DNA of 64,000 nt from NCBI GenBank assembly GCA_963281155.1, contig CAUJLY010000003.1, forward strand, positions 992,001-1,056,000. The letters are read 5' to 3'. This DNA is from Rhabditophanes sp. KR3021. Its lineage: Eukaryota > Nematoda > Chromadorea > Rhabditida > Alloionematidae. The notes below the pieces were generated by a model that was not told the DNA's origin, did no database searches, and worked only from the letters and a program-made list of their open reading frames with translations. This document shows positions 1-64,000 of this stretch, piece by piece (position 1 is the stretch's first letter; every line of letters starts with the position of its first letter). A program made the position numbers and the translations under genes.

Positions 1-3000
1 ATCAACATCTGTACAGAGAATTATTTTTTACATTTATTCTTATTTGTAAACAAAACACATATACATTTATATATTTTATATATAAATTATCATTCTCTAT
101 TGTACCCTTTTTGCGTCGGGCTCTTTTTTTCCAAACCCACAAAGACTTTAACATCATATGGAGAGTTTTTGTGTCGGACACAAGTTTACTCATTATCAAA
201 ATAAGTGTGTATATTTTTATGTTATACCATTATACAACAACTATATCCATTGTCATTTTTTATTAAAATGAGTGGGTAGGATGCGTTTTATTAAAATGAA
301 TTAAAGAGATGTTGAAATTAGTGTTAAATTAGTTTAAAAATGAGAAAAAAGAGTAATAATGGGATGAGTTATTGAGGTTAAGATCAATTAATCTCTTTTA
401 CGACTCATTCATTTTTTGGTGACTGATGTGCCTATTCTGTTACCGGAAACATTTCTTCCTATATTCTCATATAATTATCCCCCAGTGTACGTGTGAAATA
501 TTAATTTTATAATTCTTTGATTTTTGAAGTATCTCTAAATTTTGTATAAATACTACCATAATAATCTGTCATAAGCCTTTTGGGGTTGTTAAAACTTCCC
601 CAATCAACATTAACCTTAAAACCAAATAAAGTAGATTTTTTGAGCTAGACTAAAGAAGAGACCATTAAAATAAACGACTACACTAGCCATCCCCATTAAT
701 TAAAAATTCAGGGACTAGCTCTAGATTGCATTTTCCAACATTCACCATTTAAATTATTTGCTTTAATATTAAGAATATTTAAGAATATTTTTTATTTGTT
801 TTCGCCATAACTTTTTAGTTTTATTTCAATCTGTTAATTTCATAAATTATGTTTATAAATACTCTTTCCAAAATTGTTATTAGGCCTTATCCAGTTCAAC
901 CTTTCAAAACAAATTCCTATTTTTTATGCTTTATAAGAGATTATTATTAAAAATGACGCGATCTTTTAATTTTATTTCTAATTTACTTTTATAACACACA
1001 GCGCATATTAGCATTAACCCATCTATTCATTTATCATACTACTATTTAGTTGAATGTACCATCGCTCATATAAATTGTATTTATTCTTTTATATTTAGTA
1101 TATTATTTAGGGAAATGATAGTAGTTGGGAGTAATTTAAATAGATGCATTTAATTACATAATTTTTCTTGATTAATATCAAAAAACGAAGATGCCATCAC
1201 AAAGGAAAGTGACGACAGGGTACTTTTAAATAATACATACTTACTTGTATTTTATGTTACAATTTTTATGTATCATGTATGTGATACGGTTTTATGTACC
1301 ATTTTTTAAATTCAAATATTTTATGTTCAAATATTGCTACATTCCAACTTTTATATCAACTTTTCAGTACGTGCCCCTCTTCAAAATGATTAAGATGGAT
1401 GGGCAATATCTTGTATTTCACGTTAAAAGGTTGTTTAATCATCAAACTATATAGCATCTTTTTGTATCATCAAAACTTTTGCCCCTTTTTTGCCTCTAAC
1501 CAATTTTGTTATCTACTTTTAATATTGAACACTTTTATTGGAATTTGTTTTTGAATAACACAAATTAGACGCCGACCTCACATCCAGAACCATTTATTTT
1601 AAAGGCCTATCCTTGTATTGTTACATCTTAGTTTGTGTCTCCACAAAACCTCTTTTTGATATACTTTTATATTTTCTTTTTGATACTAACTATTAAGAAT
1701 TATGTGGATAGCAGTATTTTGATATTATTATTATTTGATATTATGTGGTATTTTGATATGCTTTTTTATTACTACATTCGACAATTTTTTGTCTAAGTAC
1801 ACACAATAATCATATTTTTCCTTTTCGTATCAGCTTATCATTTTTGTCGGAATAGTCTCGTTAATAATATTAAGGTACTACTAACAATGATCAAGCCTAA
1901 AATCTCTTAAGACCTTAAAACCTTTTTAAAGGATTATTTATTTTCATACAGGCCTGTGTATTTAATATTTAATAATAAATTATTTAAGACTAGCATTTTA
2001 TGACCAAAAAGTTTAAAGCATATGGTTGCGTGAGTTGGATAATTATTTATAATAGATTTTAGCGTCTTCATCACTTAAATAATCGTATCTAAGAGGTATG
2101 TATTTGGTAGAATATTTAGTAGCATTTGAAAATTAACTTTTAAAGCAACCTACCTCCATTTATTTATTATTTTTTATTTCACATACTAAATACACTAAAC
2201 AAGGGGAAATTATGTTTATGATGCGTACAAACAAACTACTACTTTATGTCTAACTGTGGCCCCAATCTCCTTTCTACTTTCTATAGCATTTAGTTGTTAT
2301 TACCACTACTTTATCACCATCAAAAAATATTTGGTCCCTTAACTGCGCCATGACGCACCCCGCACACAAAACAACGGCACACCGTCAAATCGCATTGTAC
2401 TCCTCTATTTTATCTATCAAATTAAAAGTTATCAAAAGTAATACTGTTAACGGCACGATTTATTAACTATTCACAATATCAAATTTATTCCCTCCACTAA
2501 TTTCCAATTATTTAATATTACATAAGTTGATGTCGACACAAATTTAACTAAAATAATTAATAGCATTTATAATAATAATAATCATTTTCACTGCATAATA
2601 AAACTATATTATTTTTTGATAAACATTTCATCTTAATATTTATTTGATATCAAAATAAGATATCTTATAGATTTAATGTATAACATATCTTATTATCACT
2701 GTTTGTTGATAAATTAGTTGTTGTGGCTTCAATGTTCAGAGCTTTTTTATTGTAAATATCGTGAGAAAAACATTAAAACTTTGGAACATCCTATTGAATG
2801 GATCGTTTTAGTAGCTTTTTTGTAGAACCACTCTTATCTGTCTAAACACGACTTATCATTCATTCTAGTTTGGTGGGAATTCATGTGTACTTTTATTATT
2901 TATAAACTTTGTATTATTCTAATTTTGTCACCTGCCCGCTATTAATTAACATGACCTACAACGTTGTTTCAATAATTTTACTTTTAAAAGACACTGAAGC

Positions 3001-3790
3001 TACCAATCAAATCATACATTATTTACACTTAACCATCCTAAGTTCCCTAAACTTTATTTTAATCAAAACATTCATGACCAAGCTAAACACATATTCAATT
3101 AACTCTTACACAAACATACGAATCCTTTGAACAGCTTAACAATTAAGTCTTTACTCATGCCTTGTTGTGATGAAATGTAATGGTGTAAGACTTTCACAAA
3201 TCATACTCTAAATATCATAAACACACATATATCTAACAAACATATGACATACCATCCCCATATCCTCTAGCTTTAATTACCAAGTTCAAGCGTACCTACC
3301 TACTTCCAAAACAAATTCCAAAACAACGTATCTTGCCATTGTTGATATGCTTTTGACAAACTACCCCTACTTTTGGTTTCCTGTTACTCATTAATTTGGA
3401 AAAAGAGGCATATACTCTATACTCACATTAGTTCGCTTTATTCACAATTTCCTTTGAAACAATATTAGTTTACCGCATGACGACACCATCCTTTTTTCTT
3501 ATCTTTTGAGAGACTAAATTGTGTCGGTTTATCTAAAAATTTATTTCATTATTAATTTTATTTGTTGTACCCTCCCTCCTATACGAGCAATTTACACAAT
3601 TAATGGTAAGCCAGATATTTTTTAAACTTCTGCCCTCTTTTACCATTCTCCGTATTTGGATTTGGCGTCTTTGTAAAGCCTTTAAAGTATAGACAACCTT
3701 TTCTACTATTATTTTTTGTTTAGGTGTGTAATCATCCATCTATTATAATATATTTGTTGTTGTCAAGAGACGCACACACCACCATAAGGT
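1..3790. other. Gene-free AT-rich stretch
   Basis: No open frame here has a protein-like composition together with usable splice signals. A short tandem duplication of AAGAATATTT lies near 770-790. A somewhat GC-richer patch lies near 2335-2400. Just upstream of the phosphodiesterase gene a T-rich tract ends in TTTAG at about 3723. It could be a spliced-leader or 5'-UTR acceptor for that gene. I see nothing else. Confidence 0.5.
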
Positions 3791-6253
3791 ATGAAAGAAA
3801 ACGTTGATGTGTTTCGACACCACCACCTCGGGTCTAATATACCCACCTCTTTAAACAACAACAACCCTCAAATTATAAGGAAAAGTTCGCTGAGTTCGGC
3901 GATTATGGCTTCAGCTAAGCCTCCACCTGTCAGGAAGTCTTCAGCCAATTCAGTAACTTCTATTTATTACGACACCACTCCTATACACCATATTTCTCTC
4001 TGTCACAAGTCTTGCCATTCTTCAAGGTGTGATATTTTGGCGAAGGAAACGGAGGCTGAAACTCCTATTTCTGAAATGTCTGTTTTGGGGAGGCATGCCT
4101 TTATCGTTAGTGCAGTTACTGCATCCTCCAGAGGTAGGACCTGTTCCATAGCCTCGAGTAACAGGGGAAGGAGAAACAGTAGTACGAGGGGAACCGCAAC
4201 CAAGCAACTTCCCTTCAACCACTACCATACTATCCATGGTTACCACAACTTGACTAACCTCGACTCAGGAACCAATTCAATTGACTCCGTAACTTGTGAA
4301 CCTGACGATGAAGATTCTTTTTCCTCAGCTTCATCCTCTTTCCTTAATACGGATCATAGTATAATTGCCTCGTGCGAGGAGTCTTTCCTGCGTATTAAAA
4401 ATGCCATCAAATTATCTTCACCCGAAGCACCTGGTGATGTGGTAGAGATGATGAGAGATGAGATTGATGTCAAGAGCCGACAGGCTTATGACTTGGATAA
4501 TTATGTGACACCAGATGATTGTATTTCCCCTGAATTATGTAAAAAATTTCTTGCTTATTCAGAGGATATGAATTTGTTGGTGCGGAATATTACGAAGGAG
4601 GCGAAGAGGCTGGTACATGCGGAAATGTTAGTTTTCATTTTTTGAATTTATTTTATTCTCATTTTTTAGATGTTCATTGTTTTTGCTTGATAAGGAACAT
4701 GACGAATTGGTGGCAGAAGTTTTTGAAAAAAATGGTACGAAAGATGAATTCTTAACTGAAATTAGAATGCCTTTGTCTCAAGGAATTGTGGGGTACGTGG
4801 CAACGACAGGGAAAATGTTGAATGTCAATGATGTCTATAATAACCCTTATTTCTATTCAAAAGTGGATGAAAGAACGGGATTTGTGACTAGAAATATTCT
4901 TTGTTTCCCAATCAAAGATAGTTCCGAAAACCTAGTAGGAGTAGCTGAATTGTGCAATAAAGTCGGTGACATCGGCTTTACCAAAAATGATGAAAGAATA
5001 GCAAGTACCTTTTCCGTGTATTGTGCAATCAGTATTTCACACGTAAGTTTTGATTATAAATTACATCATACTTATTAAATTTGTAGTGCTTGTTGTATCG
5101 AAAATTACAAGAAGCTCATAGGCGATCGCATATGGCTGCCGAACTTTTGGTCCAAGGTTCGACACTTTCAATAGCACCAGAAGATATATTACGATTGACA
5201 GTTCGCGACATTCCAAGCCCATCATCCTTTCATGCGGATTTTAATAATTTTACCTTTGTGCCTAGATCAATTGGAAGTGGTGATATTTATGTGGAGGCCA
5301 GTTTGAGTATGTTTAAGGATCTCGGCTTTATAGATAAGTACCGCCTGCGAAGACGGACGCTTGCCCGCTTTTTGCTTATGGTTCAGAAGGGGTATAGAGA
5401 TGTGCCTTACCACAATTGGAGTCATTCTTATGCTACGGGCCACTTTTGCTATCTGTTGCTGAGACTTCCGATGGTTCAGAATTATTTGAATGATTTGGAG
5501 AGATTGTCGCTGTTGGTGGCTTGTTTGTGTCATGATATTGATCATCGGGGCACGACGAATGCTTTTCAGTTACAGTCGAAGACGCCCTTGGCTCAGTTAT
5601 ATAGTTCGGAGGGGTCAGTGCTGGAGAGACATCATTTTGCACAGACTGTTACTATCCTTGGGATGGATGAATGTAATATTTTCGAACAGTTGACTAGACA
5701 ACAGTATCAACAAGTCCTCGATAATATTAGAGAAATTATTTTGGCTACAGATATTGCTGCTCATCTAAGAAAAGTTACCAAAATTAAGGAAATGGTTCAC
5801 TGTGGCTTTAATCCAGATATTCCTGAACACCACTATCTATTCATGTGTCTCCTAATGACAGCCTCAGACCTATCGGACCAGTCCAAAGACTTCAAAACAA
5901 CCAAATCAATCGCAGAAAATATTTATAAAGAGTTTTTCTCCCAAGGAGACCTAGAAAAACAAATGGGTAATGCTCCGATGACCATGATGGATCGTGAGAA
6001 AGCTTGTGTTCCAAAGATTCAGCTAGAGTTCATGGATACTGTGGCATTACCGGTATTCAAATACTTGTCGGATATTTTGCCTGACTTAGACAGGACATAT
6101 GATACTTTGCAAAAAAATAGAGTTTGCTGGTCAACTATGCAAACGCTCCTTGATGAAGAAGGAAGCGACCCCGGAAGCCTCGAATTCCTACGTGATACTG
6201 AACTAGAAAGCAGAGTCTACACCAAAATCACAGACAAAAAAACAAACAAATAA
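3791..6253 (+). CDS. pde-2: PDE2-type cyclic nucleotide phosphodiesterase
   Basis: Hydrolyses cyclic nucleotides (cGMP and probably cAMP) in the cytoplasm or at membranes. Exons 3791-4626, 4670-5042 and 5087-6253 join in frame to 791 residues, with introns of 43 and 44 nt. Residues 1-230 are Ser/Asn-rich and have no recognised domain. Residues about 240-405 form one GAF domain resembling GAF-B of PDE2A. It contains TGFVTRNILCFPIK and the NK...F...DE signature (NKVGDIGFTKNDE), typical of cyclic-nucleotide-binding GAFs. The catalytic domain starts near 440. It carries the metal-site motifs HNWSH (512-516) and HDIDHRGT (552-559), plus YSSEGSVLERHHFAQ and IYKEFFSQGDLEKQMGN, both close to PDE2. 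PDE2A normally has two GAF domains; the first is replaced here by the disordered head. The start follows a T-rich acceptor-like tract upstream. PDE5 or PDE11 are less likely from these motifs. Confidence 0.92.
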
Positions 6254-9230
6254 ACTAAATTATAAAGTCTATGCATCTTTAATAAACCGATCATGTACAT
6301 CTGTACAAAAGTCAACTCTTCAATGATCCTCACACCTTCTTTGACTACTAAACTATCGAACTTTCACACTAAAATCCAAAAGAATAAATGTATATTTATA
6401 AAGTATTTCATTTCTTATTTCTCTACATATGTTGTTGACCTTTTATAATGGAACGGGATTTAACAGTTAATTCCCGAGGTAGGCAATGATTATTTCCTGA
6501 AGAAATATACCCTGGTCAGGAAAAGAAGTACGAAAGGAAAAATTATAAGTAATTTCTAGAATATTAAAAGCTTATTTTGGTTTATTACTAAGTTTAATTA
6601 TTTAGTCTTTTAATATTTCCATTTTTTAATTGTCAACCATTATAAAATATGAATGTCGAAAATTCAAAAATAGCAGGAGTGGAATGCATTTTTAGAACCA
6701 TTTACTCATTACAACTTCCTTCCCGCGGCTTTCCAATTTGATCCAACCAACCTTCACTTTAAATGAAATTTTATTTCGGTTTTAATGTCAACTAGCTTGC
6801 ATGCAACTATCGTTGCAACAGTTTCTTTAAACATATTTTAATTTATTATTACAAATATGACATTAAAAAACCTTTTTTAAGTTCATTTGATCATTGTTGT
6901 GGCTTTAAATAATTTATAGACTGTTCTATAGTCTTTTACCAACTTTGAAATAACGCCACCCGAAATATATGGCCTTTTGGCCAAATCATAAATTTTTTGA
7001 ACTTTTTGATGTTTCCAGTCGCTTAGTTACATTTTTTTAGGTATATACACGTTTTTAGATTTCTTAAAAATCCTTTTTTTAAGGGTGTTACAAAGTTTTT
7101 TTTTCCACCTTTTATATATAGATTATATAGTACTTCAAAAGTGACTGTGTAAAAATACTTATATACGTTGTTATTTATTTGAAACATTATAAAAATTAAT
7201 AAACAGTTTAATAACAACGTCAATAATTTAATAAGTTTAAACTTCTTCCACCATAAATATTTATTTAATATACCGAACAAAACTGTCAAAAGAAATTATT
7301 TTAATTTATAAACTTGTACACATTCTATCAAGTAGTGGAAATTTGGCATAATTTTTGTGTGTAATTTTAATCTGTTTTCATAATACATACTTACACACAG
7401 GTAATAAATTATAGTTTATATTAACTCTTTATTTAGATTACACACAATATATAATAATTACAACGTCGCTAGTAAAACTCTCTCTTAATTAGAATGACTA
7501 ATTAAGCAATAATAATAAATCTTTAAGAGCATAACCAGCATCGCTTTTATAGCTGTTTGATATCGTCCTTTTGAGTATCATCATATATACTTTGCTTAAA
7601 GACCGAGTATCCATGATTTACTCATGACAATGACTATTAATTTTTTAATAGTTCAAAGCAAAATAAAAAGCATTCCTGATCATTTACCTAATTTTAAGTT
7701 TATTGCTCTAAATGTGAATGACAAACCACACTTTAATTTTTCTAATGATACTTTCAGGAAACAATATTTGATATTTTTGATCTTGATTTTAACATATTTA
7801 TTCTTATTACTTGAAAAGTTAATGAACACATTTTTAGACTTATCCACTTATTTATAATTTTTGAAAACAATTTTTGTGACATAAAATGCCATAATTTATA
7901 GTTAAAGTAGTCATTCTTTTCAATACCAAAAAACAAAAAGATTAGAAGATTTTAATTTAATCACCAAGCCGGAAGCTGGGTGAGCGCAAAGATGCTTTTT
8001 TATTATTACTGTTTTGACTGTTTAAATAATTTAAATAAATTGGTAAACATTTTCCTCTCCCATCATCGCCCCGACGGCGGCTTATCCATTCTCAAAATGA
8101 CCGTTTTTCACTCTTTCCTCCCAAAAACATTATCAAAAGACTTTCTAAAAATTTATTTTTTACCGTCTTCGCGTCATGGTCGGTCACCGGGACGAACCCA
8201 TTTGACTATACTGCCTTACACAATTCCATTACTACTTTTGTGACTATAATCAGTCATATTGGAACACTCTAAAACACTTTACGAAAAATCATCTTTATTC
8301 TGACATAATCTGGAGTTCCTCGTGGAGGTCTGGAAATATTTGACATATGCGATAACACTCAATTTTATCTCTTCTACAAACTAGCTAAAACAGCTTGATC
8401 AAAAAATGATTTAAGGGGCCTTTATGAAGCAACTCTTAGAAAATTCCAGGTTTTTGACTTGTCGCACTTGGCATCGATAGTGCATAATTTTTTTAAATTG
8501 TGTCTTTGTAGTTTGGAAGGCAAGGATTGTTTGCATTCATGCCTTAAGTCATATATTAGCTATCTCTAGTCTGACGGACTCGGCAACCCTTCCAATAAAC
8601 TACAAAAAATGTTACAGACAAATTTAAGGAACTTCTGATTTATATAGCAGTAGTTTGATATAAATTAGATACTAATAATCATGTATATATTGCCATGTGT
8701 ATGCCATTTTAATTTATAATAATTAAAACTATTATTTTGATCACCCAACTTTTAATCGTTATAAAAGTATTTTTAGATAAATGATTCGAGAGACCTTATA
8801 AATATGCATATAAAACTACAAATAGTTAGTTATTAATTATGATTCTCAATATCATATTTAAAAATTGAATAATTTAAGCAAAATACAACATAAGCTATTT
8901 TCGGCAAAACTTGTAGCTATTTAAAAGTTTAAATTTTTAGAAATAAACTTTTTAACATGTAAACAATATTTTTAAAATGGTTTTACAACTAATTTCACTG
9001 AGAAGCGAATCACATTAAAACCAAATCGGAAAATATCCTTGTTGATGAGTATTTAAAACTTCAATAACATAACTAACAAATTTGAAAGCATTAATAGTAA
9101 CATAATTATGAAATCTCCAACTTTACAAAATCTAGTATGAAATATTATAATTACAAAATTGCAAAACAACTTACACCAAATATAATGACCTCAACATCCA
9201 AGATTGGATAATTAATATAAACATTAAGAA
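6254..9230. other. Intergenic, 3' flank of phosphodiesterase gene
   Basis: An AATAAA-like signal lies about 25 nt after the stop codon (near 6279). The rest is AT-rich with no gene I can support. A short imperfect inverted repeat (CACCAAGC and GCTGGGTG around a five-base loop) sits at about 7962-7982. A moderately GC-richer patch occurs at about 8060-8210, without a convincing frame. Confidence 0.4.
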
Positions 9231-9493
9231 TCTATACTAGATCACTTCTAAACAAAAACCCCAAACTATAAGATTGTCATACTAAATATGAAGATTACGA
9301 ATATTAACATTTTATTTCTCCAATAAACAACGAAATCCACCTGGAATAGAATACTAGTGAATTCATTAAAAAAATCGACAATTCCGAGATACAATTAATC
9401 ATTTTGAATGTAAAATATATTTAAAGTATAAATATTTTAATATCAGCCAGACACCAAAAACTACGTATACCGTGCTTTAGCGCGGACAACTAG
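9231..9493 (+). mobile_element. Short non-autonomous Helitron-like element
   Basis: The left end reads TCTATACTAG, close to the TC-starting 5' termini of nematode and plant Helitrons. The right end has a 6-bp stem with one G.T wobble (CCGTGC, TTTA loop, GCGCGG, 9470-9485), then ACAA, then CTAG (9490-9493). The base before the element is A and the base after it is T, as expected for insertion between A and T with no target duplication. The roughly 263-bp interior is AT-rich and codes for nothing. The termini are seen directly; assignment to Helitrons rests on known family structure. No second copy is visible in the window, so this is unconfirmed. Confidence 0.5.
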
Positions 9494-10737
9494 TAATATA
9501 TAGAAATTTAGTAAATCATCATTTGGGAATAGTTTAGATATAATATATCAAAATGATATACTCTAGAACGATGTATGCACTCTAAAATGCTATAGTTAAA
9601 AATATTGAAATAAAAATGATATAATTTAAAAGGAATGCTTTATTATTCAGCGATTTGTAGCACGCCAATCAAAATAAATTTATTTCACCATTATAAATAC
9701 AAAAAATGTACTTTTATGATTTTTAACACATTTCCTATAAATTATTAATAAAACTTGGGCAGATTTAATAATTTAAATTAAAAATACTTACAGATTCATA
9801 ATTAGGCCAATTTTGTATGAAATGTATTATACTAAAAAACGTAGTTAATCATAGCTTCACTTACTCAATGGAAGACTAACATATTTTTAAGAGTAATTAA
9901 AAAGCATAGACGTGTCAAAAATAGTTATGTTTTATAAATTCGCAAATTAGCTACTTATATCAATTCCTTCTTATCATTTACTTAAGTAGGAGCCCATTTT
10001 TGGTGCTGTCATATAATTATTCTCTCATTTTTTACTTCTTAAACTTCACAATTAGTTTTGCCAACTAACCAATGTGGATATGTAAGCGTTAACAATAAAC
10101 TTAAAATTCTTAATTTTGTAATTATATATTGTAGCGATTTATTTTTTAAGAAGATGAATATTATGCATATAATTTAAATATATTTTTTATTTCTATTTTT
10201 AAAGATTCCTATTTATCAAAAATATTCCGAAAGCTATTCATCATATTACTTTCTTAGAAATGGCAAGTATACAGATACATATGATATACTGTTAATACCT
10301 TAGTAAAAACGGAATTTTTAATATTATTTTGATGATAAAACGTTATGTGTTGAGCACTTATTTTCATTCCTATTTTAGGATACTTAATATTTGTCTGGTT
10401 AATTTTTATTATATACGAACAAATTTGTATTTTTATATCATGTTTGGATATGTAATGCAAAATAGCAAATCAAAAAACTCACCAAAATATATGAACACTT
10501 TGTCATATACTGCATAATGTACATCCCAATTCAATTACCCTCGATTGTTGTACCATTTACGAGTTTATTAATTTAATTTTGTCTTCATTTTCAATTATTT
10601 CAAGTTTAAAGATATCTTTTTTAATAATTACTTTTAGAAGTATCACTGAATGGAATATAAGTTTGTGCGCCATTATAAAACAAATTGCCATACTTTTACT
10701 CATAAATTGCACTCTAAAAAGTTTAATTTTTTAAATT
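9494..10737. other. Intergenic, promoter side of GPCR gene
   Basis: Strongly AT-rich sequence between the Helitron-like element and the receptor gene. I see no coding exon, RNA gene or clear repeat. A short open frame near 10.3-10.5 kb has composition like the flanking AT-rich DNA and no splice support. Confidence 0.4.
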
Positions 10738-12214
10738 ATGAATAATTTTGAGAATATTAGCTTAAATAGTCCAGCATTTTCCAATTTAACATTATCAAAA
10801 AATAGTTCTTTTAAAGAAATGCCGTTTTTCGATAAAGCTATGGTTTGGATATTCAGTTTTCGATTTCTATTATACATTATTTGTATTGTCGGAATCATTT
10901 CCAATTGCATTGTATTCTATAAACAATACAAAACAGTGTAAGTTTGTGTATATTTTCATTTTTCTGATTAAGGTTTTAGATCATCGCAATCACATACCAA
11001 AAAACTTTCAATTAAAATACTGCTGTTCATGACAGTTGCAGATTCTGTCTCGCTGTTAACATTGTTTTTAATTTTAAATTATGGGTATTTTGTTGGTTCT
11101 AATCCAAATATTTTCTACTTAAGCTGGACTTGCAAAATAACAATTTTTTCCCTTCATTTTTCAAGTTCCTGGAGCTTATGGTTATTTTCTATTATGAGTT
11201 ATATTAGATACATCTCAATATTCAATGTATTTAAACACTTTCAAATAAGAAGACAGCCAATTTATCTAGCTTTAATCATATTCGTTGTTTTATTTATATT
11301 AGAAACACCTATATTATTTAAAGTTACATTTGATTCTGAATTAAAAATCTGCGCAGAAACAGGCAATAGCATGTATATATTTCATTTGATAGAAATGATT
11401 ATTACCTTCTTTGTACCCATATTTTTAATTGCATTTATGGATATTCGATTGTTATTTTTTCAAAAAGACAAAAAATTGTTCAATATTAGCAAGACATTAA
11501 ATATTAATTGTGGGGATGGTAATGATTTGTCAGCTGTTAATGTCAAAAACCGTGGTATAATTGAGAAATGTGTGAAAAGATTGCCATCGACTGACAATGA
11601 ACCTTTCGGAGATGGAGTATCTTTTGAAGGATGCAAAAGAAATGAATCATTCCAACAAAAGCCATTTATTGTAGCTGAAACGATGCATTCAAAATATAAA
11701 AAACACCACTCCGTATTAAAAACTTCAATGCAATGGAAATTAGTGCAACGATGCCTATTTATGACAATAATAGATTTACTAATGAATCTACCAAGTTATT
11801 TAATACGATTTTATACATTACTGGCATCCGAAGAAACATTAGAAAAGCTATATGAACATTCTTGGTTTACTAATGCAGAAACATTAGCACAATTACTTTA
11901 TTTCGCACAAGTAAGTTTATTGTCTCCAATAATTTAATAAAAATTTAGTTTTCTTTGAATGCGATGTATTTATACTTCATAGTTTACGGTTCAAGACCAA
12001 GCAAGAAAAAATCTATCAATTTTTCTTCTAATAATGATTCAATTGTGGTGTCAAAAGGAGCTATTTTACACACTACAAGAAAACTAACTGTTGATAGAGA
12101 TAGTTTGAGATTAAAGTAAGTTCATTTACCAATTAGCTTAAACAATTATGTAATTATGAGTAAGTAAATAAATTAGTAGTTATTATTATTTTTTTCAGTG
12201 AAGTCACCTTCTGA
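10738..12214 (+). CDS. Class A seven-transmembrane orphan receptor
   Basis: Exons 10738-10937, 10980-11910, 11949-12115 and 12199-12214 join in frame to 437 residues. All donors are GTAAGT. The N-terminus has several N-glycosylation sequons (NIS, NLT, NSS) and no clear signal peptide. Hydrophobic segments occur at about 40-62 (TM1), 80-105 (TM2), 115-140 (TM3), 160-180 (TM4), 205-230 (TM5), 320-345 (TM6) and 365-390 (TM7). The DRY position after TM3 reads IRY. The TM7 NPxxY position reads NAMYLY. A cytoplasmic loop of about 80 residues separates TM5 and TM6. The layout fits nematode neuropeptide-type orphan receptors, probably in the sensory or neuronal plasma membrane. The ligand cannot be inferred. 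The last exon adds only six codons. Confidence 0.78.
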
Positions 12215-14047
12215 ATTGACGTTTAAAGCAATCAAAACTCCGTTGGAAGCTATAATAATGTTGGACATTTCATTTGTATTATCTTTATCCAACTATTCTT
12301 ATTCTGTAATGAAAGAGGAATAACCAACTTCCTTCGCAATTTCTTTCCATTGAGGTTTCAAGAAAATATAAGTACAAGTTGTGTAATAATTGCCATATGT
12401 TTATAACTGAAAACTATAATTAGTAAAATATACGGAAAATATAAACCGACTTCCGATAACAACAAATACTAAACCTGGTCAATTAAAAACAACGTTTTCA
12501 TTGAAAGAACGAGTAATGAGCTTGCAGAATCTAATCTTTAACAATCAATTATAATCAGCAATATACTAAAATCAAGAACGGTACTCATATATCCACGACG
12601 AGGAGCCATTAACACATCAACCAGACCATTAAACATAGAACAAAGAGAATTAGTGAATGATTTCTTACTAATTTCAGGATTGCTAGTATCAATTTAAATA
12701 TATCGTTTTATTTAATCATTGCGACAAGTAGCCAAATTTAGATGTCACCACCAAGCAATATATTCTTTTATTATTTTATTATAAGCCAAAAATTATGTAA
12801 TGATAGTCATTTTAATTTATTCATCACTTTTATAAATCATAAAGTATTTTGTAATTTACAATAGTTGCCATTCATTTTTACCAGGCTAAATCTTTTTCGC
12901 ACTTCTTTTTCTGGCCGGGGTATATTTGTGCAAGAAATAATCATTGCCTACATTGGGAACCCTGCAGGATCTCTATTATTCTCCCTATCAAACAACCCCG
13001 TCGGGCTTTCCACGGACGCTATTTATTATCTATGGTTTAATTCTTTTGAAAAATATCTTTTTGTGTTTTTTACTAAAGGTAATACAAAGATGACACCTCA
13101 TCTTTCGTGACTTTGAAATGTAAGGCTTCTTGAAGAACGTATCAAGAGTATTTATTTTCATCAAGACATGTTCTGCCAATTCACTTATTACACTCAAAGA
13201 GCGAAAGATTACAAGCAGATCCAAAATAAATATGGTAATTTGTTATCAAAAGGGTAAAAACATTTTCTCCTAAGTGTTATCAATATAAACCTATATAATG
13301 GTGTAAAACGTTTTCAGGAATACTTATTGGCCTTATAATTATACTGGTCCCATTAAGATTTCCCTTTTTAGGAGATCATTAAATCTAAATTATTTAAAGA
13401 AAATGCTGTATCCTGTAAGCAATGGCGAAATAAACATGTAGGCCACTGTGATATGACTAGTATGTATATGTGATCCTTTCCAGAATTATATATTGGCATT
13501 AAGATTAAGTTGATCCCATTGCCTCTCCTACCTATAAGATCCAAAAAATACAAAAATTTAGGAAAAGCATTGCCACCAAAATGAATCTACAATTTATGGC
13601 TCATCGTTTCGGGCTTTGAATATATTGTAACTGGTAGAGCCTATATACTAGTACCTATTTGTACAAAAACCCGTTCTGATCCAATATAAATACTTTGTTC
13701 TAGGAGGCCAATAGTCAAATTCTTTTAAAATATTATTTGATCAACCTTAGCACCCTTAATTGTGCACATAATAATTGTATCAAGGATGAAATATATAGCT
13801 TGTTCTAACTTTACTCGGTTTGATAGTAAGAATTCTGTCGTTGCATCAATTTCAACTATGATCGCCGCTATCCTTAAAATATATATTTTTCAATGTGTGG
13901 CTTGGTTTTGTAAGCCCTCGTAAGTGGTAGAAATCAGTTCTTTAACTTAATCTTTATAAATCACTTTAAAACATATAGAATAAAAGTGCGGATGAAAGAC
14001 CTTTTGAAATTCGCTTCTGGTGAGGAATTAGATTAAAAACCGCAGAA
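12215..14047. other. Intergenic with relic coding fragments
   Basis: On the minus strand between about 12240 and 12700 there are short protein-like stretches: a ~50-codon frame containing SMFNGLVDVLMAPRRGY, then LDSASSLLVLSMKTLFLIDQ, then LKPQWKEIAKEVGYSSFITE. They lie in order and are separated by stops and frame changes. They may be exons of an unresolved gene or a decaying copy. GC-richer patches near 12880-13030 and 13610-13710 show no supported gene. Confidence 0.3.
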
Positions 14048-14218
14048 ATGGACGACTACATGCTCGACATTTTAAACTTCATAGTAGACGATTGGTTGCA
14101 ATTTTTATTTCCAAAAGTGGCTCATCATAGAGGAGAGGTGCATATGTTTCGAATGTCATTTACAGATTTTAAAAATACAAGAGCATCCATGCGTGATACA
14201 GTCACCATACTTAAATAA
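14048..14218 (+). CDS. Hypothetical small protein or exon remnant
   Basis: An open frame of 56 codons from ATG to TAA with mixed, protein-like composition (MDDYMLDILNFIVDDWLQF at its start). It has no recognised domain. It lies about 220 bp upstream of the next gene on the same strand. It could be a fragment of one of the F-box/LRR-like genes common in this window. I do not recognise it. Confidence 0.25.
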   Translation: MDDYMLDILNFIVDDWLQFLFPKVAHHRGEVHMFRMSFTDFKNTRASMRDTVTILK

Positions 14219-14434
14219 ACTTTCGGTGAAGTGAGGCTTTTACGGGAACCCTTAATAAAAAACAACAAAAATCTGCAGAACAAATGATCCCTTGTTGAAA
14301 CATTTTATAAATGAAATTATTTTGACATTTGTCTATTAAATTAAATGCAAATTGGATAGTATTTAAATTTGCAATTAAATTCAAAGTTTATCTGCTTAAA
14401 ACAAGTAATCGAGTAACATAAATTTAATTCTCAA

Positions 14435-16165
14435 ATGTCTTGTTGTTGCAATCCTACGCTTGTTGATAGAGTGCCATCTTTTTTGCCGAGAATTCTGCTC
14501 AAAGGACTACAACGATGGTTAAAATGTTGCCCCGATGAATCATTTACTTTTACAACTTTTTCAAAGGAAACAATCTTTAAGGCTGAACATGTTGTTGAGA
14601 GTGTTGCTGAAGCTATGAAGGAAGAAATGCTAATTGTAGAAGAGGCTATGGCCAGAGAAGACGAACGTGCCCACCATTTGTTTGAAACGATGGTTGGAAT
14701 CCCTGTTGCTTTGCCTTTATTCAACTCGATCCTTGTTGGTCTCATCATCTTGATCATTTTTTTGATCTTTTGCCGTCAAGGCCTTGTTCTACCTTACACT
14801 TGGAGTCAGCCAACTCTCGTTGTGCCCAAGAAGAAACAATCTAGTGGAGACTATTCATCTACTGAATCAACACAAGATGACAACGAGGTTAAGTCAAAGA
14901 AAGAGAAGCTTAGCAAAAGAGTACTTGTCCAGGCTGCTATGACTGAGGAAGGGAAAGCAAATCTTATTTATTTTGGACTTCCGGAGAATGCTTATTCAGA
15001 TCCAACTTTACCACCTTCGAATATTACTAATGTTGTAGCGTCAAATGATATTCAGTCCTCTTCTAATAGATCAAATAATGTTGGACCGCCAAAAATTACT
15101 CATGTAATGCCTTTTAATATGCCTCCTACAGCACCATCAATCAAAGATGTTGTTTCTGAACCAAACGCCAGATCAAAAGGACACACCACCAGCAACTCAG
15201 TCCCTCCTAAAAATGTTATTGGGAACATAAAATCTGATCTAGACTTTTTTGGCTTTTCAATACCCACGCTACCGAAAAAACTCCCTGAATTTCTTGACAT
15301 CCATCTTCACAATGAAGGATCTTTATGCGATATGGGGACAAATCAAAAGAAAATTGATGACTATCTCAAAATGAAAGTACTTGTCGTGCCCGAAGTTCAC
15401 TCTCAAATTGAATCTTCTTCTTTAAGATCTGATGGATTTAAGATCAAGTCTGGACTTCCTGCCTCTGCCAAAATCAGTCCAGACGAAGAAGTAAACCAGA
15501 AGATCGTCACTAGCATGTCTGTTGAGAGTGGCATGCCAGCACCACTGATTCCTGTTGTTACTGAATTACCCATAATTGAGTTTCCGAATGATGGCGAGGA
15601 ACCTGTCAAGCAAACGTTGGCAACTGTTGCTTCCAGTACTAAGGAACCACCTTCTAAAAGCGACTCTGACGATGTTGCTAATTTGATGAATAAGTTGACT
15701 AAGCCTAGGCCAGTCAGTTTGAGACTAGGACTTATCAATACACTTCCAGACAATCCTCCCCCACCTATTGAAGTCACTCCACCATCTGTCGCCTTTGTTT
15801 CTACCGAACCACCATCAAATGCCCAATACATTACCAAACTGGGTAATCCTCAAGAAAGTGTTTTGATGGCCCCAACTGTCCCAAAGAAAGATGAACCTGC
15901 CTGTGATATCAATGATGTTAAACTGCCGGGAGTTGGTGCATTCACCAATCTTTTACCAAGGCCATTTTCTAAGAAAGTCGAATCTGAAGGTTTGAAAATG
16001 GATTTCAATACACCAGTTCTTTTGCAGAATAAGGCTGCCTTCCAACAAAATTCTTCTACAAAGTCTTCAACCAATGATTCCTTCCGAGGCGATGCTGTTC
16101 CTCAAAAAACTGAAATTGGATGTGCCAAAAAGCCATTGACTGTCTTCGAAGAATTTACTCAGTAA
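14435..16165 (+). CDS. Single-pass membrane protein with long disordered tail
   Basis: An intronless frame of 576 residues; I do not recognise the family. The N-terminus has Cys clusters (MSCCC, then CC at 31-32) that could be lipidated. Residues 45-82 are charged and probably helical. A hydrophobic segment at about 89-113 is the only likely membrane span. From 125 to the end the chain is rich in Ser, Pro, Lys, Asp and Glu, with no predicted globular domain. Pro-rich patches such as PSNITNV, SVPPK and DNPPPPIEV recur, and SGLP/SGMP-type short motifs repeat loosely. The start is the first ATG, after an AT-rich leader. Large intronless genes are unusual beside the multi-exon neighbours. This might reflect retroposition or germline expression, but neither is shown by the sequence. 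Confidence 0.7.
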   Translation: MSCCCNPTLVDRVPSFLPRILLKGLQRWLKCCPDESFTFTTFSKETIFKAEHVVESVAEAMKEEMLIVEEAMAREDERAHHLFETMVGIPVALPLFNSILVGLIILIIFLIFCRQGLVLPYTWSQPTLVVPKKKQSSGDYSSTESTQDDNEVKSKKEKLSKRVLVQAAMTEEGKANLIYFGLPENAYSDPTLPPSNITNVVASNDIQSSSNRSNNVGPPKITHVMPFNMPPTAPSIKDVVSEPNARSKGHTTSNSVPPKNVIGNIKSDLDFFGFSIPTLPKKLPEFLDIHLHNEGSLCDMGTNQKKIDDYLKMKVLVVPEVHSQIESSSLRSDGFKIKSGLPASAKISPDEEVNQKIVTSMSVESGMPAPLIPVVTELPIIEFPNDGEEPVKQTLATVASSTKEPPSKSDSDDVANLMNKLTKPRPVSLRLGLINTLPDNPPPPIEVTPPSVAFVSTEPPSNAQYITKLGNPQESVLMAPTVPKKDEPACDINDVKLPGVGAFTNLLPRPFSKKVESEGLKMDFNTPVLLQNKAAFQQNSSTKSSTNDSFRGDAVPQKTEIGCAKKPLTVFEEFTQ

Positions 16166-16681
16166 TTTAGTGAATTCGATACCTTATTAATTACTTTCAA
16201 TGTCTAAATTATTATATTCAATTTCTAATTAATTAAATTTAATATCAAACTATATAATTTTAACTGGTGTTTGAATATAAAATACTCCGATGGTTTTTTA
16301 TATAAGCATTATTTCTGGATTTAATTAAAAAATAATTGTTTAGCTAAATAACATTTTCATATTTAATGAAGATAAATTTGACCAAAAGTAAAAGTTAAAA
16401 ATGTGGCTAGATAAAATAGCACAGCTAATATTGAAGTGCAATATAGTAAAGAATAATAATTCTTATGGTTATAATATTCTTGAATAAATATAGAGTTATT
16501 ATAATATGCGTTTATCCAGCCTTCTTTAATCGTTTTGATAAAATGTATGTTTAATAATATTACATTTATGGGGAAAAAGTGTGATGAATTTTTTAATTGC
16601 TGTAATTGTTTATTTTGTGTCTCGTTATTTATTCTGAGACAAAACATATCCTAATTAGTTTTGATATATTTACAAAAAGTA
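16166..16681. other. Intergenic AT-rich spacer
   Basis: Lies between the single-pass membrane protein gene and the two minus-strand tRNA genes. I see no coding frame. The T-rich bases immediately below 16682, on the minus strand, would end tRNA-Val transcription. Confidence 0.4.
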
Positions 16682-16754
16682 TGATCCCGGGCGGTCTCGA
16701 TCCGCCGGCCTTCTGTGTGTTAGACAGATGTGATAACCACTACACCACGGGAGC
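16682..16754 (-). tRNA. tRNA-Val (anticodon AAC), slightly defective
   Basis: Folds into a full cloverleaf of 73 nt. The anticodon stem TCTGT/ACAGA encloses loop CTAACAC, giving anticodon AAC (Val). The D arm GTGT...TCAC and T stem GGCGG/CCGCC are intact, and a T-run follows the 3' end. Two deviations stand out. Acceptor pair 2:71 is C.U instead of a Watson-Crick pair. The T-loop starts with A instead of the near-invariant T54 (ATCGAGA), which also alters the internal promoter B box. It may therefore be weakly expressed or decaying. Confidence 0.8.
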
Positions 16755-16848
16755 TTGTGCTATAAAAGAAGTTTCATTTTTATTTAGGTGTTTATGTATC
16801 AATTTTTGAAAATAATTGACGTAATTATAATTAATTGCCAAAAAGATA

Positions 16849-16921
16849 TGCGTCCGAGGGGGAATCGAACCCCTATCGCGTGCTTGGAAGGCGCGCATGC
16901 TGACCATTACACCACGGACGC
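16849..16921 (-). tRNA. tRNA-Gly (anticodon UCC), slightly defective
   Basis: The 7-bp acceptor GCGTCCG/CGGACGC is perfect. The anticodon loop CTTCCAA gives anticodon TCC (Gly), and the T-loop TTCGATT is canonical. The anticodon stem has a C.A mismatch at 29:41. The 3' strand of the T stem has five Cs opposite four Gs, so the best fold leaves one base unpaired or bulged. It lies 94 bp upstream of tRNA-Val in the same orientation. Identity is secure; function is less so. Confidence 0.82.
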
Positions 16922-17175
16922 TGATATCTGTTAAGTATGTCATTTTTGTTTCTGGAAAAGGTCATATTTGTCTAACAAAATGTTTATTCAGCAGATTTTT
17001 TAAATCTTATATGCTAGCAGGTATTCCTTCCAAATATTCTCGTTTGTTGAACGTCTTCAATATAAAATGAATTCTTCTGCCATGAAAATATGTCTTAAAC
17101 AAAATATTCTTCTAATATATTTACATTTTTAAGCACATGCAACGATTATTTTAACTTAAACAAAAAGTTTCAAAC

Positions 17176-18909
17176 ACGTCAAATAGACCCATTTACAGAA
17201 ATGATGAATTGAGGGTTGGAAAGGGATTTTACATTCGAATGCCTTTTGCCAAGCATTCAGTAGTAATTAATACAGAGGATGCATTTAGAACACTGATTAA
17301 TCATAACCCATCGCATTATTGGATGCCTGCTGTCAAACTTGGAATTGTTATAGGTGTTCCGAGAAATAGCCAATTCTTAAAAAAAGTTGCTTTGATGAAA
17401 GCAATCCTACGAATATATGTTGGCAAGGCTTATAAATTGGAAGAATTAACAATACAATTATATTCGTGTACTGATGAAAAAGTTTTGATGAATTTATTTA
17501 GTGGACTTAAGTCTGCAAATTTTTGGTCTATCGGCATGTCTAATTGTATGTACATATTTTGCTGTCAATTTAGGCACCATTTTTTGATTTAAAAAACAAT
17601 CAAGCATTTTTGGTAATCAGAGATGCATATTGTCAATCATAGATGCGCATTGTCGTTCAGAGATGATGATTGTCTATCTAAAATGCGAGAAATGCTGACA
17701 CATTTACGCTTTCTCAAAAATGTACTGCTATATAAAGGAATAAAAACACAAACCATCCAGACATTACTAATCATGCTCAAAAGACAATGCAATCAAGTTT
17801 GTTTTAGCGCTTCATGGACTTCAAGCAAAAACACACTAACTTCAATTCCACTTAAATGTGAAATGCGCGAACTTCAAATCATCAATTCTTTTTATTCGAA
17901 TGGTTTCTTCGACCTCAAAGACTTTATTCTAACTGGCCAAATCGAAAATGTTTCCTATTTTTGCCTATTAAAACTACTTAAAAAAGTACCTATTAAACAA
18001 ATACTAAGATATTCAAATCTTGATACTAGGATAACACAGATCGTTTCCAAATATGCCGATGAATTAGAAAAGCGCGTTATTAATGTTGCTATTTTGGTTG
18101 GAGCTGTTGCTCAAACTGATTTGATTAAAAATCCTCGTGCGGCTTCCCCATTATTTTATCTCATGAATCAAAATACGGCAACACAAAATATAATATCGCC
18201 GAAAAGAACTAAATCCGCTACTAATTCAATAAAACAAACAGATTACACTCATATCTTCAGACATCTAAGCATTACAGAATGTTGCTTGTTTCAAAATATT
18301 GCCTGCATACGGGAGACTTTAGAAATTGTACAAAGAGGTTTCGATAAATCCTTGGCAGAAATAAACTTTGGACAATGCCTTTTAGCCGTGAACTGCAAAC
18401 AATTTTCTAATTTCATTAACTCAAACAACATTACAAAATTAGAAATTAATGATTGCACAATTAAGGATCCTCAATTAATCTCAGACCACTTCTTTCAATC
18501 AAATCAACAATTAAAAGAATTCAACTTGGAAAATTGTAAAGAAGTCTTTGATAATTTAACGGACGACACTCTTCATAATTGGTCTGTGAATGAATCTTGG
18601 CCGGTCAAACTACTCTTAAGTAATGTTTCCTCAAAAATTACTTACAAAGGAATATCACGTCTCATGGATGCTTTTCATTCACTCAACTTTTTTCAATTCA
18701 ATATGCAAAATGAGAAAGAAAGCAGTATAGAAAAGAAATTATTCTGGGATTTTGGCTCTATCAACTGTAGAATGGATCAACTATTGGATACTTTCGAATG
18801 TTACAACAAGTATATCAAGTACATTCATAAATCATCCAATACAGTTGCATTTATTTACACCTTTACTAATGTTACCCTTAATATTGTCTGGAAAGTTACT
18901 CTTCCTTGA
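17176..18909 (+). CDS. Nematode LRR/F-box-like protein, model uncertain
   Basis: Two long frames belong to one locus: about 17176-17592 and 17623-18909. The second holds a ~428-residue frame with leucine-rich repeat-like stretches (ITKLEINDCTIKDPQLI, LKEFNLENCKEVF) like nematode F-box-associated repeat proteins. Stop codons lie between the frames. One solution is exon 1 ending at 17510 and exon 2 starting at 17661, a 150-nt intron in matching phase, but its donor (GTCTGC) is weak. A T-rich TTTACAG at about 17187-17193 precedes the first frame, so an upstream exon or spliced-leader site is possible. No clear F-box motif is visible. The alternative is a gene broken by the short tandem repeat at 17619-17678. 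In this family such proteins usually recruit substrates to SCF ubiquitin ligases; that role is inferred here. Confidence 0.5.
17619..17678 (+). repeat. Three-copy 20-bp tandem repeat
   Basis: Three adjacent 20-bp units of the form AGAGATGCATATTGTCAATC, with substitutions between copies, followed by a partial fourth. The unit length is not a multiple of three, so gain or loss of one copy would shift any frame through it. It lies exactly where the two coding frames of the LRR-like locus fail to connect. Confidence 0.7.
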
Positions 18910-19562
18910 TCGTAGTTTGAACATTTACTTACTTATCTTTGCAAAAATAAATTATCATTATCTACAATTGTTTTGTAAGTCTTTTTTATAACAAACTTTG
19001 GAATGTAGTTGATAAAAATGTGCTGTTCCAAGAAAGACTTCTAATTCTATAGCATTTACCAGTTATTTGTTTTCACAGAAAGCTTTTATTTTTTCTTGCG
19101 CGGTTTCATCTCATTTTTATCGATTATAAAACCTGGGTACTCATTTCCTATTTTTTATCTGAATGAGCTGATGAAAATCATATTTTAGATCTAAAGGAGT
19201 ATATAATCTATTCTAGGGATATAGTGGCTCAGTGGTTTTACAATTTTGTTAATTCCTTAGAACCTACGACAACACTCCACTCATTGTTATGTTTGACGAA
19301 ATTGATTTGTTGTCGAGGTAATTAATATAGATTCTACTTTACCAGGATGATATTTATTAGGTATTCAATATAATTATGAATTACCCCCGGAGAGAGATGT
19401 AAAAGTGTGCCCAATGATATCTAGTAAGAGCGAGACACATATAGATAAGCAAAATAATTAAATTTTATTTTAACACTTAAAAATCATAATATACACACTT
19501 TTAATAGCATTTTATTAATCATTTGAGTATATTTATAAAACCAACAACAAACAACTTTAGAA
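18910..19562. other. Convergent intergenic spacer
   Basis: Lies between the 3' ends of the LRR-like gene (+) and AGXT2 (-). At about 19217-19245 the sequence GTGGCTCAGTGG resembles a tRNA A-box, but no matching B-box or cloverleaf follows. Otherwise I see nothing. Confidence 0.4.
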
Positions 19563-21162
19563 CTATTTTTCATTTCTTTTAAGGGCAGAAGCGATAGCAT
19601 CAACGCATTGGTCAACATTTTGTTTGTTAATGCACATTGGTGGCTTAATTCTGAGAACATTTCCTTTAGCACCACCTTTTCCGACAAGGACACCTTGATC
19701 TTTGATATCTTCAAAAATGGCTGCACTTCTATCGCTTGGTAAGAATTTACCTTCTTCATCAATCATTTCGAAACCAATCATCAAACCTTTTCCACGTACA
19801 TCTCCGATCAACTTGCTACCAATGTTGTTTAATTCTGTAAGGAAGTAATCTCCGACCTTTTCTGAATTTTCTTGCAATTTTTCCTCTTGAATAACATCGA
19901 TGACGGCTTTTCCGACTACTGAAGCCAAAGGATTCCCTCCGAAGGTATTAAAGTACAAAGCTTTTCCTAGTGAAGCAGCAATTTCCTTGGTAGTCACACA
20001 AGCTCCGATTGGAAAACCATTTCCCATACCTAGTCAAAGAATAGCATTATTAAAAAATATATGACTTAACTCAAAACGAGTAACTTCATTTTTAAATTGA
20101 TGATTACAATCAAATTATGTATTTAAAACATCCTGATATTGGCAAAAGAGTCAGTGAACTTGCTCTTAAACAACTTTTTGGCCCTAAATCTTGTGATTTA
20201 TTTTTTTATAATTTTTGTGCAATAAACTCTGAGTTTTTGTTTAAATTCACCTTTAGCCATTGTCACAATATCTGGCTTAGCATCTTGACTTTCGAATCCC
20301 CAGAAATGACTGCCCATTCTTCCGAATCCAGTTTGTACTTCATCACTAATACATAACCCTCCCTTGGATTGAACTAATTCGAATGCTTGTTTCAACCAGC
20401 CTTTTGGGTATTGCACTGTACCACCAACTCCCTGAACACTCTCAACCAAAAATCCAGCTGGACCGGTTGATGCAGGAAAATCAAATTCGACTGTTTCTCT
20501 AAATTGTCTAAAGTATTGGTCGTTGGCGTTACATTGGTCTGGGCCACAATCGCAATCTCTGTTGGTTTGAACAATAGAATCACGACAATCACTTCCTCCC
20601 CATGGTCCGACATAAGGATCTGGACACATTGCCTTCAAAATACCGAAGCCAGAAGGCATGGGTTGTTTCCATGATCCGATGTTAACAGCTCCTAACAAAG
20701 TTTGAGTCATTCCATGGTAAGAATTACGAAGTGTAAGTAAATCGAATCTTCCAGTGTGTAATCTAGCCAACTCGATAGCTAAATCATTGGCTTCACTTCC
20801 GGAGTTGGTAAAGAAAACACAGTCGAGATGCTTTGGCATGGTGGATAACAATTTTTGAGCATACTCGTAAATTGGTTCAGTATGATAGATTGATGTTGTG
20901 TGCCATAGTTTGTCGGCTTGAGCTTTCAATGCAGCACCTACTTTCGGATGGCAATGACCAACACTGACTGTGACGATTCCTCCAAACCTAAATTATGAAT
21001 TAGATCATACAATTTGATAATTCTAAATTACATATCCAAATATTTTTTGCCCTTGTCATCAAACAAATACTGCATTTCTCCTCTCGTGATCAAGAGTTGA
21101 TTTTTGTAATATGTTACCATTGATGGTGGTAACAAAGGTCTTAATTGCTGGACACGATTCAT
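19563..21162 (-). CDS. AGXT2: Alanine-glyoxylate aminotransferase 2 (class III, PLP)
   Basis: Transfers amino groups between alanine (and beta-aminoisobutyrate or dimethylarginine in mammals) and glyoxylate or pyruvate. Exons 21032-21162, 20251-20987 and 19563-20029 join in frame to 444 residues. Class III aminotransferase features are in order: MFGGIVTVSVGHCHPKV near 43-59, NSGSEANDLAIELAR, SYHGMTQTLLGA, DEVQTGFGRMGSHFWGFES, and VTMAKGMGNGFPIGA with PLP lysine at about 289. The run from QYPKGWLKQAFELV to VRGKGLMIGFEM closely follows mammalian AGXT2. The family enzyme is mitochondrial, but this model starts at MNRVQQLRP with no evident presequence. A TTTTAG acceptor lies 8 nt before the ATG, so a spliced leader or an unseen upstream exon is possible. 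Confidence 0.93.
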
Positions 21163-22151
21163 TTCTACCTAAAATAAATCAAAAATATAACTAGCAGTAA
21201 AATATGTTAGAAACGGCGCTATTAAAGTTCAATCGCAAAATAATTATAAAAATCAGGCAATCGAAATAAAGCCCGTTGTAATGAAAGATTACACTAAAAC
21301 AAAAAGAGACATCGACAAACGTCCTATCAATGCTTTAAACACATGTGGTGATTAAAAAAAAAGTTTCCAACAAAGTCACCAATTAATAACGTGGAGACGC
21401 TCTTATCACAAATATTTCTTTTAGTTGATTGAGGAAATTAGATGATATGCAGTGTATTTGAAAGATATTAATAGATCCAACTGTTTGATATTACATTTTA
21501 ATGTAGCTTGATATCCATTATTTTGCTTATTAGTACTAAATTTTGTTAATACAGATTTAATGGTTAAATGGCGAGGCTGATTACTTGAATATAAATTGAT
21601 AAATGCTTGAACCTCACTCAACAATCATCACAATAATATGGCCTGGCATATAAAGCAGAACCTTTAATTAATTAAGTAAATGACAGAACAGTTGTTTCAA
21701 ATCACCTAAATTACCTTACAAGTTTTAAGACATTAATAAAGGAACTTTAAACCACTTAAGCTAACATCAATTTAAGTAAGGCATCATGCAATTTTTAAAT
21801 TAATACATGCAGCTGTATATGCTACTTCGTAATTGTTTGTATATTTACCGATCCGAAGGTCATTTTGTTAATGTTATTTTTGAATGTCAAAAATATTACT
21901 ATTTACATGCTCATGTGCCATTTACCTTCACTCCAATTTTATTTAACCATCTAATAAAATACACCATTCGACTCTACACATTTTTGGCTGTCATTTGATC
22001 AATACATACTTTTAATGTGTCAACTCTGCTCATTCGCGCCATCTATCCTCGTTGATCTATTTGATAGTAGTGTCGATTTTAATTTTGTTTGTACTACCAG
22101 TTTAATTTATATAAAAATAGCCTATTTACAGATTTAATATTTTTAATAATT
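21163..22151. other. Divergent intergenic region
   Basis: Lies between the 5' ends of AGXT2 (-) and the coiled-coil gene (+), so it should hold both promoters. It is AT-rich and I see no TATA-like or other recognised element that I can defend, and no coding exon. Confidence 0.4.
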
Positions 22152-23040
22152 ATGGATTCTAAAACAGTTATATTAAAAACCAAAGACTTTTTGAGGCTGA
22201 CTGATGGTATGATTCAGGACAATAATGGCATGTTTGAGAGTTTATTTGCATAATAGTGTATTTTTAGAATGTCTCGAACTATCAATGCAATTAAGTGACG
22301 CTGTGACGCATGTTGCGAATCTACACCATGAACTCATTGATCTAAGGGAGCAACTAGCTAATATCACCAAGGGCTATAATAATTTAAAGAAGGAGTTGCA
22401 AGCAGGAGAATCTAAACTGATTGAATCACAGAAAGATAATGGTAAATTAAGAGAAGCTAATTTACACCTTACGAATGACAACGAGAGATTAATGTCCGCT
22501 ATTGATATCCTTAGACAAGCCACATCTGGAATTCCATCACCAGCGCTTATAAAGCATGACATACTTGCCGTGATACCCAAAGTGTCTAATTCAAACTACC
22601 ACCAGCAACAGACCCAAGATATACCCAGATATGCCATTAATCAGCGTCAAGGTTTTGATAATTCACCAAAATCAGCGAATGCAAATCACCCCCAGCCAGA
22701 GATGTTATTACAAGATATTCCAAGAACTATCAACAATCAACGTCATGAATTAATTAATTCTCCGGCAGTTACATATAGGCAAGACAAGCAACACCAAGAC
22801 AGGGCAGGAAGAAAGCCAAACAGACGTGATAGCCGAGTCTTTGCTGATCTGACCCCTGATTCTAAAAGGACAACAGCTGCTTCTTTGCAAACACCAGAAT
22901 CAGACCATTACGACAGGAAAAGACCTCACCTCTTTGAATCTATCCTTAATTCCCCACCGTCTGAACGAGCTAAGATGTCTACTAGCTATATCAAAAAAAA
23001 TTGCCTTGGAAATGACAAGATTCTCAACAAGTATTATTAA
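22152..23040 (+). CDS. Coiled-coil protein with disordered Ser/Thr-Pro-rich tail
   Basis: Exons 22152-22206 and 22268-23040 join in frame to 275 residues across a 61-nt intron. Residues about 25-95 are a heptad-rich coiled coil (VTHVANLHHELIDLREQLAN, then KLREANLHLTNDNERLMSAI). The rest is polar, rich in Gln, Asn and Arg, with several SP/TP sites (NSP, LTPDSKR, QTPESDH, NSPPSE) that suggest proline-directed phosphorylation. I do not recognise the family. A nuclear or cytoskeletal adaptor role is only a guess. It ends 281 bp before the MYBBP1A start on the same strand, so the two may share a polycistronic unit. Confidence 0.65.
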
Positions 23041-23321
23041 TCGAGCAGGAGTTGTTTAGCCGCTAACTTATTGCACAATTTAAGTTATTTACTTTTTTTA
23101 CTTATTAATTTGAACAATAAAGTTTCTTTTTTAATTTTACAGTTTACTTTCTTTAAAACTGCCATTTGATTTCTTTAATATTAACGTTTTTTAAAGATTG
23201 TCTTGACAAGGACACGCCTTTCCAATTTGTCTCTCATACCGAAAACTTGTCTTTAAATTTAAAGTTTGAAGTTAAAACTAGCTCTAAACATCCAATAATA
23301 TATTTGGGTAAAAGCGTAAAA

Positions 23322-26300
23322 ATGCGTCCATCTCAAGATGTTTTAACTGAATTTTATTCCTTAGCTGAATTAAATGCCGAGAGAAGAATTAAAGCCGTTG
23401 AAAGTATTGTTAATCATGAAGTAAGTAAATTGATGTAATTCATTTCGTAATAATAATATTTATAGGATGTTCTCACACATAGAAAATACATTTTGGAACG
23501 ATCAGTTGAGGGATTGACTAGTTCAAGAGATGGGGTACGTCTTGGTTACGTTACATTGTTTACTGAATTGTTAAAGAAATGCTCCAAGGACTATGAGTTC
23601 TTTATGTTGGAGCAAATTATGAAGGAGAAGATTGAGAGCCAGGGACATGATGTTGGACAATACTCTGTAGATATCGCAAAGGTTCTGTTTATGAGTGCTA
23701 TTCTCAAGTCAGGGAAATATAGCAGCGAAGAAAACATCAAGATTATTGTTGATAAGTTGATGGCAATTTTGAAGGGGTCACCCTTACTCAAAATATTCAT
23801 CTATGAGACTATTTCAACTCAGATGATTAATATCAAACCAGATCAATTTAACCAACATTACTGGAAGTTCTTCAAGAGTGATAAGATGAGCGGCGAACTA
23901 CTCTGGTTCATTTCAAAGTTACCTTTAGCTCACAAGAAAGCCATCCACAAGGCCTGCAAATTCCTCGGACCCAAGGGAGAATGGACATTCGAAGCCCATC
24001 ACTATGAATCCCTTATCACATTGCTAAAGGAAAGTCAACCTGCCTGGAAGTCTGGAGTCATCGAAATCTTGTCACGCATCCCAAAGATGTACGAAAACGT
24101 CATTGAAAAGTACGCCTCATCCAATGAAAGCGACCAACTAAAGACTCTCGAAAGATACTCCCTCTGTATTCCTGCCGGCATTGTCAATGGAAAGATCCCG
24201 ATGAACGTTATTGTTAGTGAGAAGTTCATTGAATGCATCTACAAATTATCTGCATTCAGTGGTGTAACTAGAAAATTAGTTTCAGTGGCTATTTATCAAT
24301 TACTGAAGCAAATTCACGAAAATGTTATTGCAAGAAACAGCCCTGCTATTGAAATTGTCTCTATTATTAAGAGATGCGACGAAATTTGCAAGGGAAGTTT
24401 TGATGCCATTACGTGTCCAAAACATTTTGTCTTTACTGTTGAGATGATGAAGAGCATGAAGGTTGAAGATATCGCAGGCTATTATCTGGGAAATGTTAGC
24501 GTTCTTAAGCGTGTTATTGCTTCGATTAAGGATGAGGAGAGTTCTGATAAGCTAGGGGCATTGTTCAAGCTGGTACTCGAGAATCGCGATACTGTTAATG
24601 GAACTCATGTCACTAATGGAATTTCAGAGATGCTTTCTCTTGTCTTTTTGGTTCGTAGTGAGCGTAATCAGATTACCAAAGTTGAATTGAAGGAATCTCA
24701 AAAGAATGTTATTGCCGACGCTTACAAGTACGTCTCAGATGAAGAATTTGAAGGAAAAAGCGTTGTGTCTACAACTGTTTTTAAGGCTCTGAAAATCATT
24801 GAAGCTGTCACTGAGGACGCCGAAGATCTGAAAGCAGTTGAGGGGATAATCGAAGAAATCAGATCTACAACTGACCAAGAATTAACCAGTGGGATTTTCT
24901 TTGATATGCTCTTCACAATTTTGGGCAGACAAAGCAAGATCTTCAAATTAATTGGATTCTACATGTTCACAGCAGCATCAGTTGGTTTTGGAATTGATGA
25001 GTTCCAATTCATGATCGAAACTGTCACCAAGTCAAATGAGGCTTTGTTGAAGGGAGATGATGAAGAAAATGAAGAGGAGGATGACGAATTCAAGCCTATC
25101 ACCAAAGAAGAAAGAGAAGCTTTGAAAAAGATGCAGGCCGAAGTTGGTGGAGAAGAGGCTGAAGAAAGTGAAGGCGAAGAAGGAGACTCAGAGGATGATG
25201 AGGAAGATGTTGATATGGATGAGTCTGAAGATGAGGACGAAGAAATCGACGAAGGTTACAAGAACGCCATTATGGAAGCCTTGGGTGATGCAGCACAAGT
25301 TAACTCCGATGATGAGGATATCGTTTTTGACGACGAAGCCATGTTCAAAATCGATGGAGCCTTAGCTCAAGCCTTCAAAAAACATTTCGGGGCCAACAAG
25401 AAACAATTGAATAAAGAATTGAGAAGTTACGGAGCAACTTTTAAGTGAGTTTATTAGAGTTAAAAAATTCATTTAATGACGAAAAATTAAAAATACGGTT
25501 ATTGATATTGGACGTCTGTACTGTAAAATTCTTTCAAAACTTGACCACTTTCTAACTCAGTACTCCATCTCTTTAAACACTCTTCAATATAGCTGTCATA
25601 TCCTTGCTTTTTCAAAAGGAGATTCTAATGAGATGAAGCTTATTTTGTCGGTAATATTCGTTCTTCTTTGCGTCATAGCTTGCAATATTACAAAGGCTAC
25701 ATCCAGTAATGTCGTTTCTGCCTACAGAATAGTCGGTGATTAAGAGTTGATGTGTACAAGTGTCTCTTGCATTAAGATTTTGGGGTTTTGCAAACAAAGG
25801 CAATTTCATAGGTTAAACTGTAAGTGAAATCATTTCGTGTCAATTTCTTCCTGCCAGTTGAAATTATTCTTACAATGCTGTCATAGACTGATCGAAATAG
25901 GGGAATGCCTAGTTTAAGTTAGTTTGAAGAGAAAGTCTTTTAGCCATGATTGTCCGCCAAACATTTAAGTCATTTAATTGTATCTTTCAACTCCTTATGT
26001 ACTAAAGCTGATGAAGAATACACCCTCTAAATTTCAATTTAAGACTTTTAAAAAGGCGTTGAAAATGTACTGTTTTAAAATTTACATAAAAAACTCATTT
26101 ATTTATCCATGCTTAATGAGGTGTTATTTGCAGAGGAAAAGTCATCTCGTTAATGGAAATTCAAATCTCCCATCTTATTGCTGGAGAACATTATGATGCT
26201 ATCGTTAGCGTCATCAATCCATTGCTTGAATTATCGAATGCTTTAGTTGGAACTGAAGAAACCTTAGCTCATGACATCACCAAAATGATTGAAAGGATCA

Positions 26301-26839
26301 TTGAGCACTCCAAGAACAAAAATGTTTCTGCCGAAGAAATAGTCGACATGAAAGAGGACTTTATGCTTATTGTTCAGCATGTCAACAATCCTGAAATCAA
26401 GAAAACTTGTGGAAAAATCTCTTCCTTCTATGGAAAAGTAGGCGGAGATACTACAAATTATCTGGATGAAATCAAAGAATGTCTTGGAACTAAGAATGCC
26501 AAGACTTTGTTAGCTGTTATTTTGTCTAAAGCATCCAAAGCACCAGAAGAAATTGTGGGAATTGCACCCCAATTAGTTCAAATGGCTTTCGAAGATCTTG
26601 GAAATAACAAATTATTTGAAAATAATTTGCTCTTGGAAATGGCTTTCCTTGTTCTTAGAAAAGATTTAGTCAATGGTAAAGGTGTCGAGGAGAATTACAC
26701 CAAACTCGCTGATGCTTTCGTTGAATTCGGAGCTCCAATGGCTACTCTTATGGAGGGTAATCAGAAAGTTAAGAGGTCTACTTTTGGAGAAACATACAAA
26801 AAATTCGCTAGAAGCTTGTCCAAATTTAAACTTTGTTAA
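23322..26839 (+). CDS. MYBBP1A: MYBBP1A / DNA polymerase V (Pol5) family nucleolar protein
   Basis: In this family the protein acts in the nucleolus in rRNA gene transcription and ribosome biogenesis; despite its name it is not a polymerase. Exons 23322-23420, 23466-25444 and 26134-26839 join in frame to 927 residues. The N-terminus has the conserved pattern LTEFYSLAELNAERRIKAVE, then YILERSVEGLTSSRDGVRLG. Helical HEAT-like repeats fill most of the rest. A strongly acidic stretch lies at about 555-635. It is followed by VFDDEAMFKIDGALAQAFKKHF, typical of the family. The last exon continues as FKGKVISLMEI, matching the conserved FK-RVLDL-E step, which supports the long 689-nt intron 2. The start could instead be an in-frame ATG at 23166. 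A TTTTACAG at about 23136-23143 suits spliced-leader addition. AATAAA follows the stop by about 90 nt. Confidence 0.88.
25499..25809 (-). CDS. Small antisense gene nested in MYBBP1A intron 2
   Basis: Two coding-like minus-strand segments lie wholly inside the 689-nt intron. Exon 1 (25726-25809) encodes MKLPLFAKPQNLNARDTCTH and eight more residues. Exon 2 (25499-25624) encodes 41 residues including GYDSYIEECLKRWSTELESG and then a stop. They join in phase 0 over a 101-nt intron (GTAGGC...CATTAG), giving 69 residues. An acceptor-like CTTACAG lies 8 nt before the ATG, suiting spliced-leader addition. The frame also runs open into the intron with Cys-containing residues (GCSLCN), so the donor is uncertain. 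I do not recognise the family. The size and paired Cys residues would suit a small assembly factor, but that is speculation. Confidence 0.45.
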
Positions 26840-27185
26840 TTTTCTGTTATTTGTTATTGAGATATTATTAATTGTTTTATTATGAAATGTTGCTTTTTAA
26901 TTGTTGTTTTTACTATCTTTTATTTAATAAAACGAGATTTAATCATTCAATTTAAACCAAATACTTGATTTTTGAATTAAAACGGAATTTATTCGAAATA
27001 TCAGCATGTTACATAATTGGTTTGATATTTGATTTTCAATCAAGGGATACTAATAGCTGGAACATTAAATATTGTCTCATTATTTTTATTTGATCATGAA
27101 ATTTATCGAATAAATAAGCATAAAAAGTATAAAAAAAGAATATCTTGTTTTGAAAAGGGAAATTTAAATGATAATTGTGATTTAG
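26840..27185. other. Short spacer, possible upstream exon of LRR-like gene
   Basis: Contains the MYBBP1A polyadenylation signal near 26925. An open stretch at about 27029-27180 could encode an N-terminal exon of the following LRR-like locus, but I could not find a donor that joins it in frame. Confidence 0.3.
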
Positions 27186-27862
27186 GTACATTTAGACAAT
27201 ACAACAGTTAGAAGCGTCCTGTTATCCAAAGAAAATGAAGATAAAAGTAAAATGAATTTATTTAGAAGGAGAATATACAAATCTTCATTATTCAAAAATT
27301 TATATGCTTTTAATGTGGCGTATTTAGACACCTGTTCGTCAATCCATCTGAATAGAACTGATGAAGAAATTATTCAATTGAAAAAGAGTTTTACTTTACT
27401 TTCTCCTTTTTAACAACATTAAACATTCAGAATAGGACACTCAATGTAAATGACATCGGAGAAAAATTAGTATCTGCTTACCCTAGATTAAAAACATTTA
27501 TATTATCTGATTTTGACTTCCAGGAATCTTACGATAAGGAATTTTTCGGTAGATTGACAAAACTTGAAAAACGGGTTCCTGATTATATAAAATTTAAGCA
27601 ATTTGATTATCCAGCATCTCTTAGGACTCTCAAAATAAAATGTTATGCTTATCAAAATGATATTTCAATATTTCCAACACGTCACGATATTGTAGGTTTA
27701 CAAAACATTACTCCTCTTCCTTTACATGGAAATATTTGTATGTGCTATAAACCAAAAGAACCATTTACCTCAAGTTTAACCAAATATAATATTTACAAAA
27801 TATTGTACTGCACTCATTATAAAACGAAAAGTGATTTAAATCATCTTGCAATAATAGTGTAG
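27186..27862 (+). pseudogene. LRR/F-box-like gene with one frameshift
   Basis: After the acceptor GATTTAG (ending 27185) one frame encodes about 75 coding-like residues (HLDNTTVRSVLLSKENEDKS ... LKKSFTLLS) and stops at about 27411. The next frame carries on with LTTLNIQNRTLNVNDIGEKL, AYPRLKTFILSDFDF and further LRR-like sequence to a stop at 27862. No GT donor in the right phase lies between them. The break falls at a run of five T (about 27407-27411), where one extra T would place both halves in one frame. So it is either a recent pseudogene or an assembly error at a homopolymer. Its character resembles the LRR-like locus at 17.2-18.9 kb. Confidence 0.55.
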
Positions 27863-28097
27863 ATATGTTTATTTGATTCTTTACTATTAGAAAAGGTGAG
27901 TAGTACACAAGTTGAAGATATTGTTACAATCAAAGTACATAATAGGATAAAATGTTAAAATGAGAACTCTGTTGTTATTAATTACAAAATAAAGCATCCA
28001 AAATTGTAATATCAAGAGTTTAAATTATATTCAATCTATTTAAGTAAAATCAAAAAAATTGATTGTTATCTTTTGAAAAAAAATATTTTACTATAAA

Positions 28098-28807
28098 TTA
28101 TATACTTTTAAAACTAAATTTAAAGAATTTAAATGCACCTGTTGTAGTAATATCTTTCATTGGTTTAGTAAAATTGTTACGTATATCCTTGTTACAAAGA
28201 ATGATTAATACTGGATTTAAAAAAAGCTGCATATCTTGACTTAACGTAAGCCACAGATTTAGTGTCAAATTATCGAAATCAAAAGTATTTAGATTATAAA
28301 ATAAAATTGTTGGTATAAGTGCAACTAGATTAGTTAATAAACAGTTGATTCCAAAAATATATTCTTTCTTTGGTAATTTAGTTTGATTATGTGATATTCG
28401 AACACCAGTTTTTGACCTAATTGATTTCCTTTTCCTAAATAATTGTATAAGTTTAATCCCCATAAAAATATCTATGATTATTGAACAAGCTATGAAGCCA
28501 TACATCGTATAAGTGGCTATAATGGATTCGGTTAGTTCCTGGCAGTAAGACTCAATGTAGTAATAACCATAAGTTGTTATATCCAATACAAAACCACAAT
28601 TGGTACTATCAGCAATAAATGGTGATATTAGTATAAACGCCAAAAACCACTGAATAAGACTAAATGAAACTGAGACTTTGCTATAAGGTAGTTAAAATAC
28701 GTTAAAGGAAAGTAAATACAGAGGAAGCGGTTTATTGACATCGAAAAATTGCCTATGGTAATACTGTAATACAAATACTCCATTGTTTCAGCCATTATTT
28801 GATTCAT
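28098..28807 (-). pseudogene. Truncated srx-like chemoreceptor
   Basis: Encodes only the part of a nematode 7TM receptor from TM3 onward: a TM3-like segment ending INRFLCIYFPLTYFNY, TM4 (WFLAFILISPF), the extracellular loop with CGFVLDITTYGYYYIESYC, TM5, TM6 (NCLLTNLVALIPTILFY) and TM7 with NPVLIILCNKDIR. This matches serpentine class X or related families. TM1 and TM2 have no visible exons. The frame also breaks near 28650. It can be restored by a 41-nt intron (GTATTT...CATTTAG), which deletes most of intracellular loop 2, or it reflects a one-base loss, since reading through in the other frame gives a more natural loop. Either way the gene lacks its N-terminal third. Confidence 0.6.
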
Positions 28808-28906
28808 TGTTATCGAGAGATGTCTGGTAGAATCCTTACTTTACAAAACGAAGCAAACTTTAAAAGCATTAAGAGATGTGTGTGAAACTACTTTGTACTT
28901 ACAAAA

Positions 28907-29152
28907 ATGATTTGCAAGAGCCAACTGGAATACATAAGATCAAAAAGAATTTCCAGAGATGTCAGCGTTATCACTAATTACAGCACTTTGCCTGGTGCTA
29001 GTGTTGAATGTGAAAGAGTTGATTCTTATGTAACTCGCCTTTTAACTGCTACTACAAGTTTTTTTAAAGCAGAAAATTTCGATGAAGAGCTTATCATTGC
29101 TCATAAGTTAACAGGTGTTAAATTTAGTCATCTTAATATTTTATTAAGTTAA
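28907..29152 (+). CDS. Hypothetical 81-residue protein
   Basis: An ATG-to-TAA frame of 81 codons, divergent from the srx-like fragment. It contains SRDVSVITNYSTLPGASVEC and FKAENFDEELIIAHKL and has protein-like composition. No domain, signal peptide or membrane segment is recognised. It directly abuts the transposon remnant and might itself be derived from a mobile element. Confidence 0.3.
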   Translation: MICKSQLEYIRSKRISRDVSVITNYSTLPGASVECERVDSYVTRLLTATTSFFKAENFDEELIIAHKLTGVKFSHLNILLS

Positions 29153-29229
29153 TTTAGTTGATAAAAATTTTTATTTATCTCAATATATGTATAAATGGTA
29201 TTTTCATTATAAATTTTAAAATAGTATAA

Positions 29230-29580
29230 TATGCATATCAGAAATATAATCTCCTAGAATAGCGCGCGCTAAATCATCTTCATCAATAAAATTGTTCAGT
29301 TCATCAGTGGTAATAGTATCATCAATTACTGCATCTAGGGAAAGTGGGCTTATTAGTCCAGATAATTCAACAACACATTAACAAAAATGTAGCCAATGAT
29401 TACAACTTTGCCTCCAACACGATTATATTGGAACATGTGTAGTCTATAAGTTGCCATTACATGCTAACTTAGTTATGTTCACTAAATACAGGGTAGAAAA
29501 TGAAATTTAACACTAAAACCAACCAAAAATTTTTATTTGTTTACTAAACTCAGTGTTCACTAAACACAGCTTTCACTGTA
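29230..29580 (-). mobile_element. Remnant of a pogo/Tigger-like DNA transposon
   Basis: On the minus strand the sequence starts at a TA (29579-29580) with CAGTGAAAGCTGTGTTTAGT, then GAACACTGAGTTTAG. This resembles Tigger-type terminal repeats, which start CAGTG and insert at TA. A related direct copy (TATTTAGTGAACATA) lies about 90 bp further in. Downstream in the same orientation two short frames follow: one with FQYNRVGGKVVIIGYIF, and an acidic 51-codon C-terminal piece (SLDAVIDDTITTDELNNFID, then LARAIL). No opposite terminal repeat is found, so the element is truncated. Family assignment is by resemblance only. Confidence 0.4.
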
Positions 29581-29743
29581 ATTAACAAATGATTTTATAC
29601 TCTGAAAATGTTATTTATTCGCAGAAGTAACTTCAAATAGGGTATACACTTAAAAATGAGCACTCAATGATGGATAATCTTTGTTATTGTTGCATTTAAT
29701 TAATACACATTTTCGATTTACACAGCATTTATTGTGAATCAAA

Positions 29744-31086
29744 TCAAGTCTTATTAAAGAATACTGATACTTGAGTCGACAGACTAACAGGTATTTGTGA
29801 AATATGCTTATTGAGCAGTACTTTGGGGCATGTTCTTTGGCCTTCCCCTTTAGTGTTGTTTAGTTGGTATAGTTTAAAAAGAGATTTAAAATTGGGAAAT
29901 CTTTGAGCGATTAATAGTGCTTTGTCAATTGACATTTGTGGGCAGACAGTCAATTGCTTCGCAAAAATTTCGCGAACTGTCAACGGCTTCGTTTTCTTGT
30001 TCTTATCTTGATAATGCGTATAATTGGGGCCCGAAAACTATTGAACCATTAGCAATAATAAAGAGGATAACTTACTGATTCATTTTTTGCTCTCGCCTCA
30101 AATCGTTCCGTTAGAGTCCGAAGGAACAAAGCAGTATCCGATGCATTTTCGGTCCTTTGAATAAAGAATTTATGAGTGACACTAAAAGTAGCCAAACATT
30201 GCTCTAAACTTTCATCCGGAGTTTCCCTTCCTTCAGCCAGCAGAACTAAGTTTGCAACACCCGAATCTTTGAGTCTAGTCTTCTGATCATCTAGCCTGTT
30301 TGAACGGATACTTGATTTTAAGTCATCCCAGGCTTTTCTTTCAATTACATAATCTAGAACTATTTCCCGTGTTTCTGTTTTCCAAAGCCAGATGAAATCT
30401 CCAACCGAGAGAGGTCTCAATTGGTGGGGGACGTTGTTTTTAATTAAATAATCCACCACCGACTTCTTCCCTCTCATTCCTGTTTGCTCTCGATTGTCAC
30501 AGACTAAAACGACTTCGCCTTTCTCAGTTGAGGGATCTGCCACGTAGATTGAACGTTCCAATTCAGGTAATTCTTGGCTCATACTTTCATTAGGACCTTC
30601 TCTGACCTGAGAGGTGTCACATTCTTCAACACGCATATTTACAATTTCCTGGCTTAATCCAGACTTTCTTTTATCATTAGGCTTACCCAATGACTTCTTC
30701 CTTGATACTTTGTTAGCCTTCTTAGCAGATGTCAATAACGCTAAAGCTTCCCCTCTCCCTAATTTGTCAATCAAATGAATGTCAGGCTCAGGAGACATAA
30801 AATTGCACAACTCCCTGTATGCATCATCCAATTTAACAGATAAAGTTGGCCCCACGCCTGAATTTGACGATTACTATAAATAATGACCCAACTTACCAGG
30901 AACTTGTTTTAACTCCGATTGGTCAATGATATGAAAAGGATACTTAGAAGTCCCCTCCAACGCATTTTTGAAAGTACGCTTTGCTTCACTTGTTCCAGCT
31001 GCTTCCATCCAATCTCGCAGCAGTTTGGGATAAAAAATATTCCGAGCCCATCGTTTTTTAACTTTCACTCTAATTTCCTTCGGCAT
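29744..31086 (-). CDS. mus-81: Structure-specific endonuclease MUS81
   Basis: Catalytic subunit (with EME1) that cleaves branched DNA such as nicked Holliday junctions and stalled forks, in the nucleus. Exons 30897-31086, 30076-30857 and 29744-30037 join in frame to 421 residues, with introns of 39 and 38 nt. The N-terminal helix-hairpin-helix region includes VPGVGPTLS (about 62-70). The XPF/ERCC4 nuclease domain has VLVCDNREQ (Asp about 184) and YVIERKAWDDL with the ERK at about 236-238, so the catalytic residues are intact. The C-terminal helix-hairpin-helix includes LTVREIFAKQL and SIDKALLIAQRFP. It is shorter than human MUS81, mainly in the linker. TTTATTTAG ends 9 nt before the ATG and suits spliced-leader addition. 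It follows the RING gene by 287 bp on the same strand. Confidence 0.95.
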
Positions 31087-31373
31087 CTTAAAAGTCTAAA
31101 TAAATAAAACAAAAGCCAAAGATATTCAAATAGAGTAGACTTTTTTCCAACGGCTTATTTTTAAGACAAGAGCAAGGCTTCAAATGAAAGTTTTATTCAT
31201 TTAAAGGTCAAATTAAAAGGGCATATAGTACAATGTAATGTTAATTAAATTAATTAAAATGTTTAGTCATAAAAATCGTTTAAGTGACATATTCACGACT
31301 GGTGAAATGTCTGAAATACATATTGGGTTGCGTTTAATCTGGAATAGGATGATTATGAAGATGTTTGGGTGTT

Positions 31374-32234
31374 TCAATTTACATTTAGTCTAATTGTGTC
31401 TTCCGCAGCGTCCAAAGGAGTACTAGTATGAAGTGGACCTCCATCGCTGAACATATTCGAGGATCTATTTGGCTTTTTGCTTATTACTGGGAATAGAGTC
31501 CGTCTCAAAGGATTGGTGCTCTAAAAATTAATATTAATCACTAATCTCAAACCAAACATACTTCAATTTCCGATTTGCGAGGTCCGTGAACTGATGGAGT
31601 CTTGGTTCCCACGCAACTGCTTAAACTGTTGACACTCTTGTTCCCCACACTGAAAGCTCTGGTACTCGATGGTTCTCGACTCCTGGGTTGGTGTTGCAAA
31701 GCCATCATTTGCTGTTTTAGACGGGCCTTTTCCTCCAGAACAAGTTGGTTTTTTAGGTTGTATGTTTGACATGCATCATTAAACTTCTTAAGACCAAGCT
31801 CCATTTGCTTTTGCTAAATAAAATTAGAATAACCAAATAAATACCAAAACTCACTTTAGCAACCATGACTTTAGGAATAACTTGCCGTTGCTTGGCAATA
31901 AAGGTCAGTTGATCACCTAAAGTCTTTCGCCACTTCTCTGTAAACGGTTTTGCCGCAGAGAAGAGACTCTTTTTACCATCAGGCATGTTCTTTCCAATGA
32001 TGTACATTTGGTGGGTTTGCCCACATACAACACAAATGTATTTACCGTCAGCTAGAGGACTTGGCAAGCTATTTTTACCTGAAGGATAAATTAGCACAAA
32101 AATAAGGGTACTTAAAAGATACATTTTGCAAGACATGTTACACAGGATACGTGATTGCAGTCTGCAAGCATGAACTTCACTTTTGATCCAAGTAGTTTAT
32201 CAAGGCACTTGTTGCAACTCAATGTGGTTGGCAT
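31374..32234 (-). CDS. zhp: ZHP/Zip3-type meiotic RING-finger protein
   Basis: Probable SUMO/ubiquitin E3 ligase of the Zip3/RNF212/ZHP family, which works at the synaptonemal complex to promote crossovers. Exons 32123-32234, 31855-32078, 31562-31813 and 31374-31520 join in frame to 244 residues. The N-terminal C3HC4 RING is complete: Cys 7, 10, 26, His 28, Cys 31, 34, 52, 55 (motif CNHVSCVTCLAKC). It is followed by a short strand (YIIGKNMPDGKKSLF), a helical coiled-coil stretch to about 140, and a Ser-rich tail with RSREPSSTRAFSVGNKSVN. This layout matches nematode ZHP proteins, which have an N-terminal RING, a coiled coil and a Ser-rich tail. The start chosen gives the RING at residue 7; an in-frame frame continues upstream. 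Which ZHP paralogue it is cannot be told. Confidence 0.82.
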
Positions 32235-32616
32235 AATCGGTTGTAAGTTACCCAAAAGTGTGCAAGTACTCGAATGAATGCATATTACTAAACTTGCCAA
32301 ATAGTCATCAAAAATTTGAACACGTCTAAAATGTTAATTAAAATTTGGTTAAACCAATAGGTTAAAGAACACGTCCTAATGAAATTAATAGGCGAAAATG
32401 TTCGACTTAACTTTTTAGACATCAATTAATAGCATGCATTTGTCAAAAGCATGTAAAATATTGAATGTCTAAGGATAATATTAGTCAGAAAAATAACAGA
32501 AGTCGTGTGAGGGTAGAAAAGTTTATAATAAAAAGGATTAATGTTGCAGGATATTATTGAAAGTCAATCAGGATGGATTTGTTTGCCGGGACTACATTAT
32601 TAGGAAGTATTAATTG
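32235..32616. other. Spacer in the possible three-gene cluster
   Basis: Separates the TFIIS-N domain gene from the RING gene; both are on the minus strand. AT-rich, with no coding exon identified. It could hold an internal promoter or a polycistronic processing site. Confidence 0.35.
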
Positions 32617-33104
32617 TTACCCGGGCAACATTATGAGTAACAACTCGAAGAACGGGTTTCTTTTTAAATAGGCCACTTTTGAATAATTGAGCTGAATGCA
32701 AGTCACCACCGTAAATGTTTCTAGGGAAAGAGTTTTCGATTGTATAGGTTGAAAAACAGCTTCTTTGTTCAGATCAATATTGAACTTGGCTTTATTCTTC
32801 AACTGCTCTCTGAAATAGGCAATCAGGATACTAGACCATTCTTGACTCAAAGTCTTAGCAGCCATATTCTTCTTGTTTACAGATCTTTTGCGGAACTTTT
32901 TTATTACTGTGGAAGCAGAGGTCAAAATGAGTAACTCTGGTCCAGCATGAATTGAAGCAAGTTGTTTCAAGCTTGCGGCAACCTAAATAGTATTACTTAA
33001 AATAGACCAATTTAGGAACTTACATTGATATCAATATTAAGTGATCTCAGACAAAATGAGAATAAATTCTTATTTGGAATTACACAAGTGTCGGTGTAAT
33101 TCAT
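32617..33104 (-). CDS. TFIIS N-terminal (LW) domain protein
   Basis: Exons 33024-33104 and 32617-32982 join in phase 0 over a 41-nt intron to give 148 residues. Residues about 17-85 resemble the four-helix TFIIS N-terminal domain of TFIIS, elongin A and MED26. They show a Leu-rich start (CLRSLNIDINVAASLKQLAS) and the characteristic basic-to-Trp helix KKFRKRSVNKKNMAAKTLSQ followed by EWSS. This domain binds transcription elongation partners in the nucleus. The C-terminal third (ending FFELLLIMLPG) matches nothing I know. The TFIIS zinc ribbon and the elongin A F-box are absent, so this is a stand-alone domain. It lies upstream of the RING gene and MUS81 in the same orientation. Confidence 0.6.
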
Positions 33105-33423
33105 TATTGGTACAAACTATTAATGTGGTGATTAATTGTCATTTCCACTTCCTTATATACACTTTAATCTATTCTGTGTAGAATAGCTTGTGCCGTGATT
33201 AGTTTGAAGCATTCTATTTTGAACTAAGATAATTCAATTAATTTATAGAATATATTACATGTTTTGCAGTCAATAAAGCAGTTAATATAGCACATTTAAA
33301 ACAGAGCATCAATAAACGTAAAAATACACCGTGAGTATTCTATAAGTCTCCTTTTTGATTAAAATATATTAAGTGTTTCAAAACATTTAGGAGTACACAA
33401 ACATGTGAATTGCCCCATTTAAT

Positions 33424-33563
33424 AAGAAGTCAGAAATTTACTTAAGAAATCAGCAATTTACTTAAGAAATCAGCAATTTACCTAATAAATCAGCAATTTA
33501 CTTAAGAAATCAACAATTTAGTTAAGAAATCAACAATTTAGTTAAGAAATCAGCAGTTTACTT
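33424..33563. repeat. 20-bp minisatellite, seven copies
   Basis: Seven head-to-tail copies of a 20-bp unit (AAGAAATCAGCAATTTACTT) with one to three substitutions each. A variant pair (AACAATTTAGTT) occupies copies five and six. It lies in a spacer between two minus-strand genes. No secondary structure or coding use is evident. Confidence 0.9.
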
Positions 33564-33719
33564 AAGATAGTTATTGGACGTGATCAAAATGTCTAAGATA
33601 TGTCAAGTTTATGAAAATGCATTAATGGAAAAAAAGAATCTGTATGCATATTTGATATTTTTTATTACAAGCATTATTAATAAACTCCATAGAATAAAAA
33701 TGTCATCTGTTCCGTCTAT

Positions 33720-34361
33720 TTACAGTCCTGCAATAGAAATACTAAATTGATTTAGAGCCTCACCCATAAGCTTGCTATTTCTTACTATGACATCAGGTAA
33801 TTCATGTCTATCGACTCTTCCTGTCTCCGCAAGGATGACCTCTATTGCATCTAATAGTTCTTCTGTTCTAGCATAGATAAGTTGAGCGGTGAAGATGTTT
33901 CCCGAATACTCCATTATTTTGACTATTTTCGAACCAATATTTTCAAATAATTGGATGCATCTTTCGAGGATAAGCATATGCTTTTGGAAGTTTTTGGGGT
34001 TGATGCCAGAGTGGTTGCCAATCATTTTAGTAGCATTGCGAAAGAGAGCTTTGAAACCGGAATTGAATTCAAACAACGACTCCATCGTAAAAGCCTTAAC
34101 CATTTGGAGATCCTGCAATCTTTGCTCACACTTGCATGGCAACCCCATCAACTTCTGTTGGAGGGCCCGACGAAGGTCTTTCATCCTAAAAAAGTACACT
34201 TAGTTAAGGACAAACACTACCATATATTTATAAAGAGTTGTTGTTTCCACCAAAACAAAAAATTTACTTTAATTGAAGCTTAGAAATTGCACTCGGCTCA
34301 CTACTCATATCCAAATGAGCCAGGAAAGCTTTTTCATGGTCTGTTACGTTTTCTGTTAATT
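33720..34361 (-). CDS. Helical protein of unknown function
   Basis: Exon 34268-34361 joins exon 33720-34185 across an 82-nt intron. The first ATG is at 34308, giving a 168-residue product. Coding character continues upstream to an acceptor at 34362. A 10-nt exon ending near 34527 (phase 1, donor GTAAGC) may precede it. The chain is almost all predicted helix, with Met, Leu and charged residues and no membrane segment (EPSAISKLQLKMKDLRRALQ; KMIGNHSGINPKNFQKHM; TAQLIYARTEELLDAIEVIL). I do not recognise the family. A helical-bundle adaptor is likely. It faces the decayed region to its right. Confidence 0.6.
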
Positions 34362-34691
34362 CTGAAATCGAAATTAAATTCAAATGGGCTATAGAAGAAA
34401 TGATGTAAATGTTTTTAGTAACTGTTGAATGATTGTTTTTATCCTATATGTAAATGCTTTTACTTCATATTTGTATTCTTTAATATGTTTATATAGTGCC
34501 CACTGTTGAGTAAGTAACGACTTTCTTCGCTTACCTTTTGACACCTAAACAGTAATTTTGTGTCAATTTAAACCTTTCGAGAAATGTAGGGTGGTTTAAA
34601 TTACTAGTCGTTATTATAAAGTATCTGCCGATTTTATATCAATTTATGTTGTTTATCAATGTTTATCAATTTTGGCTCTTTTTAGAACAAC

Positions 34692-36310
34692 ATGTCAAGA
34701 CTAAAGAAAAGTGCTATTACTGGATTTGGAAGAGATCTCAATGGAGATTTAAAAGTGGTAAAGCACTTTGAGTGACTTACTATTATCGGATAAAGGAAAA
34801 GTAAATGGTATTGTGTACTGCTTCAGGGGGGGAAATACCAGCACTGCCGTTAAGTATTGATGAAAGTTTAAAAATAAAAAGAATGCAGTAGATCAAAGAC
34901 CTCATCATCATTTTGTAAACATCGAACTTGCAAATGGATGAAGAAGCGTAGAAATGAAGGAGCGAATATTGAATTGTTTCCCTTTAATGTTAGAGGAACG
35001 CATGAAGATGTAGAGACTTTGGTGATTGTAAAGGAAAAGAGTATGCAAGCAACTTGTTGCCTTAATAGGGATGAAGGTACGAGATCAAAGATTTCTTCAT
35101 GACTTTGAATCCGGGAATTTGGTATCTAAAATGCGTGTGTGCATTCACCAAACTTTGGGATACTCCACAAAATACGTCTACAGCCACAACAAAGAAGGTG
35201 GCAAATAAATAAAGAAGTTAGTAAAAGATACGAGAGTGTTCAAGGAAAGAGCCAAGAGAGATTATAGTGGCTGGAATAAATTGAAAGGTGAAGAAAGTTT
35301 GTTAGTTGCTTACAAAAGAAAGGTTGGCACTCAAATGTATGATAATAAAGAGACGATGCCGCCAAAAGATATGTTTATTGAAGAATCAACATCAAAGTGT
35401 TTTGTTGTAACTGTTTTCGAAAGCAATTTAAAATGCTTAAGACCAAACGAGGCTTTAATCATGAGTCAATTTAAAGATAATTACGAAACTGAGTAAATTA
35501 AATAACCATTATTTAAACACTGGTGAATGTCGAAATGTTCGGTCTGGTAAATCTTTTGGGTATTTAGGTGGGTTAAAGAAGAAACCAAAGAGAAAGTTAG
35601 CTGAAGATGGGATTAGGAATCTTATTGCTAATGAAAATTGGCATGACTATGTCCTCGAAAGACAAGACATTTCCAATTAGACTGCAGCAGTTTTATTAAA
35701 TGCTGCTGTGTTGTTAGTCATGGAGTCAATTGTGTCACATAATCCAGGATTCAAGAGTCAGTGCCAACTGAATTCAATAATATGTCTAAACAAGGGAGAT
35801 ATAATAGAGGGACGTTTTTGTTTAAGTCAGGCTATTGGAGTACAACAATTCTTAGTTAATGAATACCTTAATACTTTTGCCACCAAAAATATCATCGATG
35901 CAAAGATATGGGAAGAGAATAGGAAAGTTGTTACATCACATATGGAGAAGGATAAAGAAGAATGGACTGAAGAGGAAACTAAAGAGTCAGCTTAGAAGAT
36001 CAATGGAGTGAAAAAAGATGAAATCAAACATTATTGGCTCATAGAGGCGAGCATATGGATTCCGAACTTGAATGTGCTCTTAAATTTGTAGAAGACAGAA
36101 GAGATTCTAGGAAGACTACATTGATAAAATAAGAAGACCATATGATAATAAAAGGAAAGTGCTGAAAACAGCTTCTGCTCAAAAGAAGAGATGTCTAAAA
36201 AAGTATTATAGGAATCAGGAGAAAAACAAAGTCACACGCAATGCACATGGAAAGTTCTTGACACAAAAAGCACAAGAGACTGCCAAATTGTTTAGACTGA
36301 AATGCAGATA
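34692..36310 (+). pseudogene. Decayed gene or transposon with many stops
   Basis: Protein-like plus-strand stretches follow one another in all three frames, broken by stops and frame changes and without splice signals to join them. They start with an ATG at 34692 (SRLKKSAITGFGRDLNGDL). Later pieces include KKRRNEGANIELFPFNV, KGEESLLVAYKRKVGTQMYD, GYLGGLKKKPKRKLAEDGIR, AIGVQQFLVNEYLNTFATKN and SAQKKRCLKKYYRNQEKN. All pieces are rich in Lys, Glu and Asn. The family is not recognised. The length, single orientation and decay suggest a dead retrocopy or transposon. Confidence 0.5.
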
Positions 36311-36516
36311 ATTTAGCTTGTGTAAATAGAAGAGACTGTCGAAACGCCAATAAAAACACGTCTGCCTGGCGATGAATTAAACGCTAAATACGATGCTACA
36401 TTTAATCTTAATAAAGCCAAATCAACTCGCAAAAATAAACTATTCTTAGTTTATTTGTTCCCTATTTTATTTAATAAATTCATCTGCCTCCTTATCTTAT
36501 TCAACAAACTCATTTT

Positions 36517-37072
36517 TCACTGACACATTAATTTACTTGGGTCATCCTCAGTAGGATCATGAGCAAACTTACGGAAAAATGAATGGACTGTTTCGCCTTG
36601 GATTTCGGAAGAATTTCGACGGGAATTGGAGGAGGATCTGTGGGCTAGATTCATTTTAGCAAGGACGTTTACTGAGGCCCTACGACCTCGTTCATTTAAG
36701 ACTTCGAGCATGTGCGAAGTTCTTCTTGACATGTGCTTGAGTCGGGGAGATCGTAGAAAGAGATTAGAGGACGATTTTTGAATCTTCGGAGACTTAGAGA
36801 CTGATGCCTTCGTGCCGTCCAGGCCAGTAAACTCAGCCAACGTCATTCTTCTATGCATTGCGCTATTCAATGAACAAGAATCTGTAAAGTCCTACAAATA
36901 ACTTGGATAAATAAAAAAAGCAAAACCAACAAACCTTCTGCAACTTATGAATATCTTCCTTGGAGCAATCACGTAAAAAAGTAATGGTGTCATCACTAGT
37001 AGCAGCTGTCTTCATCTTCATAAAAGTGACAATAAAATGTTGTCTCTGCTTCGAACTAAATACTACCATCAT
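36517..37072 (-). CDS. Basic Ser-rich protein with repeated RRxS sites
   Basis: Exons 36935-37072 and 36517-36891 join in phase 0 over a 43-nt intron to give 170 residues. Residues 1-50 are mixed and possibly globular (SDDTITFLRDCSKEDIHKL). Residues 60-150 are basic and Ser-rich, with three basic phosphorylation-type motifs (RRTS, RRAS, RRNS) and two KSPKI/RSPRL proline-directed sites. The tail is acidic (DPTEDDPSK). No family is recognised. Regulation by PKA-like and proline-directed kinases is an inference from the motifs. Confidence 0.6.
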
Positions 37073-39312
37073 TTAAATACATTCCCATAAATATTTAATC
37101 ATACAAACACACGCAACAATGCAACTCTTGAATTGTAAATGATATTACACAAATAATATAAATACACGTATTCCCTACATTTGATAATTTATTCAAATTC
37201 AATTAACTTAATGGTAAGAGGTGTAGAAGTTTTGTATGGAATGATTCTTTCAAAATAATATTATGAACTTTTCCTTTTTTATAAATTGTTGCTACTGCCA
37301 TATGATATCATCAAATTTATATTTTTTGTTTAGTATATTTATTTTTGATAAGTTATGGCAAAATCACATGTAGGGAATATCTCTTTTGTTAGTGAAGAAA
37401 GACAAAAGTTCACCCCCACAATTCACCAAAGGCCAAGTTATCATTGTGTCATGTACCAAGATATACACCAAACTTAGATATTTATTGTCAAACATTTATT
37501 TTGGTGATACTACAAAAACTAGAGCTTAATGTTCAAAACTATAAGTCTAGGTTTAAGGATGATATACTATATTTGATGGGGTTGAAATAAACGAGACAAT
37601 TTGTGATAAATAAATAAATGAGTATGTGTAAACATGGAGTATCATTTGGAGGGGGTTCAGGAATGGGTTGCATAAGTATTTGGGACACAACATCTTCCTT
37701 CGAATACTAATTAAGAGTTGTATTTAAGCTGGTGTGTTTTCAAGAGGCACTACGATTGGACCGTGGTGGTGTAGAATAATTAATTTGAGATGATTTAATG
37801 AGCTCATTCTAAAGTATTCTGTTACAAAGCCATTCAACAAAACAACATTAGGAAATGGTAAGCCTTTGATATGGGGTCTCTGATTAAAGGCACACATCAA
37901 AAAAGGAAGTCTTTTCAATTTTTGATACTTTACCAAAACATAACTCTTAACAAATTCAATTCACATAAAAGTAATTTTTGCCTATAAATAAATAGTGACA
38001 CAAATATACTAGATACTATGATATACATAAAAGAACACAGGACAAATATGCCTGCCACAAAAACTGAACCGACCTTCACTATAATTATTTTAGTAATTTG
38101 TGTCAATTAATCCCCCTTAAATAATAAATGAATGGAACATTTAATGGTTGTACTATGTCTCTCCTGTTACTTAATATCAACAATGACATGCCTTCAAAGG
38201 CAACACATCTTATTTAAGATTACGCAGTTAAGAGTCCTTTTAGGGATTTGTATAAATAAAGGTTACGTTGGAAACAAAGTGTAGTGGATTAAAAAATTAT
38301 ACCAAAATGAATAAATAAGTTGAAAGTTTTTTTGATTGAAAGGATTTTAAAATGGCAGTTGAGTAGAAATAAATTGAAATAATTGTTGGTTCTAAACACA
38401 CAAGTATTTAGCATCAAGAATTTATATTTTTTGGAAACTAAATGACATCCGCCAAGTTAAAAGACATCGTAATAAGGGCATTTACAAAAAATAATACAAA
38501 GGGTAGTGATTAGAAGAAACGTAAATTCTTAAACTTTTGAAATTCATTGTCAGAACCAAAGTGAAGGCCATTAAAGTTCGTTGGCTTTAACAGATATATC
38601 TAATTTAAGTTAACAACAATTAAAAACCAAATTAAAAGAGATACATGTAGTGAGAAGAGTACTACTTTATTTGAATACACATCCACCACAAAGGACTAAT
38701 CTTATTCTTATTGTCGACTTAAAAGTTATTTGATACTTTGGGTAATTTGCAACCAAATAAAATAAATACTAAGGGAATCCAATAAAGATAAGAAGCTTTC
38801 AAAAAATGGATACTTTATAGGTATGTCATCAAAATAACGAAATCCTCTAATAATGTTATTTTAAACTTTCCCCTAATTATATTGCCTATCCGTATCTAAA
38901 AACAAATTAATTAATTGTCGCATAGGCCTTGTTTATGATAACAAGAAATGTTTATTTTACATATTTTTATATAAAAATTCATTAACCAGGCTCGTCTATT
39001 AAATTGCCTGTTAACAAGAATAAACTTTTCTTTCTAAAATTTGAAGAGGCGCAGTATAGAAAGGTTTAGTACTAATTTAAGGGGGTTCATTAGATTTAAT
39101 TTTGCAGCTATGTAACGCCAAATTAATAACTATAAATAAGTATAAGCTGATGTTTGATAGATGTCAAAAAACAAGGAAATGAATTTGTAGTATGGAGTAT
39201 AATTTATTTATATTTTACAATAGAAACATATAAATAGTGATGCTATCTTTTTCATAATGATGTGGTTTAATATGTTTTGGTATAGTTTATTAATGATCTT
39301 CAGAGATCTGGC
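37073..39312. other. Intergenic AT-rich region
   Basis: Lies between the Ser-rich gene and the 3' end of the FERM/PDZ gene, both on the minus strand, so it holds the Ser-rich gene's promoter and the scaffold gene's 3' flank. I see no coding exons, RNA genes or repeats I can support. Confidence 0.4.
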
Positions 39313-42300
39313 CTATGTTTTCATGCCTATACTGTAGGCACTAAGACTAGTTCTTCGTACGTTTGAGCCACCGGAAGTCACCAAATTTTTTGAAGGACCA
39401 ACGCCATTCTCATTTATATGACTATTGCTGTTGAGAAATTGAGAAGATCCGGAAGTTACTTGGTTTGAGAAGTGGTTTGTTATTGTGTCAATATTCTGAA
39501 GATTCATACTGATTGTCGAGGGGCGACGAGATGATGAGCATACGGCCTCGGGATTCGATTCAATGTGACTTACTATGTCTACATGTGTACTTACAATTGA
39601 ATGTCTGAAAAGTATCTTTTGTTTAAATAAATTAAATTCCAAAAACGAACCGCTTTTTATTTATCTTTATTGAGTCATTGAGACGTAAGTTGAAGTTTCT
39701 CGGCACTTTCTCATCTAAATTGCCAGAAGAAAAAGTTTCAGTCTCCGAATATCTAGTCGGACTAGCTATTCTTCCATTCTCTTGATCAAGCAAAGGATCT
39801 GTACTTCGTTCCGTATTAATATCTCTCAAATTGGCCGCCTCATCCTCACTATCGGCCTCATTATAATAATGCGTGGTTGCCTTAATAGCCTGGTCATAAT
39901 CAGGTGGTTCCGTACTCAAATTAACCATCATCTTTGCATTTTCCTTGCATTCGGGCGCATAATTCCAATCACTAGGCAACACGATATGAACTGACCTATA
40001 GTTTGGAGGTCCATAATTTGGCATATTAGCAACTTCAACACTTTCCGCATATTTACAAGAAATTTCTTTTTGAAAAGTGACATGTGCATATCCTTGGATA
40101 TAATAAGCTAAATCATCAACATCGCTCTTGTCTATTGAAAATTGAAGGCCTGAAAGAATATGTTTTGTTAATATATTAAAATATAAATAAGTAAGAGGTT
40201 TATCTTTGAAAGAACATTCTCAAATTTGGATATTAGTTTCGAATTTGTTCTTAATTTATATCATTTACCAATTACTTTAGATTTTAATTTAAATACTTAA
40301 ACTGTATGTAAATTGTAGTTAAGAGTGATTAGGATTGGCTTGTATTAATTCTTATGATATTTTGAATTAACTCTACCTGGGTGACAGTTGTTTTTGAGTT
40401 CGATAAATATTAACCGCAAAATTTCAGTTTGAGGAGTGATAACAATTGATTCTACTAAGTCAAAAGAAACGGAAATAGTAGGCTGATTCATATTGCCCGG
40501 TTGTCTGATTAGAATTCCCTGAGCATGATCTATTTGCAAAATCATATCAGTTGAAGTTTGTTTAAAAGTAACATTATATGTCTTTCCACCAAATGAAGGC
40601 AATAGCGAGACAATTTGAACATATTTTAGTTTGCAATTTAGCGAAACATTTCCCGAGTCCTCTTGAATAACTGAAAAAGAAGAATCCGAATCTTCTTGCA
40701 ATGAATTTTTTCTTAATTCACCTGAAGTACACCCACCAACTAAGGATATTTTTTGTTTCGTCTTTCGTCCCTCATCTCTATTTAGATAAAATCTTAAATG
40801 CTTTCTTATTTGTTTAATTTTGATATTTTCAAGCAAGAGCATTGGCATAAATGTTGCCAATCCATATTCTCTTGCCATCGTGGATAAGCTGACATGGCAA
40901 TCTTGGGAAAGGGAAGAGATATGGCCTAGTTGATGATTTTCATAAGCCAATTGTCGTAGGTGAAGAGCAGCTAATCTCATGCAAGCTTCGTATCGCATTT
41001 CAAATGAAAATCTACCACTTACTATATCGTTGATACATTGTTGATACAGATATTCAAAACCGTGTTCGTCTTCTAGTTGGAAGATAAAGGTATCAAGAGG
41101 CATGAATGCTATCCGAAACCGACACCGAGTATAAGTAATAAAGGCGCAATTAGAAAGGTCGCTTATTTTCATGTCGCTTCTTAGTAAACTTATTTTAGAG
41201 GCACGTAGACTGAGCGAATTTTCGAGACATAAAACGAATCTGTCTGGTTGTTTGATTAGTAGTTTTTCACAAATTATTAAAACTAAATCACGAACTACGG
41301 TTGTTTCATCGTATCTGAAGCTCTTTGTCTGTCCATTCTCCATGAACACCCGCAATACATTAGGCAAAGAGTCGGAAACTGCCGGTGAACGCATATTTGA
41401 AACATGGATTTTGTCTGTGAAACGAACACGCAAATTTCTTCTGCTGCTACGGGGCTATAAAAAGTTATTTGTCATTAAATGCAAAGAAACTTACTCTTTG
41501 TGTCAATTGCTGAACAGTCAAAGTAATTTGATGAGGTTCATTTCGAATCATTGTAACAACTTCCTCCTTCGTCAATTCACGAACATCTAAGTCATTGACA
41601 AAGCAAATTTGATCATTTGCCATCAGTTTACCATCACTCGGACCAGCTAAAACAAGTCATTAAGTTTCGCTAAAAGAAATTACTTTACCTGGAGTAACAT
41701 ACTGAATAATAACCGGCATCTGACTAGCCGCTACAAACCCAAACCCAATTTCATTGTCCCTCACCACACTAACAGTTCTCATTTCCTCGGGCGTAGGAAT
41801 AGTAAGAGCTCCAACAGTCGAACTAATAATAGAATCATCATTCGAAGCCATATCTTCCCCACGACTAACTAATTTCCTGTCAAAATCAGTAGACGCCTTT
41901 CTAATAGCATCCGACAAATCAGGAGACGAATGCGAAGTATGGTGAATGTCGTAATGTTGGTCGATTGTTATATTTGGTAAATTTGGGTATGATGCACCAG
42001 ATCCTACTCTGCCTTCCTCTTCCAAACAAATTTCAGATGGTTGTTGTCTAGGATCTTGATATGTAACGTCTCTTTGGAGATGACTAAAACAAAAAAAGTT
42101 AAAGCCAAATATAAATAAATATCTAGATGATGATAAACCACCAAATAATTGGCAAAAACTACAAATATGTGATATTATGTATACATTAAAATTCAGGCTG
42201 TCAAGAAAGTACTACTTTCTGTATCTTTTTCTTTTTAACTTCATAATTGTATTAGAAACCTAATTATGACCCGCCAAGATATGTTAAATTCACAAAAAGA

Positions 42301-43700
42301 AGGACTAGGAAGTTGGATGCATATAATAATCTGATATGATAAGAAAGATGGCCACGAATGCTTTAAGTAAATAGTCAAATGTGAAGGAAATAGATACATT
42401 TGTTAAAACAAAAAAAAGACTCAAACTTAAATTTTTTTCCCAAAAAGATCATCTCAACTTTATTTCAATATCCTTTTTTTTACTTAATGAAGGCACTAAT
42501 CTTAAACCTAAATTAGGCCCCTAATACCAATAGATTATTTTGTAAAGATGATGGTATGGTGTATCTATATTTGAGATGTTTAAAAAGACATTTAAATTAA
42601 TTTGGAAGTAAACTTCTTTCCTTTTTTTAATGTAAACTTACTTTATATAATAAGGAAATCCAAATACATCCATTGCTCCTTCCCAACCATATGGCAAATT
42701 AAAACGACAACTCCAGGAAATTTTTGGTGGCTGCCAGTAGGAACGTTTGGTTCGGTGACTAAAAAAAGGAACAATAAGTAATAATAATTCCTATATTATG
42801 GTGTTGATAGAGAAATATATCTACAACTGATTAAAGACAACCACCAGTCTTTGTTTGATAAAAATAATTTTAATATATTTAATGACTACCCCGGTCCCCT
42901 ATTTAATAGATTATTCACTCAAAAATTAGTCCCATTGTCAAAAGATGCAACACTACCATCAAAAGTTTGACCCTAAACTTAACAAAATAATATTCATCAC
43001 AAAACGAGAAGAATACATTGGCAGTGTGAACAATTTGTTTTACAAATAAAAGCAGCATGAATTTTTAAAATACACAAATATACATCATTCTATCCTTTTT
43101 ACTTCATTGTTATTATTGTTATTATTTTGGACAAGTTTATTAGTTAGACAAACCTATTACATCCATTTTTTCTATTTGTGATCAAACAAATTATAAGCTA
43201 ATGGAAGTCAAAAGATTTTGTTAAATAATATTATGATTTAATAAAACAAATTGGAAAGTTTAGTCTGCAAGACAAATTAAACAAAATAAGACTAGACTTT
43301 TGGGGAATTGAAGACAAATCAAAAATATTTGCAACATCTTCTTGACATTATTATATATTTTGAGGAAGAATATTGTGTTTGGAAATGTATAAAAAATATA
43401 GATACATAATTAACATCTTATATAAAGGGACAACAAGTTTTGGTTTAAGATGGGTGTGGTGGTTGTCTTTTTAGGGAAGTATGAAAGATGGCGTGTGCAT
43501 GTCAACGTTTCCCCCTATTAAAAGAGGCATCATTTGAGTTAGGAAGTTAATTTAGAACACTAATCTTTGTTGGTATCAAGTCTTATATTTGAAAGTTCTT
43601 ACTCGATGTAAAAAATACGCTGATCTTCCAGCACGCACAAATCACATTCATTAGGAACATTTTCGGCTGTCTCTGAAAAGTAATCATCTTCCAAATCCAT
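39313..43700 (-). CDS. WW-WW-PDZ-FERM scaffold protein (FRMPD/Preso type)
   Basis: Membrane-cortex scaffold; the vertebrate relative FRMPD4 (Preso) links PSD-95-type proteins and actin regulators at synapses. Seven exons (43603-43700, 42642-42758, 41689-42083, 41495-41646, 40377-41454, 39651-40149, 39313-39604) join in frame to 876 residues. Two WW-like modules come first. WW1 (about 20-45, IFYIDHRTKRSYWQPP) keeps the second Trp (41). WW2 (about 54-84, LPYGWEGAM...YYINHLQ) keeps the first Trp (58) but has Tyr at the second position (80). A PDZ domain follows at about 180-254, with carboxylate loop IGFGF and PSDGKLMANDQICFVND. FERM lobes run from about 280 to 640, including FEYLYQQCINDIVSGRFSFE and a PTB-like third lobe ending FSIDKSDVDDLAYYIQGY. 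A Ser/Asn-rich tail follows. Introns 1 and 2 are long (844 and 558 nt). An upstream exon cannot be excluded. Confidence 0.9.
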
Positions 43701-43773
43701 CTCCTTTGATGTCTTGACTTTCTTTTTTACAATTTAATTTAGTTAATAGCTGATAGTAGTTAGTAATAGTACC

Positions 43774-43932
43774 TTAGCAAATAAAAAGGCTTTTATCCTC
43801 CAAACTCCAACAAACAAAGGCATTCATATCAATTAATTCTTTCGCAATTTCTTTACTCACACCCAACGAAATCTGAAAAAGGTATATATAAATAATTATT
43901 AAATTTTTTTGTTGACTCTTCATTTTCATCAT
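43774..43932 (-). CDS. Possible 52-residue secreted or membrane peptide
   Basis: An ATG-to-TAA frame 74 bp upstream of the FERM/PDZ start on the same strand. It has a lysine-rich start, a hydrophobic stretch (NLIIIYIYLFQISLGV) and then a coding-like tail (SKEIAKELIDMNAFVCWSLE). A T-rich CAG in the middle could alternatively mark an exon start. It may be an upstream open frame or leader exon of the scaffold gene. No family is recognised. Confidence 0.25.
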   Translation of the reverse strand: MMKMKSQQKNLIIIYIYLFQISLGVSKEIAKELIDMNAFVCWSLEDKSLFIC

Positions 43933-46878
43933 TCCTCTCTCGCTCTAAACAAACAAATTGCTATGGACAAAAAAAGGTAAAGCTTCATCCAAATTCATTC
44001 AATCAACAAAGTTTAATGCATCATCAAAAAATTTACCTCTACTAAAAAATAAAGCATAACTATAAAAAACTGCCTTAACAAATGAAGCAAAAAGAAAGTC
44101 TTAACTTAACAAAAAATGCCTCTTTTAATTATATCTTTCAGTATCCTAAAAACAAACCACTCTTTGGATAAATACGGTATGCTGACCTGGTGCCGTTATT
44201 TTTAGTTAACATCCAAAAGCAATTAGTATTATTAAAATAGCACATCAATTTTGAAAAGTACACCCACCATACTAAGGATATAGTGTTATTTGGTAAGGGA
44301 AACACGATATCATCCACCAATAAGATGGAAATGACTTGGATGGGAAGAATAAGGTGTGTGTGTGTTTAGAGGATTTGGTGGAGAAACTATCTGATAAATT
44401 ACTTTCAATAAATAGAGGCTACTAACAAAAAAGTTAAGACATCAAAACAAACTAAGAAACAAATAAAAAAAACAATATGATGGAATTGTAAAGATTTTTG
44501 TTCTTTTTAATTTTTGTTTATGGAGGAAGTTTTTGTGGGAATTGCGTATCAACATGAAATACAACTACATATTGAATGTATTTGTAATTTACCAGCTGCT
44601 TCGACTATTACATAACATTAGAAGGTAAAGGCAGATTAATCATCCTCAAAAACAAGCCGAATTTGTTGATTGTGGTAGAGTTGATTGAAGTAATTTAGGA
44701 GTATAATTGAAGATAAAGTAGTGTATCTTTTGTTAGATTCATTTAAGAAGGATATGTATTCATTCAATTTAGACAATAATCTTTTTTCATTTGTTGGGGT
44801 AATGAAATTTGGTGGGAATTGTGCCTCGAGGACACCCTATATTTACTCTATATTCAATTTGTTGGAAATAACAACAAAAAAGAAGTTTGGAAAAGTACAT
44901 CATTATAATGTCTAGTAAAGCAATGTCTCCTTGTTTTTATATTAAGAGCCATATACATCACAAATATATTCAAAAGATTATTATTTCCATTCACCAAAAC
45001 TCCTCAAAAGACAGCACGAGGAGAAATTGCGTGTGAAAAGTTTCCTAATATTACTGAACTTGAATTTTCATCCAACTTATGGGTTTATTTAGTAGATAAT
45101 GTTTAATAATAAACATATGTAATGAGACCAAATATTTTACTTTCCCCTAATAATAAATGAAAGATTGTATCAAATGAACCCATACATCTCTATATCTTTC
45201 TTAACACAACTTTAATACAATTCACTATTAATTAAAAAAGAGGTCCCAAGCATTTAATTTCAAAAATATGGAGTATATAGTGTAGATATATGTATATATG
45301 TTTAGCACAATTCATTGTATGACACACAAATAAGTGTGTATCTAGCTAAAATAAAGTCAATTTATGGGGAGAGCATAAGAGGTTGGTGGTGGATAAAATT
45401 AAGATTGGATTTTTAATAAGAGACATACTTTTTGGTGCTGGTTAGGGGCAAGTTTTAGGTTTAGTTGGATGGATTTTAGAAGGTGGGAGAATGGTTTGTA
45501 TTAAGTAAGTTTGTAATTGGGACAATTCCGGCATAATTCGTGACAATTGAGTTAATGTTTACATCAACGTACCTTTTACCTAGAAAGGAAATTTGTATAT
45601 TTGGAGTGAGGAGGTTTTAATGATATTTAATGTCACTTAAACTTAATAAATGTATATGTGTGTGATAATGTTGGTGAAAGCTAATGGCCATTATAAGTCT
45701 TAAAATACATACATATACTACAATTTCAAAATGGATGTAATATTCTTGTGGGTGTAGAAGCTTAATTAAAAAATAAACCAGTTTATAGTTAGGGATGATG
45801 GATATAAAGGAAAGTATAGTGGGTCCTAAATTTGGAAGTAAGGCAGATTTAAAGTTTGGGGGTATTAAATTAGTAAAATGAGTTTGGAAAGCTAGAAATG
45901 GTCGATGATAAAATTAAACTAAACTTTGTACAAATTAATTTAAAACTAAGTTTTTATGATCAAATTTGAATCAATATTATGTCTGTTAGTAATTAGCTAA
46001 ATGAAATAAAGCGTTGCTCCTTGATTGCGACAAAAAGAGAATGTATCTAATTAAGATGTGAATCGAAACTTTCCCACATTTATAAAGTGAAGACCAGGTC
46101 TTTTGTAAGTAAATAGAAAGAGGTATCTAAAATATACATAAGAACATGATATTAAGCTTAATAGAAGATTTTAGCCTAAAATAATGAAAACATTCCTATC
46201 GCTAAAAGTCATAAAAAATTAAAGGGCAGTAAATGCAGATGTATCTTATGTGCTTTTATTTTTTGGTTACTTCTTCAGATTTATAAAAAGACACTGAATT
46301 TTTGATGCTAATATATTGTACTCTTTACGTCGCCTTTTTCGAGACTTGAAGTGTATATTTGTTTGAATTGATTCATTTTTATCTGTTTCACTGAATTAAT
46401 ACAGTTTATTAAAAAGAAAGATATTAGTTACTTGTAGATTGTTTATTTTTATTTATGTTAAATTAAATATTTAAAAAACATTAACATTCAAAATACAAAA
46501 GCTTATGGTTTATATGTTTTAATTTGTGTAAAAATATAAAAGAACAAAATTTAAGAAAATTTCAACTAAGAACCGACGCAAGGTAATGAGAAAGCATATG
46601 CACAGAGGCATACATATTGATGATATATTTTATTAAAAATATCAAAGTCAAATGGCTTTAATTTAGGTGGAGGGTATAATAAGACACAACTTTTACAAAT
46701 CGGTACTACCATTTTCGGACCAATCAACAAAGACAAAGAAGGAATGGGAGATGAAAAAATGTACAGAGAGCGATTTGTTCACATAGATTTCATTCAAAGC
46801 TGCAATAAAAAAATAAATAATGATAAGTATTTTATCCATTGACCAATATTATCTCTTGTCTCTTTCTTCCTTTTGAAT
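43933..46878. other. Intergenic AT-rich region
   Basis: Lies between the scaffold gene's 5' end and the casein kinase 3' end. No supported exon on either strand. A dinucleotide GTGTGTGT run at about 44355 is the only simple repeat noted. Confidence 0.4.
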
Positions 46879-49800
46879 TTACTTTTGTTGAGCAGTAGGC
46901 TTCGGTTTTCGCTTCCTAAAGCAGCAGCACTTTACTTCTCCACTGAGGTTGTCCTCTTGGTGATTGTTGCGTTCTTGGCGGAGGTTGGGTTCGATGATGT
47001 CATCCATATTTGAGGACATGATTTGGTTGGAACCAAACCCTCCGACGGCTCCACTGCCCCCTGGTCTGAGCCCGTCTTCGCGGCGACCGGTGGCCGATTG
47101 TCTTGTTTTATTAGTGGCGTCGTTTTTGTTGACATTTGAACTACTGACATCTACAGATGCGTGTGTAGAACCTGAAGGAGTTGAGGCATGATTCAACTTT
47201 GGAGTCCAGTCAAATTCATAATCATATGTACATCCGAGCCTTTCTAAAACTGCCTTAAATAAATTGAAACAATAATCATAATCGGGTGTTTCGAAGAAAT
47301 CGAGTCGTCTCGAGTATCTTAAATATTGAGCAAATTCATCTGGAAAGCCATCGCAAAGCACCTCCACCGGAGTTATCCTCTTCGTGTCCCCAATCTTTTG
47401 GTATCTTTCTTTAAGAGTGTCGGCTTTAAGTCCTTGCCAAGGCAATGAGCCTCTTAAAAAGTACATAAACATGTGTCCTAAAGCTTCAAGATCATCTCGC
47501 CGACTTTGTTCTTTTCCCAAATGTGTGTTGATTGACATGTAACGAGCAGTTCCAGTCAATGATTTGTGCTCTCGATAAGAGATGTGTTTGCCTGTACAAA
47601 ATACAATTAATAACTTTCTTTCAATTAGTTACTTTGTTAAGCTTTTAACTACAAGTTTGCTCTAAGTTACATCCAGAAGTTGCTTCCAACTAAACCACTT
47701 TAACTTAAATACATGTCTTACTCATATTATCCCATATCTAATCTGTGATACCACCTACAACACCAAAATGGTATCAGTATACTAATTAAAAGGTACAAAC
47801 ACCACATTCAATTAACTAAAGTTCTTTTCTATTTATCTTTACAAAGTTCATTTCATAGCCATTAAATATGATATCACTTAAGCTGTTTCCAATTTAAACG
47901 TATAGTATTATAAATATTATACATAAAGTAATTGACAGCAGATTGTCACTAAATACATTTAGATGAGTCTGAAGAAGCGACACACATTTTTGGGTCACAG
48001 AGTCAGTGGAAAATTCAAATGTCCAGGTAAATTATGGGTGTGTGAAAGTAGTGTTTATCAAACCTGCCAAATTAAACGGAGCATGAAACGACACGTTCCG
48101 TTAGTTCCGAAAGGAACAAGAACTAGAGCTATTGGAAAGACAGAATAAAAGTTGTGACGGTATATGGGGATGATCTGTATGTGAGTCAAGCACTTGGTTT
48201 GGAGTACACTATCGTGATTGAGGACAATCAAATCAAGTGGTGTATTTAAAAGATGTGATGTTGTCAAGAATCAGCGAACTTGGCATCAAAGAAATTTGTG
48301 CCAAAATATGTTCGAATGTGATATCTTTTTAATTTTGAGTATTTGTTTAAATTTACCCTAAAATAAAATAATAGTTATTATATTATGAAGAAATAGAATT
48401 ACCGTATCACAATCAATGTACTCCTTTGCTAATCCAAAGTCGATGATATGGAGAATGTGCTGTTTTCTCGTGGAGGACCGTCCAATTAAAAAATTCTCCG
48501 GCTTAACGTCTCTGTATATCAAGTGCTTTGAGTGAACGAATTCCATTCTTCTGATCAATTGCATTGCCACCATACAAACCGTCTTTAGAGTAAATTTGCG
48601 ATCACACATGTCGAAGAGATCTTCCAGGGAATTACCAAGCAATTCCATTACCAAGGCGTTGTACTTGCCGCAAGGGCCAAAGTAGTGCGTTTGAGGAACA
48701 CCATCACAAGGACCCATCAATTTGTAAAATCTATACTCCAGGTGAAGTTGTGGAGCTTTACTTTTCATGGGTTCCAGTTTGACAGCTAATCTTTCTGAGT
48801 TGTACAAGTTGGTTACGAGTCTGATTTCACCTACAAATAAACAAACAATTTACTCTCTAACCAACCAAAAAAGACGATGAAAACGATAAACGATTACATC
48901 ATCAACCAAACTCACCAAAATTGCCCGATCCTAATTTCCTATTACTGATACGAAAGTTGGGTCCAACCATCATGACGGAGTTGGACGCACTAGAAGCGCT
49001 CTTCGGATTAGCCATCGTTTGTTGGGAAAGACTATAAAATAAGGTAAAAATATACAAAAATAGCTGGTGTATAGATTTTTAAATAAATTTAAAGTTAAAG
49101 CTATTTATCTGTATATGTTTCCCATCTATCATTCTTCCAATCTGTGTAAGAAAAAAGGAAACGTTGGCGGTGGGAGTCGAGACAGACACTTTTTATCTAG
49201 ATTAGTATTTGGAGATAGTTCCTTTGGATGGCAATCAACTTTTTATTTATGGTAGTTAGAAAGGTGATAACTGGAAGATAATGGAATGGCAAAGGATCAC
49301 CATAATACACATTTGTTTAATTAATCTCTCAAAGTCGCTTTTTATTTAAAAGAAATATGCATATTTTTTGTAAAGAATGGATAATAAGTTAGTGAATAAC
49401 AACTTTAAAAGCTCAATCTTGACAACAAAAGGTGTAATAAGTTACTCAAAAAGCGGATGTTAGGTGTCATAAATTAATAAAAAAGTGAGTGCTTTTAGCG
49501 TAGGAGTATAAGATACTTTAAAAAAGAATCCGTTACTAAGGAAGTGTTTGACGCATTTTTAAAGTTAATGAATTAATTGCAAACATACCCTTCTCTATTT
49601 TCTGATCGCAGATCGTACTGGCTGTGTGAGCCTTCAACTTCGAAATTATCAGTCAAACCGATGACCGTGGTTGATGTTGGTGGATTAATATCTCCAATGA
49701 TAACTTTGTTAGTTACCTTGCCTTTTGGAGAGTGACGGGATCTATTACGAACCGAGATTCCTTGAGTTAATCCACTGAAAGCAGGCAAAATGAGCAAAAT

Positions 49801-52731
49801 AGATAACAAATGATTAGAAGCCGACTGAGATAACAACTAGTACAAAGGTGTATCAGTGCTCGAGACAACCGACTAAAACATACACATCCCCCAAAAACGT
49901 ACCTTAACAGTGCTGAGGACCGTGATCTTGTGACGGCAGATCCTGAACGAAACCTGGAAGCTAGTTTTGCTTTAGTTGAAGAAAGATTATTGGTTGGTAA
50001 GGTAAGTTGGCCGTGATAGTGGTGTTTGTTAGTTGACGACGTCCGTTGCGTCGATGAAACCCGTCTACAAAAAGACAAACACAATTAATATGATCATTTA
50101 GGTTTATTTATTCAAAAGACACAACCACACTTTTTTTGGCATAACAAATTAACATGTCGATATGTTAACGTATGCATGATGGTCTGACTAAGGGATAGAA
50201 GATCGATTGTTGGGTGGTTGTTAATAGATAATATTATAATTGAAGTATATAGCGCAACCACCTATCTTCTAATCAAATAAAAATAAATATTACAACTTAG
50301 TGTACATAAAATAATACCCAACTCTCTTATTCCCAAAATAAAATTACCTATTAATTAAGGCCATCCAATTACAATATTTGCAAATACATATTATTTATGC
50401 ACACACACACATACCAACAAAATAAATACATAACGTCTAAGGAAAGAAGAAGTAAAAAATATAATTATGTGTACAGTTTGTACTTTTTGAAATTAAATGG
50501 ATGTTTTGGCTACTATTTTTGGTCAAAAGTAACGTAATAAAGAGATGATGGATAGTGATGGTAGCGATGAAAATTTTATTAAAAAGTGTTGTTTGGGTGA
50601 GGGACCGTGTGCGGCGCAATGAAGTCGTTAAGGAGTGATAGTGCAACAGTAAACATGATAGAAAAGCAGTCCAGACAAACAATATTTCTTTAAATTTGGA
50701 TAGATATTTGTAGTTTTGAATGTTATGAGTCTTATCCTTAAAAAGGGTCAGTGAAGGAGATAGGGCCTGATAACTTACACACCTATTTGTGCTATTTTGT
50801 ATGATTTGATGAATTTGTGAATATCATTCATCTCAGAGGAAGTAAGCAATTAGGCAAACTGTCGTGTCCTGTACACACACTGATTGAAGCATGAAATAGC
50901 TAATGGAGAGGGCTTAAGTTAGAAGAGAAAGAAATGTTATTTGAATAATGGCTGGCCCCAAAAAAGTGTATAATATATCTTAAAAATAATATTAATATTA
51001 AATCTTAAAGTGGCGGTGGCAGCCACTCAGGCAAAAAGTGGTGTGAGGCCTTTTTAGCCACCAATTTAAGCAAGACAATAATTTAGGGAGAAGAATGGTG
51101 AATGTTTGAATGATCACAGACTACTATCTGCGTTTGCTTAGTGAACAAAAGTACCTACAAGTTGAAGATGCTTTCAAATAAAATTGATTATGATTTGCAA
51201 AAGATGATGATAAAATAAATATTTGGGTGCGCATATAGTATATATACGTCGACAAAGATAAATAAATTTGTACATTATATAATGGAAGCTGACAAAAATG
51301 AAAGCGTTACGTTAGCTTTTTGTTTTTTGCCAAACTTTATCTTTCCTTTTGAGTCTGCGATAATAAAGGATTGCTATAGTTACAATAATATATAATATTT
51401 TTAATTCAAACACGATATGTGAAATATAGAATATTTAAAATACAAAAACTATTTCAACTATTTTGTGGGTAATTTGTTGTTTGCAGAGGAATGTATAAAA
51501 TACATATGTTAGTTATTGTAATGTTTTATTTTAATATATTCTAATATGTTTGAATCTATGTGATATAAAAATAAATAAACTCTCATGTCAATTTTAATCA
51601 TAAAGGAATTATCTCTCTAAACTCTTTTAAACAGACACCACTAAATAATGTATAAATGATATCAAAATAATATATAGAGTCGACGATACTTGTTGCATGT
51701 CAATAGTAGTTGGTCATGGTTAAAGTAATGGCATTAATTGCGGACACTAAAAAATAGAAGACATCTACGATCAATGTAGGTACAAACAAATATCACTGCA
51801 AGTGCATACCACTCAATTCACAAACAAAATATACCGTCCTTTCAACCATTCAATACTACATCTCGAAGATAGTATCATATGAATAATATAGTAGTAGCTG
51901 TTTGCTTTCTCTTACAATAAAGTAAGATAATGCACATATAAATAAATAAATCTACAAAGAACTGTCAAAAAAGTCTAAATAACAGTACAATAGTGCAGAT
52001 TATCATATGCACACTTACTTATTTGTGACAAAATCAATGAACATTAATGTCGCGTTTTTTGTTCAAAAACCTATTTTCACACACTTTATAAATAATTATG
52101 TACGAATATAATACTCCAATATATCATCTCTTACACACATTAACAATCGACAAACATTCTTATAACTGAGAATAAAGATCATACACAACGGGTTATTATA
52201 ATTTGAAGTGAAAATATTATAATATTGACAGGGTATCTGTGGCCACGAACGCCTACTTAATCGGAGTGACATGTTTCTTTTTACATCAAATGCTTTTTTA
52301 ATTAAACTAAAAATTTAAAAAAGGGTCAGGAAAGAGAGGTTGTCGTTATGATTAGCGATAAACAAATAAAAAATAGTGAAAGCATTAAAAAGTCGCATTT
52401 TGGTATTGATTGTTGTTTGATACATAACTATGATACAGTTTACCCCTCCTGAATGTATCATTCAATTTAAGCTATCGAAAAAAAGATGTTGCATCTTGGT
52501 GAGTCATTTCGAGGATGTCAACAGGGTACTTAAAAATAAATATTGAGGATAAGATGAATGTATGACTGGGTGGGTGATATTAGGACAACAATTTAGACAA
52601 TATAGACACATTAACATTTATCGGAATACACCAAACCATCCCATCATTTGGGAGGGATCAAGGCAAACTCACCGTTCAGTTGAATGGGATTCTTTGTTTG
52701 AAGATTTATCGTTCATCCGTAGTAATAACAT
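46879..52731 (-). CDS. csnk-1: Casein kinase 1 gamma with N-terminal extension
   Basis: Membrane-anchored Ser/Thr kinase. Exons 52673-52731, 49903-50064, 49589-49774, 48916-49031, 48403-48830, 48357 (one base) and 46879-47591 total 1665 nt, 554 residues. Residues 1-141 are a Ser/Thr/Arg-rich extension before the MANPKSAS start usual for the family. The kinase domain has [12 protein letters not shown], Lys 192 (AVKLEPMK), YRDVKPEN (Asp 282), DFGLAKEY (Asp 305) and the CK1-specific LTGTARYMS. The tail ends [11 protein letters not shown], the Cys-basic palmitoylation signal of the gamma class. The donor after Thr 317 is in phase 0 and the next clear acceptor (47591) is in phase 1. A single G at 48357, flanked by TTTTAG and GTAAAT, closes the frame as T-G-K, the family residues. 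Introns 1 (2.6 kb) and 6 (765 nt) are long. A shorter isoform could start at 49015. Confidence 0.88.
47963..48249 (+). pseudogene. Coding-like fragment in a CK1 gamma intron
   Basis: On the strand opposite the kinase gene, inside its last intron. A 61-codon frame ([20 protein letters not shown], later [20 protein letters not shown]) stops at 48148. The next frame continues with [33 protein letters not shown] and a stop. The two halves read like one small basic protein with one frameshift and no intron between, as for a retrocopy. No family is recognised. Confidence 0.4.
50065..52672 (-). other. Long first intron of casein kinase gene
   Basis: A 2.6-kb GTGAGT...TTTGTAG interval between the first two exons, unusual in a locus where most introns are about 40 nt. 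It is AT-rich, with a CA repeat near 50400 and no recognised nested gene. Such first introns often carry enhancers or alternative promoters; nothing here proves that. Confidence 0.6.
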
Positions 52732-54989
52732 TGTTGGAGAGGGGCTTTGATTTGATTTTGTATGTAGTTAATCCAAATAGAGAAATTAGCATAAGCCACA
52801 ATCGAATTAATTGCCTAGCTTAAATTATAGTATAGATTGCAGTATTCTAATATGTTTATCCTTGTTTTACATTGAAGTTTGACAATATGGGATGACAGTA
52901 AATTAATTAGCTGGAAATTGTGGAACTAAATTGAGATATATTAGTTTGTGCCTGAATATCTTATTAGAGCTTTTGGAATTAGGTTAGAACGTCTAAAGTA
53001 AGTCAAAAGTTCCGGAATTAACTAAGGATCTTGGAAGGTATGTTAAAATATGTTAGAACTTCCACAAACGGATTAAACCAATAATTATGAAGATGATAGT
53101 CTTTTAAAGACAAATTATACTATTTGAGGCCAAACTTATTATAAATAAAGTAGAATTTATTTGGAGAGAGAAAAACAAACGTCTTGGATACATCCAATTT
53201 AAACATATTCTTTATTTATGACTCACTTTGACGCGAAAAGTCAATCCTTTCTCTCCATTTGCCATTAATATGTATATTTATCCTTAGCCGGAACATTCCA
53301 AGTATATACAAAACTTGCTAATTCATGTCTTCTCTCCCCAGAGATTATAACAAAAAAGACGCACCCTGGAACTTGCTTAACAAAGAATGCACATTTTTTG
53401 CCACAATTTAAATCATACAATATCATCTTTAGCTTTTTGTTGTCTCTTCTTTATCTGGACCACACCATCTTTTGCCCCAAAATTTAGACTATATTTCATA
53501 TTCAAAATGGGTAATGGCCCATTGGAGGATTTGGGCTATGTTGCGCAATTCTTTACGCATCTTCACACATTTAATATTTTTTTAAATCTCTATCACAAAA
53601 GAGTACCAGAAAAACGTATAAAGTTGTGTGATTATTGAAGGAGTTGTCATTTTAAGATTTGCATAAATAGTCACACTGTTTTGAAATATATTCTTAGAAA
53701 AGAGACGTCATTAGTTGAATGTCAAAGAATTTGATCATACTATTCGTTTATTTCATCATATTACTCATATCTCGACCAAAGTCTTCTTTAAATATGTATT
53801 AAGTAGTATCACATCAAAATATATGTAGTATCTGTGTTCTTCTTTCGCATAAAAACCGGCAGCATTGAATCAAATTGCGCAAACAAACACACACAAAATT
53901 AAACTACTTACAAATGAGAACGAAAAAATGGATATCATTTGTTTGAAGTAAAAAGTTGTAGACACTTTCAAAATACAAATCATCTTTGGATGCATGCATT
54001 ATGAGATATTCAACAAAATGACAAAGAATCAAAAAAGTGGCTTCTCTTTTGCAGGATCTTAATTTGGCGAATATTGACATAAAAATTTGATGCAAGTAAA
54101 CTTTTTGTCAAAGAGATGATCTTGAATTGATGTAACATGATATTATTGTATGAGTACGGTTTAATTTGTCTAAGGGAATTGGTTGAACGGCAGTATATTT
54201 AGTCAAATTAATTGACTTTATTTGGTTAATGCAATTGTATTTTTTAGCAACTGAATACTTTTTTATGGTTTTTGACTACGAACTAATACGCTGTACTGGG
54301 TATATTCTTGTTCCGTTTAGTCGTAAAATGCAAGATTTGTACTCCATTGACAGATAATCAAATACATCAAAATTAGTCTTAATAACACCAACCACAACAA
54401 AACAAATTAATTTAGTAGATGCGTATCTTTGGTCTTTTGATTGATCATGTTTTTGCAACGTCCCCCCTTTTATGTCGTGTATGCAGGGGGAAAAGTTATG
54501 CAAACAATATTTTGATAATAATTTGTGAATCATCAATATGTCCAAAAGCAGTTGTGGTTGTTTGGTTAACCATATACATATTCTTGCACATTTTCTCAGT
54601 AACTTATTAGCATTATGACACATCCCCCATTATTATTTTTATTCGTTTGTATTTCGTTTGTGACAATGAGGGTGAATTTTGTCGAATATAACGAAATAAA
54701 ACGCACATAGGGCGGTCCATTTTGTGAACTGGAAGCATGAATGAATTTGATGACGAAATTTGAAGAGGTGTAGAGAGTTGGAAACACTATTATTAGTAGG
54801 GTGACGTCTAATTTGAAGTTAGCCGAACTTCCCAACCCCCAAAGTATATAAGGGCAGAATATTTTTCATTTATTCATATAAAAATATTAAATACTACTTG
54901 CCTAGTCAAATATATTTGAGTTAAGTAACCTTATAATACTTATTTTAACAAATACTATTACTGATTGATACATCATAACACACATAAAG
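52732..54989. other. Divergent intergenic region
   Basis: Separates the casein kinase 5' end (-) and the unknown 335-residue gene (+). No exon is supported. Scattered frames near 53.4 and 54.3-54.8 kb lack splice signals and protein-like composition. Confidence 0.4.
54844..54852 (+). promoter_or_regulatory. TATA-box-like element
   Basis: GTATATAAGG lies about 140 bp upstream of the ATG of the following plus-strand gene, immediately after a C-rich patch. The motif fits a TATA box; the leader would then be about 110 nt. Position and use are inferred. Confidence 0.4.
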
Positions 54990-56040
54990 ATGATTCATCC
55001 TATTAATATCCCCGAAGAAATATTTTCTGCTAATCCCCGCAGACCTAGTCTTTTACAGACACCAGTTAGACCAAAGTTGAGGTAAGTCAAAAGGCGGTTT
55101 TTATTAATAATCATTTTTGTTTAGTTACGCACAGGATGGTCGACAGATGCTCGATAACCATGTCATGAACCCCCTCTCTCCAAGCACCATGTGGAAGGAA
55201 ACATTTTTAAGAACCTTTGTCCGCTCTATCATGGTTACTAAAGCTGACTCAATCAAAGAAGAAGAAAAGTGTATGTCCTTGTCGAAAACCTTATCAGCCA
55301 AAACTAAAGACCGAATAGATATCATCGACTTAGAACCATGCTCAACAAATTCATCTCCCGAATACGTACCAAATGATAAAGAAGAGTCTGATAAAGCAAG
55401 AGTCGAAACACCTCAAGCAGTGATTAGTAATGAAATTACAAATGAAGAAATTAATCCTCACTTACAAGCATGTTGTCCATCTCTATGTGATTACAGTGGT
55501 GATAAAATGTATTGCGAGTTCCTTCGGCTAGATTTTTCCAAATTCGGTTATGAAGAAGAAGAGCAAAGAAAGGTCAGAACATCATCACCACCACCAGAAG
55601 TAATGCAAAACCGCAAAAGGTCCGTCAACTTCGTACCAAATCGAATTGCCAATCAAGTATGGGTTAACCTGAAAGACAGCATGAACAAGTTTGATAGCGC
55701 ATGCTCAGCTGAAACCGGAACCTGCGAGACCGCAAATCAATTAAAATTTGCAGTTGATCAAGTCAAAATATCAAAAAACATTTTGCATCTAAAGCTTCAA
55801 GTATTTAATGAAAACAACATCAACATCCAATTCAAAAGTTTATTACACTGTCATGTGTACGAAAATGGTGTTGACTTGGGAATGAGCGAACCAGCTGTTG
55901 AAAGCCAGAATTTTCTGCAAGCAATGGATGAAGCCTACATTATCTTCAATATCCCCTTGTCCAATACCACCAAAAGATCCATGGAACATCCTGCACAAGC
56001 CCTCATAGTCACGCTAATGGCGAGACTCGAAGAAATTTAA
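54990..56040 (+). CDS. Unknown 335-residue protein, mostly soluble
   Basis: Exons 54990-55081 and 55125-56040 join in frame over a 43-nt intron. Residues 1-70 are Pro/Met-rich (NPRRPSLLQTPVRPKL; NPLSPSTMWKETF). Residues 80-210 are acidic and Ser-rich, with a Cys cluster (HLQACCPSLCDYSGDKMYC). Residues 215-335 seem globular (FAVDQVKISKNILHLKLQVF and VYENGVDLGMSEPAVESQNF), ending without a transmembrane segment. I do not recognise the family. No signal peptide is seen, so it is probably nuclear or cytoplasmic. It ends 487 bp before trehalase on the same strand. Confidence 0.7.
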
Positions 56041-56527
56041 GAAAATCATGTCTTTGCATTATAAAATTACAATATTATTTAACAAAACTTTAACAATCCA
56101 AACGTGTTTTTCATCAGAACTTTTCCTGTCCACCATTCCATCATCAACAAGCATAATACAATATATCTAATTTACAAATTTGATCTATTACTTAATTTAA
56201 TTAATAAAAAACTATCACCACATTTACTTCCTTCTATAAACAAAAATATTATATATAATTTATATTCAATTAGACAGTAAATTGTCTGTCATTACAAAAT
56301 AAATGATGTACCATTGCAAAATAATTTATGTACAACATTGACTAAATTAGATCCATTTTATTGTTGAGTATTTGTCTTTTGAATTAAAAAAGTAACATTT
56401 CAAGGTGTAAAGTACACTAACTTTGAAATTCCTTTTAGGTACATTCTATTTGAGTAGCTTTTTCAACCTTTCTAACATTTATTTCGTCGAATGAACAACC
56501 TAAAGACTACCACCCTATAAAAAGACA

Positions 56528-58366
56528 ATGTTGTACCATGTCATATCAATATTAAGGTAAGTCTACTTTGGTGACGATTAAATTTGATAAGTAGTCAAAT
56601 TTACTGCAACGGACCAATTTTGAAAGCAGTTCAGGAAGGGAATCTCTTCCCAGATTCTAAATACTTCGTTGACATGACATTGAAAATAGATCCCGTGACA
56701 ACATTAAAAGATTTTGAAAAGTTGGGCAATTATTCCCTTCAACAATTAAAAACATTCGTCCACAGTCATTTTGACGTTCCGGGAACTGAATTAATCCCTG
56801 TTATTCCAGTCGATTGGAACCCACATTCGAAGCATATTCACAAAATCAAAGATCAAAAACTCAAGTCATTTGCTTACGATTTGCATCACTTGTGGAAGGA
56901 TTTGTCTAGAAAAGTTAAAGATGATGTAAGAATACATCCGGAAATGTATTCAATAATATACGTTCCCAACCCATTTATTATTCCCGGAGGTAAGTTTATT
57001 TTCGAAATACTTAATCAGTATCTTATCAAAAAAAATAATATAATTTAAGAATGGTGACTAAGTATGTCTTTGACATCATATCTTCCATCACCACATTAAA
57101 TATTTGTATCTTAAGGAAGATTCGAGGAAACTTATTATTGGGACAATTTTTGGATTATAAAAGGGTTGTTGGTTTCAGAAATGTACCAAACAGCAAAAGG
57201 AATCATTAAGAATTTGGTATATTTGGTTGACAAATTCGGATATGTCCCTAATGGGGCTCGTATCTACTACACACGTTCTCAACCCCCTTTTTTGATTCAG
57301 ATGGTTTATGACTATGTGATTGCGACAGGTGATGAACAGTTTATTTATCAAGTTATGAGCGCATTAGACAAAGAGTTCACTTTTTGGGTAAATTATAGAT
57401 CAAAGTATTGGAAGTCAGGTGATGGTAGTCACAAAATTCGTTACTTTCAATATATGGTGAAGAGTTCGATACCGAGGCCTGAGGCTTACCGCGAAGACAT
57501 GGCACTAGCTTCTAATTTAACCTCACACTCTCAAAAAGAGAATTTGTTTTCGAATTTAGCTAGTGGAGCCGAATCCGGATGGGATTTTAGCTCGAGGTGG
57601 TTTTCACGTCAGGGTAAACATGCGCACAAGTTACACTCCATTCGGACAACTCAACTAATTCCAGTTGATTTAAATGCTTTTCAGTGTGTAAATGCTCGAA
57701 TTATGGCTGGTTTTTGGCAAATAACAAAAAACGCTCAAAAAGCATTGCTTTACTCAAGGTATTATTCAGAAGCAAAAAAAGAGTTAAGGCAAATTCATTG
57801 GAATGAAACAGACGGTATTTGGTATGATTTTGACTTAGAAAACAAGAGACATGTCAATGAATATTACTCTTCAAATGTGGTTCCTTTGTATTCGAAGTGT
57901 TTTGATGATGTTAAGACTCCTCACAAGGTGTATCATTATTTGGTGGTATGTTTGAGGTAAATGTGATACACTTTTGTACTCCTTTGTGGTTGTTTTATAG
58001 AAATTAGGTGTCTTTAAATACAAGAAGGGGCTGCCGACATCTCTTAAATTGCATAGTCGACAACAATGGGATAATGAGAATGCATGGCCACCAATTATCC
58101 ATATGATAATAGAGGGATTTCGAAATTCAAATGATACCGAGTTGATGGAAGTTGCGGAGGTGATGGCTTTTAATTGGATTAATTTAGCTTACAAATCCTA
58201 TTCTGAAACAAATATGATGTTTGAAAAGTACAATGTAAGCAGAAAGGCAAACCATGCCAGTGGAAGTGGGGGAGAATACGAGCCGCAAACGGGTTTCGGA
58301 TGGGCCAATGGGGTTGGTCTGTCTTTGTTGGATTTTTATGGAGATGATTTGTTTGTTACAAAATAG
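56528..58366 (+). CDS. tre: Trehalase (glycoside hydrolase family 37)
   Basis: Splits trehalose into two glucoses; in worms this supports energy supply and osmotic and desiccation physiology. Exons 56528-56556, 56595-56989, 57116-57945 and 58001-58366 join in frame to 539 residues. The first exon gives a short hydrophobic start (MLYHVISIL), perhaps a weak signal peptide. Both family signatures are present: PGGRFEETYYWD (about 140-151) and QWDNENAWPP (about 440-449). The catalytic Asp lies in SGAESGWDFSSRW (about 298). The catalytic Glu lies in the GGEYEPQTGFGWANGV segment near 510. Length is normal for the family. Introns are 38, 126 and 55 nt. No membrane anchor is evident. Confidence 0.95.
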
Positions 58367-58948
58367 ACATATGACAAATGATTGTAATTGAATGTGATTG
58401 AAGTTATTAATTTTTTTGAATAATAGTTAGGGGTCATCCTGTTTGTGACAAATATTATTGTATTTTCATGAAATTAAATTTACCAGGTGGATAATATTTT
58501 GATGATTTTGAAATTTTCGCGAAAATTGGAGTTAAAATAATTTGTTTACCATGAGTTGAGGGGGATATTTGATAAATGACAAAAAAATCGAGTATTTGTA
58601 ACTGTCAATTTTTATTTCAACAATAAAGCTTCTTAAACGCCTTTGCATAGTGTCAATTTAAATTATTTGTTTGTCGAACCGTGAAGAAAAATTGAATGGC
58701 TGCAGGATCGTCCTAATTTTATTTTATAAAGAAGCTACGAAGCGCTGAAGATATACTTAAATATGATTTATCATTTAACACGTGTTCTTCATTCAACATA
58801 TCCTATAGATAATTAAAGGATCACTAGGTTTATGTATTTGTTTATGTGAATCATTTTTGTGTCTAAGACTATAATATACTTAACTCAGTAGCACAAATGT
58901 CTAAATTAAAAAAATTTGCATATCATGCGTCCCAATACATACTACCCA
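58367..58948. other. Intergenic spacer before tRNA-Leu
   Basis: AT-rich 3' flank of trehalase, with an AATAAA near 58621. No coding exon or repeat recognised. Confidence 0.4.
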
Positions 58949-59030
58949 ACCGCGATGGCCGAGCGGTTAAGGCGTTGGACTTAAGTTCCAATCCCATTAT
59001 GGGTCGTGGGTTCGAACCCCACTTGCGGTA
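58949..59030 (+). tRNA. tRNA-Leu (anticodon UAA)
   Basis: A canonical 82-nt class II tRNA. The acceptor ACCGCGA/TTGCGGT has seven pairs including one G.U. The anticodon stem TTGGA/TCCAA encloses CTTAAGT, giving anticodon TAA. The long variable arm has stem CCCA/TGGG, and the T arm GTGGG-TTCGAAC-CCCAC is perfect. A run of seven T follows directly and would terminate Pol III. No intron is present. Confidence 0.96.
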
Positions 59031-59696
59031 AACTTTTTTTACTTCTAATCTTAACAACATGTTTTTATTCTTTTCCACAAACAACCAAACATTTTGACAT
59101 CAACTTCTAAACATAAGTTCATTCCTAATACACCATGACTTATCAAATTTGCTGGTTAAACTAAAAATAAATTATAAACCAAATTGCGTTCTAAATATAT
59201 TTACTATAATCCTAATTTACAATCAACTATTTGTTAAAAGCCACAATTCGACAAATATAATCCAATACATAGAATTTTGTTGGAAAGTACAAATGGTACA
59301 AGAAACACATATTATTACATATATATTTGCAATGATGATTCACAAATGTTTATTTATGACAAAAAAGATCAGGACAATTATTGAAAAATGTTAACTTAAT
59401 GATCACTAATAAGCTACAATATTCATTAAGCTTGCAATGGAAACAAGGTAAATAGGATTAGATTTTAATCAAATCATCAACATGCGTCATTCAGATTTTA
59501 CAGAGATAATTATATAATATTATAAATGAAATTAATATAAAATAATTATCTTATACTCAAATTTAGCCATTGAAACTTTGTGAAGAGGTACATCTTGAAA
59601 AACTATAGCTACACACAAAATTAGCCTATAAAAAATATGAATTTAGTAATTATAATCATATTTACCAATATATAAAGGCAAAAATAACAGTTTTGC
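59031..59696. other. Intergenic AT-rich spacer
   Basis: Lies between tRNA-Leu and a decayed coding fragment. No supported feature beyond the tRNA terminator. Confidence 0.4.
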
Positions 59697-59699
59697 AAA

Positions 59700-60038
59700 A
59701 TGAATCCTCTCCCGCCACATCAAGGACCTTCACATCTTGTTCACATTTTTGCTGTTAACCAAAATTAGACTTAAAAAAAGAATGGAGAAATGTTAATGAT
59801 AGCCAAGCCTTTGTCAATGACCTTATCTTATTTTGCATAGAGATGAAAACGCTCGATTTATGGCTACCATTCGAAACAACGGCATTTAGAACTGGAATGT
59901 CTGAATGCAGCTGAAGACTTGGGATCCTACGAAGAAGAAATTGAGGAAAGAAAAGTCAAAATAAAACGCTTGCCATTCGCATTTATTTCTCAACATTTAT
60001 CCAGGATTGAACACTTCGACATCAAGGACATTAGTTAA
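59700..60038 (+). pseudogene. Decayed F-box/LRR-like fragment
   Basis: Short protein-like pieces in successive frames: an ATG at 59700 (NPLPPHQGPSHLVHIFAVNQ), then DSQAFVNDLILFCIEMKTLD followed by LWLPFETT, then HLELECLNAAEDLGSYEEEI and KRLPFAFISQHLSRIEHFDI before a stop at about 60038. The leucine-rich, His/Phe-containing style resembles the LRR-like loci at 17-19 and 27 kb. No splice sites join the pieces. I interpret it as a relic of that family. Confidence 0.35.
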
Positions 60039-60235
60039 AACTCCAATCAGAAAGTCTTAACCGATTTTAAAATTATTGAGTAAAAAAATTGGAATATAAT
60101 TTAGAATCGTATTGGGACTAAATGTGATTAATTTTATTAACAGTTTTAATTATTTTACAATAAAAGATTTGTAAAAGGCAAAATAATTTATTTATGACAA
60201 AAAACTAATTAAATACGATTGTATGTGATGCTGAT

Positions 60236-61160
60236 TTAATGATTACTAATTTGTAATTTATAGAATTCAGAAGCGAATGCCGAGTAGCACCAAACTTGCA
60301 CAAAGTCATCATAGGTTTCCAGAGGATATGCTATGGATGTCTTTGCTTTACCATCTAGTAATTCCGTGAATCCTTCAACCATCTTCTTTTCGTAAATGGT
60401 GGTTAGATATTCCCCAAATTGCCTCTGAGTATCAATTGCATCTTGGTAACATTTCAATAAGTCTTCAGGTTCCGTCGGTAGATCTGGTAGACTCCCAAAA
60501 CAAATTGATACTCCTGAGCTTTTGATGTACTCGTAACATTCATTAGAACACAACAAAGCTTTAGAAGCATCGATGTCTAAAGCATTAACTGTTTCAAAAC
60601 CCATAAAAGCTACTTTTAATAGATTCTCGTTGACGCTAAGTATTGTACCCATATAATAACATTCATCGTTAGGGAATTGAGCAAACACTTTTTGATTTGC
60701 ACAGAAACAATTTCCCAGCATTGGTTCCTCACTTTCCTCATAGTACTCTATTTCTTCATCTCCAACCTCGAAATATCCCTCCTCTTCAAATCCTTCAAAC
60801 TCAACAGTACATTTGTTATCTTTGCTATTGATAGAAATGACTTTTGCCGCATACATTTCCTCATCATACAACGCCAATATCTTTTGACCGATCAGCAACT
60901 AAATAAAAGTAATCATACCAATACTAAATCTTCCAACTTACATCTTGTACCTTCAAAGTGTCTTCTAGTATGTTGTCCGAACAACCTGGGTCAAGAGCTT
61001 TAGCGTAAGCTTGCTCATGATTTCTGCGTGGAATAGATGTAGCCTCCTCGTTTTCATCAATATTCAAGATAGTACTATACAAATGACACAAGTAAGAATC
61101 CTCGCCCGTATTCTTAGCAATCGTTTTACACCAAAAGTCCTTCTCTGAATCTGACCACAT
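60236..61160 (-). CDS. Double-Tudor protein, SMN/SPF30-like
   Basis: Exons 60942-61160 and 60236-60898 join in phase 0 over a 43-nt intron to give 293 residues. Residues about 73-123 form a Tudor domain (DLLIGQKILALYDEEMYAAK, then VISINSKDNKCTVEFEGF), with the Tyr and Phe positions expected of an aromatic cage. A second Tudor-like module lies at about 135-190 (CANQKVFAQFPNDECYYMGT, ILSVNENLLKVAFMGF). The N-terminus has a HEQAYAKAL stretch like the Gemin2-binding helix of SMN. The C-terminus (YDDFVQVWCYSAFASEFYKL) is where SMN has its YG box, but the spaced Tyr-Gly pattern is not evident. SMN-family proteins bind dimethylarginine in Sm proteins during snRNP assembly. SMN, SPF30 or another Tudor protein are all possible. 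Confidence 0.7.
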
Positions 61161-61649
61161 GATTACAAAATCACCACCAAAATATGTTTAACAAATAAAA
61201 TGCTTGCTGTACAGATGTTGGAAGATGGTACTCTTACAAAATGAATTTAAATATAAGCTGAACAAGAAAAAATATTAAGTTTACATATCAATGAAAGCAA
61301 TGAATATAACGACAAAAATTGAAATCACAAAAAATTACTTCTCTTTAAAACAAAGAATAAGTTAAAAGATTAATTAATTATTAGTTAATATCACGTTTAC
61401 CAAGATTTACTTTACATGTTTGATCAAATCAGAAACCAAATATACAATTGAAGACAAACAAATTTCCTTCTATATAATCCTTAAATTTCGTAAATTCGTA
61501 AATTCGCCATGTAACAATTTTTTGTTATTTTTTAAAATGGCTCGTCAGGCTAAACGTATAAAAAAGTGGGTGATCTGTTTTGTAGAGGAAGTCTAGGACT
61601 ATTTAGTGGCGCAAACAGATTTTGAAAAACCTTCTTTTTTGTACTAAAT
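61161..61649. other. Intergenic spacer
   Basis: 5' flank of the Tudor gene and 3' flank of the srt receptor, both on the minus strand. A 10-base direct repeat (TTCGTAAATTCGTAAATTCG, 61488-61507) is the only pattern seen. Confidence 0.4.
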
Positions 61650-62687
61650 TTAAGTTTGAGTTGGTGTTCTTTTAAGGAAAGTATTCGAACAACTTTGTTT
61701 GATATGCCTATCCTCAACTTTTGATTTTGATCTAATAAATCTTTGAAAACTGCTTGGAAAAAAACGTCCTATAATTTCATTTCTAATAGTTTTGTTGAAG
61801 CAAACATAGGAAATTGCTGGAATTGCATGGCAAATGTCACGACTAAATTGAAGGAAAACAATTAGCGGCATAACAGGAGGAAATACCTCGATGTACAAAT
61901 AACAACTACATGTTATTAAACTTGGTGTACAAATAAGTAAAGATTGATAAAATAGGCGTGTTTGAATTCGTGACATACCTGGATCTGAACTATTTCCTCG
62001 GTGTTTAAGAAAAATAATTAAATATAATAGGAAGTAGAAAGTTGACATGCACACAATAACAATTATGTTGTTTATTGGGTGAAATACACTTTCATAGATG
62101 TTCCTTTCACTCATAAATGTATCAAATTTTGTCATGATATAAGGATCGAAATAATAGCTATATTGTTTTGCTGTAAAAGCTAAAGGTGGTGTAAATAAAA
62201 GAAACATCAACCCATATAATGTAGGAACTAATAGCCATATTTTTACTTTATAACCTTCGAATAGAGCGGAGGCTAGTGAAGGTTTGTAAATATCAATTGT
62301 TCGATTGACAATTAATAAAATTGAAGTCATACATGATTGTGCCCAAATCATCATAGCAAAAGATCCGCTTAAGAAATTAAACAAACGAAATGTACAAAAC
62401 ACGGAACCTTCAATTGTAAGGAATCCCGTTAATGTGCAGGTAAACAAAATGCCAAGCAAGTCTATGACAGAAAGATAACACATTACAAAATAAGCCGGAT
62501 TTTTTGTGTATTCTTTCTTAAAAATGACTGTCATTGACAATACGTACAAAAATATAAAGACAAAGCCTACAAATATATAAGCAATGCCTAGTGGTATATT
62601 TGGCATACCTTCCGCGTCCCATTCTTCATCTGTTAGTGCATTACAGTTATAGAATCTATTGTATGTATCAATGCTGAAATATATCAT
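61650..62687 (-). CDS. Serpentine receptor class T (srt) chemoreceptor
   Basis: A single-exon frame of 345 residues, close to the usual srt length. The N-terminus has the family pattern YNC...EEWDAEGMPN-PLGIAYIFVGF leading into TM1. TM2 (AYFVMCYLSVIDLLGILF) is followed by the short GFLTIEGSVFCTFRLFNFLS into TM3. Then NRTIDIYKPSLASALFEGYK, where the DRY position reads NRT as in srt. FDPYIMTKFDTF lies in extracellular loop 2, and TM7 includes PAISYVCFNKTIRNE. All seven spans are visible. Such receptors sit in the cilia of nematode sensory neurons and detect odorants or pheromones; the ligand is unknown. It may be trans-spliced or intronless. This gene is the strongest evidence that the organism is a nematode. 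Confidence 0.9.
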   Translation of the reverse strand: MIYFSIDTYNRFYNCNALTDEEWDAEGMPNIPLGIAYIFVGFVFIFLYVLSMTVIFKKEYTKNPAYFVMCYLSVIDLLGILFTCTLTGFLTIEGSVFCTFRLFNFLSGSFAMMIWAQSCMTSILLIVNRTIDIYKPSLASALFEGYKVKIWLLVPTLYGLMFLLFTPPLAFTAKQYSYYFDPYIMTKFDTFMSERNIYESVFHPINNIIVIVCMSTFYFLLYLIIFLKHRGNSSDPGMSRIQTRLFYQSLLICTPSLITCSCYLYIEVFPPVMPLIVFLQFSRDICHAIPAISYVCFNKTIRNEIIGRFFPSSFQRFIRSKSKVEDRHIKQSCSNTFLKRTPTQT

Positions 62688-63055
62688 TTAAATGTTTGGC
62701 AAATGTTTTCAATCACCAGCAATTTATAGTTCATTTTGTTTACAACACTTCGAAAACATCTACGAGGAAACACTCTTTATTCAATCACTCCTAGTAATTT
62801 GTTATAGACAATTAAATTAAACTAATCGTATATTAGAATATTATTTTGCTAATAAATATAAAGTGAAAAAATCTTTATGGCACTTGATGAAAATGTGATT
62901 ATTTAATTTAAAAAATATATAAGATGTATTTTGTTATTTTCAACTCAGGAATATACCTTGTTATTATGTCTTAAAAAATAAGTTTTGATTTCATTATCTT
63001 ACGTAATACAATTTACTTAAACAACACGCAATTTGTTTTTGGTTTAATCTATATT
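62688..63055. other. Divergent intergenic region
   Basis: AT-rich spacer between the srt receptor 5' end (-) and the small plus-strand locus. No element recognised. Confidence 0.4.
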
Positions 63056-63539
63056 ATGTTATGGTTTGCCATATTTGTATGCTGCATTGGTGGATCTTAT
63101 CAAGCAACTTTTGATTTCTTAAAATTCAAAGGTAAAGAACTGAATATTGGAACGTCGATTGAATTGATGGATGAACTCGACAAATATAATGATCAACATC
63201 AAATAGTCATTCTATTTTCCCTGATGTCTTTAATGAATTGGAAGTAATGGACGAAGTCCCGTCGTCTGAGGAAGAGGAATTTCCATTATTACGATGTATC
63301 GGCGTCTCTATTATTGGTCACTACTTTTATTGGGTGTCACTCTTTTTGGAATTACAAGAATTTGGAGCATCAAGCCGCGTAAGAATATAGAAGAGTTGCT
63401 CTACGAGAATTTGGGTAATGCTAAGGAAAAGAAATGTAAAACTTCTAAGGAAAGTGCTATGAATTCGAAGTTGGGAATTACTCCATCTATGATACAACCA
63501 GGAAGTCCTCAACCGGTTGAAATTGATCCTTATGCTTAA
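63056..63539 (+). CDS. Small membrane protein locus, frame unresolved
   Basis: Coding-like sequence runs through three frames. Frame one starts at 63056 (MLWFAIFVCCIGGSYQATFD) with a signal-like start and continues through FKGKELNIGTSIELMDEL. The middle frame reads VFNELEVMDEVPSSEEEEFP. The last starts near 63294 with a membrane segment (YYWSLLLLGVTLFGITRIW) and a polar tail ending PVEIDPYA at 63539. I found no canonical intron pair that joins them in phase. Either the gene has two frameshifts or splice sites I misread. The likely product is a signal-peptide, single-pass membrane protein of about 155 residues. No family is recognised. Confidence 0.4.
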
Positions 63540-63767
63540 AATTATTTGCAGATTAATATGTGGAAAGTTATAAAATTTCATATTTATACTGTGAATTTAA
63601 AATAAATATGACCCATTATGTCTTTTCAAAGTCTTATAATTATTGTTTGATTTAATTTTATGAATTATACTTTCAATGGAAAAATGTGATTCTTTTATTT
63701 ATTATCAATTAATATTTTGGCAAGTTATATATTCAAACTATAAAATATATCTATATGAAACAAACGA

Positions 63768-64000
63768 ATGAAACCATTCCTAAATGGTTTTTGTTTCGCT
63801 GGAATGTTGTGCCTTATGATTATTGCGCTGTCCATACTTTCCTTTGCTTGTCCTGGCTGTAATTGCGATAAGAAGAAAGCCAAGGCAGGATCTTTCAATT
63901 TAAAGGACAAATCAAATACTCACGAAGACAACTTATGTGCAAAGAACATCAACCCTTTTTCTCCAAGCCACGTTGATAACAATAATGACGTTGTCAATGA
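63768..64000 (+). CDS. Membrane or secreted Cys-rich protein, 3' end outside window
   Basis: Open frame from ATG at 63768 to the window end (77 codons, incomplete). The start has a hydrophobic stretch (MKPFLNGFCFAGMLCLMIIA, then LSILSFACPGCNCDKKK), which could be a signal peptide or an N-terminal anchor with a membrane-proximal Cys cluster. The rest is polar (DNNNDVV near the edge). No family is recognised. An alternative ATG at 63755 is in another frame and stops early. Confidence 0.5.
   Translation, partial: MKPFLNGFCFAGMLCLMIIALSILSFACPGCNCDKKKAKAGSFNLKDKSNTHEDNLCAKNINPFSPSHVDNNNDVVN

Follow-up and report, generated by a model that had tools for sequence, protein, structure and literature searches.

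The question raised by this locus of Rhabditophanes diutinus (the same nematode as R. sp. KR3021; PMC7738172) is how the kinase core of its csnk-1 gene is spliced to the downstream exon, when the two exons are out of frame with each other if joined directly. The window, i.e. the whole stretch of 64,000 nucleotides that was analysed (contig CAUJLY010000003.1, positions 992,001 to 1,056,000), carries csnk-1 on its minus strand, and all csnk-1 coordinates below refer to that strand. The gene was found to be casein kinase 1 gamma, as its top PDB matches are CK1 gamma isoforms (to 1.7e-157). Exon 1 (52673..52731) has the donor GTGAGT and an N-terminus like that of the Strongyloides-clade proteins P0003 and P0004, and it is followed by exon 2 (49903..50064), exon 3 (49589..49774) and exon 4 (48916..49031). 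Exon 5 (48403..48830) forms the kinase core and ends with GAT ACG at 48403, in phase 0, at a GTAATT donor (48402). Exon 7 (46879..47591) begins in phase 1 at 47591 (KHISYREHK), after TTTTGTACAG, and runs to the stop codon. Both of these phases had been claimed in the first-pass annotation of this DNA and were confirmed.

That annotation had filled the 811-nt gap between the two exons with an exon of a single nucleotide, a G at 48357 flanked by TTTTAG and GTAAAT, and the flanks were found to be as described. On its upstream side lies a mini-intron of 45 nt (48358..48402, GTAATT...TTATTTTAG), the first G of which we take to be a borrowed host G, and on its downstream side a long intron of 765 nt (47592..48356, GTAAAT...TTTTGTACAG). 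In translation, direct joining without the G gives the predicted frameshift, with a stop 11 codons beyond DCDT, whereas with the G the seven-exon coding sequence of 1665 nt is open to a single terminal stop (554 amino acids plus stop). The candidate exon 48357..48357 would supply base 1 of the Gly codon GGC, which among the NGC codons is the only one for Gly. The further claim that no other GT donor precedes a stop holds within the 45-nt interval. The gap as a whole has 2 AG-N-GT sites, and altogether 21 micro-exons of 1 to 46 nt with GT-AG borders would keep the frame open, so that openness of the frame by itself is weak evidence for 48357.

In a scan of 264 kb, both strands included, the acceptor at 48357 outranks 99.8% of all AGs. 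The 45-nt length of the mini-intron is ordinary, as short introns are usual in this region (38-49 nt in 31 of 40 introns selected from the 264 kb), the self-trained sets of 6, 49 and 40 introns being small and partly circular, and usable for lengths and not for donor percentiles. GTAAG dominates among the short introns of the 264 kb and GTAAT donors are not enriched there, so the first csnk-1 donor (GTAATT) is not a strong one. A simple HMM for introns was dropped due to over-prediction (2970 introns). The second AG-N-GT site would give a one-nucleotide exon at 48208 (a T), which yields Cys and has a poor acceptor. An upstream GTGATA donor was ruled out by conservation, its product EYID-C-KH losing conserved residues.

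Comparison with homologues, of which 120 were listed out of 7987 matched, has shown that CDTGKH is present in 36 of the 120, and those of the 36 that are named by a source are nematodes. The Thr-Gly-Lys obtained with the G, put forward earlier as the residues expected in the family, is thus indeed that of relatives. The spacing from LAKEY to YREHK is ten residues in 119 of the 120 listed homologues, and the one that departs from it is P0001, a publicly deposited protein from Rhabditophanes sp. KR3021, which has a 98% match to the protein of the window. From MANPK onward P0001 is the same as the window protein apart from the insert LLIVFCT, which is the translation of the DNA immediately before TTTTGTACAG/GC (the slash marks a splice boundary); its acceptor AAAG/TTATTAATT preserves the frame. 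P0001 begins at this MANPK, inside exon 4, and is without the N-terminal exons common to its Strongyloides-clade relatives. A single intron ending at this weak acceptor, with a 7-residue insertion, is the deposited model, and it is extremely improbable in our opinion: the insertion is missing in the other 119 of the 120 listed relatives and falls in a conserved kinase loop, and the acceptor context TAATTGAAAGAAAG is without the T-rich stretch found upstream of AG in the selected introns. An annotation fault is thereby exposed, as the public csnk-1 model avoids the frameshift via seven residues that its relatives lack.

The UniProt proteins of KR3021, P0001 among them, were presumably derived from an older, independent assembly. 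Indels are a typical fault of Nanopore assemblies, and it may be asked whether the assembly has lost a base close to the junction, the real csnk-1 having a single ordinary intron. The KR3021 version 2 assembly was made from Nanopore reads and polished with Illumina (PMC10676810), which leaves room for such an error. P0001 argues against it, because the reading of this protein, with the same frameshift dodged by LLIVFCT, settles how many bases there are at the acceptor, and we judge an assembly error to be very improbable also in view of the other loci described below. The predicted one-nucleotide exon at 48357 is the best-supported reading of the csnk-1 junction.

The site had also been described as a near-recursive splice point, and this description was borne out, since it is homologous to the AG/GT ratchet-like sites of a dispersed intron-like element. 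The first ~320 nt of the gap match this element (48069..48391, 65-79% identity). A DNA search of the genome (44.8 Mb, six contigs) with the csnk-1 gap gave 22 matches including itself, at 19 further places, and the remainder of the gap (48068-47592) had no match in that search. In the best copies the homology crosses the ratchet site, as seen for the copy L033 with TCTAATTTTAG/GTAAACAAAACAACAAAATTAAAAAG against TTATTTTAG-G-GTAAATTTAAACAAATACTCAAAATTAAAAAG in csnk-1, and TTTCAGGGTAAATTTAAACAAA, which differs by one base from the version in csnk-1, is present at three other places. Similarity at E 1e-3 or better links csnk-1 to 33 of the other copies; at the same threshold, 50 of the 51 places that were read besides csnk-1 match another copy, and L074 does not.

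All the family ratchet 30-mers tested (18 of 18, being those long enough among the 20 copies then collected of class 0, which is defined below) align best at the csnk-1 site (48363-48367) within the gap. Their mean score of 34.1 against the csnk-1 gap is to be compared with 24.1 (sd 1.6) for dinucleotide shuffles, none of 300 reaching 34.1; none of 635 other 811-nt genomic stretches reached it either, the best one being close at 33.7. The mini-intron core of csnk-1 resembles nine class-1 mini-introns (P 0.018, in a test run afterwards) and was not significantly similar to those of class 0 (P 0.10). Neither the comparison of the csnk-1 far end with the family (P 0.11) nor the search for a target-site duplication in csnk-1, with a decayed form considered (P 0.13), reached significance.

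The dispersed element is introner-like in its make-up, consisting of apparent introns of similar sequence at unrelated positions. The copies L033 and L036 have 1,029 aligned nt in common at 96% identity with sharp ends; terminal or target-site repeats were seen by eye in these two and are not consistent. Many copies adjoin coding exons, several of them in conserved genes, and their far ends show a CTAAT-like motif and pyrimidine-rich sequence, then AG. In ten hosts, Pfam or PDB matches span the junction, as is expected of in-frame removal from coding sequence. The family includes copies of ~1 kb with antisense reading frames as well as shorter copies without the mini-intron; the antisense frame in L033, zinc-finger-like in appearance, had no Pfam match.

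When the left ends were read at the 51 places besides csnk-1 (loci within L033-L103), two spacings of the ratchet were found. In class 0 (27 places) the AG of the mini-intron directly abuts GTA[AT], which amounts to a zero-length exon; csnk-1, with its one nucleotide, differs from these 27 copies in that respect. Class 1 (12 places) has AG-G-GTAA as in csnk-1. The remaining 12 places fall in neither class and comprise L074 and 11 copies that lack a ratchet (L049, L053, L054, L055, L057, L061, L063, L086, L093, L094 and L095). The mini-introns are 41-48 nt long where a donor was assigned (25 class-0 and 10 class-1 copies, against 45 nt at the same position in csnk-1), donors not being assignable in L039, L042, L070 and L073. 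A 36-mer of the class-0 mini-intron was found at 11 genome places at up to 3 mismatches, as against 0 for the reversed-pattern control, and all 11 belong to the 27 class-0 copies, each being followed by the ratchet. A looser class-0 ratchet pattern, with 50 genome matches versus 23 for its control, served only to pick copies. Nine of the 12 class-1 copies were found by a pattern demanding AG-N-GT, and the spacing itself defines the class; the near-identical paralogues L067 and L068 are both counted in class 1, and L065 and L073 match the element family over 36-55 nt only.

The two classes also differ at the first donor. G occupies position -1 in 24 of the 25 class-0 copies and in 4 of the 10 class-1 copies with an assigned donor (P 0.0008), a contrast that is inflated because exon ends were assigned by hand and G/GT was favoured in class 0 among several GTs. 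The first donor begins with GTA or GCA in all 10 class-1 copies and in 8 of the 25 of class 0 (P 0.0003). Both contrasts are predicted if class 1 borrows a host G.

The reading frames of the host genes provide a test of the spacing. Six of the seven class-1 hosts tested, csnk-1 included, need exactly the extra G, whereas none of the five class-0 hosts tested (L033, L034, L035, L043 and L092) needs an extra base (Fisher P 0.015, and again 0.015 without csnk-1; P 0.048 for the best-supported hosts only, 5 of class 1 and 2 of class 0). The count leaves out L067, L069, L070, L071, L073 and L084 of class 1; in L069, L071, L073 and L084, and in L082, L087 and L090 of class 0, the next exon was unrecognised. 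L036 of class 0 was read by eye and is likewise uncounted.

Among the hosts that need the G, csnk-1 is joined as ACG/G/GC AAA (Thr-Gly-Lys). Isovaleryl-CoA dehydrogenase (IVD, L072) reads ATG CA/../G/../GGA AAA ATG (MQGKM), and the joined protein aligns to 1ivh over 121 residues gap-free, with FQLMQGKMADMY identical. The SLC26-like gene (L065) reads CCA CAA/G/GT ATT GCG (PQGIAY), with a gap-free junction against an SLC26/prestin structure and a weak acceptor (AATAAAG). Junctions that are gap-free against solved structures were also obtained for a carboxypeptidase (L088; GCA/G/AT TTG CTG, ADLLY) and for WDR35 (L091; ACG/G/GA TTA AAA, TGLK), and in an unnamed gene (L066) TTA CCA/G/GA GAC AAA opens a frame of 186 amino acids. 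In the class-0 hosts no base is needed in Fzr1/Cdh1 (L092, gap-free join), tRNA-synt_1e (L043, Pfam 9.5e-15 across the junction), ankyrin (L033, 4.9e-15), the C-type lectin Lectin_C (L035, 6.4e-9) and E1-E2_ATPase (L034, with a weak Pfam value of 4e-4). The OTU host (L063), which has a copy without a ratchet, gives a Pfam match of 1.6e-10 across the element.

The exception, L068, contradicts the class-1 rule: AG-G-GT is present, yet by our reading TCG/../GGC TTT is in frame without the G. We take its host to be a GDSL/phospholipase gene, a tentative label which, like those of L073, L082, L084, L087 and L090, was given by motif; no Pfam match was obtained for the hosts of L066 and L068. L067 (C2:6826242) and L068 (C3:7498767) carry the same AG-G-GT element at 98% over 310 nt, and the donor of L067 is GCAAGT.

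What the DNA shows directly is the ratchet site, the element family, both of its spacings and the phase required by the hosts tested. The one-nucleotide exon of the first-pass proposal is supported as a reading, and it is no isolated oddity, as AG-G-GT is found at 12 further places and five hosts besides csnk-1 need the G. The same finding weighs against an assembly error at csnk-1, for the one-base offset is seen again in five further class-1 hosts and in none of the class-0 hosts tested.

A different account of the junction has a single non-canonical intron, TAATTC...ACAG (or GTAATT...TACA), in which the host G is exonic and a one-nucleotide exon does not occur. Its mature mRNA would be identical, and the same shift accounts for all six hosts that need one base; a cDNA reading ACG-G-GCAAAC is consequently no proof of a one-nucleotide exon, since a TA...AG or GT...CA intron yields the same mRNA. 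Nevertheless, it leaves unexplained why AG-G-GT stands in these hosts and mostly AG/GT in the tested hosts that need no base, as well as why a strong acceptor lies one nucleotide from a GTAA donor about 45 nt into the gap, and TA-AG and GT-CA introns violate the GT-AG rule. We regard this account as unlikely.

It may also be supposed that the ratchet is bypassed or that csnk-1 is decaying, with a truncated kinase or two isoforms as the outcome. Skipping of the G leads to the stop 11 codons on, and L068 is in frame for direct splicing, both of which agree with such a course. On the other side, the 554-aa frame is intact and a second CK1-gamma-like locus was not found in the genome, where the runner-up by E-value has 35% identity and the CK1-like pieces at C4:2837488-2839952 reach 40-61% identity to csnk-1 only in parts. 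Bypass or decay is held to be quite improbable, although a partial bypass may occur.

We consider it probable that the csnk-1 gap is a composite, introner-like intron which is removed by two splicing steps, and in which the one-nucleotide exon returns a borrowed host G. The gap would have arisen long ago as one copy of a composite intron that is mobile in R. diutinus. A class-1 element, starting with T, would insert after a host G, so that this G and the T form the GT donor of the mini-intron; the mini-intron of ~45 nt would end at TTTTAG, to be followed by one G and then by the long part, which would have GTAAAT as its donor and its acceptor at the far end of the element. Two-step splicing, probably of the mini-intron and then of the long part, would leave one G in the mRNA, and this G would replace the borrowed one to give ACG-G-GC AAA, i.e. 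Thr-Gly-Lys. Removal of the mini-intron first would create exon-G/GTAAAT, a plausible donor for which no exon definition is required, and the reverse order would also be workable. Beyond what is seen in the DNA, we infer that both introns are actually removed, that they are removed in this order and that insertion is the origin of the arrangement. A class-0 element would bring its own GT, and its AG/GT ratchet would add nothing. An earlier idea, in which the exon had lost one base and the ratchet had gained one in compensation, was abandoned once the class-1 copies were found, which made a deletion unnecessary.

On balance, and with more reserve, we favour the wider reading that this is a mobile intron family with a built-in adapter, made up of the ~45-nt mini-intron and the ratchet, in which the spacing of the ratchet (0 or 1 nt) matches the amount of host sequence borrowed for the donor. 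Class 1 would then be seamless after any G and would spread one-nucleotide exons, in at least six genes. If the adapter reading is true, skipping of the ratchet could switch a host gene off.

In the available text of the sources, nuclear one-nucleotide exons are in print for Arabidopsis APC11 (Guo and Liu 2015, PMC4674806) and for Fusarium CYP621A (Nelson and Syed 2026, PMC12940212), the abstract of the latter describing its case as the second example. In placozoan mitochondria an exon of one base has been reported, and plant micro-exon catalogues mention sizes of 1-15 nt. As in csnk-1, the exon of APC11 stands between AG and GT and restores the frame, and its authors favour intron definition plus recursive, sequential removal. 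APC11 is one plant gene with mutational proof, and the available text mentions no mobile element, whereas the R. diutinus exons are proposed in several genes of an animal from sequence alone. The CYP621A exon shares with csnk-1 the AG-G-GT, a position within a Gly codon, and support from frame and conservation; it is backed also by RNA reads, in contrast to csnk-1, for which genomic sequence is the source. It is known from orthologues of one fungal gene and is explained there by a base loss and a cryptic exon, whereas in R. diutinus the AG-G-GT is common to unrelated genes by way of dispersed copies of an intron-like element.

Introners (Gozashti et al. 2022, PMC9860276) are like the R. diutinus element in being similar introns that occupy many new positions and carry splice signals. 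Among animals and land plants they were found in two groups only, both animal, and 'nematod' is absent from the main text of that paper as available; the R. diutinus copies differ from the introners described there in their internal exon of 0 or 1 nt. The [D1,2] stwintrons (PMC12403724, PMC8469720) are also composite, need two consecutive splicing reactions and in some cases propagate within a genome. In them, however, the external donor is interrupted by the internal intron between its G1 and T2, whereas in R. diutinus the GT donor is intact and comes 0 or 1 nt after the mini-intron, behind the ratchet AG or AG-G. The Drosophila ratchet points (Joseph et al. 2021, PMC8605326) share with the present sites an adjoining acceptor and donor, used for stepwise removal in Drosophila and putatively so here, but they lie in long introns, whereas the sites of R. 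diutinus come ~45 nt after the start of a repeated element, with one nucleotide in between in one class.

In a literature search with subscription papers and most preprints outside its range, neither one-nucleotide exons in animal nuclear genes nor introners in Rhabditophanes were found to be reported. As far as these searches reach, a mobile family of one-nucleotide exons is new; if the reading is true, this would be the first such family, and its members would be the first one-nucleotide exons in animal nuclear genes. One-nucleotide exons, introners and recursive splicing are brought together here in a culturable, free-living nematode, in which it can be put to the test whether spliceosomes routinely remove a pair of introns that are zero or one nucleotide apart. 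Elsewhere in the window, a short second piece of the element family lies at 20108-20180 on the minus strand (74% over 73 nt). A search of the whole window against Rfam at gathering scores gave only three tRNAs, none of them near the csnk-1 intron; these are the Val-AAC, Gly-TCC and Leu-TAA genes, located at 16682-16921 and 58949-59030.
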